Assembly: GCA_023053545.1 (NCBI GenBank)
Contig: JAKZAN010000007.1
Location: 7,068,001-7,132,000 of the forward strand
Direction: 5' to 3'
DNA: 64,000 bases
Source of the DNA: Lepidurus packardi
Lineage: Eukaryota; Arthropoda; Branchiopoda; Notostraca; Triopsidae
The notes beneath the pieces were generated by a model. It was not told the DNA's origin. It worked only from the letters and a program-made list of their open reading frames with translations, and made no database searches. The position numbers and the translations under genes were made by a program. Every line of letters starts with the position of its first letter. The first letter of the stretch is position 1. Positions 1 through 64,000 of this stretch are shown piece by piece.

Positions 1-2177
1 TGGATCAGATTGCATGGCTCATACGAAGCTTTGAAGTACGGCTCAACTCTTGACGGATTAGCTGATTTAACCGGGGGCGTGACCGAAAGTGTTTTATTGA
101 AAAATGAAGCCGCTCTTGCATCATCAACACTGCTGAATGGACGGTTTTTGACTCGTTTGTTGTCCAGCACAAGCTTGGTCACCTTGAGCGTGCAAAATGC
201 TCAGACTAGTGCTTCCCGCAGTGCGATGGAGCGCTTGTCCAATGGGATAATTATTGGAATTAATTACAAAGTTTACGCTGTTGACAAGGTAGCTTTCGGC
301 GTTTAAGAAGAGGCCCGAATGTTAACGAGCTTATTCAAGGTGGACACTCTCTCCAACGAACCCATTTATTTAGCCAAATTGAAGTGCTCGTTGGGAGAGG
401 TAGGCGAGAGCTTGGTAGCTTGGAGTCGTACCTCTGACGAATGGGAAAATGCCTCGTCTTCGGAAAGAGAGCGCCTGAATTCGTGTAATTTAGCAGATGG
501 TGAATTTTGGTATGTTAGAAATAAAGGTCAGAAAACTTTTGGAATAATAAGCGTTGATTGCAGGATGCCTATAAATGAAATTCTTCGCACTTTTACGCAA
601 CTGGAATTGGTACATTTAGATGCCGAAACAAGCAAAGATGAACCGAGTTTGAGTGGCAAACTGCCGTGGACTACGAGAGTATACCAGGGTACCTGGCAAA
701 AAGGGGTTACGGCGGGGGGTTGTCGAAATAACGTTGAAACATTTCACATAAACCCCCAGTTGCACCTCATATTGAGTGACGGTGATGAAGTAATAATCTC
801 TGTCTGCCAACATACCGTACTGGAGCCCAAAGTAAAGACTCATATTTCCTCAGCGTCATCGGCAGCAATCTTACAGTTCCATTTGTTTAACCAAGGTTAT
901 TGGGTTTTCGGTATATCCTTTACCGAAGCTCGGTTCTGAAGTAATTGGCAAATCCTTCTTCAAGCGAAATAAATCTCTGGTAAACTCGCAGTATAGCAAC
1001 AGCAGACAGGTATGTGCATACAAACATGAAGCTTGACATGAAGTTCGAGGGAGGGAAAGATGTAATTATTGAGCTTTATCTAGGTTAGCCAAAGATGTCA
1101 TTTGGAACAAGGAGGGTACTTAATTGTACCCACGACGTTTGAACCAGGACAGGAAGCCTCGTTTACGTTAAGAGTGTTTTCATCACAAGCACTAAAACTC
1201 AAATCAATCGATGCCATGCCAACAATGTTGAAGTCCGCGTTTGTTAAAGTATACATACATCAATACTTACTTAGATACCAGCGAAACCAAATTCTTGACA
1301 GGCTTCGTCCGGGACTCAACAAGAGGGACGCGGCCTAACTCAATACGAAGCTGTTTTTCTGCAGCTGGCCGACGAGCATCGATCTGTTAATGCGTTTGAA
1401 CTGCAAGAACTGCTTGAAGCATGTCTCCCAAATGGTAGAATTCGGTTCTCACTGTTTGCTTAATAACGTGTCAATTTGTTTTTATTCTAGACTATATTAA
1501 AAGCTGCGCCAGTATTGAGGTGTGCCGGCAAGTAGTTCTGGCGTTTGATGTAAGTTGGAAAGTCCATTAGTTATTGCGTGTTGTCAACCTATGTATTTTT
1601 TTAGACCTCCGGGCTAGGTCGACTAAAAATTAACGATTTTCGGGACCTTATGGCCAGTTTGAAAGGATGGCAGAGCGTTTTTAAAGCTCACACGAAAGAG
1701 AAAACGGGAATCTTACGAGCAGAGCGGTTCAAAGATGCGCTATTTGATATAGGTAAAATGCTTAATTATGCTAGGTTCCGGTAGGGATCTAAAGGGTTGT
1801 GTCTCCATTATTTACATGCCTCACCTTCATTTCCTTTCTTTTATTATTTAGGTTTCCAGCTAAATAATGATGTGCTCTCTATTCTCATGCTGAAGTACAT
1901 GAGGAAGGATGGGACTTTACGCTTTGGGGATTTCGTTTCTGCTATAATTCATATGCATAGTGCCTTTGGTGAGTACAGCTCGCCGTTATATTCCACTTCA
2001 TTAAAAAAAAAGTCGTACTGACGTCACTCTTCAAACAGGTGCGTTTGAACGTCGTGACCCATTACAGAACGGAACCGTAAAGCTGACACTTTCTGAGGTA
2101 ATATTACATAATCACTAAAAGGTATTGCTTAAAAACTTTTGCTCTTATAGTGGCTGCGAACATCATTGACCTGCTGA
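1..2177 (+). CDS. Calpain-family protein, probably non-catalytic (3' part; 5' end outside window)
   Basis: Exons: <1-288, 340-509, 564-831, 896-1009, 1084-1248, 1302-1434, 1491-1549, 1605-1752, 1852-1968, 2039-2097, 2151-2177 (stop TGA). The sequence opens in protease core domain 2 (HGSYEALKYGS, LTGGVTES), continues through the C2-like domain (TPWTTRVYQGTW-type block, NNVETFHINPQL, IVPTTFEPGQEA) and ends in a penta-EF-hand domain. Calpains are Ca2+-dependent cytosolic cysteine proteases acting on cytoskeletal and signalling proteins. Here the catalytic His of the GHAYSV motif is Ile (GINYKV, codon 259-261) and the catalytic Asn of RNPWG is Cys (KCSLG, codon 385-387). The C2-like and EF regions look well kept, so this resembles an inactive paralogue such as Drosophila CalpC rather than a decayed gene. 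The catalytic Cys lies upstream and cannot be seen. The introns are very short (for example 510-563, 54 bp). Confidence 0.9.
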
Positions 2178-2774
2178 TTGGATATTGTATGCTGTTATGT
2201 ACTATATTTCTATCGTGCATCGTTTTGCACGCAAATGTGCTTTTCAACTAATACATGAATGTGTACATAATGTCTAGCATAAATGGGCAGCTTTAAACAA
2301 TAATTAATGCATAAATTAATAAGAGTTAATGCAAATATAGAGAGCAGTGAAAGGGCATTGTGTTTATTCCGTTGATAGGGGTCCCCTTTTATTAATTTAA
2401 ATAGCCCGCGTTTCCTTCCCGCCCGTACGGGATCGGCGTTCGCATTTTTCCTTCCACCCAAGAAAAGGGCGGTCCCTACCGGTGTGTTGTGGCTGGTGTG
2501 TTTTGATATCTCCCCAAATAAGTTCAGTTTAAACGGCTTTTATTAGACAATTAACACGCAATTGTGGCGGTTTTATGTACAAGACAAAAGCCTGACGTTG
2601 TTAAACACACAAGAAGTTGTGAAAGTGGGGTTGCAGGCTTTACGTTAGCAAGTCGATGAGGCATGATGCTAGTGCTCCTGTTTGAACGCCCACTTTACCC
2701 GTATTTTAGAGGGTTTGTTTCGCGTCTTGACTAACATTTTTCTGCTTAACTCCGAACTTCTATCATTTGATATA
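2178..2774 (+). other. Calpain 3' flank and ROCK 5' flank
   Basis: About 600 bp between the calpain stop and the ROCK start codon, with no coding exon recognised. It should hold the calpain 3' UTR plus the ROCK promoter and 5' UTR. The first half is AT-rich. No clear AATAAA signal is visible just after the calpain stop. Confidence 0.5.
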
Positions 2775-8279
<5,505 letters not shown>

Positions 8280-9538
8280 CACATAGCAAAATCTCAGGTA
8301 AACACCATCGATTTTCCGAGCTAAATGTTACCCCCTACATTGTTGTCACGTGCGTGAGTGCCAATCTTTTGACTGCCTTGATTTCGTATTCTCGTGCAAG
8401 CTCGCAACTTGTGTCAACCACAGTGAAAAAGAGATGTTCGATTCCAGTCTCGCACATAGGAAACTTGATTGGTTTTGATTGCAACCAATTGAGAGAGAAG
8501 AATGAAACTATAGTTAAAAAAGTTTTGGGGTTTTTGTTTGTTTTATAAGTAGCGTCACATAAGAAAGTGAATTGACATTCCGGTATAATTTATTTAGCGC
8601 GATGGCGTACTTTTCACTATGTCAAACGAAAAGAGAATTTGGAAGTTGGCGGAAGTCTCTTGTTGTAGATACAGAAACATTGCTTTAGGTTATGTGTTGC
8701 GGTAGTCAACTAACAACGAAAACGAACCAGAAAAATAATAGACAGTGGCATAATTGATTGTTTTTAGTGCCTTCGACATGATATTTTGGTCCGATTCGAG
8801 AATGTATCCCATGATTTTCATGAAAAACGAGCTTGGTTGCAGCTTATGCAGGGCTTCCTAACCTTTCTTATGTGCAGAAAACAGTTACTTGTAAAAAAAT
8901 AACATGTAAAATAGAATGCAGAGCCCGGTCTTGCGTCCAAAATATGATTGTCTTCTGGAAACGCGTTTATTACGATTTTTTTATTCCTTGTTGAAAGCTG
9001 TATTTTCTTCGTGAATTCAAAATGGCAAACTTTGGTTTGATCCCATTTGTATTGGGATCCCCCGTATATCCCGTATTTTCAGTTTCACGTTTAGAAATTT
9101 AAAGTAGAAAGCAAGCCTGGTAAGAAGAGAATTTGGGTGACTTCCAAAATCCGAGTTCATATTACTTGCCGGTTAACAGCACGTGGGGCTTGGATTTGTG
9201 ATGTATCCGTGAATTAGTGGATAAAACAAATCGTAAGTGTGTCGTTTTAGGTAAGTTTAAATCATTAGTTGATTGTTTCATTCTCAGTTAGTGTACTCTT
9301 GCTCGATTTTGTTATTTCATATGTGTATGAAAGCAACTGTATGGTATTTTTGTTCTGTCAATAACCGGTGACTGCTAGACAAGTATGTGTGGTTTTCTAG
9401 CTAAACTATGTTACTTAGGAATTTGTGAGTCATCGCATAAACGTTGCTGTGTAAAAATGCTTTGACAAAGCCTTTTCTCAAGGTTTAGCCACAAACTATT
9501 CGTAAAGCATGTTTCCTACTCTCTAGGTGTCATCCTTT
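8280..9538 (+). other. ROCK 3' flank and LARP4 upstream region
   Basis: AT-rich DNA of about 1.26 kb with no coding exon recognised. It should contain the ROCK 3' UTR and the LARP4 promoter. The acceptor CTCTAG at 9521-9526 sits just before the proposed LARP4 start codon, so at least one non-coding LARP4 exon probably lies here. Confidence 0.4.
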
Positions 9539-12500
9539 ATGGGAATGGAGTCCTTAGAAGACGCAGGCCACCAGTTTGCTGAACCTCAGCGTTCGGAAGT
9601 GGTAAGCGTATATATATATCTTTTCTTATATACATTAGGAATTCACGATCTACTTTCCCCCCGCACAAATAACTATACATACTGCATGAGCAGTCCTTTC
9701 AAATCTAGGAAATGTGATCAAGAGTTCAATATTTGAAGGGGGAGAGAAAATACTACCGTATTTTGTTGTGCCTGTATCAAAACGTTCTAGTTTTAATCCA
9801 GAATCGTTTTCAAACCCATTTCGACGTAATTCTTCGCACCTTTAAATGTTTGACAGCAGCTTGAAATTTTCTTGCAACAAACTTTGGCGATATTTATTTT
9901 CTTCAAAAATAAGATTCCCACGTGCTTCGTGTTCTCAGAATGTCTCTCCTCAACATCCCAAGAGTAACTACCTACGTGTAAACCAATTGTGGAGATAACC
10001 TAGGATAGGTCGCTCGTTGCACATCGAAAGATCCATAAGATTTAGCAAAAAAGGGCTTGTTTTTCACCTCGTCATGAAAACCGCATGTATGTCCATTCCA
10101 TCCACCTTTTGAGCCGAGCTCATATGCAGTAATGCGATGCTCATCGCAAGCAATTCTGGAAGCTCAGAAATGGCATCGTATTCCTTGGGAGCGAAATAGC
10201 TTTATCTGTTGGTCTTTAGAGAGTAGAAAGCCATCAGGTATCTTATTATCCCACACGCCACTTAAAACAAAAAATGGGACACTGTGGTTGCTTTAGCGTC
10301 CTGGGGTTAGACTTACATTAGTAGGCGGACGACTCCATTAGTACCGGTGGTAACAGGCCATGAAAAGCGAAGGTGTCACCCCATATTTTTTAACCTGAAC
10401 GTTTCATTCCAGCTTCGCTTGCCTTTCTTTCTACACAGCCGTCTGTATTACCCACGCCCACGTGCGCATTAAGCCTCCGAGAAATGAAGGTGTACACGGC
10501 CCCTGTCTTCGTTCAGGTCGGGATTCGTTCAGGTCCACGGTATCTACGCATACACACGTCTTTATACAAGATAGCAGTGGCACTACGGACTTCGGTAGAT
10601 CCAGCAGCGAGCAATTCGCTCTCCGTACTTCCAAATGTCTTCCACGAACCCGAATTTTACCAAGTGTTTATGAATACGTGTGTTCTTTCAGTTCAGCTTT
10701 TATTTTTCTCTCCACCCGTGATCGAATTTACGTAGTAATTCACGAGTTAACTCAGACAAAGATGGGTGTTAATTGGTAAATTTACCCCACGTTAGATTTG
10801 GTATATTTGATCTTCGAGTAATCATTAATAAATCCAAGTGATATCCCACTCCACTTCTCTTTCCATTAGTTGTGAAGTGGTTATCTGGTGCCGGCAACTT
10901 TTTTGGGAAAAACGAGGACTAGATCCTATATGTGTGGGAGTATCAAAAGCAAAGAGTAGTTGCGAGTGTTGCTGTCATTTATCTCCATGTGTGTGTGCTT
11001 AACCACATAATCTAAACAGTATTGACGTGACCTTTTCATTGTGGTATCAGGAACTCCGAAGCTTCTACTTTTCGACTTGACGTTTTCACATTTGCGTGTG
11101 CTGCACGACGCGTGTTTGGAGACTGCCGAACGTTTCCCTTATGGTTGTCAAGCTTTTCGGAGGAGAATGTGTTTTCCCGCGTAGACTTGCTGACGTCAAT
11201 TGCCCGTTGCTGACGACATCTCATTCACGTGCAGTTAGTTGAATATGTACGTGGATGCGGGGTTGTCTTTAATAACAACAGCTGGCTTCGACTCACTCGA
11301 TCACGCGAAAAGGGCAGTTTGTAGAGCCCTCCACCATGTCTTTTGTCCCATGACGTCACGAATGCAACAAGTTGTTGCTTTTGCATTCCAAACCTGCTGC
11401 TCTTTCTCTTTGCACGTGTAATTTTCGACCCGTTCAGGGTGCTTTGTGTGAAATTGGGGTCCCGAAACGTCCGAAACCTTAATTCGTTCGTAATTGTGGT
11501 GGCTTGCGGCTTCTCGTGTCTGTACCATGTCACTCTTAACCATCAAGTGCTTCTCTAACAAAGTTAAACCGTTTTAATCACTGGAATTGCATTACTGTGA
11601 CAACCAGCAATTAGCAAATTCTGGTCGGAACGTCAAATTGACTTCCCAAGATCAGGAATTGGAGTGTTTGTATCCTCCCCCGCTGTGGTCCATAGAAAGT
11701 TATTGAGAAAAGTCGACATGTTTGGATGTAGCCGGGGTACATGTTAACGCTTTCGCTTCATCCACGTGTGCTATTCCAATGAGGTTTTTGCAGTTCATGC
11801 CTTGGAAGACGTCTTCGAGTCGCTTTGGTGGTGGCAGCAGCAGTACTTGGCATAATCCAAGGACTGCGACTCATTATTCAAGCAGTTCTTTTAATCGGGT
11901 GCCGGTGTCGAGCTCCGGGAATCGGCTGCGGTTGCCCTTATGTGCTGATGTACCCTTTTGGAATCTCACGGATTTCATGTATCTGGGGGATGAAGGCACA
12001 TATGTTTGTACCACTTTTTCGCCACGTTGCTACGTCATCCAGAAGGTAGTTTTCTTGACCATAGGAGTGTGATGTCGACAATAACTAAGCCGTTGGACGA
12101 GTTTCTGGCATGTTTTCGATGTTCAGCTGTCTCTTGTTGGAAAGGTGGAGCTGTGTTCGTAGCTTAAGTTGATCCGAGAAAAGGGCGTAGTAGAGATATG
12201 TGACGCTGAGAAAGACGCTATGTTATTAGAAGTTTAGGTGGGGAGTAAGCGTTGACTCTCGAGGTCCCTCGCACCTCTTGGCGACGTCGGACGTCGTATT
12301 GCAACGCTCGCTGCCAGGGAAAACCGTCGAAAGGAAAAGCAATTCACCCTGTTGGCTTTGGATCAATACAGGCGAAAGAGCATGAACAGTGCAACGGTGT
12401 CTGTAGGAGGCTGGAGTTGGAGTTAGGACTCCGCTTGGACCTCCTACGCTGGCTAGAAAGGCCAGTGAACGCTACAGGAAGCACCGCCCCTGCTGCGGCA

Positions 12501-15500
12501 ACATGCACCTTTTCTTTTGGTTCACTTTGAGCTGACGGCCGTCACCCAAAATTGACCTTTTCAGACTTGTTTGGCTAACATGGTTGTTATACTGTTGCCA
12601 TACTTGTAATTGTACTCACAGACTTTGGACCGTAATTTTAAAACCGATATTATAAAGGAAACCCTAACCCCTTTTTTCTTTTTTCTGTACTGTCAGGTGG
12701 GCCCGGCAGCGCAATCTCTTTTGAATCCTAACGCGTGTGCCTTTGAAAGCAAGGCTGCTGCGGACTCGAATTCCCATCCAAATGGTGGCAACCAAGAAAA
12801 TTTGGATAACGTGACTACAGCCAACAGTGGAGAAGAGGAAGAGTCGATGAATCATGGTGCCAATATTACAGTGTCAGGTAAAAATTACCTACGTTTATCG
12901 ACATAACTTTGCGTTGCTTAATATTAAAATAGTAATTGAGTTAACCCAATTTTTAGGAATATTATGCTCCGACGAAAAAAATTGTAGACATTTACTTAGT
13001 AATTCTTGACTGTTTGAGTAAAGCGGGCTCAGGCAATGTATTTGTATCGCGTTGGTTATCGTATCGTGACTGCAGGCTTGCAATCGATATCGATTACAAT
13101 CGAGCCGCACACACCACAGCCATCTTGGTTGGGGGTTTGCGATTGTGAGGTGTTTCTTTGCCTACTTTGAACATTTTTGGTAAGCCTTGTTCTTTGGTTT
13201 TTGGTGTGAATATTGCGATTAGAACCAACGGTGTTCTCATAGTTTAGCTGTATTTACTGAGCAGTTTACTCAGCGCAGAAACACAAGAATCAAGCGTCCT
13301 TTTGACAAGCGAGGCAGGCTGCGATAAATGCAGCGTAATGCAGCTTATGGGAACTGGTGCAGACCAACAGAAAAGCCAGGGAGACTAGAGGACCGCGTGG
13401 CAAGTTTTCGGCTTATCGCCTGTGAAGCAAATTATTCCGTTCTTGTTTGTATTTCTTGAGCAAATGCATGTACAGTAGAAGAAGTGGTTGAATTAATTTA
13501 TCAGCAATAAGTGTGAAGGTCTAAGCAAGGTCATTCTATGGAAACTGGGTATTTACACGTAAGGACATAGCTATTTGCTTAGCTGAGAGCCACCCCCTGG
13601 ATTGCTCTCCCAAAAGCCCCATATTTGTTAGTCAGCAACAGTAAAACGGAATACTGTCGATCTGTTGGGTTCGTTGAAGACTTGCTAAACAATACGTGAC
13701 GATCATCCGTGTGATTGATGTGGTCTAATTCTTGGTTTTTGTTCCATTTGTTTATTATAGACAACGCCTTCATGAATGGGGAACGTGAAGGTATGCCTAC
13801 TCCTTTTCCCCAGCTAAAGGCACCTGCACTCACGCCTTTGCATTCTACTGTTTCTTCTCACTCTCCTGATGATTCACTAAGTTCGGCAGCAGCAGCAGCC
13901 AGGTTCGTTTCATTAATTAAACCGTCTTGGACACTTTTTTAATTATGCTGAATTGTCTGATTTTCTTTGGACCGCAACGCTTGTTTTGTGACGCAATGTT
14001 GAAAACATGCAAGAACTAGATTGTACGGGTATTGGCACTCACTTTTTATGTAATTCCCTATCTAATTGCGTAATTCCATTGGAACAATTCGCCAAATGCA
14101 CATGCAAGAGCATGGTTAAGCTTTATGTAGTCTTACTTGCTATTGTATGCGATCAAAACAACCGTTTGGATGCCAGCCAATGTAATGATCCCAACAGTGT
14201 GCTTTGGTTAACCAGACTCATAAAAGAGTTGAGGGAAACCTGGACATTATTTCCGACAGGAACTCCAGGTCCGGGTTCCTTTGCTTTTTTCTCCTCTATT
14301 GAAGTAGTCAGACACGAACACAGAGTAATACAAAAGAAACGTACGTAATAGCGTTAACGTGTATTACGAGCTTGTATTAACAGAGGGCAGAACGATGCCG
14401 GAAGTAATTTAGCTTGAAAACGTCTTCTCACAGTTCAGTTAAGCACGTCTCGATATAGTATAGTATAGACGTACTAATTGACGATAGAAGGAGCGAAATA
14501 AAAAATATTAAATTGTTTTGCCTTCTAATTGGGACAGAACAGGTGCCGGATGTTTGTAGTTTTCTTTGAAGTATACCACTTTAGCCCAATAATATAATAC
14601 TCCGTCTCTTAAAAAGAAGACGGATTAGCTTTTGTTTCTTCTCTGATGTTTCTAACTTTAATTGTTTGAAATTTCTTTTCGACAGAATTGACGGTCATGT
14701 CGTGCTAGACGCTGATACTTTCGCATCCTCTTCCGAGCTAAAACCTATTTCTTCTACTATTCCCACAACCATAACGCCCTTGGTTGTCAGCATGGTAGAA
14801 GCAGAACAAAGGGCGGGGTCTGCTACTGGTGTAGGCGTGGACTTGAGCCACTCCACAGAAGATCTGGGCATGTCTTTGGAACAGTTGAAGCATCTGTTGG
14901 CTACTCAGCTGGAATATTACTTTTCCAGGTAATTTGTCAAATTTTTTCCTCCCGGCAGAGTTAGCTATGCCCTGAGTTTTTGAGTATCCGATGCCATTGC
15001 GGCGCATTTAACTTTCTTTGCCATGCCATACTTAGAAAATTTGGTAGATATGGACCAAATTGTCCTTGTGTTACCTGGCTTCGGCTTATCATACGTTACC
15101 AGGCGTCAACCGGGACACACATCAAATTTCTCATAGCTTTTTGAGGAAATGTTGACAATTATCAACGTTTCCTAGCGAAGAGAAAACATTTTTGAAACAG
15201 ATATTCCCTTGCAGGATTTTTCTCATGTAGTTTTAAACCTTTAAACCAGATTTGGATCTTTCTGTCATGGCCTTGTTTTCTGTGTGCAATTTAGGGAGAA
15301 TCTGGCAAATGATGCTTATTTGGTGTCGCAGATGGATGGGGACCAGTACGTGCCTATTTGGACAGTGGCTAATTTTAATCAAATTAAGAAATTGACCAAC
15401 GATATCAGCTTGATTACTGAAGTATTGAAAGGTAAGCAGAATCCACTTCAAATTTTACTTTTATTTTTGATTTGCTACCGATGCAATACTTTCGTCCTTG

Positions 15501-18500
15501 TGTTACCTGGCTTCTGCGTATCTTGCGTTGCCAGGCGTCAACCGGGACATACAGCAAAATTTCTAGTTGCAATTACCTGAAAACTTTCGGCAGCTGCCAG
15601 GTTTTCTTGCGAGTAGAAAACATTTTTCAGGATAACTAGTTCAATATCCGCCTTGGGCGCCCAAGTTTACTGAGGTTGTTCTTTCTTTCGGGGTCGTTTG
15701 TTGTTTTTGTTTCCTTTGTTTTCCAAGCCTTGATGAGCTTGTTTGTTTGTTTTGGTCCTAATCTGGGGATTTTGCCGTGGGCGTTTGTAGAGTCGTCAAA
15801 TGTACAAGTCGACGAAGAAGGCTTACGAGTGCGCCCCAACCACAAGCGCTGCATTGTAATTTTGCGGGAAATCCCGGAATTCACGCCTCCCGACGAAGTA
15901 CGTCAGCTTTTTACCTCAGCTGAAACTGACCGACCGATGCCGAAAATTGTTTCCTGCGAGTTTGCTCATGCGGATTCCTGGTACGTCACATTCGAGTCGG
16001 ACGAAGATGCACAAGTGGCTTACCGTTATATTCGTGAAAAGGTGCCGGAGTTTAAGGTAAGAGTCCTCCTCTTACGTACTTCGATTTATGGTTTTTATTG
16101 CCAAAACAGTATACTTTTGCAAAACTTCTTAACAGGCTTTTTTCCATCCTAGACCTATTTTTTGTGATTTTTATTTTAAATTCGTTAAATATACTTAACT
16201 TCTCTTTTCATTTCTTTTTTCTTTCCTTTTTTTAGAATTTATGGTCTTGGTTCACTAAATATTGATGTCTTCCTAATTTTCTGTTTTAATGTTTTTCATA
16301 TAAAGGGTAAACCTTTGAATGCTCGCATCAAGGCAAAACCCATGCATCGGTTCTCATTTCCCATGGCCCCACCTGTCGTGGGAATGGGCGTGGCCGGGGT
16401 CCCGCCTACGGCTATACCCGTCCCAGTTCCAGTATTAGTCGCCCCACCCCCAGCGCTTCCAATGGGCGCACACCCGCTCAAAAATGGTTATCCTGCCTCT
16501 GTATCCAATACACCACCTCAAGAAACGAATGGTCCTCTGGCCACCGCTCATGCAATGAGCCATGCAGCAGCGGCGTCTGGTGGGGCCAGCGGAGGGACGA
16601 GTATCGTGGCCAATGGGACTGGCGTAGCAAGTCCGGTGCCCGCACAGCCTAGTCAATTGCATGCACAAGGACCCGCTGGGGGCGGAGGTGGAGGAGCAGC
16701 AGCAGGGGGTCCAGTGGGAGGGACTCAAGTCCCTCCCCAACCTCGCTATATGGCTTACCCTGGCCCCACAGGCCAACCAGGGGTGGGTTATGGGTCCCAA
16801 GTGCAGCTTTTTGTAAGTGATAATGAAAAGGAGTAGAATTTTTGTTTAAACCGACGACCTTGTAGGCATTTCCTCAACCAGCGCCTTTCTATCCTCCCAG
16901 TTTGCTGCAAGCATGGACTCCTGCAGGCCCTTCGTATTTTGACTTGAGCTCCATGTTTACCATCAACAACTTGACGCCGACTGCAGCTTTCAAGCCTCCG
17001 GCACCTCGCTATTTAATTCCTCGAAATAAGTAAGTTTGTGTAGGGTGCCTGAAACCTTTCTACCTGAGCTACTGAAAAAACTCATTTATATTCCGCTTAC
17101 TTTCTGCCTGCTATTGTTGAGCGTTTCCTGTATGATATTGACCGCCGAATTATGCAGGAAACGTGTTCTGGAATAATTGGACTAGGCAACACTTGCTTTT
17201 CAGTTTTACGGAGTTGTTCAGTATTAGAAAAGTTATACTTGAAGCTTATAGTTTAATAGTCAATCTAAAATTTGAAATCATATTGACCTACTTTTTTTTA
17301 AAAAAAAAAAAGTACATTAGTTTAAAAGCAGAGAAATGCATACGAAGAATATTAACAAACTCGATCAAAGAAAAGATAAATCTAATACGTTTGAATTGGT
17401 TAAACCCAGTAATTGACTTTTGACAATTTCTTCTTTTGACAAGACAATTTCTAATTCAGAGACTTCGGTTTAGTGTGTTCTTGTAGTCTGTTATGTTGAA
17501 GTGAGCATGGCAGTCGATAAAATCAGTGGACATTGCTATAATAATCCACCATTGTAGGACTCATCGACGTGTGCCGTCCAACTCCAGTACTCACTCTGCT
17601 GATACGCCTCAGTTCTCAACTCCTTCCTCGAATAACAGCATCAATTCGTCCAACCGATCAGCCGCCACCTCACAACAACAGCAGCCACAGCAACCCCCCA
17701 TTAGTCCCAACAACAATGCCTTTATATCAGCTACACCACAACCTCCCCAGCTACAGCAGTCCTCGGGGGGATCCAGCTCTACGTCATCTGCTGCTGCTGC
17801 AAGCACCCGCAACAAGGAAACTTCTTCGACGCCTACGGCAGGCTTTGGCAACGTTGTAGCCACTGCCATGTCCACCTCGTCCTCGACCGGTCCTCCGACG
17901 AGCGCCAATGTCAATGGCGTGTCCCCAGCCAACTCTAACAATACCGCAAGTTTGGTAGGAGCCAGCCCGGGCAGCTACCGACCCCGAGAAACCAAACCGT
18001 ACCCTCCGAACCCTAGTCATACGAGTTTCCCAGGCACGGTTCCCTTCAACGCTGCATCCTCTACTTCGTCTCCGGCTGGCCCTGGAGACCGAAGACACCC
18101 GAGTGGCACCAACCTTGACTATCATCGTGGTTCTGATGATTCCGGCGGGAGCAAGTACGACCGCTCGGCGGGCAATTCCGGTCATACTAATCATATGGGA
18201 GGTTACGGCACCGTCGGACGTGGTCGACATCGTCCTCGAACTCGCCGGAGAGAAGATGAGCCCTCTTCCAATTCTGGATCTCAAGGCAGCGGGCCAACCA
18301 GCTACTCCCACCCACGTGGCATAGGACCAGCATCAAGGTCAGCCGCCAGTGGTAATGGTCCGATGTATGGCAGAGCTCGAGAAGCGTCGCAAGCCGCACA
18401 GTTTGATTTGCAGACTGCTGGAGCCTTCCCCCCCTTGCCTGGCGCCGAAAGTCCCCCTGAACCGGAGGAGGCCGTTCCGAACGACTCGAGCAAAGCGTTT

Positions 18501-19787
18501 GCCGCTGCTGTAACTGACGAACTTCGCCAAGTGCCCTTGCCGATCTCAGTGAGTAATGCGAGCCAGAGCGCCAGTACTGCACAGCTGACTGTGGCCGCCA
18601 CTGAAAGCGGGTCCGCGAGCTCGTGGAGCGAGAAGTTGTCCGATGTGGTCAAAGGTACGGCTAAGAGTAAAGGCACCAGTCCCGTGGCGATGACGAGCCC
18701 ATTTGCTGCTGCTACCGGCAGCAGTACGCCTACTCCTACCTTAACGACGACTCCAACGCCTTCTGTGACGATGAAACCCGCGACTACGGTAGTACCCGTG
18801 GTTACTAACAATGGTCCCGCCCTTGCCAAAGCTAAAAGTCCGATTAATGTTGTGGTTCCCGCCTCTCCTCCAGCCACGCCTCGCCTAGCGAGCACCCTGG
18901 CCGCTAACGCTGATTTCCCCTCGACGCAACCTGGAGGAGGAGCAGTAAGGAGTGCAACCGTACAACATCTCCCTGCATCATTGCCTGCCTTGACCAATGG
19001 GGATTTGGCGCAGTCCACGTTAGCTTTAACACCTCCTTCCTCTCCAGCAAAGTAAGTTGTCTTTTATTTTATACTCATTTCTTGGCTTGGTTAAAAGTAA
19101 AATGGCAAGTGCTATTACATATCACGTTGGTTTTTCGCAAAAACATTAATTAAAAAAAATAGAATGGGGATTGAATAGGAGGATTTTTAAAAACAGTTTG
19201 TAGGAAGCAATTACCTTTTTACAAGATTGAGCACTTTGGTGAAAAGGCAGACTTTAATGAGGGTGGGTTTCTTGCATTTTTGTAATAAACAGGATGAACG
19301 CCAGTCAGCGGCTGGAAAAAGAAAAGAAGGAAGAGTTTAAGCCTAGTCTTTCGTACGCCAAAATGGCCGAACAGGGAAAAGACCGTTTGGAGCAGTTGGC
19401 TCGTGAAGTCAAGGAACGGGAATTGGAACAGGAGAGAGAAAGGAGACGAGAACTGGCAACCAAACCCAATCACAATAGTAAGTCTTAGTGGTTATGATGG
19501 TTTTGAGTCAAATATTGATGCACGTAACTTAATTTTTAGAAACTACGGCCAAAGACATGAATACGAACGGGAGCAAGTTTGCACCCCGTCCAGGCAACAA
19601 TCACAACAATGGCCCACGTCACGATCGTCATCTTAATGGACACCCCGAACCCCAGCGCGAAAGGCGGCGTGACAAGCACCCAGCTTTGCTTCAAGACGAA
19701 GACTTTTTGGAAATCGAGCATCTCGAGTCTGGATCATTACTTGCATCAAACGAGCCGGATAGTCGTGTCAAGTCGCCGCTACAGTGA
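9539..19787 (+). CDS. LARP4: La-related protein 4/4B (PABP- and mRNA-binding)
   Basis: Exons: 9539-9601, 12697-12877, 13761-13902, 14686-14928, 15295-15431, 15791-16056, 16306-16812, 16866-17029, 17558-19051, 19293-19477, 19540-19787; 1209 aa. Exon 2 encodes a PAM2-like motif (LLNPNACAF, about 29-37). A La motif follows ([18 protein letters not shown], about 193-270, split over exons 4-6), then an RRM ([18 protein letters not shown], about 280-350). The rest is low-complexity Pro/Gly/Ser/Ala/Gln sequence and a charged C-terminal helix ([18 protein letters not shown]). LARP4 proteins bind poly(A) and PABP in the cytoplasm and stabilise mRNAs. All exon phases agree. The first exon is the least certain: it is short and 3.1 kb upstream, but it fits by phase, start codon and composition. 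Introns 4 and 5 each hold an H/ACA snoRNA candidate. Confidence 0.92.
9602..12696 (+). other. LARP4 intron 1, with possible internal promoter
   Basis: A 3.1-kb intron in a gene whose other introns are mostly under 0.9 kb. Its second half (about 10450-12530) is less AT-rich and has two perfect palindromic CRE motifs (TGACGTCA at 11191-11198 and 11351-11358) and several CACGTG E-boxes (10459, 11226, 11413, 11763). It also carries open frames of 80-116 codons at 11722-12072 that match nothing I recognise. An alternative promoter or cassette exon is possible but unproven. Confidence 0.4.
12715..12747 (+). other. PAM2-like PABP-binding motif in LARP4
   Basis: Encodes [11 protein letters not shown]. 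It fits the PAM2 consensus (L-N-x-x-A-x-x-F), which binds the MLLE domain of poly(A)-binding protein. Vertebrate LARP4/4B carry a variant with Trp in place of the Phe; here the canonical Phe is present. Confidence 0.7.
12878..13760 (+). other. LARP4 intron 2 (883 bp)
   Basis: No coding frame supported. A short hairpin (CTGAG...CTCAG near 13258-13275) and GCTGC/GCAGC stems near 13320-13350 are present, but without a convincing H box and ACA box arrangement I do not call a snoRNA here. Confidence 0.4.
13903..14685 (+). other. LARP4 intron 3 (783 bp)
   Basis: No coding exon recognised. A hairpin with CCTGGA/TCCAGG arms lies at about 14238-14270. Otherwise AT-rich intron. Confidence 0.4.
15061..15191 (+). 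ncRNA. Candidate H/ACA box snoRNA, copy 1 (LARP4 intron 4)
   Basis: The order is hairpin, H box, hairpin, ACA. Hairpin 1 has a basal stem TGTCC (15061-15065)/GGACA (15113-15117), an internal loop and an upper stem CCTGG (15074-15078)/CCAGG (15099-15103). The H box ACATCA (15119-15124, ANANNA) follows 15 nt after the upper stem. Hairpin 2 has a basal stem TTTCTC (15127-15132)/GAGAAA (15180-15185) and a 12-bp upper stem (15144-15155 with 15162-15173, one G-U pair). The ACA box is at 15186-15188, three nt before the proposed 3' end. Size (131 nt), intron location on the host strand and pocket-to-box spacing all fit animal H/ACA guide RNAs, which direct pseudouridylation with dyskerin. The target is unknown. 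An interspersed repeat is the alternative explanation. Confidence 0.75.
15493..15625 (+). ncRNA. Candidate H/ACA box snoRNA, copy 2 (LARP4 intron 5)
   Basis: Paralogue of the candidate in the preceding intron. Hairpin 1 has a basal stem GTCC (15494-15497)/GGAC and an upper stem CCTGGC (15506-15511)/GCCAGG (15530-15535). The H box ACAGCA is at 15551-15556, again 15 nt after the upper stem. Hairpin 2 has a basal stem TTTCTA (15560-15565)/TAGAAA (15614-15619), upper arms GAAAAC (15579-15584)/GTTTTC (15601-15606), and an ACA box at 15620-15622. Both internal-loop strands of hairpin 1 match copy 1, suggesting a shared target. The second pocket and upper stem have diverged in sequence but still pair. 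The basal pair C-G of copy 1 is A-T here, a compensatory change. Confidence 0.75.
17030..17557 (+). other. LARP4 intron 8 with a 9-bp inverted repeat
   Basis: 528-bp AT-rich intron. CGTTTCCTG (17122-17130) and CAGGAAACG (17155-17163) can form a perfect 9-bp stem. Outside it, TGCCT and AGGCA could pair just before an ACA triplet. No H box is visible, so this is not called as an RNA gene. Confidence 0.4.
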
Positions 19788-22700
19788 AGAATCTACGTCA
19801 CAGGATTTGAGAAGACATGAGTTGTGGACGTTTGACGGGTGAGATGAGCCAAGCCAAGCCCAACCCCTCGGAACATCTTGACTTTAGTGATTGCTATAAA
19901 GGGTTGTTGGAAGACGATTGGCGGATTGACACACTTTTGATAGACAGTATTGTGAGGGGGGATTAAGCGTAACGATGCCTTTTTGCATTGTGAGGCGTTG
20001 TAAACTGTTGGTTAATTCTTTAAAGAAACGCAGAAAGGGATTATGGAAGAACAATGGAAGCTGGGTTGGGGGTGGGGAGATTGGAAGATAGTATACAGAT
20101 TGTGCTGCGAAAGAAGAGGACAAAGCGGGTGTTGTTGTGCTTGTAGCCGAGCTTGCTTGCACACCACCAAAAAAAAAGACTGAAAGAGATTGGCAATGAA
20201 GAACAAGTCACTCCGTAGGTGGATAACTTGTCTGTTTTTTGGACTTCAAAAATATTCAAGGGATGGTGTACGGAACTGCCAAGTGATATCCGTATTTTTT
20301 TGCGACAAAAGCGCTACTATCGAAAATAGTCCACATCTTTGGCTCCGACGTTCTTATGAGCCTTTGTTAGTTATCGTAGATTGCGACTAGCGAGCACGTG
20401 TTGCGATGCTTTGTCTTCTTCAACTTGTTATTAGAGGTTTTTTATTTCTCCGGGGTAGTTCCTACAAAACGGGATTATAAGAGTTAAACTGGCACCAAAT
20501 TAGGCATGGAATGGGAAAACCAGGAACCGTGGCACTGCACGGGGTTTTTTTTTGCAGCCGCAAAACTTTTGCGAGACCTTTTTTAGTCCAGTCGCCGCAA
20601 CCATTCTGATAAAAAAAAACTTACGTCTGTTCTTAATTCTGTTGAACTTAGCTGAAAGTTTTGCTCATTTTCATGGCTGCGGTTGGCATGAACTATTAGT
20701 TAAAACCGTAACAGGTGGGGGGACAAAAGTAGTGACGAAAACAAACCCCGCCCCGTGTGTATAATTATGCGAGATGTAGATGGTATACGTGTATAGACTG
20801 GAAACTTGCGTAGTTGTTAGAATTTACCCCCCACTTTTGGCCAAATTCGCTCTTTATACGTCCTATCACTTTCTCCTTGGCCTTCTCGTTATCCATCTTC
20901 GTTTTTCTGTTCGGAAAACAACCGTAACAAGGTGTTTCTGCGACCGTTTGTTGCTGTCAAACTATCAGGGCGGTTTTTGTAATTTGCCCTCGTTTTTTCC
21001 TTTCGCGCCATCTCGCTAAAGTGAAAGAGACGTTTGTAAATACGCCCAAGTGAGTTTAAACGTTAGTGATAACAGTGTTAGTAAAAAACTAAAAAAAAAG
21101 AAGCAAGAAGAAACTAGAGGTCTCCAGAAAGGGGGGAAAGCACCAGAGGAAGACCTTCACTTTTCTTTCTGCATACGTTCAATATTGGGAGATTTTTGTG
21201 ATGTTATAACATTGAAACTTTAGAGAGATTTGTCATTCGTCATATCCATAACCGGTAGTTGCCACTCTATTTGCTTTTGCTCTTTCTCTGTATTTCACGC
21301 TTCCTCCTGAAAAGAAGAATTTAGCAGGCAAGCTATTAAGTTAATGTGGAGGGTTTGTGTTATTCTCTTTTTTTTCTTTTTTTGGGGCAAAAGTCATGCG
21401 TCTCCTTCGCGTTACTGTAATTTAGACAAAAGCTCGAATGTCTGTGTGCAGTTTTATGTTGGCTTAAAGGCGAACTAATTGACACAATTCGTCTGTTCAG
21501 TTTTCTGTCATTTTTTTCTGGTTCAATATGGTAAGCAAATTCTTCTGGTTTCAATGGGTGTCCTCTTTGCCACGTGCTACCTGTGCCTTAATCATAAATC
21601 CTCCCCCTTTAGCCCCCCACATCTTCCCGTGAAAACTTATTTCAGTTGGCATGAATTGAAAAGGAACGTTTCGTTTAGTAACTTTTCATTTACGCCCGCA
21701 TAAGCAGTTCCTTTTTTCCCTTGAATTCCGCTACCAAGGTACATCAAACAGGAAAATAACACATAAATAGGGAAATCCTGTGGAAATTTAAAAAAAGTTT
21801 CACTTGCTTTTGTTTATGACCAAGACACTTCAAAGTTATGCATACAGCCGTACTCGTCCGAGTAGATTCCCACTTTGGATTAGAATTTGGGTTTCTGTAT
21901 AATTTTTTCTTCTTTTTTTTTATAATGTTGTTCTTCCCCTCCCATGAAAGCTAATTCGTCAGTCCTAGGCTGGGTTTGAGGATATTAGTGCTATTTTGGG
22001 GGAAAAGACGGAAACATGTATCGGGTCAAATATTAAAAAACGAATCGTTCTAATGGTACTATATAAAGAAAAGGGGTTTTGAAGAAAGACAATGCTTTTT
22101 TTCAGTTTTGGAACCCCTTGAACCCTTCTGTGTTTAAAATGAAATGCCTCATTGCTATGCTAATGAAATTTTACCTATGGAGTTGTGGGTGTGTGTGATT
22201 TTCCGGGGGTCGGGAGGTATCCGATTGTGGAAGAAAGAGACAAAAAAACGATATGTTGTAGTTTGTAGACGACAAGAGGAAAAACAAAGGGGTGTCTGTC
22301 CATATTTGAGTGCTGAGTGTTAAAAGACTAGGTATGAAAGAGCAGCAGGCAAGAGTTGAAACCAAACTACAAAAAAAATTAAGCGGCAGACTCATGACTA
22401 TGCATGCTCTACAGTGTGAAGTCAAACAATGTCACCCAGAAAGCAAGTAGAATGAAACCGAATACCCTTAGAGTTTACCAACAAAAAAATAATTGGTTTG
22501 TCGTTTGAAAACGAACGAAGATACGCTGCCCCCTGTTGTAAAGAATTCGTTTGGAAATAGAGAAGATAATGAATGGGAAGACGATCAACTTATGTTGTAC
22601 TTGTTTATCTATTTCTTCATTTTCTGCTTTCTTTTATCCGGAAAAGTTCAGGTTAAAAAGAAGAGGTAAAGACCATAAAAGTTTTCTTCCTCTTTGCTCC

Positions 22701-25700
22701 ATAGCTTTGGGGCGGTTCAGTATAAGCTTTATGGGTTCCTGGGATTTGGGAAGTTTCGCGTCTCTAATGATTCCTTCCAGGTAAGAACGCAGCCAGAGCA
22801 GACACGAGCACGGAGTCTGATTTTGTGTGACTCATGGCCAAACTATGTTGCACGTTGAGAATGGACCTTCCGGTGCCTCTAGCTGTGTGCGTTTCTCATT
22901 CTACGCTCCCGGACCATCATCACACAATAACATAAGTTGGTGAAAAACTCTCCTATAAGGAAAACCATTCTAAGATAATGCAAGAATTTAATTCTATGAC
23001 ATTCTTGACAGATAACGCAAGCTTTAAGTCGGCGACTTAGGCTGACTAGGTTTGTATATCTCAAAAGCCACCGGTCCAAAAGTCCCGTAGTACAACTTGT
23101 CTATAGATTACGGTAGCAGAAATAGCAGTTCACCTCACCAGTATAAATATCGCATTAGTCCAAACCAATATATCCTGGGGGGAAAGGGGGCGACATTCTT
23201 GTCGTGATCCCATGGCCTTCTAGTACGGGGCAAGTTAACTCGGGAGGGGTGGAAGAGGGTCGAGATATTGATCCTATTGCGGACAAGGATTCTGAGAATT
23301 CGCCTCGACGTCATAGGTCAAGAAGAAGCTTTACCTAGCAACTACCCCCACTTCTTGGCTGGGAACCACGAAAAGCGTTATGTATGACGTAGAAGACTTT
23401 CATCCTGCGTTTTTTTTTTCAGTCTAACCTAACAAACTGACATTTTTGGAACGGAATAAACCAACCACAAAAGTTTTTTTTATATTTTGTTTGGGGGAAA
23501 TCCTTGTTGGCACCTGTTATCTTAAAAAAGGAAAATTTTACTCTTATATGCACGTTAGTTTTTCGTTAAAGAAGGACTTGATCAAGGCGGATGCAAATCG
23601 TTATCTTCCCTCCCTTTCCCTCTCTTATTATTTCTCTTTCTATTCTCGTTTCCATGGGCACATTGCCGGGAGGGATACTACACACCTGTACCGTGAAGCC
23701 AGGGACGCCATCACACCTTGTTCGTCGTCGTTGTGCCTGGTCGACGTTGAACACCTGACCAAGGCAGAGGCTACTTTGTCCTCCTGCGTTTGTTCTTTCT
23801 CATCAACGTTTTTAGCTTCAGTTTTTTCCTCATTTTTGGCCTAATTTGTCTATACGGACATAAAGTGTTTTTAGTGCTGTGTAGAGAATACATACTGACT
23901 TGAGAGAGAGTTTTACCCCGGCTCCGTGACAAAGCTAGCCTTGGATTAATAGAGTGAAGTTGTGTTCTCTGTGCTGGCCAACGAGCGACCTGCCCTCCAC
24001 GGAAAGGATATAGTGTGGGTAGCCTAGAACTAAAGGAAGCTTGGTTTGCCATCGGATGGAGACCACATTCGCGACTTTAGATTCAAGACCATTTTTACTA
24101 GTATTGTGGATGAACTATAAGAAGGGAAGTATTTGGGATGAGTGGGCGGTAAAAAGATTGTAGTGTAGCCACATAGCAGACAAACCTACATTCTAATGGG
24201 AAGTGGCCTACTGATTAGCTGCTGTGCTTGATTTTTACCAGGATGAGCGCGCTTTGCGGATTCTTAACGGGCATCATTAGCCCGGATTGGGAATTTCCCC
24301 GCCTTTTCTAGAGGTAAGGAACATACAGGTTTTCTTACGCTATGTACGCTTGATATCGAAACCAGTTTTCAATTCACTTGGGATTAGTTCAGAAGTGAAA
24401 GGGGTGGTTGTTTTATAGTCACTTTGCGTTGCTACAAAACGTCGTTGAAAGTGAGGGGGAATAGACAGCACACGAAAAGGAGGTAGAGGAAGAAAAAAAT
24501 AAAGCGCAAGCCGATAGGAGCGAGTTGTTGTCCTTTATTCAACCAAGTATTGATCCACGTGCAAGAGAGCAGTACTTAACAGGCATGCGCTTTTACGCGC
24601 GTTCCAACTTGCGACGACCTTTAGACTCGTAAGTGCTGATTCCAGTTGGGACACAGGACGGTGGAATTCTGGTCATCAAGATATAGCGTTCTGGCATCAT
24701 TTTTTACAGTAGTCTCTGTTTAGTCGTTACGCTAAAAGTGGGTCGTCGCAAGTAGAACTCGCAAGTACTCCCTTACCATCGCCTCGCCCACACCTGACCT
24801 GACGTCTTTTTGAACGTGCGTTATCTTCTAAAGCCTTTTAAATGTGCGATGTGCGAAAAACGGATGATATTTCTTTCCAGATCTTAAAGTGAGTGTAGTT
24901 TAATGACTCCGAGATATCGTTGACAGCGGAAGTCGTAGGTTTTTTAAAATACCTAAAGCTTTTTATTATTCGGAGCCCTATATAGGGGATCAAGTGTCAG
25001 ACATGCTGGTTACTTTTTTCCTATATATTTAATTTTTTTTAATGCTAAAACTGCTACAAGACTGAACCCAGGACTTATTTTGGACAACGGATTCCGTCTT
25101 ATCAGAGATAACGCCTCTTTCGATACCTCGAAGAGTGAAATCATAAAACCGTACGTTATAGACCTGGTCTCTCAACCTTACGTTTCAGTTTTCATTTCTT
25201 GACTTTTGGTTGAGTCAACGGCTTCTGTCTTTGTTATCCGAAACGCTATTTTCCATAACTCAGAAAAAGGCTTTCTTTTGTTCTGTGACGACTTTAAGTT
25301 TAGTTGTTGAATACAAGGAGCACGTTCGTTGCGAATTGTTAAATGGTGAGTTTCCTATGAGACCCTAGCGTTCTGTCAGCGTACTATCGATTTTCCTATC
25401 AGTTTGAGTAAAACGCTATCAGTTTGAGTAAAACGCTAAATTTCAGCTCATGTGAAATTATCTCATACCTACCTAGAAAACGCTATCGGAACGCGATGCT
25501 TTGCCAACTTAAGCTTACTCAGAGGCTATCGCTAGGAACTTTTGGAAGTTGTAGTTTTTCACTGTGATCATATTTTATTAAGTAATTGACCTAAAATGTA
25601 TTGCACGTAAAGTGTTGCCACTATTGTAAAGTGTTGTCACTATCAATTCCTTTACGGGGATTTTTTTCTTTGTCTTGATTAACTGCGGTATTAGATCCCG

Positions 25701-25753
25701 GCAACGTGAACGTGGAAACCTTGTCACGGACCAAATTGGAACAGAATAAAACC
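19788..25753 (+). other. Long gene-free region: LARP4 3' UTR and DLK upstream region
   Basis: About 6 kb with no conserved coding frame on either strand. Composition is T-rich with many homopolymer runs up to about 23000. AATAAA hexamers occur at 23455-23460 and 24498-24503, far from the LARP4 stop, so the LARP4 3' end cannot be placed. An acceptor-like TTAG ends at 25694, just before the DLK first coding exon, suggesting upstream non-coding DLK exons. Confidence 0.5.
25396..25437 (+). repeat. 20-bp tandem duplication
   Basis: The unit CTATCAGTTTGAGTAAAACG occurs twice, exactly and back to back (25396-25415 and 25416-25435), and the next bases start a third copy. Confidence 0.9.
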
Positions 25754-28700
25754 ATGGATTCTTCCCCGCGCGATTCCCGTAACGTTCCTGCCTCTATACA
25801 AGTGCAAAACCTATGCAAAAACAGGTACGTGTTAATTTCTTTCAAGTTTGTTGACGTTTCTTCGGTGTAACTAATAGTCATGACATTGAATTGCACCAAT
25901 ATAAAGAACGTGATTGAGGAGGTAATATTAGTACAGTTATTGTCCAATTTACTGGAGGCTCCGCCCCGACTGGGGTCTTTCTCTGGCTCTCCTTGTAGTA
26001 CAATGACATCCACCCACGCAGCCATACGTCGTACTGCTGTGGCGTGCGAAGCTGGTCTGCCTACGTAGATCCGTGTATTCTCATGTATATACTTTCTAGC
26101 GTTTAGCTGGCTTTCCATCCATGGCAATTTCGACTTTTCCTAATAGTATCTAGAACGTGTAACTCATGGCAAAATTAAGATGGGCGCATGTCTTGCCGTC
26201 TTTTTCGTGCAGCACACCACCTGCGTCCAATCGAGGTATAGCTTTTTTAAACCTAAGTTTCCGGGGTTCGAGTTTGGAATCAGTGGTTTAAGTCCTGGTA
26301 AGGAAGCTTTTGAGACGTACTAGACCACATATGGTCAGATTCTATAGAGCAAAGGAGGTATGCATGTTGAGTTGGATGTTGTAATAAGGTTCCTCAGTCT
26401 AGTTTAATATAGACGTGCGTTCTGGACGGGTAAACCAGCGTGGCGTGCATACGTCGCTATGTGGGAGATGCGGTTAGCCGCCCACATGGACTGTATTCCA
26501 GTGTCATGGGAGGGAAAGAGTTCTCTTTTTTTCACCTGCCACAGGTGTGCACGGTCAATAACAGATATAACACTTTGGCATTGAAATGAAGGTGTGGGGG
26601 GGGGGGGGGAACAACAAGCAAGAAATGTAGTGAAAAAGAGAAGACTAGATACGCATGTAAAGGGAACAGTTAGTAACCTGACGTCAACAGAATACCAATT
26701 ATGACACTTAGGAAATTCCCATGATCGTCTGGCTCATTGCCTGCTTCAAGGTTGGAATGCGAGAAAAGGCTTTGTTTGTAGTGGCGAAAATTTGGGTTAG
26801 TAAGAAGAAATTTTTGTCGACGGTTCTTTAGAGAATAAGCGTTAATTAGGAAAGATGACCCTTCTATATTGTGTTGGTTTTTGTCTTGAAGCTCACTTAG
26901 AGAGGTTGGTATTTACCCAACGGCTCTTGCTCTGTATTTGCAGTTCGGATGGAACCTTACCGCCTAGTGGTGCTGCATCAACGAGTGCGGCTGCTGCAGG
27001 ACCTCCTCAAGTGTCGCCGGTCCAAACAGAAATTTGCTCAGCTCCAGGAGGACCTGCCGCTTATGGAGCCATGTCACCTCACAACAATACCCTGCCTTTA
27101 CCTCAGCGAAGTGGTGGCTGGTTTGACGGTATCTTTGGGTGTTTGCGACCGGTTATGTGGACATTCATGAACAAAAATGTCAAAAGTGACGAGTGGGAGA
27201 TCCAGTTCGAGCAAATTAAAGACTTGGAATGGCTCGGCTCGGGTGCCCAAGGTGCCGTGTTCAAAGGTCGCTATCGCAACGAGTACGTAGCAGTAAAGAA
27301 AGTGAGGGATCGAAAGGAAACCGAAATTCGACATCTACGACAGTTGCAGCACCCGAATATTATCCATTTCAGGTTTGCCCCGTTCTATTTTTGCCAAAAA
27401 GAATATTACGCTAGTGTTCTTGTTTGCAAGCTTCTCTGGTCGGTAAATAGGTTGGTACCTAGGTTGGTAATAGCAATTCAAAGAGTTCTTGTTTTCTTAT
27501 CAACCTATTTCGCGTTAAAAGAAAGGGAAGCTTTAAAATGAGTCTTTTTTTATAGTGCACTTTGTGTCTCTGTTTCCTTTATGTTATTCAATAATATGTT
27601 GGTCTGCTTAGGGGTATTTGTACAAAATCGCCGGTGTACGCTATTGTCATGGAGTATTGCCCGAATGGTACTTTGTACAACTTGCTCAAGCAGGGCACCG
27701 AGTTACCTCCAAGGCTAGTGGTAGAGTGGGCCGTCCAAGTTGCAGCAGGCATGAAGTACCTACATGACCACAAGATTATCCACCGTGATCTAAAGAGCCC
27801 AAAGTAATTATGCACTACTTTCTAAATAACTAATCTAGCTTATCTTCATATGGGCCTTTAATTGTGTCTTAAAGCGTACTCATCGCGGAGAATAATGTCG
27901 TAAAGATCAGTGACTTTGGGACTTGCCGAGCATGGACAGACAATAGTGTCGAGATGAGCTTTATCGGCACGTATGCATGGATGGCCCCAGAAATGATGCG
28001 AAAGGAGCCCTGTTCCGAAAAAGTCGATATTTGGTAAGTTACAGACCCACTGTGTTGGATGGGTGCTCGCTTTTTCAAGTACACGATTCAAGCCTTGTTC
28101 TGATTGTAGGTCGTATGGAGTGGTTTTATGGGAGCTTTTAACCTGCGAAACGCCGTACAGGGGTGTCGATCCATCTGCAATTATTTACGGGGTTGGCTCG
28201 CACTCTCTCCAACTCCCTTTACCAGAAGGCGTCCCCGCCGGATTCCTGTTGCTAATGCGAATGTGTTGGGATCCCAAACCTCGAAACAGACCCAACTTTG
28301 GAACCATCCTACTTCACCTGAGCATTGCTGCTTCCGAGCTGGTGGGCAAAGGGGAAGGGGACAAGTACAAAGGGGAACAAGTATGCGCTTCTTTTGCCTT
28401 TTATTTCGGCTTTGTTTGCCTGCACTTGACCTTTTCCCGTCATTTGGCGTGGTTTAGAGTGCAGCAGGGTTTCTCTTTGCCGTATGCCACATTTTCTGTT
28501 TCACTTTGCTGTATTTTCCACAGAAAACCCTTTTCAAGAGATATTATTAACAAGTTTAACTCTTGATCTACAACCATGCGAATTCTAGGCTACTTGGAGA
28601 AAGGAAGTAAGGCGCCATATGGAAGGTATTGTTTCTCACTCTTCGAGCAGCCGGCCCCACGTTATCGAACAAGAAATGCTGAAGAGACGTCGGGCTGAGC

Positions 28701-30691
28701 TACTTCATGCGGAAGAAGTACGTTACCATTACGAAGAGCGTTTAAAACACGTCAACAACCTCCACGAAGAACTTTTGTCGTTAAAGACGGTTCTAGAACA
28801 CCAAGCACGAGATTTATCAAGGTAAGTCTTTTATTCTTATTTAAAAATATCTTTGAAAATTAGCTTTCCAGTGTTCAAGCTCTTTATTTTGCTTTGCCTA
28901 TTATAGAAGAGAGAAGTACATGTACGTCAAGTCCAAGGGTTACCGGAAATGCATACCTCGATTAAGTAAAAGAAAGTCTCTGTCGCCAACTCACATTGAG
29001 GTAAGTCAGCTTTTGAATTTTCGCAAAGTTGGGATTTATGTTTTATGAAATCTTGTCTGCCTTTTCAGCATGGTAAAGCCAAAGTGATGGTAGAGGCGGT
29101 TGGTTCGGGAGCAGGCCACGTGAACCACATTTTGCATCCATCGAAACCTTCTCCAGATGACGATGTAGATGGTCCACGAACGCCCACGGATTCTTCGCTG
29201 AATCATCGTCGAGCATGGAGCGTGGGCGGGTCGAATGTTCACCAATCACTAATGCGTTCCACTTTTACGTCCAAGTCGTCTAATTCTACTCGTCGTTCGG
29301 CGGGTAGGCAACGGGCGTCTCTTTTGGTTGATTCTGAAACTCAAACTGACTCTAAATTGGAGTCTGATTCCCGTCTTTGTTACTCACATGCAATCCTTGA
29401 AGAACGCGGAGGTGGAGATGGCTGGAGTGATTCTCCGCAGCTTAGGTAATTACCTTTAATGTAGAATGCGTTTTTACTATGGGTTTTAACCGTACTGTTC
29501 ATCACATTGAGCAGTTGCAGAGCTCCTCAGTACGGGCGCACCTTGTCTATGCTGGACGAAAAAAATAGCAATATTTTATTTACCGAAAATGATCATGACA
29601 GTGACGATGATTTCGAAGTTGAAGACGAGCTACCGTATAGATGGCAAAGGGAACGCGGACGAGCCAGTGGAATCAGTCAAAAGAGCGTGTTCGAGGAAGC
29701 ACCTCAACAAGCAGCTACGTTGCCAGCGTACGGCAAGAAGTACGTCCTCAACCTTGCCGAGTACAAGTACAAACCAACGGATACCCGCTTCTCCAAAGCT
29801 TCGCCGACGTCTCCCAAAGGAAGCTATACGTTACCAAATGCAGCTCTCAGTACTTGCAATAGAGACTCTGAACTGTACCACACAAAGGATGCCGTCTCCT
29901 CCATAGACGCTGATGAAGACGTCCCCCGTAAACGCAAAGAAGCGGTGCCTTCCACGCCATTAGCTAAAGGTCGAGTACGGACCTTAGCTCAAGCTGTTCC
30001 AAATTCCCTCCACGTATACTCCAGCGTTGAAGACCTGGGATCCAGTCCGGGTCAATGGGAAACTTGTTCCGAAGAAGACTTGGAACCATTCCGCAACAAC
30101 AACAATAACAACGTTACTCTGCGACGTAAAAGGTAAATTGCGTGCAAAGCTTTATAGGATCACTCTTAACTTTCTAAAAAATTTATGAATTCTTTCGAAA
30201 TGCTTTCGAATAGTTTACAGTATTTAGAAGGATTACCTTTTAAATTATTCTTTATTTGCCTGTAAACTGATGAAACCATTTATTTAGGTGTAGGGCTTTA
30301 TAGTTTTATGCTAATATTTGAAATAATCTAGTAGAATAGAATGACAATAAGTAGACGAACCTTTTTGTTATTACGTAGTTTGGGACGCCATCCCATACGA
30401 TCCCGTAAAGGAAGCCGTCCGATATCTTCAGTATCCGCCTTTTCAACAAGTTCAACTGAAAACGCGGCAGATGATGAATGTGAAGACCGGCAAGTCCTTC
30501 CTGATTTGGCTTCTTCCGTTTACGATATCCAAAACAACCAGCGAAAGCCCGATTCCAGAAGGGATCTCTGTGGCAATATTGCATTTCCGTCCACTGCCCG
30601 TCAAGACTTGGAACTTTCAAAAGCTTCTTTGCCGGACATGAGTTCTCGCATCCAAGCACTTAACTTGCGTGGTGAACCGTCTTGCGCATAA
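25754..30691 (+). CDS. MAP3K12: Dual leucine-zipper kinase (MAP3K12/13; Drosophila Wallenda type)
   Basis: Exons: 25754-25824, 26944-27372, 27612-27803, 27875-28033, 28110-28380, 28589-28821, 28907-29000, 29069-29445, 29515-30132, 30379-30691; 918 aa. The Ser/Ala/Pro-rich N-terminus leads into a conserved [18 protein letters not shown] block and a mixed-lineage kinase domain (about 115-370): [11 protein letters not shown] loop, VAVKKV lysine, [35 protein letters not shown] helical leucine-zipper region follows ([13 protein letters not shown] to [10 protein letters not shown]) and then a long Ser-rich acidic tail. DLK/LZK activates JNK and p38 through MKK4/7 and controls axon injury signalling and synapse growth. 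The kinase looks catalytically complete. The first exon is supported by phase and an ATG only; the last acceptor could be 30378 or slightly upstream. Confidence 0.94.
25825..26943 (+). other. DLK intron 1
   Basis: 1.1-kb intron after the short first coding exon. No further exon was recognised. It contains a poly-G run at about 26596-26609 and a palindromic TGACGTCA near 26680. Confidence 0.45.
26596..26609 (+). repeat. Poly-G homopolymer tract
   Basis: About 13 consecutive G inside DLK intron 1. Its length is likely to vary and is prone to sequencing error. Confidence 0.7.
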
Positions 30692-30935
30692 TATATTCCT
30701 ATCCTATTTGTGATTACGTCATTCCAAAATTCATGTACTTTAATTTATTGTTAGCGAAGTTTGAAAAAGCATTTTCTTTACAACAAAGTTTCGCTCATCC
30801 CCTCAGCTTGGGAATGGGTGTTGAGTTTACATGATAGCTAACTTGATTGTTGACCGCCGGAAGGGATCATTTTAATGGATGACTAGCAACAGTTTTGTCG
30901 CTATTCGGGAAACTGAAGTGTTTCTTTTTTTTTAA

Positions 30936-30941
30936 AATAAA
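30936..30941 (+). promoter_or_regulatory. Candidate polyadenylation signal for DLK
   Basis: AATAAA about 245 bp after the DLK stop, followed within 20 bp by a T/G-rich stretch. Confidence 0.45.
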
Positions 30942-31333
30942 AAAACGTTATCGAGTTTTTGGAAGGAGGGGGGTCCAATGTTCCACGCCTCTCCCATGCC
31001 AATTTGTTCAGTTTTTGGTTTGACTCAGCTCGGCCTTGTTGCTTTTTACTGAACGCATTGTATTGTATTTATGCATTTATAAACGGTGCAGTTTTATAGA
31101 GGACTTGTCCATCCTTGCCGAAATTTGATGACAGATATTTTAGGTAATAAAAGACTTAGGCAATAAATACCGTCTGATTCTCTTGTATTTTATAAAACTT
31201 GATTCCCGCTTTGACTTAAAGTCGGCGGTAGGTGGCGTAATGTGTAAGTCTCCGCCTGGATCGCCTGAAAACATCCTTATCTTGGTGACGGGGTCTGTTG
31301 CTGAACTGTGAGGCTTTGGCGGAGCTAGCACTG

Positions 31334-31650
31334 GCTAGCAGGACCCTTTCTTGTTTACATAGAAAGAGCAAACCTCATAAAAGCGGGTTCAGCCATGTTA
31401 GGAGGGTCGCCCAACGATCCGCAGCAAACCATACCAGCCTTATTTCGCCGTAGGCGGTGCATCTTAGGCTACGTTACATTAGGTTGGTTAGGTTAAGTTA
31501 GGTTAGGACGCTTATGCGTTTACTGCTTTTAGACACATCCTAAAACATGACTGAACCCGCTTGTGCGGTTTGCTGTTTAAGACACCTCCTACAACAAGCC
31601 CCAACCCGCTTTTATAAGGTATTGCTGCTTGTAGAAAGGGTCATGCTAGC
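31334..31650. mobile_element. MITE-like element with terminal inverted repeats
   Basis: About 317 bp bounded by imperfect inverted repeats. The left end GCTAGCAGGACCCTTTCT matches the reverse complement of the right end (GCTAGCATGACCCTTTCT), and further in both arms share ATAAAAGCGGGTT and a TAGGAGG block. There is no coding capacity. The interior carries TTAGG-rich sequence. It looks like a short non-autonomous DNA transposon. The flanking target-site duplication is unclear. Confidence 0.7.
31479..31507 (+). repeat. Degenerate TTAGG-type tract
   Basis: ATTAGG, TTGGTTAGG, TTAAG and TTAGG units run together inside the MITE-like element. TTAGG is the ancestral arthropod telomere repeat, but this tract is short and imperfect. 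Confidence 0.5.
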
Positions 31651-32571
31651 TTAACGTTGGTGGAGCTGCGTGCTGCTTTCTATTGCTAGGGCATTTCAGT
31701 GCAATGAAAACAAATGAATTGATGTGTTAAACGTGAGTTGATTAACAAAACATCTTTACATTTTGACTAGAAGTTATGATTCCCGGATTGCAATAACTGT
31801 AAGTGGCTTACAAGAGTGTATTTGTGTTATGATGCTTAAAGGGCCGAGTATAAGTCTTCCTTTTTCGAAGTGTTATGTGAAGGTTGTATGGTATCACTTC
31901 CCACTTGCACACTTTCACGACATGATAGTAGTTGCGCTTGTTCTCAAATTTCAGGGATAAGGACCCTGCTATCTACATGCGTAGGCTTGAGACCATGGCG
32001 AAAGATTCTATTTCCTGCGAAATTAGCACTTGTTTCTGAGATTATTTTTCATACCCAGTTTCCTGTGACTTGATTTTTTGAAACTTCTGGCCCTATCACT
32101 GATAGCCAGAAAGTTTGAAAATCGTGTAGTCTGTCTCGATACCTCTCCACTCATTTTCAAGGTTCTTGTTCGTTTGTTATTATTTCTACTCTATCTTGTT
32201 TAATCTGGGGCTGTTTTTGCGGTAGGTTTGCACCAGTTTTGGGTTTTATTGCATTGCATAGAGTAGACAGAGCTGATGTTGCCATTAGAAAGTTTACTCC
32301 AGGTAACAAAAGCGACATGATGAGTCACTCTAGCCCAAGGGCAAAGTGCCTTGTAGGCTCTTTGCTGTAAAAGACCAGATACCTTGATAGCCAGGTGTGG
32401 TGTGGAGCGGACCTCGTTCACGTTCCATAACCCTGGCCCGCCAACAACACCTGCCTATTTGGATAATGTTACCCAACGCGTGCTGTCTGTCATTGTCTTT
32501 GTCTGTGTACGAGCATGTCGCGTGCGGCTGTGGTATTCATTTTGCTTGTTTCCTAGGCCCAAGTGTCAGCA

Positions 32572-35500
32572 ATGGAGGAAAAGTGCGTTGCAGATTATTT
32601 CGTAGTAGCCGGTCTGTCTAAGAATCCCCAACCCCTGGAAGAATTCTCATTTGATGGAAGTTCGCTAAAAGAAACTTATAATCAAGCCCCAATAACGGAC
32701 ATTACGGTCATTTTTCGCTCCTTGGGGGAAGCAATCCCAGCCGGTTTTGTGTGCATCGAAACAACTCCCACAGGTAGTTCTAAATAGGATAAATGGGATA
32801 TAAAATGGGATATTTTTCAAAGTGGCGCCCTTTTTTAATTAGGTTTGTCTGCGGACTTAAATCATGGAAGTATACGAAGTCCCGAAGTGTTCCTTTGTTA
32901 CCGAAGAAGTCGAGAACATCCGCCGTTAGTGGATTTAGGGTAAGGTCACCAACCGTGGTGTTTCGTTAAGAAATATTTTAGTTTTATTGTTAAGTTTATT
33001 GTTAAGAGCTTTTGGAAATGAATAACATAGTTTTTGCCTTTTAGAGTATTATATCAGGGCAAAGAGCGTGTTATGAGCGATGCTGAAGTTCTGCTCTCAA
33101 CTCCGTATGGGCGTCCCGCCAACGTGAATAATGCTGGGTCCCATACCTACTTGACTTACAGAAGAGCCAAGGAAACGGCGCCATGTAGCCAACTTGTTGT
33201 GACGGACGTTTGCGTCATTGTCACCTCCAAAGGCGAGACTCCACCTCATGCCTATTGTATGATCGGCAAAAACCTCAACAAGGGAATGGTACACGAACTG
33301 CTTTCTTATCAATGCTCACGAGCTAAAGCTGTTTTCGTTCTTTGTTTTTCTAGCTGGGTTCGGATGTTTACCTGTGCTACAAGAAGTCCATGAATAAGGC
33401 CAATTCTGTCGACTACAAACCTGGTATAATCTTCAGCTTCAGACAATCGCTTTCAACTGCTAAAAATCTACTTGGCTTTTAACAGAAATCCAGTGTCGCT
33501 TCCCGCTGGAAGATAGACCGTATTTCGGGTTGCCGGAATCTGTACCTTTATTTTGTCTCCCTATGGGAGCTACCATTGAGTGTTGGCCACCCAAAGCATC
33601 CAGCCCCCCTCCCGTTTTCTCCACCTTCGTGTTAACTGTGTCTGATGCAGCAGAAAAGGTGTATGGCTCGTCCATAACGTTCTACGAGCCTTTTGATGAA
33701 GAGAATTTGACTGCAGAGCAACGGTAAATCGTTTTCTTGGATAGTTATGTAAACTTTAGGATATAAACGAAAGCTCTTTGAACGGGGAGTAGGGAGTTGC
33801 TTCGTTTGGATGAAAGGCCCTGGGAGACTCAAGGCAGTACGATTCATTCCAACAAGTCCATTTGCATTCTGTCCCACTGGCCCTTCTTTGACACCTTCAG
33901 AAAGTTTCTCAAATTTCTCTACAAAGTGTCTTGCACTGGCCCCCACCCCGTTCCATTGGAAAGGTACGCAGGTTGAATGTCAATTTTGGAACATTTTTTG
34001 ATTTTTCTTCTTTTATCTAGATATGTATCACACTTTTTGCAAGAAATCCCGTTTCCATCACCCCAGCTTCCCCGCATCCTGATTCAGCTAACACCCACTG
34101 ACAGGATAGCGTTGGCTCATCCGGAGGATTTGCCCATACCCCGCAGGTCTACTGAAATGAATTTTTGAAAATAACATGACGTAATATGGTGTTTTTATAG
34201 GGGTGCCAGTTTTCGTCATTTGTTAGTTAGTTTAGGTCCCGATAATTGTCTTCTTTTATTGTTACTAGCTCTCACTGAGCAGAAGATATTAATCCATTCA
34301 TTAAGGCCGGATGTATTGACAGCTACAGCGGAAGCAGTCGTTACGGTAAAATAGCCTGATCATTAGTTTAATTGTTTTAAGAAAAAATAACGCGTTGCGT
34401 TCTATAGTGTATTTTCCCGTTCAAGTGGCAATGTCCATATATTCCTTTGTGTCCGTTGAGCTTGTCCGATGTGTTAAACGCTCCTCTACCCTTTCTTATC
34501 GGTGTGGACTCGCGATTCTTTGATCTATATGATCCTCCCCAAGATGTGAATTGTGTAGACTTGGACACGAACACCATTTCAATGTAAAAAAAAAGTAGTG
34601 AACAATATTCCGTACTAATTCTTGTTTAGTTGTGAGGAAAAAAAGTTCTTGATCACAAAACTTTTGCCCAAAAAAGCCGCGAGGAATCTTCGAAGCAGTT
34701 TACAGGCATTGTGCGAAAAAATTCATTCCAACATTCGGTCGAAAACCACGCAAAAGGATGTCGATAAACAAGCAGACATATCGATGGATCGAGACTTCAA
34801 GATTAAGAAAAACGAAGTAAGCTTTTGTCTGAATCCTTGAAATTTATGGACATTAATAGTCGTTCTTTCATTTTTCGTTCCCCCTTTTAAGTTGTTGTTG
34901 GAGTTGGAAATCCAAGAGGCATTTTTACGCTTTATGGCGTCTCTTTTGAAAGGTTACCGCAATTTCTTGCTGCCCATTACCCGTGCTCCCACGATAGGAA
35001 CCACCGATCCTTCATCCTTGTTTGATTTGCAAGGTGAGGCTTCAACACGAAAAGAAAAGGAAAAATACCATTACCGTCATCTATTATTTTGGTAGATTTT
35101 CTACGGTCACGCGATAAGGCGTTTGTCAAATTCTATTCTATCGTGATGAAAACTCAGATGTTCATTCGTTTTATTGAGGAAAGGTCCTTTGTTTCTGACA
35201 TGGATTCCAGTTTAGCTTTTTTCGACGAATGCACAGAGAAGGTAATAGAACAAAAGGACCAAATTACCAGCAATTGATACTTCCTCTTTTTCCCTCACAG
35301 GCGGATTTGGATGATGCCGAGTATCGTTTGTTAGAGTTGGATGAATCGCATCATTCAGAAAGGACTCTCTTTGTTATGCCTCCCGAACCGATTGACTTGC
35401 CTCCTAATGATACTTACATGTATAAGGTATTGCCTGCTTTGAATGGCTAAATCGTTCTGCGCTTACTCTTAATTGACAATCTTTCAGCGTTTTGGAACAT

Positions 35501-38500
35501 TAGAACCAAATTTATTTGCTCCTCCGCGCACAGCTGTAGCGCAAAGACAGCTGGGTGGTTCTGGACATTCTTCCAACTCTCTGGCACCAGGAAGTCCCAT
35601 GGCAAGGCGAACGAAGCAAGAAATTAAGCAATCCCAAAAGGCTGCTCGAAAACACGCCGAAACGCCCATGTTGTGGGCGCGCTGCCTATTAGGAACATGT
35701 TTCAGGTAAAACCTTAGCCATTATCAAGTGATTTGCCGTGTTTGTTTTTCATTCTTGTCTTTGTTTTGCAGTTTGTGGTATATTTATTTGCCTAGTCATA
35801 TATCTTCGGCTACTAACAAGCCTGCGGCGTTGCGAGCTGCTTATGAGGTCTTAGTCAAGATGCAAAAGATGCGGTTGCACCCTGCAGATGAGGTATTGGT
35901 ACTAATCAAGTTATATGTTACAAATAATTTTTGTTTGTCTCCAGGTATGCTACCGTGCATTAATGCAACTTTGCGGTGCCTACAGTCAGCCAGTGTTGGC
36001 TGTACGTGTTCTTTTTGAGATGAAACGCCATGGCGTTCAGCCGAACGCAATTACATATGGTTTCTATAACAAAGCCGTCTTGGAGGCTAAATGGCCCTCC
36101 GATGCTGCTAGTCAGTCTCAAATGCTATGGAGCAAGCTCAGGTAGGTCTATTTTACATTGTATTCTTTTTCTTTGTACATTTGTAGTTGTAACGTTCCGC
36201 TTTTTGTATAGGACTGTGGTTCATGCTGCAGCTGTGTTTAGGCAAGGCGCATTACATCAAAAAGTACCAGTGGACGAAGTCGACAAGCACTCGGATATTT
36301 TATCCCGTACTTCTGTTGAAAGTGTCGCTTCGCATGATTCAACCACTCCTGCCGGTGGCCGGCCCGAAACACCTGCTGACAAGATCATTAACACTGGTAA
36401 AAACATAAAACCACTGTTCAATTGCAATGACTCATTGTCATTCATTTCAATTTTATCGAGTTAAAATAAGTAATGTATTTTTATAAGTAATGTATTTTTA
36501 TAAGTAATGTATTTTTATAAGTAATGTATTTTTATACATTTGTAGTACATATTATTATATTATAATAATCATATACTATCTTAGTAATGTAATTATTGAT
36601 AAAAATTTATAGTGTTATAATTATTTTTACTTATTGATTTTATTAGCTGGCAGCCAAACAGACATGGGCTACAGTTCCATGAGCGAGACCCAGAAACCAA
36701 CCGACAGCGTTTTGAACGCGAGCAAATCCGATTTTGCTGGTAAGTTATGCTTTAGTTTTTACATAGTTTCAAAGTCTCTTGCTTTTTAAATTTCTTCTCT
36801 GCAAAAGCATTCCCGCTTTGAAAATCAATGTTTCTTTTCTTTACCCAATATGTCTTCTTAAATAACGTGGCTTGTTTGCATGCTGGGGGTGGGGGGAAAA
36901 CATTGGAGGTATGTCTTAGCTAGCTAATTAGTAAGCTTCCGTGGTGTTATGTTAGCGTGCAAAAGCGGCGTGAATGGGGTCGGACCTGTCCCCAACACGG
37001 TGAAACGCCACGTCCATAAACCTAGCACTGGGAGCACGGGTAGCAGTGCAGGAACACCCTCTACTGCTCTCACGCCTACGGGAATGGGAGGCTTGGATCC
37101 TCGCGCTTCCGAAGAGTTTCGTCTGCGTTTAGGCAGCATAGTGCGGTCCCCGGTATCCCGGTCCAGCTCGGACTGCCTTTTCCATTCTGCTTTGCAGAGC
37201 CAAGCGGGTAACGCCCATTGCTTTCCGTGTTTTGTTTCATAAGAGTTTGTCTACTTCCATTTAGCTACATTAACCCTTTTCCTTCGAACTTTTCCTCCCG
37301 AGTTTCTATGATTAATTTTCAATTTTTTCCCTTAAAACACACACACACAAACAGCTAATAGTTCAGCTGGACTCCTGATGACAAGCCAATTGGAAACCAG
37401 TATCTTAGACCCCACTACGGTGGACCAGATCAAAACTGCAGTGCTGAGAGCCCCGCCCACTCCTCCTTCTCGCCGCGTATTAAAGGAAAAATCCGAAACT
37501 TTGCCTGCCAGGACATCCTTGTTCAGGTTTGTTATAATAGTTTCGAGTTAAAAGTAGGGAACATGTTGGTGTTTTGGGTAGCTGTCGGTTTCTAGTGCAA
37601 TATGTTCCAGATGGACAGAGGGGCTTGTTTTTTGGGGAGTATATGAATGGAAATTGGATGAGGAATGCTGGTGTCGGAATTTGTGGGGGTTTGTTAGTGT
37701 TATGTGTTCTGTTTTGGTACCTCAACGTTTCTTGCCGTTGTTGCCCTTCTGTAGGTCGTCTAGTTTTGCTAGTGACGCTTCTATGTTGAGCAAGTTGACC
37801 GGCGCACTTTCGTATTGGGGCACGAACGAACGCGAACCTGGAACTACGGCTCTACCAGATAGGACGTCGTTTCTTTCCGGAGAAAATTCGTGGGCCTTAC
37901 CGCAGTCCGTGAAACGTAACGCGTCCATTAGTTTGGGCTGGGTTCGCGAAAGCTTCCGGAAACGCGGCAATTCGATGGAAGGTACAGTGTCTGATGCTGC
38001 GCGAAGCCAGAGTTACGACAGTTTACGCAGTGTGCGAGAGGAAGATGTCGGACTGCAGATGACCGCCGAACATTCGTTTCCTGTGCCAGAGAGTTTGCCC
38101 GAACTGATCGTGGCGCATGCGCGCGTGGAAAACGAAGAAACCAATATGGTATCTTCGGAAGATCCGACGGACCGAATGGACGATTCTAGTCCGCCCCCAT
38201 CGTCCGTCCTTCAGAGCTTGAGCTCGCCCTTATACCCTACAGCAAGTCCCTTGCGCACTCCCGTGACGCAGAACGATCCGCTGGGTGCGTTAACCACGAC
38301 TATGTTCACCGCGCCGTTACCATCGACACCGTCCACGAAAAGCACGGAAGTCAAACTCAATGGCCGCATCTTTGTATTTCCGGATGAGCAGAAGCGCTTG
38401 TTTTGCAGCGTAGAGAGCACAGAGACAGACAGTGGGCGTGGAGAGAGTTTCCCTAACTCTAGTCCGTCTTCGCAACTTGAGAATCAGACTCCCAAAACGT

Positions 38501-41232
38501 CCTCTTCTTCCTCCATTGTCGGTTCCTCCCTCAAGTTGCCGTTTAGGTATATACATTTGATATGGGAATTGGTGCAGTGGTATTGGGAAACGAGGGGGAA
38601 ATCGGAGCAATTCAAAATGTTGCGAAAACTGCATGATCTAATTCGCTGGTATTGCATGATTTGTTGGTTGTTCTTAGTTGTGTATGGTCAGCGTTATACT
38701 AATTTTCTTTTGGCTAGTTTTTGTGACGTTTTTGGTTTTTGTTTTCCTTTTAGTCGTTATAGTCCGGGTCGATTCAGTCTCCGTAAAACCGAGTTCCGCG
38801 TAGGTTCTCAAATTCTCGAGAACGCAATGTCTTCTTTCAGGTTAAGTTTCTCTTATTTTTGTTTGGCTTCGTTCCATCTTCAGCCTTCCTTGTATCTTTT
38901 TGTTCCGAATAACCGGATGGTGTGTTGGATGGAGCGTGGGCGTTAATGTGGTGTGGTTTCTGTTTGTAGTCCGGGCAATTTGTCTGCTAAGAAAGCGGAA
39001 TTGTTGGCGGGGGGGTTCAGCAGCTTGAAAACGGCGGCAACATCTTTAACCAAGAAACTAGACGAAATCAAAGGAGCTATCGGGCAACAATACCCGCCGA
39101 ATAAGTTAGGCTTAGGAAGCACCTTGTGAGTCTTGGTTTTTCTCTTTCTTTAGACTAATTTCATTGTCGTTTTTTTTTTTTCCTTTTACTTTTTTATTAT
39201 TTTCTTATATTCATAAGCCGAAGCTTATAAGCCGAACTAATTCAATGAATTTGAGTTGAATTTAATTGATTATCTGATTTCTAGACTTGCTGGATTCGAT
39301 GGAGATCGAAACTCTTTAGGAGTTGGTGATGAAGATTTGGCGGAACCACTTGGTTTGCCAGGACAATGGTTGAGAAGAACCTCCTCCTCTGATATCGCCT
39401 CGCAAGCTGGAACAGAATCCGACTACCCTACGATGCGTAAATTCAATCTTTTTTTGCCATGTTGAGAAGCATTTAATGTTTGTTTATGTCCTTGTATAAG
39501 GTGGGGCACCTTCGCTTACCAGCTTAAGCACACAGCTGGATAAATTCTTGCATACGTCAAGCCATAAATCTACCCTAAGGAGTATGCCGGTTGCTTTGGA
39601 AGTCACGTTGACTAGTTGCTCCAAGTGTCATAACTGCCAAGCGCTGCTCTACGATGAAGAAATTATGGCAGGGTGGACTCCAGAAGACTCAAATTTGAAC
39701 ACCAAGTAACATTATATAGCGCCCTGGGATTCCGTTTTGTAATAACGTTATGATTCTAGGTGTCCGCATTGTAAAAAGTGGTTGGTACCTTTGCTAACCG
39801 TGTCTATTCGCGATTTCCGTGCGCAGCGCTTAAGTTTAGTTCAGTCTTTGATTACCCCCGGGGAGAGTTGGGAAAGTTTGGCCTGCAGCCAAGGAAGTTT
39901 GCAGTCCTTGAATGTCGTACCTAACAAAAAACCTACTACCAGTGTCTTGCACCCTGATGAAAGAAAGTCCGTCGGGTCTAACCATTCCAATCAAGTAATT
40001 TAAAGCTTTTTCTCGTTAACTTCGGCATGGAATTCAATGTTTTGTTCTTTAGGGAAAAGAAGAGGAAAACAGCAAGTCAGAAGAAGACCAAGAGAAGCCA
40101 CGTGTTGTCAACCCCATTGTTTTGGAACCTTTTACCGTTCCCTATTTGAGTCCTTTGGTTCTGAGAAGAGAACTAGAAAACGTTCTCGAGCGTGAAGGGG
40201 ATGTCACGCTCACGCAATCCAAATTTGTTGATGACCATCCAATTTTGTACTGGAATTTGGTAAATCGTGTTTTAATTTCGTCCCGCTAAATAGCTTGTAA
40301 AAATTCCTTATTCGAATGGAATTTCTATAATTAATAATGTAACTACAATTTTCGATATTTAACTGTGAGATTTTCGTTTTAGTTATGGTTCTACGAAAGG
40401 GTTGGACTGCATTCTTATTTACCTGGACTAAGTCTGCAGTCTGCCTTAAGCGTGAACTACGACGGAAGACAAGTTCACACATCTTGGGCATCGGCGAATT
40501 ACCATAACGTGCTCGTCAGATGTAAATGGGACAACGCACGTTTGCATGAAGAAGTAAAACACATATTATACAGTTTGCGGTTGTTCAATGTTTCATTATT
40601 GTAGCTTGGACCGCCGCTGTATGTTACGTGGCAGCAAGGCTCTAGTCCCACTTCTTCGTTGATTAATGCTCTCACCCTTACCGATCGCAGTTGCATTAGT
40701 AGAGCGTAAGCACTCTATTCATGTTTTCTTTATCTGGTCTGATAAGCGGTTGTCATTTATAGCATGTTGGAGCAAATTGTGGCTGGAATTCGATACAACG
40801 ATCTTACGAACCCCTTGCGGCTCCTAGCGGGGGAACTACGTAAACGCCGAACCAAGTCGGGCGCAGTGAAACACCATGGATTGTACAGAGAATTGTTATT
40901 TTTGTCATTTGTAGCTATTGGAAGGCATAATGTGGATCAAGGTAAGTTTTCCTTTCTTTCTATTTGAAAAACAAAGTAATTATCCTCTTTTTAAAAAATA
41001 TTTTTTTACAGTGGCGTTTGATCGAGAATACCGCACTGCGTATGATCACTTAGATCCAAAATGTTTACAAGTGTTAAGCAAATGTGATGGTCCTCCCTCC
41101 ATAGCTTCGGTGTTTTGTAGGCGCTTTTTTAGAGAATTGGAACTGTAAGTTTGTTGCTACAAAAAAGATTAGTTTTTATGGGAAATTGTGTCCGCGAGAA
41201 TTACGGGAAATTCGTTTAGGTCTATTGGTTAA
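32572..41232 (+). CDS. Crag: DENN domain-containing protein 4 (Crag), Rab GEF
   Basis: Exons: 32572-32773, 32843-32939, 33045-33288, 33354-33423, 33486-33723, 33793-33963, 34021-34146, 34201-34345, 34408-34583, 34630-34816, 34892-35033, 35096-35241, 35301-35426, 35488-35705, 35772-35892, 35945-36141, 36212-36396, 36647-36739, 36956-37207, 37355-37526, 37755-38546, 38754-38840, 38970-39125, 39285-39436, 39501-39705, 39760-39994, 40053-40259, 40383-40553, 40605-40705, 40763-40941, 41012-41144, 41220-41232; 1912 aa, the family's length. An MABP domain ([10 protein letters not shown]) is followed by uDENN (about 205-320), cDENN (about 341-490, [21 protein letters not shown]) and dDENN (about 552-648, [14 protein letters not shown]). 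A PPR-like repeat lies at about 803-868, then a low-complexity middle and a CxxC/CxxC zinc site (CSKCHNC, CPHC) with the conserved [17 protein letters not shown] block. DENND4 proteins activate Rab10/Rab11 in polarised trafficking. The last exon adds only four codons and is the least certain. Confidence 0.96.
36466..36535 (+). repeat. 17-bp minisatellite, four copies
   Basis: The unit ATAAGTAATGTATTTTT repeats exactly from 36466, 36483, 36500 and 36517 inside a DENND4 intron. It is followed by an AT palindrome (ATTATTATATTATAATAAT). Confidence 0.92.
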
Positions 41233-42060
41233 GGATCGATTTGGTGACAAAATTTTCAGTGAAGGAGTATTGCCGGAAAGCAGTCAGGTTTAGATGTATT
41301 ATTTATATATATATATAGCTGTTTGTTGTTGATACCCTTTTGGCATGTAAAGTTTTTAAAGCTCATCTTTCTTCCTTGTTCTCCCCTTCAGAGTTTTTTT
41401 AAAACAATTTTTAGCTGTTGTGTCTTTTTCTTTCTCTTTTGTAAAATGGAGCTGCAATGAGGGAAAATTTTGGAAGTGCCTTTTTTGGTCCGTGGATTGT
41501 ATTCATACTAAGCAACATAAAAGCGTGCTGTGTTTCAATTCGAGTTTGTTTGTTTAGTAGGGCAAGGCACGTAAAAACTGTCCGCTATTTCTTTTGTACT
41601 TTCCACCTCTGAAAACGTGAATTAGGACGGGTTAGATAGCCCTGGTGAAGTTCATTCGTCCAAATCTAATTTTTGTCTTTGATTCGCCCGGGTCTTCTTT
41701 TGCACGTAAGCCCTAGTGGTGGCGCCCTTAAATAGACAGCTCTGAGTTGCGGTCACTGCACTCGTGAAGCGGTTCTTCTTGAAAATTCTCCACTACCAGT
41801 TCCATTCTGACTTCATTAACTTTTGAGTTCACTTGGGTGCTATTGCTGTTCGTTTTTAAGCAGTTCAGTGCCAAGTCGTGTATCTTCATGGTCTAAACTT
41901 TTGACTAGTGCCAGTAGTTTGCTGAACTGGATTTAGGCTGCTGTTTGAAGAAAAGGGGTTGTTACCTTACTTAAACTAGTAAGTAAAGCTTTGAGGGGGT
42001 CAATCCTTACATTTTCTAGTGAAGTAACTTGTAATTTTACCCTTTTAGATCACCGAAATT
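41233..42060 (+). other. DENND4 to PLOD spacer
   Basis: 0.8 kb without recognised coding sequence; includes a short TA run (41302-41315). It must hold the DENND4 3' UTR and the PLOD promoter. Confidence 0.45.
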
Positions 42061-45000
42061 ATGGCTAGTTCTAGCCTGAGTTTATTTCGGCCTGTTTTGT
42101 GGTCTGTGCTGGTCATAGGCATATTATTTAATCAACATTTTGGACTGGCCGAAGAATCGGTGACGAATTCCGATGATCAGACAGCAAAGAGTAAGTCTAA
42201 AATCCTAAAAATGTTGGGTTATTTCCTACTTTCACTTCTACATGTTATATCTTCAAGTTTTTACCAAAGCTTATATTTTTGGGCTAGTTGTTTCTCGCAT
42301 CTTATCAAATCATGCTCCGTTGAGATTTGATATAATTTTAAAAACTCGATTTTTTTTTATTTCTGAGCATGAGCAAGCAAACGCTTAACCTCAGCCTTGG
42401 CGATGGTTTTAAACGGTGATTGCAAAGCTCATGGCTTGCGAATCTTACAACGTGATTATTTAAAAAAAACTCAACACATTTTTGCGCCTATTAGTAACGC
42501 AAAAAGCTTCCGGTATAAAGCCTACGTGCGACAAGCCACGTTGGAACCCTACACCTAAGTAATTGTCCTTGTCCCTCACGCTTGCGTTGCCGTTACGGTC
42601 GTAGACATCCAGCGATCCCGTTATCTTGACCTTATCCAGCAAGGGAAGGCCTATCCCTAAACCCCTCCTTGATACTTGCGCTTTCGTCACTTGATGGAAG
42701 AGCAGAAGCCTCTTCCGAAGCCGTTCCGAAAAATGTACAAATTTAAAAAATGTAAAAAAGGGCATAGTAATAATCGAGAAGACGAAGTCAAGCTCCTGTG
42801 CTAGGCTGGAGAGCAGTTTACTGTAACAAGAAGATTAGTCGTATTCATGGGAAAGCTATTACTATCCCTCTTGCCCACTCTCCGTAAACATTGCACATGT
42901 GTGCTACATCCTTTCCCATAACGTTGAAGAGCAGAAAGCAACTAGCGGAATGATTCAGTTCACTTGGCCTTGACTGAATGTCTAGGAACCGGTTTTTGTT
43001 TTTATTTTATTCATTTGTGTGGGGTAAACATGTTATTCGGGATATTCCACTAATCCTTTACCTTCACCCTTTGTGGTTATTATTAGTTGGGAAGTTCCTT
43101 GCTTTGACCGTTGCGACTGAAGCAACCAGCGGTTTTAAACGCTTTCAGCGTTCTTCTACGGTCAACAGCATACCCGTAAAGGTAAAAATAAAAAGCATTC
43201 TTTATATGTTATTGTTGAGTTTACCGTATTTCTTTGGGGAATGTTTTAGGTTCTCGGTATGGAGGCGAAATGGGAAGGTGGCGATATTGCCAATGGTCCC
43301 GGTGGTGGCCATAAGATTAACCTTCTGAAGCCGGAATTGGAGAAGTTCAAAGATGATCCCGAGATGATTGTCCTTTTCACTGACGCGTAAGTTGTCGTAT
43401 TTTAAGGTATATACACTATGAAATGGGTTGTTTTCTAGCTATGACGTCGTAATGGCAGCTGGCGTGGATCGCATCGTTGAAGAATTCAAGAAGTTTGAAG
43501 CACGAGTCGTTTTCTCGGCAGAAGGCTTCTGCTGGCCAGACACTGAACTCGCTTCTCAGTATCCGCCTATAGAACGTGGCAAACGCTACCTTAACTCTGG
43601 AGGTAGGCTTGCATTGTTAAAACGTAAACTGCCCATGGTTTAGTTTCGTCTGATTTCCAGGTTTCATCGGATACGCCCCGGAATTGTACAAAATTGTGTC
43701 GAACAGCCCCGTACAGGACACAGACGATGATCAATTATACTACACAAAGGTATTTTTGGATGAGAAACTGCGAACTAAATTCAATATTAAGTTGGATCAT
43801 CGTTCGCAAATTTTCCAAAATCTTAACGGCGCATCTGGTAATTTCCAAATCTGGGTCACGAACTAGACTCGTGATTAATCTTGCATTATTACAGGCGATG
43901 TCGATGTCAGGTTTAAAGGCAAGGAAGCGTACGTTCAAAACACTGCTTACAACACCGTACCTCTAATACTCCATGGTAATGGCCCATCCAAATTGCACTT
44001 GAACACGTTGGCTAATTACGTCCCGAATGGCTGGAACACCGAAGATGGATGTCTTAGCTGCTGGGAGGAAATGAACAATCTCGAGAAAGTAGAGGTACTG
44101 TTCTCATTAATTGGTATCAAGGAGAAAACTGTTAACCTCTTTTATTGATTTGAGTAGGAAAAAGATTTCCCTACTGTCCTATTGGGCGTTTTTATCGAAC
44201 AACCAACCCCCTTTTTAGAAGAGTTTTTCAACCATACTTTACATTTGACGTACCCCAAGAAGAAAATCGATCTCTTCATTCACAATTCAGTAAGCTATGC
44301 TTATTTTCTCCCTCTATTATATAGTTTTTTAATTAATTTTTTGTTTTATTTTCTTTGATGTAGGCCGCATATCATGCCAAGCTCGTGGATTCCTTTATTG
44401 AGAAAGAAGGAGCAGCCTACAAGAGTGTCAAGCTGATTCGGGATACAGATAATGTCAAGGAATGGCACGCACGCAATTTGGGAATGTAATGTCTTGAAAT
44501 ATTGCTCGGAAAGTTTGGTTATAATCTTTGTTATTTCTGTAGAGACGAGTGCATTAAGAAAAAGTGCGACTACTATTTTAACTTAGACGCCGTGTCCCAT
44601 ATCGACAACCCACATACTTTAAAACTCCTTATAGAACAAAATAGGTATACAATACCTTTTTTTATTCACAAGGTCGAGATCCTTATTTCTGTTTGTTATA
44701 TCTATTATAGACCGATGGTAGCACCCATGATGATTCGTCCCTACAAAGCCTGGTCTAATTTTTGGGGCGCTTTGACCAATGATGGCTTTTATGCACGCTC
44801 CTTGGATTACATGGAAGTTGTTCAAAACACGCGCAGGTTAGTTGATCGTTGTTACCAAACTCGCTCTTTTGAAGACATAAGGGGGGGGGGGGAGATATCG
44901 AGTCTCCAGAGTCTATCGAGAGTCTACAGTTGGATTGCTACATAATGCAGTGATGAAAATTACCAAGCAAATATCTTTATAAGCTAGGTAGGAAACATTC

Positions 45001-48000
45001 ACGAATAGGATTTAAAGAAACGAAGAAAAGGAGCGCAAAATCCACATTTCTTAATAAATATCTAGGGTGTAATCTGTACGGAATCCTCGTCGATCCACAG
45101 CGTACTTGTTGTCAGCTTGACATTCGTAGAAACCCCCGTCTTTTTGCGTGGCAGGGTCGATTTCCATCTTGGATTTAATCCGGTCGCGCCCGACTTTATA
45201 TTCGTGCACCTGATGTTGCACAAAAAGCACACAATGTTGCCATTTCCTTGCAATTTCTCGTCGTACATGCTCACCGACTCGATTAGGTTGTTATTGTAAG
45301 AAAGAAAGCTTACCTGAAAGAAGGGGTGTGCATACAACTCAATGCCATCCTTCATCCACGTAATGTGTGGGCGTGGAATACCTTGTGCCATACAGTAAAA
45401 AGTCAGTTTGCGACCTAGAACGTACTCGGACTCGAAATGTGAAGATTCAACCACTCGAGCACCCTAGATTGTCCGAATAATTTTAAAATCTTTGTGAAAT
45501 CCATGCGGTTACTAAGCAATTTACATTCGGATTGTTGTAATAAGCTTCAGCTTCGTCGTCTCTTCGTACTCCAGTACCTGCGTTGCCTGTACCGACTCCG
45601 TTTAACGAAGACGGAGGTTCAGCCACAACGGTATTAGCGCCCTGCCGGACTCCGGCACTTGTTAAGACAGGACGTCGCTCTCCGGTTTTGCGACTTGCTG
45701 ATTTATGGCGCAAACCTAATTTTCCTCATTAAAGCTTTGAAGCCGTATAAAGTACCAATTTGCATAGCTACCCTTGACGCCTCGTGCTCCCCCACCGACT
45801 GCTCCTTTTCCCACAGCAGCTCCTTCAACCAAGGGATTTGGCAAATAACTTAGGGCAATGAACAAAGTCAAATATCGCACCCAGTTTATCATTTTGCTTC
45901 CTTTTTCAACTCACTTAACAATGATTGTAAAGTCTTCAGTATGTGTTTCCCCTTTGCGATGTAAGATGTGAGTGTTTGTGTGGGTGGTACGGAGGCAAGT
46001 CTGCGACTAAGTTTTTGGTCTTTGGTGTAGCGAGTCACGATCTCGCACGACACGTTCCTAAGGGTCAATGTCAGGGGTTTTTGGTCGTCGACGCGTTTTC
46101 ACAATTGCCAATATAGCGAAGAAAAAATTTGTAGGAGTAGACTTAAGATGCTCCTTTCACCGCCATATGTTAAGTGGACTGAGAGAAATGAACTTCAACT
46201 TGAACACGTTTGTGTTGGCACTCCGCGTTGCGCAATTCCTGTGAATCTTCCAGTAGTACAGGATGCCAACATAGCTTACTCGCAGTTATACGTTTCAGCG
46301 GATGAACAATTCGGTCCCAGGGTACTCCTTGGTACTGTTGGATACTGTCCAGGTTTCTATAGCAACGTTAGGCCAAAGTTCGGAGCACGTTTTTCTTTAG
46401 ACACGCAAGAAGCGAAGCTCCACATCGGCACAAATGTTCTCATGTTTTGGTTGGCTTAAAACCAGAAGAAACCCTTAACCTACGAAACCCTTTGTTCCCA
46501 CCTTCCAGTTCCGTCCTCTTCATTGATTATATTTGTTGGTTTTCTGCGTACTTAACCCACTTAAACTTTGTCTTTCTGTAGAGGTCTGTGGAACGTGCCC
46601 TACGTGACATCGGCGTATCTGATCCGCGGCTCCATCATCCATGATCCTAAAACCAAGCCGTCGTATATCAACAATCTGTTGGATGCTGACATGGCGTTGT
46701 GTACAAACATGCGACAAAAGGTAATTTGCGTGAGATAAAACTAATTTTCTCAAAATTTGGTGTATTTTTTCTCCCCGGTAGGGTATTTACATGTATGTGA
46801 CAAATCGTCTCGATTGGGGTCATTTGATCAATGCTGAAAATTTTGATACCTCTCACGTTAATAACGAGATGTATGAAATTTTTAATAATCGCTGGGATTG
46901 GGAGCAGCGTTATATCCACGAAAACTACAGCCAGAACTTGGACGAAGCGCTCAATGTTTCCCAGGTGGATATTTTCTCTTTCTTCTTCTCAACTTCATTT
47001 CTTGGGCTTGGTTGTGCAGATTTTGTGTTTTATTTAATGTTTTCTATGAACAAATTCATTTTTTTTTTTCTTACAGCCGTGTCCCGATGTATATTGGTTC
47101 CCTATCTTCAAGACTCGTTTCTGCATTGAATTGGTAGCAGAAATGGAAAACTTTGGTCAATGGTCTGATGGGAGCAATTCTGTAAGTTTTTGTGTTCTAA
47201 AAAACAAAAGAACTATAAATTCAGATTTTGGGAGCATGACGGTGGTGGTTTGTGGTGGTGGGTAATTCCAAGTTAATTTAAACAGGATCTACGTTTGGAT
47301 GGCGGGTATGAAAACGTCCCCACACGGGATATTCACATGCGCCAAATAGGGTTCGAGCAACACTGGCACTTATTCTTACGTGACTTTGTTCGTCCGCTAC
47401 AAGAACGAGTCTTCAAAGGATATTTTAATGACGTAAGATTCATTCTTTCAGTGGACGAAGCACGTAACCAACCTTTACGACTGCCAGACGGACTTGTTGA
47501 TATTTTGTTTTGTTTGTTTTTTCATAAATTCCATAACTCTTTTTATGTTTGGGAAAGGTATATTGAGATCGGAAAAGTATGATCCATTGTGTTGCTGATT
47601 GTTAGGATTCTCGTATTGAAGGCGGTTACGAATCTGTTCCCACCCGTGATATTCATATGAGGCAAATCGGATTTGAAGAAGGCTGGCTTTTCTTCCTGCA
47701 AAATTACGTCCAACCATTGCAGCAACGTGTGTTCGAAGGCTATTTCAACGACGTAAGATTGCCTATGATGTTTATACGCCTTACGTGGTGGTTGGTTTCT
47801 TAGGTGGCGTGGGAGCTCTTGGTCTCTTTGTGGGTTTTTTGGTGAACAGTTTGAGTTCTGTTTTTTTTTTTTTTTATTTAATTGTTAGCCGTTTTGGTCT
47901 TTATTACTTACCTAACTCAACCATGCTTTTTTTGTTCGCCCTTTAATGGTGGAGCTAAGGGATATGGTGACTGACTCAGCGACTTTTATAACTATCGACT

Positions 48001-48418
48001 TTCTTCATCAAGCTTGATTTACTCTTGTCTAATCTACTTTTTACGTGAACAGCCTCCTCGCTCCATTATGAACTTCGTCGTTCGCTACAGGCCTGATGAA
48101 CAGCCTTTCTTGCGTCCTCACCATGATTCGTCTACTTATACCATCAACGTGGCCCTGAACCGACCTGAACTCGATTACAAAGTAATAATACTTACAAAAA
48201 AATATCACTCGGCATTTATGTTTAGTGAATACTTGTTTATATACGTTAATTTTTTATAATAGGGCGGTGGATGCCGTTTCTTGCGGTACAATTGCAGTGT
48301 AACTGCGACTCGGATGGGCTGGATGTTGATGCATCCCGGACGGTTGACTCATTATCATGAAGGCTTGTATGTGACGGAAGGCACTCGTTACATTATGGTA
48401 TCTTTCGTCGATCCCTAA
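42061..48418 (+). CDS. PLOD: Procollagen-lysine 2-oxoglutarate 5-dioxygenase (lysyl hydroxylase)
   Basis: Exons: 42061-42190, 43087-43181, 43250-43386, 43439-43602, 43661-43837, 43895-44094, 44158-44289, 44364-44485, 44543-44644, 44711-44836, 46582-46720, 46782-46964, 47077-47181, 47286-47432 and/or 47606-47752, 48053-48181, 48263-48418; 747 aa with one of the two 147-nt exons. A hydrophobic signal segment at the N-terminus targets the ER. The N-terminal glycosyltransferase-like domain ([14 protein letters not shown]) and the central accessory domain follow. The C-terminal Fe(II)/2-oxoglutarate domain has iron ligands in PHHDSSTY and the last His of HPGRLTH, with GTRYI shortly after, and ends SFVDP as in the family. 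The enzyme hydroxylates collagen lysines in the ER. Intron 10 contains an antisense gene. The two alternative exons have their own entries. Confidence 0.96.
42191..43086 (+). other. PLOD intron 1, with an unexplained antisense open frame
   Basis: 896-bp intron. An antisense frame at 42460-42765 (101 codons) has a protein-like middle ([20 protein letters not shown], then [10 protein letters not shown]) that I do not recognise. It could be a remnant exon or transposon piece. No splice context is evident. Confidence 0.35.
44881..44892 (+). repeat. Poly-G homopolymer tract
   Basis: A run of about 12 G in the PLOD intron downstream of the nested gene. Confidence 0.7.
45051..45892 (-). CDS. oig-4: Secreted single-Ig-domain protein, OIG-4-like (nested in PLOD intron)
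   Basis: Exons in transcript order: 45892-45772, 45715-45525, 45463-45314, 45209-45051; 206 aa, frame kept across all junctions. An N-terminal hydrophobic signal peptide ([17 protein letters not shown]) leads to a Gly/Ala- and basic-rich linker. One immunoglobulin domain follows, starting at [19 protein letters not shown], with Cys in TFYCMAQG, Trp in ITWMKDG, and the closing [11 protein letters not shown]; it ends near [14 protein letters not shown]. elegans OIG-4 is a secreted one-Ig protein that stabilises acetylcholine receptor clusters at the neuromuscular junction; arthropods keep a closely related protein. A role at synapses here is inference. Donors and acceptors are GT-AG on the minus strand. 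Confidence 0.88.
47286..47432 (+). other. PLOD alternative exon, copy a (147 nt)
   Basis: Encodes 49 residues beginning [18 protein letters not shown] and ending VFKGYFND, with phase 0 at both ends and a GTAAGATT donor. It aligns along its whole length with the next exon and with the single [12 protein letters not shown] segment of other lysyl hydroxylases just before the catalytic domain. Confidence 0.88.
47606..47752 (+). other. PLOD alternative exon, copy b (147 nt)
   Basis: Encodes 49 residues beginning [18 protein letters not shown] and ending VFEGYFND. Length, phases and donor (GTAAGATT) match copy a. The two copies differ mainly between IGFE and the VxPLQ stretch ([11 protein letters not shown] versus [11 protein letters not shown]). 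A normal-length PLOD needs only one copy, so mutually exclusive use is likely. Confidence 0.88.
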
Positions 48419-49429
48419 ACTAAACGAGACAGGATGTATCTTCGTTACTTGCTATTCACGTTAATCGCGTTAATTCTTCCGATAACCTGTTTCCTTGATT
48501 ACGTGGCTTCAAGTTTCTCTACCTATCTTGGAACCTAGTCTCGACGAAATATTCGCAAAAAAATCAGTGCACGGCATAAGTTTTCTTTGCCCACAACTAA
48601 CTTGTATTTTTTTTAATTTCTTAATCATGTTACGAAAATTATTTGAACTACTTTTAGAAGTCTTGTTTCTTAAACCGTCTTCCTTATATTGCCATGTTTC
48701 GAAATTGTGCAATGGACCGAAATATTACATCAGTGCCTTTTATGTCTCAACTATTTCTTTCTTTAAATTGAGTTCCGTCAAATTCTGACCTTGGTGGAAA
48801 ATTAAGGTGGAATTGATGAAAATAATAAACCTTTTTCAAGTAATGCCGCGTTAACTGGGAGACGCATTTAACGTTGGCGTTGTCGTCGTTCAACGCTGTT
48901 GTGTTGGTAAACATGTCACGAGAAGGCCGTGCTGAGCGTTGTCAACCTTGAAAGAAATCATCCAGTGACTTTAAATTAATAAAAACTTGGACCCGAGCGG
49001 TAGTAAGCACAAACCTGTGCTTCACCGGCTTACTCGACAAGACAAGACCACCCATTTTACTTCGCTCATACTGAAAGTAAGTTTTATGTTTTATGTCACG
49101 TAGACATATTTCAGTAGCTCAATTTGACTTTTATTATTGATTGCTTAGCTTATCGCGGTCGCAAAGCAAAAGGAACATCAACAAATCCGTAATCAATCAA
49201 AAATCCATGTTTTAAAGTTGAAGTTATGAACAACTGGTTCGCTTCGACTCTATTATTCGAAAATAGCTGCATGAAGTAAGTTAAAGGGAAAAGTTCAGGG
49301 TTGTATGACAATCTTTTCTTTTGTAGGTAAAAAGATTGGAAATATGATGTCTTTCGTTGAAAGTTAATTACTGGGAAGAAAAATCCACACTGCCTATTTA
49401 TTCAATTCTGCCTGCCATTACCAATCAAG
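48419..49429 (+). other. PLOD to PDPR spacer
   Basis: 1.0 kb of AT-rich DNA with no coding exon recognised. It holds the PLOD 3' UTR and the PDPR promoter and 5' UTR. Confidence 0.45.
48824..48829 (+). promoter_or_regulatory. Candidate polyadenylation signal for PLOD
   Basis: AATAAA about 400 bp after the PLOD stop codon. Confidence 0.5.
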
Positions 49430-52400
49430 ATGTTTAAATTACATAAGCTATTGTACCCGCAGCTTAACATTCGCCAGTAAGTTCAGTTTATTCAGATTGA
49501 TATCCTTTACAATTGGGATCCTTCCCTACTCGCAGGTGTACGCATTATGGCTTTCGAGCTTTTGGAAATTATTTAAATGAGCACAACCCAGCTGAAGTAC
49601 CCAGTTCTGCCCGTGTTGTTATTTGCGGAGGAGGAGTGCAAGGAGCAGCAGTAGCATATTATTTAGCCGAGATGGGGTGGGGAAAGGATACCATATTATT
49701 AGAGCAAGGGAAGTAAGTTTTTCCACATTTGGAAAGTCTGTACTACTTACATTTTTTTAGGCTTGGAGGAGGAAGTCCTTGGCATATGTCTGGCTTAGTA
49801 GGTATAGTAAAGCCAACGCACATGGAATCTCTCTTAACCCAAGAAAGCATCCAACTTTATGAAGACTTAACTACCTTGGGCCATGGAACGGGCTGGAAGC
49901 AGTGTGGTAGTTTACTTTTAGCCCGCACTAGAGACAGATTGACTGATTTCCGACGTATCAAAGCAAATTCTGTGTAACTATCAGCCTCCCTTCCAATTTT
50001 CTTTGCTTTACTTTTGTGTAATACTTAGGAGCCGACAAGTCGAGTGTCACATTTTATCTAAGGAAGATTTGCGCAGCAAGTATCCTTTACTACGGACGGA
50101 AGATCTGTGTGGTGCTATTTGGATACCAGGGGATGGAGTAGCTGATCCGTTTGAAATATGCATGACTTTGGTTGCACTTGCGAAAGAAAAGGGTAAATAC
50201 AATTCACGGATTGTTGCTTGATAAATGTATCAAATTTGTCTACTCAGGAGTGCGTGTAATGGAAGGTGTACAGGTTGCTGAGGTGCATAGCCAAGCTGGA
50301 GCTGTTTCACGTGTTATTACGGATCATGGAGCCATAGCCTGCCAGTTCTTCGTTAACTGTGGAGGGTACTGGTCTAGAGCCCTGGGTAAGCGTTGTACAC
50401 CCCCAGTTCGGGTACCGGTACAAGCTTGTGAGCATTATTACTTGCATACGAAGCCTATACAAGGCACAGAGGTGCCATTTGATCCTGCTTTACCTGGTAA
50501 GAATATGAAGCAATGCTGAAGCTTACGTAAATTAGTTCATTTCTTGTAGTTATCCGGGATTTAGATGGCCACGTATACTTGCGTGTCAAAGACGGTGGTT
50601 ACTTAGCCGGTGGGTTTGAACCCCAAGCTAAACCTCTCTTTGAGGATGGCTTACTGCCAGGTATATCAAACTTGCAATTTTTATAGCTTATAGCTGTATG
50701 ATTTTTGAAGCCTCTAGTTCTGAACATGCTCTGGAACCAGACTGGGATCATTTTGCGCCTTTATTGGAGCAACTCGTACATCGTGTTCCTTCACTAGGAA
50801 GCGCTATTTTGGACAAACTTTACAACGCTCCTGAAGCCTTTTCACCCGACTGCAAGTGGGTTTTAGGGGAAACACCTGAGGTAGTTAGGGAATCATATTC
50901 TCTATTCCCTTTCTAATAAGCTTTATTTATGAAGGTGGATGGGTTCTTTGTAGCTACTGGTATGAAGTCAGTAGGCGTGGCTTCTGCGGGAGGCGTTGGC
51001 CGTATGCTAGCTCATTGGATCGTCCACGGAGAACCTCCATATCCCATGTATGATCTGGATCTGCAGCGTTTCTTGCCTTTGCATAATAACAGAAAATTTC
51101 TGTTGGAGCGCATGAAAGAAGTACCAGGTAATAAGGTCGATAATAACGAATCGTGTAAATGTCATGTCCGGTGCTTGATATAGGTTCGCATTACCACATA
51201 CCGTACCCTCACTGGGAGTTCCGATCCGGACGGAAACTTCGCATGTCACCGGTTTTTCCGAGGCTGAAAGCTGCGGGAGCGGTATTTGGACAAATTATGG
51301 GCTACGAAAGACCAGCCTGGTATGAACCTAAACCCTATCAAGGTACGTATATTTCTCACCTTCACTTAACGCCCGCTCTTAACAATCTGAAGAGTTTATT
51401 TTTAGATATGACGTTTTGGTTTATAATATCTTTCAGATTCCGGTACTTTTGACGATGATGGGACTGACCAGTTTCGAGTTGCTTATACTAATACCTTCAT
51501 GAAACCGCCTTGGTATAAACAAGCTAAGATGGAATATAGAGCGTGTCGGGAATCTGTAGCAATCGCAGATTATTCTTCCTTCACTAAGCTGGATATAATG
51601 GTAGTTAACCTTTTATATTGAATTATACAGGTCTTCAGATTAATCCCAGTAAATTCGGGTACATATTTATTTCTTTTGTCTAGTCTCCTGGGTTGGAAGT
51701 AGTGGATTACTTACAGTACTTGTGCTCAAATGATGTAGACATTCCTATTGGCGGAATTATTCATACGGGCATGCATAATAGAAAAGGTGGCTACGAAAAT
51801 GACTGCTCACTAGCCCGAGTGGCGGATAACCAGTAAAAAATTTAATATATATTATTTTGTATGCAACGTAGTTTGGTACTAATACTTTATTACATATAGT
51901 TACATGATGATTGCTCCTTCAGTGCAACAGACTCGGTGTCAAGCGTGGTTAAAAAGACATGCCCCTCATCGGGCCAATATTAACGTAACAGATGTAACTT
52001 CATTATACACTGCCTTGTGCATCCTCGGGCCATTGTCAAGAGCACTTTTGTCCGAGCTCACGGATACCGACTTGAGTCCCAAAGCATTTCCTTTCTTTAC
52101 TGTCAAGGAGCTCGATATTGGTCAAGCTTGTGGAATCAGAGCTATGAATCTCACTCATACTGGAGAGATGGGCTGGGTTTTGTACGTACCCAACGAGGTA
52201 TAACTGCAATTCCATAATTTTCTTAATATAGAACACTGCATTTCTAGTTCGCGTTACATGTTTATGACAAGTTAATAGAACATGGCCAAAAGTATTCGTT
52301 GACGCATGCTGGGCATTACGCAACCAGAAGTCTGCGCATTGAAAGGTTTTACGCGTTCTGGGGGCAGGATTTGGATACGTCCACCACCCCTTTAGAATGT

Positions 52401-52962
52401 GGAAGAGGTTTTCGCGTAAAATTTGAGGTACAAATAAGTAATTCTGTATGTACTTTGCTCATTCGTTTGCACAGAAAGATATAGACTTTTTGGGAAGAGA
52501 AGCATTACTGAAACAACGAGAATCCGGAGTGCATCGTATGTATGTGCAATTGCTGCTTGAGGACCATGACTCGGAAATAGATGCATGGCCTTGGGGTGGC
52601 GAAACCATTTATCGCAATGGTAAATTAGTAGGCCGAGTGTCGACAGCAGGCTATGGCTTTACGATCGCCCGCCAAGTAAGTGTTTTATTTCTCGTTTTTA
52701 GGTGTTTAGAACGAGATTCGATGTTTTAATAAAACTTGTTTAGGTTTGTCTGGGCTTTGTCCAGAACAAAGATGAGTCTGGGATGTTTCAGAAAGTTACT
52801 CCAGAGTTCATTACATCCGGACAGTATGAAGTGGACGTCGCTGGATTGAGATTCAGTGCCCGAGTTTCTTTAAGATCGCCTACGTTACCCACCAAATTTC
52901 GCGAACATGGTGGAGAACAATACGTTGCGACGCGACATGGTGGAGGAGGATTCGCTTCGTGA
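49430..52962 (+). CDS. PDPR: Pyruvate dehydrogenase phosphatase regulatory subunit, mitochondrial
   Basis: Exons: 49430-49476, 49536-49712, 49761-49973, 50029-50192, 50248-50496, 50550-50660, 50711-50880, 50935-51127, 51184-51342, 51437-51600, 51684-51832, 51900-52197, 52248-52427, 52475-52675, 52744-52962; 897 aa against about 880 in vertebrates. A basic N-terminal leader suits mitochondrial import. The FAD-dependent oxidoreductase (DAO) domain starts with the dinucleotide motif VVICGGGVQGAAVAYYLAEM. Family-specific blocks follow: FVNCGGYWSRALG, ACEHYYLHTKP, LDLQRFLPLHNN, HWEFRSGRKLRMSPV. The C-terminal half is a glycine-cleavage T-like domain (GGYENDCSLAR, TRSLRIERFYAFWGQD). PDPR belongs to the dimethylglycine/sarcosine dehydrogenase family but controls PDP1 activity on the pyruvate dehydrogenase complex. 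PDPR-specific blocks rule out the related dehydrogenases. The acceptor at 50710 (TTGAAG) is the weakest junction. Confidence 0.95.
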
Positions 52963-53290
52963 CAAATTGATTAAAATCTTTGCCATATGAGTATTTTCAA
53001 GGAAAGCACAAAAGATGAATGCAATAGCGAGTAGACTAGGCTAGTCAATTTAGTTGTGACCTATGCTCGATAACCCAATTGACAATGCCAGGCAACCAGT
53101 GATCTGATATGATTTGATGGTTAACTTAATTTTGTGTGATGTCCCTAAAATGTATGATTCGTAGTTTAATGAAAACTACTAAATTTAGCGAATGGCTGGG
53201 AGACATTTTAGGAGCGACTACCAGGGAGTGCAACTTCCGGAAACATTTGCAACCGCTGCGTTTCTTACAGGAAGAGTGAAATACAGGTAT

Positions 53291-53402
53291 AATATAGTAT
53301 ACGATATAAAAAATTAATTTGTAATTTTACAATATTTAATTTAATATAGTATACGATATAAAAAAGTATTTGTAAGTAATTCGTAATTTTACAATATTTA
53401 AT
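53291..53402 (+). repeat. AT-rich tandem duplication, unit of about 52-60 bp
   Basis: Two adjacent copies begin AATATAGTATACGATATAAA and end GTAATTTTACAATATTTAAT. The second carries a small insertion. Confidence 0.85.
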
Positions 53403-54331
53403 TGACATAAAGGTAACATAATGTTCAATTTAAGACCATTCTTAAAGGGTCTTAGAACTCACAATCCAGCGTTCCCTTCGTTCGATTCCTTCCCTTTGTG
53501 GAGGACACACCCCTTTCAGCGGATTTTTGGAAAATCTCAAAAGAATTCCCATATTTTCTCATTTATCTCAACAATTACGAATCGGGCACACGAAATAAGC
53601 AAAAAATGAATTCCGAGGGGGAGTCTTAACCTCTCATTTGCATAATTTTAAGCTCCAATTTTTGGAGCTTTGAAAAGTCAAAGAACAAATCAAACATTCT
53701 GAAAACTGAGCGCTACAGCAATGTTTTGGAGGATACGTTTCACAAGAAAAGCGAAAAATAGGAAAACAAGCGCTACAATCTTGCCTTAAAGTTCAACAGT
53801 CGTAATTGGAAGGGTTAATGAATGAAACGTAACTCATATAACCAACAGACTCACAGCCAGAAGATCTATTGGTACGTGAAAGCAGCAAGAAATCTTATTT
53901 AGGGTCGTTCAATAGTATTCTCATATTCTGTGTACCAAAACCAGAAAGCCACGAACGTTAACAATACCTACGGTAAATACGTTAGGACTGAAATTCATTT
54001 TAACATGACAGATTCTATATTACCAAGAGTCGGTGCTGTTACAAATGTTTAGAAGAGTCGGTACTATTATCAAGAGTTTTGTAAGTTTTTCCAGCGTTAA
54101 AACTGCACAATCGCTGCAGAATATATTAGTTAAGTTAGGTTAATTAGTTTAGCTGGTATTACAGTAATTTAAGCTAGCTGGATTAAGGTAGGATAAGTCT
54201 TGTTAAGTTAATTTAGATTACCTTCAGGTCATCATCCCAATGACAACGTTGCGGTTGTCTACCTTCCAGGAGTGTACACCGTCGCGGAAAATTACGCATC
54301 TGCTAAAGAGTCTTGTGCAAATTTTTTCGAC

Positions 54332-54337
54332 TTTATT
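54332..54337 (-). promoter_or_regulatory. Candidate polyadenylation signal for MRPL17
   Basis: TTTATT on the plus strand reads AATAAA on the minus strand, 25 bp past the MRPL17 stop codon. Confidence 0.5.
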
Positions 54338-54361
54338 CTGACAACTACGTACAGTTAATAA

Positions 54362-54980
54362 TCACTCAGAAGTTGGTGATGCCTCCTCCATCGCTTTGCT
54401 AAGTTGCTGGTATTTTTTCATCCTGTAATCTCGTTTGGCTTCATCCAAAAGAACATTATGAAGCAAATTTCTTTGATTAGGTAGCTCTTCAAGGAGAGGA
54501 GGGAAAGGGTTATCCTTGAGCTCCAAGACAGCCCTATTAAAATGTCCGCCTGGGTAGATATTGGGCGCATGGAAGAGTCGAGTGTATGATGTAGTGTAGT
54601 CCTTATAACGAGGGGCTAGCACTTTAAAGAGCTTGTGAACGAGTTGTTTCTCTTGTAACCAGAAATCCACCAATTCCATAGTAGGAGGATGAGTGTCGCC
54701 ATGCCTTATAGCTTCGGATATCAACTAAGAAATTAGACGATTAACTAAAAACTACTAATGTATTTCAAATTCAGACTCGTACCCGTTCGGCATAGCCTCG
54801 TGCTTCGTCAGCTCTGGGGTAGTTAAGTTCGATCCTCTCTAACTTGACAAGTTGTGTTATGGTACTGCTTAATTTTTTCAACCTTCCTAAGGGGCCATCT
54901 GGGTTTTTTAAATTGCGATGTCGGGGTTTTACAGATATTTTGAGAGAACTAACTAATTTGTTGATATTCGGTTGACTCAT
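54362..54980 (-). CDS. MRPL17: Mitochondrial large-subunit ribosomal protein bL17m
   Basis: Two exons in transcript order: 54980-54783 and 54724-54362; 186 aa. The start was chosen at 54980 because MSQPNINKLVSSLKISVKP aligns with the N-terminus of arthropod bL17m; an in-frame ATG 11 codons upstream (55013) is possible but less likely. Family signatures are GPLGRLKKL, LERIELNYPRADEARGYAERL, the VDFWLQEKQLVHKLFKVLAPRY block, and NLLHNVLLDEAKR near the C-terminus, a feature of animal mitochondrial forms. It is a structural component of the 39S subunit near the peptide exit tunnel. The single intron (54725-54782) is 58 bp. Confidence 0.96.
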
Positions 54981-57006
54981 GTTTATTGAACATTTGTTCT
55001 GTGCCCGGAGCATCTACTAAAGCAGTAAGACTATATCAAAGTTCGAAGCCAGTGTCGACACTAACGCTTTCGTCTTCGGGCCCCGAACTTCCTAGAAAAA
55101 AGCGCGAAATTGAAATGCTTGCTTATTGTTTACATCATACGAATCTTTGAATTATATACATGGTAGGCTATTTGTTATTAGAACTAAACAATTCTTTTGA
55201 AGATAAAGAATTTTGTTACTTAGCTAGCAATGTATTTAAAAACAAAGAGCTTTATGGCATTCGGTAAGCTGACGGGTGACGGCTGATGGGTGACCAGGGA
55301 GCGTATTCAGGGTTTGATCAAAATGTTTCTTTATTGTATCCAAAGCTCCGATAACCACTGGCACAGTCTTCGTCTTGCAATTCCACATCCTGCTGATCTC
55401 GATTTCCTGATCTCTATACTTGGATGTCTTTTCTGTATGTTTCAACATGATGTTCGAGTCATTAGGGACAGCGATGCCAATTAGCAGGCAGGTTCTCCCT
55501 CTCTTATCATGCCGCACTGTCTGGGCGGTTTGCTGTGACTGTTCTATCAGTTATTATTGGGACATCCCATACAATAGTAACTTCATTGATGTTCTCAACT
55601 TTCTGTGTCTGATGTTCGTAGTAATAACCCACTAATTGCACGATAATAAGATTCTGTATTAAAAAACAGCCGTTGGGTAGGATTCACGCCAGTAAGGAAT
55701 CTTAATCCGCAAACTTTCGAAAAAATCCGGGAACTCGTCCATGTTAATCGTTATCTTCAAATAAACATAGAACTATTTAAAAAGTGGGATCCCAAACCCA
55801 AAAGATAGTTGTATAATAATACTATTGTAATGTAATAATGTTGTTGTCCTTAACTAACCTTCTTTGCCTTCCTTATTATTTGGCAGATAATGCACTACTA
55901 TTTTATTAGTGTGTCTCAACATTATTTTATTAGTGTGTCAACTCCACAGCCCGGATGTGCACCTTGAAGAACCCCTATAACGTCAGTTGCTCCCTAGCAA
56001 GCAGTCAGTGCAGATCTGCTTTTCTCCAGCGATGTTGTGATAGTAGTGAAGTAGTAGTGAAGCTAGTGGTGAGCTTATAGTTAAACATTACCTAGCATGT
56101 TGAACATTAACAATCGGATAAAGTGTTATCTTCGAAAACATTACCAATTGGATCTTCGAAAACCCGGAGTCAATTCAAGTGCGCGTTTAAAGTGTTAAGT
56201 GTGGTGTTTGGCAAAAGGCTGGTCAGGCCTATGCCAGTAAAAAAAAAATGTGTTGGTGTTATCTTTTTCTTTTCCATGTCATTTCGATTTGATTCGTTTG
56301 TATACATTTCGAACTTACTTTTTACTACTTCACGTTTCGTTGCAGGATCTTTGGTAACGTTAATTGACTAAAATGGGTGGAAGGTGGCGAAAGGGGGAGG
56401 GGGAGGACAACTGGGTGTGGCGATGTTCATACGATGTCCCGAACCGGAAATGCAGAAGGTCGACTTGACGAACGTCTCAAACGTGTGCAACTTGTGTTGT
56501 TGTTTTTTATTTGTTTTCATCGAAAGTCTACAAACACAAAACTCGACAAGTTTTCTCCTTCTGAAAAGTCAATTCTTTTCATTCGTATTGGTTTCATGCA
56601 TACTGATATTTTTCTCTTTTCTTCTACTTTTCGGTGCCGAAGTGAAGGTGAAGAGGAACACGCAATCCTATGCGAAGAGGTCAACACCTCCTAACGAATC
56701 AGATTTCAGCTTAAAGGTCATGGGGAGCTTTGGAGTGATGGTTGTAACACTTTAAATTTACATTAATAAGTTTTTACTACTCATTGTATCTTTCAGGTGA
56801 GCAAATAGAAGGCTATTTGGATCAAATATTTGAATTGAAGTCGAATATGGATCACAAGATTTCGAAGCCATTTTTAATATTTCTGTGAAGGACAGCAAAG
56901 GACTTTAACTGACTGAACTGACTTGACTTTTAATTAATTTAATTGTTTCTTTAATTTTAAGATTTAGTTCGAAGTGGTGAAGTGTAGTGAAGTGCATATT
57001 AAAAAC

Positions 57007-57256
57007 ATCGTTGAGGTTTCAAAATGGCGGTGGCTAACCTTAGACAGGAGTGGCGGTCTTTGGCGGGCAGTTCGAACGTTAATTTCATGATGAAGATATC
57101 GTTGGAGGTTTTCATTATGGCGGTGGCTAAACCTCAGACAGCAGTGGCGGTCTTTGGCGGGCAATTCATGATGAAGATATCGTTGGGGGGTTTTCATTGT
57201 GATGGTGGCTTACCTTAGACAGCAGTGGCGGTCTTTGGCGGGCAATTCACGAAATT
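57007..57256 (+). repeat. Minisatellite, three imperfect copies of about 80-90 bp
   Basis: Units begin at 57007, 57098 and 57179 with ATCGTTG. Each contains GGTGGCT, a CAGACAG-like stretch and GTGGCGGTCTTTGGCGGGCA. Confidence 0.88.
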
Positions 57257-57270
57257 AAGGTCTCAATACT

Positions 57271-57355
57271 CAAAATCACGGAATTCAAGAACGCGAGATC
57301 CAAGATCACGGAATTCAAGAACGCGAGATCCAAGATCACGGAATTCAAGAACGCA
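57271..57355 (+). repeat. 30-bp minisatellite, about 2.8 copies
   Basis: CAAGATCACGGAATTCAAGA followed by ACGCGAGATC repeats at an exact 30-bp period from 57271 (first copy with one mismatch), immediately after the larger repeat array. Confidence 0.92.
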
Positions 57356-57524
57356 ATGCAAATTTAAGAAACAAATGCTATTCTTTTAATGTTTTGGGTA
57401 TTTTTTGTAAATTACGCATCTACCCGGAAAAAAAAAGGTTTAGCATTATTTTAATGCTTTTTAGCTTTTCCTTACGCGACTATCGGTTTGGGAGAACTAC
57501 TCTGTATTTTAAAGCCTGTACTAG

Positions 57525-57752
57525 GTAGTTCGCAGGATTCGTATTCCCTATCAAGAGAGGCACTGGAAGTCCTGCGATATCAGTGGTGTTCAGTGGTGTG
57601 GCTACAACGTCTGGAACCCTGTCTGGAGGGATTGGCTGAGTATCAAAATCAACGAGGTGAGAGACGCCAGCGTTGCTCGCTGGCTAATGGCCAGGGATGC
57701 GAATCTACTGCAGGGGTTTAGTTCTTTGCCAGGACTGGGTAGCAAAGCGAAA
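57525..57752 (+). other. Unrecognised exon-like open frame
   Basis: After a possible acceptor (GTACTAG) an open frame of about 75 codons contains Trp-rich sequence (VQWCGYNVWNPVWRDWL) and VARWLMARDANLLQGFSS, and ends at AAAT/GTAAGT. I do not recognise it. A short frame downstream at 58010-58120 (RRPDPAGNDCDSPFEISVQ) also looks protein-like. These may be pieces of a transposon-derived or lineage-specific gene. Confidence 0.3.
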
Positions 57753-58221
57753 TGTAAGTTTTCTTTTGAATGTGTTTAACAATTTGATTAATTGGTCTTC
57801 TTTTTATCTTATTATCGCTGAAGTGGAAATGAAGAAACAATCTCAGGTGATCCATAGCGGTATTGCCTCGTTCCCATGATGCGAATTTGTCCGCAGCGTG
57901 TCAGAGAAACGCAGATCCTCCATCGTCTAGCTTACAGAAGGTGTATTAGATTCACATATAAATAAGGATGTAATAATAGTGAATTATAATGGAAGAAAGA
58001 CAAACAGTACATGACACAACTTTTGTTAGGCAGAAGACCTGATCCAGCAGGAAATGATTGTGATTCTCCATTCGAAATCAGCGTCCAGGATCGGATCAAT
58101 TTGCTCGTCATTTTCGTAATTTAATTTGGTCCCTTACAAGATTATGGACTCGTCGGCCTTGTGTCAGAATCCGGCGGCCTTCTTTCGAGTCGTCCTTGTG
58201 TCGCGTTCCCATTAGCCCTAG

Positions 58222-58393
58222 GCCCCTTCCAGAAACATTGCACTAGCGCTGTCTTCCAAATCTGCAAAGCACCCTCTGGTTTCGACGCTATGTATTTAAG
58301 TTTTGAGAAGAATTGTTTCATATTTTTTTGTTTCTCCTGTAAAATATATCCCTCCAGAAACATTCTTCTAGTGCTGCCTTCTAAATCTGTTGA
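58222..58393 (+). repeat. Imperfect direct repeat of about 45 bp
   Basis: CCAGAAACATTGCACTAGCG plus the following CTGTCTTCCAAATCTG near 58228 recurs with about seven changes near 58354 (CCAGAAACATTCTTCTAGTG). Confidence 0.7.
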
Positions 58394-58942
58394 AATTTTT
58401 GTTCTGTGACTTTTCTTAGCTCTAAAAATTGGATTCTAATATTGTGCAAATGAGATGTTTTGCTTCCCACTGGAATTCCTTATTTGTTGTACCGAAAAGT
58501 TCCCGTAAAATTTCTGTTTCCAAAATGTCCTTTTTGTATTATTTGTCATTTTTGCAATAAAAACTAAAATTTTGAATATTTTTGCGTGATTTTTCAAAAA
58601 ATCCGCTAGAAAAGGAGGGGTGGTTTCCGAAATGGACGAATCCTATAGGGGGATTCGGCCCAGAAGTGGGCGTGGCTCCTTTTCAAGCAGGGAAAGCGTT
58701 TTCAGGGCTTTTCTCCATAAGGAATAATGCTGTATCAAGGGGGTCCCCTTAAAAAATCGTGAAAAATTGAGAGCCTCGCCCCTTTTCCCTGTTCCCAACT
58801 CCTCTGCTCGGTTTCCTATCCTCGAGTTCGTAATACCGAAGCATCACAATTTCGAATGTGGAAATAGGAACGTTGCCGGGAAGGCACATGGTGCAGGGAA
58901 AGGGAGCTATTTAATATTTCGTTTTTTCGACGAAATAAAGTT

Positions 58943-59009
58943 CCTCGACCGGGAATCGAACAGAGGACCTTTGGGTCATCAGATGTGCGTGTTATCCACG
59001 CGGTCATGG
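58943..59009 (-). pseudogene. tRNA-derived element or tRNA relic
   Basis: On the minus strand a B-box-like GTTCGATTCCC (rc of 58951-58961) follows an A-box-like TGACCGCGTGG at the proper spacing. CATGACC at the 5' end can pair imperfectly with GGTCGAG at the 3' end. The anticodon and T stems do not close, so it is more likely a SINE head or dead tRNA than a working tRNA. Confidence 0.45.
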
Positions 59010-59636
59010 ACATATATACAACAATCGTTGAAACAACTATAAATACAACTTTGAACTGAGCCAGTGTACACTTGGAGGGTAGCACCCATCTTTTGTTCGA
59101 TTTATATCAATTTGACGGTTCACCCATTGGCTTGACTTGCATTCTCTAGAAGTTTGCATTGTATTTATTACTTTCTATTGTGTTTAAAAGTGTAATAAAA
59201 AGCCTTCCTTAATTTTGGATTGTGAGTCAAAATCGTTCGAAATAATTACAAGGCCATTTGTTTGTTTTACAGTATTTTTATTAAAAGCTCACAAATACAA
59301 ATTATCATGTATTACTGTTACCGTAGTTTCAAAACACTAAAAAAAGGGAAAAAAATGGTCTTGACTTTTTTCGATTTCGAAGAAAATTAGATGTAGGAAA
59401 TACATTCGTTTCGCATTGAAGAGGAACACCAGCGCCACGGAGTTCCGGCTCTGTTGATGTGGGACAGCACTCGCAAAGAAGACACTTACTAAGAACAACG
59501 TTCTTAAACGCTCGTTCGAATAACAAATAGGCGTGGTTTAGATTTTGTATGACAAACCTATACAAAATCGGTGAGTTGATAGCACTTGAAAACACAGTCG
59601 TTTCGCATTTCGCGTTTGGTTCGCATTTCGGAGAAA

Positions 59637-59770
59637 TTTCGATACAACTTGATAGAATTTGATACACTTGATTGCGTTTGACACAACTTGATAGTAGTTA
59701 ATAGAAGTTTTGTACAACTTGATGGGATTTGATAGATGATTTGATACAACTTGATACATTTGATAGATTT
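59637..59770 (+). repeat. Degenerate ACAACTTGATAG-type tract
   Basis: About ten loosely repeated units of the form (A/T)GATACAACTTGATAG(A/T)TTTGATA. The spacing is irregular, near 11-13 bp. Confidence 0.7.
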
Positions 59771-60396
59771 TTACTGGCCGTCTTTTAGGCTATCAGTCAA
59801 ATCCGTTTTTCTTTTCTGTATCAAAAGTTTTGGGGCTTACCAAATGCCATAAAGCTCTTCGTTGAACGAATTTGACGGTCAAATTCCCTGCTGACACTAA
59901 ATGGATTTACGACCGACAATCTTAAGACTGTCACAACCTCCCTGCCCTCCACACTTTCCCGCCCCTCATGCCATCGCGTGGGCATTTCCCCACAACGTTT
60001 TGCATTCCGAATAGATAAATTAGGATCTAGGAACTCCAACAACGATGTAATTACTTTCTTTCTCTATTTTATAATCAAGATCTAGTTTCTACAAAATACT
60101 CTATCTGTTAGGGAGTTATGAAACACCTTGCCTACTCACTTGCACTCGTAAAGGAAATGAACAAAACCGAGATTTAACTTTTTCACACTGGATGAGACTG
60201 TTTAGATATGGGTACGATGATTTAAATCGTTTTGTTAGCAAAGAACTACCTTTTTGGCACCGCAACTATAATACAAATGCTACCAGCTAAAAAGGCAAAC
60301 GTAAAAGGAGTTAAGAGTTATTTCAGACCTAGTAGTTTCGGCTCTGTTTCTTAGCTGCTAAGATCTTCAGATGAGAGTAAAGTTAGTAGTTGATCC

Positions 60397-63300
60397 TTAT
60401 TTGCCTCCGTATGTAGGGTTCTTAAAAGTCGACGTCGCTTGCTTGTAAATAGGATTTTCACCAGTATCCCATTTTGCCATTTGACGCTCCTTTTCAAACC
60501 GAGCAAATTCTCTTCGATCGTGAATGGTTGTTAAAAGTTTCCACAACAGTAACAAGGCGAAACCGATGGCAACAATTGCACCAATTACGCCGAGAATAAT
60601 ACCTATTTAAATATGAACACTTAGAAATATTGCTAAACCTTTCAACACTATTTTTACCTAGAACATTAAGCACCGGTGGACATTCTTTGTGTTTCTGTAC
60701 GCGCACAAGAGGCTCGCCTTTCTCCCCATAACCATAGACAAACGTAAACCGACAATCGTCATCGTCGTAGAAAGAACATAATCGTTCAGATTCGTCTTTT
60801 TCTGTAGAGACAATAAGATGATCAGCAAACACTTTAATCATAGTAATTACTACCTTTTACAACTTCTTCCTCGATGGGTACGAACGTACAATTGGCGCAT
60901 TCTTCTTCGGTTAGTTCTCCAGTCTTAAACACCTGACACTGAACACATGCCTTATACTCTTGGCACTTTCCAGGGCAAGTCTAACGACATGGATTGCATT
61001 AGGAGAGTTGTTAATAGTAATAATAACAATAACAATAAAACTTACTGGACACTCCTCACAGAAACGACCAGAGTATCTTCCTTGATCACTTTCGACGCAC
61101 AGACAGACGCCACACTCGCACGTTCCTTTGCCTGAACAGATTTCGCCCCCGCCTGGCGGAATGCAGGTATCATTGGTATCTCGACATGCACAATTCGTGC
61201 CAGTCCATCCAGGTTTGCAAATACATTTGCCACATTCGCATGTGCCCTGTTCCGGACCGGAACAAAGTTGCCCATTATGGTTCTCGCACAGGAAGTTATC
61301 GCATTCGCAATACTGCCCGCTGACAACCTACATATTTCATGAAATACGATATTAAACTGCGTAACTAAAAAAAGAGATAAAAGAGAGATAATAATATACC
61401 TCCAAGGGATTGGAACGAGGATGACATTCACAGACCCCACATGTACAAGTGCCTCGGTCATTACATAGTACGTCCGTTACGTTGTCTTGCCGGCATCCCG
61501 CTTCAAGATCGCCAACTGCGCCTACGTTATTGGCGTCGCACTCGCATGTCCGGCCGAAGTAAGAATCACCACATTCGCATATGCCACACTTAAGTGTTCC
61601 AACTTCGTTACACTCCTCTGCTTGTTCCACGAAACCCTGGAACATCACCAAGTTATATAGGAACTTAAGCTAGAACAAAAATACTTACGGAATTTCCTGG
61701 CCTTTCGCAACCGCAATCGCAAAGCATTTCCAAATCCACCGACATGGATTCGTTAATACCCACAGGGTATATTTGGAAAGTTTGACGCCAATCTTTTGGA
61801 TTGGTAGGGCACGCTGTGACTTGAATCCTGGCTGTAAAATTGACCACAGTGCCTACTTTCAGGCCATCACATTTGTTGGTTGCCACCAACGGACCGTTAC
61901 CCAAACAGGATGAATAATAAGTGACTTTCACTGCGCTACTGGCTGTGTCCTTCAATTCGATTGACGACGTGATTTTCTATAAGCAAAATTCAAGTCAGGA
62001 AATCAAATGTAAAAATCATAAGTTCACTACCATAACACAATAACATAGCAAAAATTTAAAGCAGAAAATTGAACGTAAAAAGTCGTAATTTCTCAATACA
62101 ATATGAATTACTTACGTTATATTGTTCTTGGACCAGCTCGACTACGTTAGAAGAATCTTGAGATAACATTCCTGAGAAAGCTCCTTCTACGTGCTTGCTA
62201 AGTTGTTCATAGACATGAACTTGTTCAGCGGTGACAGCAAAGATCAGATTGATAGTGCTCTCTTTAACTTTTTGATTCACTTGGGATACAGAAGGGTAAT
62301 CCTGGATTGTCGAATGCGTATAACGTCCAGCACCGTCCAAATGACACAATCCGTCATTAGGTTTGACTATTCCACCCAACTATACAAAGGGGGGCAAATT
62401 AATCAGTTAAGACTTTTTCGCTCAGGAAGAGAAGGTAAACAAACGAATATGAAATTCGCACGAAAAAGAGAAAAGAAATGAGCTCATACTTTGCCATCTC
62501 CCGCGTAGTGAAATCCAGCATCCGTTGAGAAGACCAAAAGTCTCCGAGCGCGATCACGCCAGCCGATTTGCTCTTTACAAACCACTGCTTGCATGATGGC
62601 ATCAAAGCCACCTTCAGGAGCATCCAAGTTGCCCGATACGGCAGCTCGGCTTACTTCCGTCTACGCAAACAAAATGTCTTAATAGTCTCGTAAAACAAGG
62701 TGACGATTTTCACCTCGTAAGAGTGCTGAATATGACAGCCCGCATGCATGCATAAAAGCACAAATAGCATGCATCATGCAAGTTTAGTGTGGAGTTATAG
62801 GATGTGTGAAGTAAGGAAAAAAATGCATGCCAAGGACAAGCTGCTTTGTTATAGAAGCCTAAATTTGTCGTGTATTGTAACCACTCCGAATTGGGTTGCC
62901 GAACGTAGTCCACTTACGGCAAAACGAGAAGTATCCACGCTGAGTGGCATGAAATTGGTAAAACCATACGGAGCGGCACATCCTGAGCATGGTTCAATCA
63001 GGCTTTTCGATGTAAAAGAGCCAAAACCAAAAATGGAGAGAAGTAGGAGCAAAAGAGATGCAAAAGGAAGAGAAAATAAATCAATCAGAAACGTCATGGT
63101 TCAAACTTAAATAAACTGGCCACCAAAAATATGAAGGACATCATTTCTAAATCAGATTATGACAAATGGAACCACGTCCTGGCCAAGAAATACATTCCAA
63201 CTGAATCAATGCGTTCCGACATCTATTACCGGTTATAATAAGAATCCTGTAAACCGAAGAGATATGAAAGTTGATTATGAAGAGAAGATACGAGAAGAAG

Positions 63301-64000
63301 TCGAAGTCCAAGCTCAACAAGCCTCAAAAGGGGAACAAGAGGAAGGAAGAAATTAAGAAAACAGATACAAATAATAACATAATAGTTGAGAAAGGCAAGA
63401 AATCGATGGGTTTTGTGGTTCCAGGTCGATCGACTTACAGAAAACCGAGGTGCGTCTTCTGTTAAGGGCATATGGTTCTTGAAGCCATAAGGTGCCTTAC
63501 AACGGTCGCATGGTTCTTCCAACCTTGAGTTTCACAAAATATAAACATACTGCAAATCTATGGCGCTTTGTACCCTTTGCAACCTCATCAAGGAAGAAAA
63601 TGCTGTACGAAAACCCTCAACTTACTTGGCTGGAACGGTGCTCACATATGGCATGACAACTTTGTCTACAAATGAGCCAAAACCCAGACGGAAGTTTGAA
63701 GTAATGTTCTGCATACGCTGTGCTAAAAGAACACCCAATTCGGAGAGTTTGTCTTTGTCATCTTCCATAGATTTGGACAGATCCATAAGGTAATAGAGAT
63801 CCACGGGATAATCCTCAGCTTGGGCATACTGCAGCTGGATATCATACGACTCCTCTGGCAGAAAGACAATAATTTTTTTAAGCTCAGAATACGAATTAAT
63901 AGAAGAGTGTGTAAACTTACGGACGCGAAGCTTAAGAGATACTCTTTGGGGACGAATTTGGACTGCTTCTCGGCTTTTGCTACCTTTGCTGAGTGCCAAG
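60397..64000 (-). CDS. mys: Integrin beta subunit, betaPS/myospheroid type (5' end outside window)
   Basis: Exons in transcript order: >64000-63921, 63854-63626, then 63523-63439 or 63002-62918, 62660-62490, 62379-62116, 61976-61689, 61636-61400, 61327-61046, 60980-60854, 60801-60658, 60602-60397. The sequence starts before the betaI domain, with the MIDAS motif DLSKS in [13 protein letters not shown]. Conserved blocks are [30 protein letters not shown] and [18 protein letters not shown] hybrid region, Cys-rich I-EGF repeats and a beta-tail follow, then one transmembrane helix ([24 protein letters not shown]). The cytoplasmic tail begins [19 protein letters not shown] and has two talin/kindlin motifs, NPIY and NPTY. 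It pairs with alpha chains as a receptor for extracellular matrix. Alternative exons are listed separately. Confidence 0.96.
62918..63002 (-). other. Integrin beta alternative exon, distal copy (85 nt)
   Basis: Second in transcript order. It encodes [18 protein letters not shown] then [10 protein letters not shown], is bounded by an AAAAG acceptor and a GTAAGT donor, enters in phase 2 and leaves in phase 0. It aligns end to end with the proximal copy. The acceptor lacks a strong pyrimidine tract, which suits regulated splicing. Confidence 0.88.
63003..63438 (-). other. Intron between the two alternative integrin exons
   Basis: 436 bp separating the two 85-nt exons. No further exon copy was found in it. 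Its transcript-strand sequence is T/C-rich and could host splicing regulators. Confidence 0.5.
63439..63523 (-). other. Integrin beta alternative exon, proximal copy (85 nt)
   Basis: First in transcript order. It encodes [18 protein letters not shown] then [10 protein letters not shown] in the betaI domain. It has the same 85-nt length and phases as the distal copy, and a GTAAGT donor. Either copy joins in frame to the next exon ([18 protein letters not shown]). Confidence 0.9.

Follow-up and report, generated by a model that had tools for sequence, protein, structure and literature searches.

Does each of two consecutive introns of a gene of Lepidurus packardi encode an H/ACA snoRNA, and which nucleotide would such a pair of RNAs modify? 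The original prediction, made on the window (the whole 64-kb stretch of DNA analysed), placed two paralogous H/ACA snoRNA candidates in consecutive LARP4 introns, and their position, similarity, fold, and boxes confirm this. Copy A spans 131 nt (15061..15191, + strand) and copy B spans 133 nt (15493..15625, + strand). Very probably, each of the two introns encodes an H/ACA snoRNA, and the two represent a duplicated guide of the snR35/SNORA13 type, in which the pocket of hairpin 1 has been kept and hairpin 2 is structural. This identity was missing from the original prediction; the best reading is a SNORA13/snR35-like RNA with its target in helix 31 of the 18S rRNA.

The splice sites of the host gene were read by eye. 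Copy A is housed in intron A (14929..15294, +), which has GT...AG borders, and copy B is housed in intron B (15432..15790, +). When the exons around both elements are joined by eye, residues 72-127 match the La domain PF05383 (E 5.9e-23), and the best solved relative is 6i9b, a La-related protein 4 (E 1.7e-63, residues 62-225). Because of this La domain and this best structural match, the host is assigned to the LARP4 family, at a level that does not tell LARP4 and LARP4B apart. Both copies lie in consecutive introns of this one gene, on its coding strand (+). By count, 46 of the 56 La-matching residues are encoded by the exon between them (15295..15431, +; limits likewise read by eye), in agreement with the claim that the copies flank the exon carrying most of the La motif. 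The accompanying view that LARP4 is not a standard snoRNA host needs correction, as intron 10 of human LARP4 hosts SNORD133/SCARNA97 according to the available text of PMC6601510. This RNA shares the host gene family with the copies, but it is a box C/D snoRNA, targets tRNA-Met, and is located in another intron (PMC6601510). In addition, a study of human muscle pairs snoRNA candidate #54 with LARP4, as given in the excerpt of PMC8482216.

Both copies are built in the order hairpin 1, H box, hairpin 2, and ACA plus three nucleotides, and the script check and the MFE folds agree with the original description in both cases. In copy A, the pocket of hairpin 1 consists of the left strand GTGTT (15068..15072, +) and the right strand GTCAA (15105..15109, +); copy B has the same letters at 15500..15504 and 15537..15541 (both +). 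The H boxes ACATCA of copy A (15119..15124, +) and ACAGCA of copy B (15551..15556, +) match ANANNA. Hairpin 2 is found at 15127..15185 (+) in copy A, with the basal stem TTTCTC/GAGAAA, and at 15560..15619 (+) in copy B, with the basal stem TTTCTA/TAGAAA. Both copies are closed by ACATTT, i.e., the ACA box and TTT (15186..15191 and 15620..15625, both + and checked by script), which places the ACA 3 nt from the assumed 3' end. Guide pockets are expected 14–16 nt from the H or ACA box. According to the coordinates, the upper stem of hairpin 1 (CCTGG/CCAGG, letters checked by script) ends 15 nt before the H box in both copies, just as originally stated, and the hairpin-2 pockets are located 12 and 13 nt from the ACA in the two copies, outside the expected range.

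The MFE fold of either copy shows two hairpins with a hinge between them and a tail after the second. The MFE of each element was compared with 200 shuffles, giving a z-score of -5.1 for the whole of copy A (0/200 shuffles fold equally well) and of -3.9 for the whole of copy B (1/200). Hairpin 2 alone reaches -5.4 in copy A and -4.5 in copy B, with none of the 200 shuffles as good in either case, while hairpin 1 alone reaches -2.0 in copy A (11/200 as good) and -2.9 in copy B (2/200). The fold signal comes mostly from hairpin 2, and hairpin 1 is only modestly above the shuffles. As for the claim of compensatory changes, basal stem 2 reads TTTCTC/GAGAAA in copy A and TTTCTA/TAGAAA in copy B, a single double change with pairing kept as originally described, and in the alignment of the two copies an A-to-G exchange above stem 1 turns C-A into C-G. 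In upper stem 2, the divergence is too large for one-to-one matching of pairs; hairpin 2 folds in both copies. Strictly, the compensatory support comprises one basal pair of hairpin 2 in a comparison of only two sequences, and is thin.

Copies A and B share 88% identity across 68 nt of hairpin 1 and 85% identity across 27 nt at the 3' end. In agreement with the original proposal of one conserved and one unconserved pocket, pocket 1 (GTGTT...GTCAA) is identical in both and hairpin 2 has diverged. The remaining intron sequence shows little similarity between A and B in the MAFFT alignment, which indicates that the duplicated unit was the snoRNA itself, or that the duplication is old.

At the curated gathering scores, Rfam gave no match in the 64-kb window. 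In an E-value scan of 851 nt, RF00396 SNORA13 matched both elements from end to end, copy A with 37.4 bits (E 1.1e-4) and copy B with 28.2 bits (E 0.012). In the scan of the 64-kb window, the corresponding E-values are 0.0083 and 0.94, and the two copies are the top two of eight matches up to E 5. As both scores are below the RF00396 gathering score of 53 bits, the copies are not filed as formal SNORA13 members, and both escape annotation made at Rfam cut-offs. Matches to the fly family RF00543 snopsi18S-1377 are weak, with 24.3 and 22.8 bits, and do not reach its cut-off of 48. In the alignments, the pocket GUGUU...GUCAA is the clearest block common to the copies and the SNORA13 consensus. 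Together with a stem of at least 5 pairs and an H box, this motif, which was picked after viewing the Rfam alignment, occurs at 2 places on both strands of the window, versus 0.13 per window in 100 order-1 resampled windows. A weak SNORD51 match at 3197-3269 overlaps an exon edge with no clear C box seen, and was rejected.

Possible targets were scanned in 3655 nt of the genome's own rRNA and snRNA, as had been suggested along with the original prediction. The set comprised the 18S rRNA (1754 nt, RF01960), which is of eukaryotic type, the 5.8S rRNA, 1329 nt of the 5' 28S rRNA, and one U2, U5, and U6 each. For pocket 1 of both copies, the best site in these 3655 nt is 18S U1201, with a score of 27 and a runner-up of 16. 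This uridine lies in the context UUUGAC-U-CAACACGG. On UUGAC-U-C-AACAC, pocket 1 of both copies forms 5 pairs upstream and 8 downstream: the left strand pairs with AACAC 3' of U1201, the right strand pairs with TTGAC 5' of it, and the first 5 downstream pairs are Watson-Crick, with G-U among the later ones. Shuffled pockets score equally well in 39/500 cases for copy A and 41/500 for copy B, and resampled target sets do so in 10/300 and 12/300. Judged blind, the U1201 complementarity is not exceptional. The hairpin-1 pocket is letter for letter the same in A, B, and the SNORA13 consensus, and U1201 is the one site predicted by this matched family. From its context UUGAC-U-C-AACAC, we take U1201 to be the counterpart of the uridine to which snR35 guides in yeast and SNORA13 in human. 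In yeast, snR35 guides 18S U1191, on which Nep1 and Tsr3 then act (available part of PMC7026641), and SNORA13 is described as the snR35 homolog that guides position 1248 of the human 18S rRNA (excerpt of PMC12975130).

A pathway can be proposed from the sequence for both RNAs. If the host introns are expressed, splicing and debranching would release each of them, and exonucleases would trim the intron down to the protected RNA, which would be assembled into an RNP with dyskerin, NOP10, NHP2, and GAR1, as expected of an H/ACA snoRNA. The hairpin-1 pocket would pair with helix 31 of the 18S rRNA, and dyskerin would isomerise U1201 as the first step towards m1acp3Psi. After this isomerisation, EMG1/Nep1 would add the methyl group and TSR3 the acp group. 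Coding sequence for the domains of EMG1/Nep1 (PF03587) and TSR3 (PF04034) is present in the genome; in-frame stops are found in two of three EMG1 pieces and one of two TSR3 pieces, and those in the EMG1 pieces may be introns read through. We infer both the route and the order of the duplication: the two copies probably derive from an intron-to-intron duplication inside the LARP4-family gene, selection would have retained hairpin 1 and the boxes, and hairpin 2 would have retained its fold and lost its sequence. The proposed reason for keeping the fold without the sequence is that hairpin 2 would serve solely to hold the RNP. According to the available text of PMC2653536, snoRNA paralogs usually end up clustered after duplication, within the introns of a single host gene or of several, many of them in different introns of one host, and intragenic duplication was proposed as the main paralog route in chicken. 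The same excerpt gives about 90% of chicken H/ACA snoRNAs as single-copy, so duplication is less usual for this class (PMC2653536).

The original prediction had suggested one shared and one divergent guide target. The shared part agrees with the common best site at 18S U1201, but the diverged pocket of hairpin 2 more likely lacks guide function than has a second target. For the default hairpin-2 pockets, no site in the 3655 nt beats the shuffles, which are equal or better in 222/500 cases (A) and 336/500 cases (B). It is very unlikely that the second hairpin guides a separate site in each copy, the duplication having split or gained targets. Such a reading draws on copy B, in which an alternative upper stem (CCTG/CAGG) creates a pocket that pairs 7+9 (G-U included) around 18S U1125 and is matched by 8/500 shuffled pockets. 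This value is weaker than it looks because it comes from trying five pockets, of which two are identical; moreover, the alternative stem differs from the predicted MFE fold, and its pocket is 18 nt from the ACA. That copy B has become a two-site guide in this lineage, its hairpin 2 having gained the ability after the duplication to guide modification of a further 18S site such as U1125, is hardly probable either. A hairpin 2 kept as structure rather than as guide is the best reading.

A decaying pseudogene, probably copy B, beside a copy A that works alone would fit the lower SNORA13 score of copy B (28.2 bits versus 37.4). We consider this rather unlikely, as copy B retains pocket 1, the H box, the ACA, and both hairpins, contains the compensatory change in basal stem 2, and is equalled in its folding by only 1/200 shuffles. 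A structure arisen by chance or from a repeat, with no snoRNA at all, would account for the lack of Rfam matches at the gathering score, but it is extremely improbable: family match, boxes, and predicted target concur, and the pocket motif is seen twice against an expectation of 0.13 per resampled window. The many scattered copies which the original prediction had named as evidence against itself were not found either, as BLAST of the genome (108.6 Mb, 344 contigs) gave at least two places and returned copies A and B alone.

Further searches of the genome concerned the copy number. A pattern combining pocket 1 with an H box yielded 59 matches versus 90 for the reversed control pattern, so this pattern alone carries no signal. 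After removal of 9 rows that overlapped and of one text identical to another, its follow-up covered 49 distinct texts from 50 places. A stem of at least 5 pairs is present in five of the 49 texts, namely copies A and B, C4:7497190, C4:8439727, and C3:12179579. As third copies, C4:7497190 was rejected, since by eye it belongs to a THAP-like protein and gave no snoRNA match on that strand or at that place (L048), and C4:8439727 was rejected with no snoRNA match (L049). When a two-copy model was searched up to E 5 against the window together with the additional loci L048-L051 (four in number), it returned four matches, which are copies A and B, the opposite strand of the copy-A hairpin (E 0.094), and 46762-46870 on the minus strand (E 2.2). 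The whole-genome RF00396 search, in which 45 of 17124 first-look candidates were scored and copies A and B were not returned, gave a single 22-bit match (E 9.12). Matches below the cut-off were obtained in 7 of 14 prokaryote controls, and both the 22-bit match and the silence elsewhere mean little. The pattern, family, and model searches, none of them exhaustive, yielded no convincing third copy.

As a duplicated snR35/SNORA13-type guide, the pair can be compared with known systems. SNORA13 (RF00396) has the same H/ACA anatomy, length, pocket GUGUU...GUCAA, and predicted 18S target as the copies (human site in the available part of PMC12975130). The copies differ from it in their score below the family cut-off, in their number of two, and in hairpin 2. 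Human SNORA13 lies in intron 1 of the lncRNA EPB41L4A-AS1, whereas copies A and B lie in a LARP4-type coding gene. Yeast snR35 (U1191, excerpt of PMC7026641) presumably has the same predicted target uridine, the equivalence being drawn from the sequence context. The consensus of Drosophila snopsi18S-1377 (RF00543) contains the pocket strands GUGUU and GUCAA as in the copies, which score 24.3 and 22.8 versus its cut-off of 48. For fly, a Psi18S-1377b is named in the literature, and the letter b may point to several fly copies. In the open-licence papers examined, no pseudouridylation-guide snoRNA of this kind was found in a LARP4 intron, nor was SNORA13 found together with LARP4, in a search that names other than SNORA13 would escape.

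The nucleotide guided by snR35 is described in the available text of PMC7026641 as the chemically most complex known eukaryotic rRNA nucleotide. If the proposed identity is true, the guide for that nucleotide sits in a LARP4-family host, for which no earlier report was found. The two introns would then also present a clean paralog pair, in which one pocket stays fixed and its counterpart can change freely.

The SNORD51 match at 3197–3269 of the window is weak (27.7 bits, E 1.4) and spans the exon edge of a gene whose reading frame resembles that of a ROCK-type kinase. No clear C box was seen in this match, and it is probably due to chance. Among the genome matches to the pattern of pocket 1 plus H box, the longest stem lies at about 2690–2760 on the minus strand of L048, the locus around C4:7497190, inside a THAP-like reading frame. 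Judged by eye, the sequences on either side resemble inverted flanks, and the locus is possibly a DNA transposon.

The U2 search of the genome gave 28 matches, three at 179–181 bits and the other 25 at no more than 64.7 bits; this gap suggests that the low scorers are diverged copies, pseudogenes or chance matches. The TSR3 domain has two genome matches, L054 (C4:7337043–7337399) and L055 (C312:4087–4464). The match on contig C312 contains an in-frame stop, so it may be an allelic copy or a pseudogene, or may come from a different organism.

Given a non-preferred stem, hairpin 2 of copy B (15493–15625, + strand) would pair 7+9 around U1125 of the species' own 18S rRNA (L010). By our own count against the human 18S, this position presumably lies two nt off the equivalent of human Psi1174.
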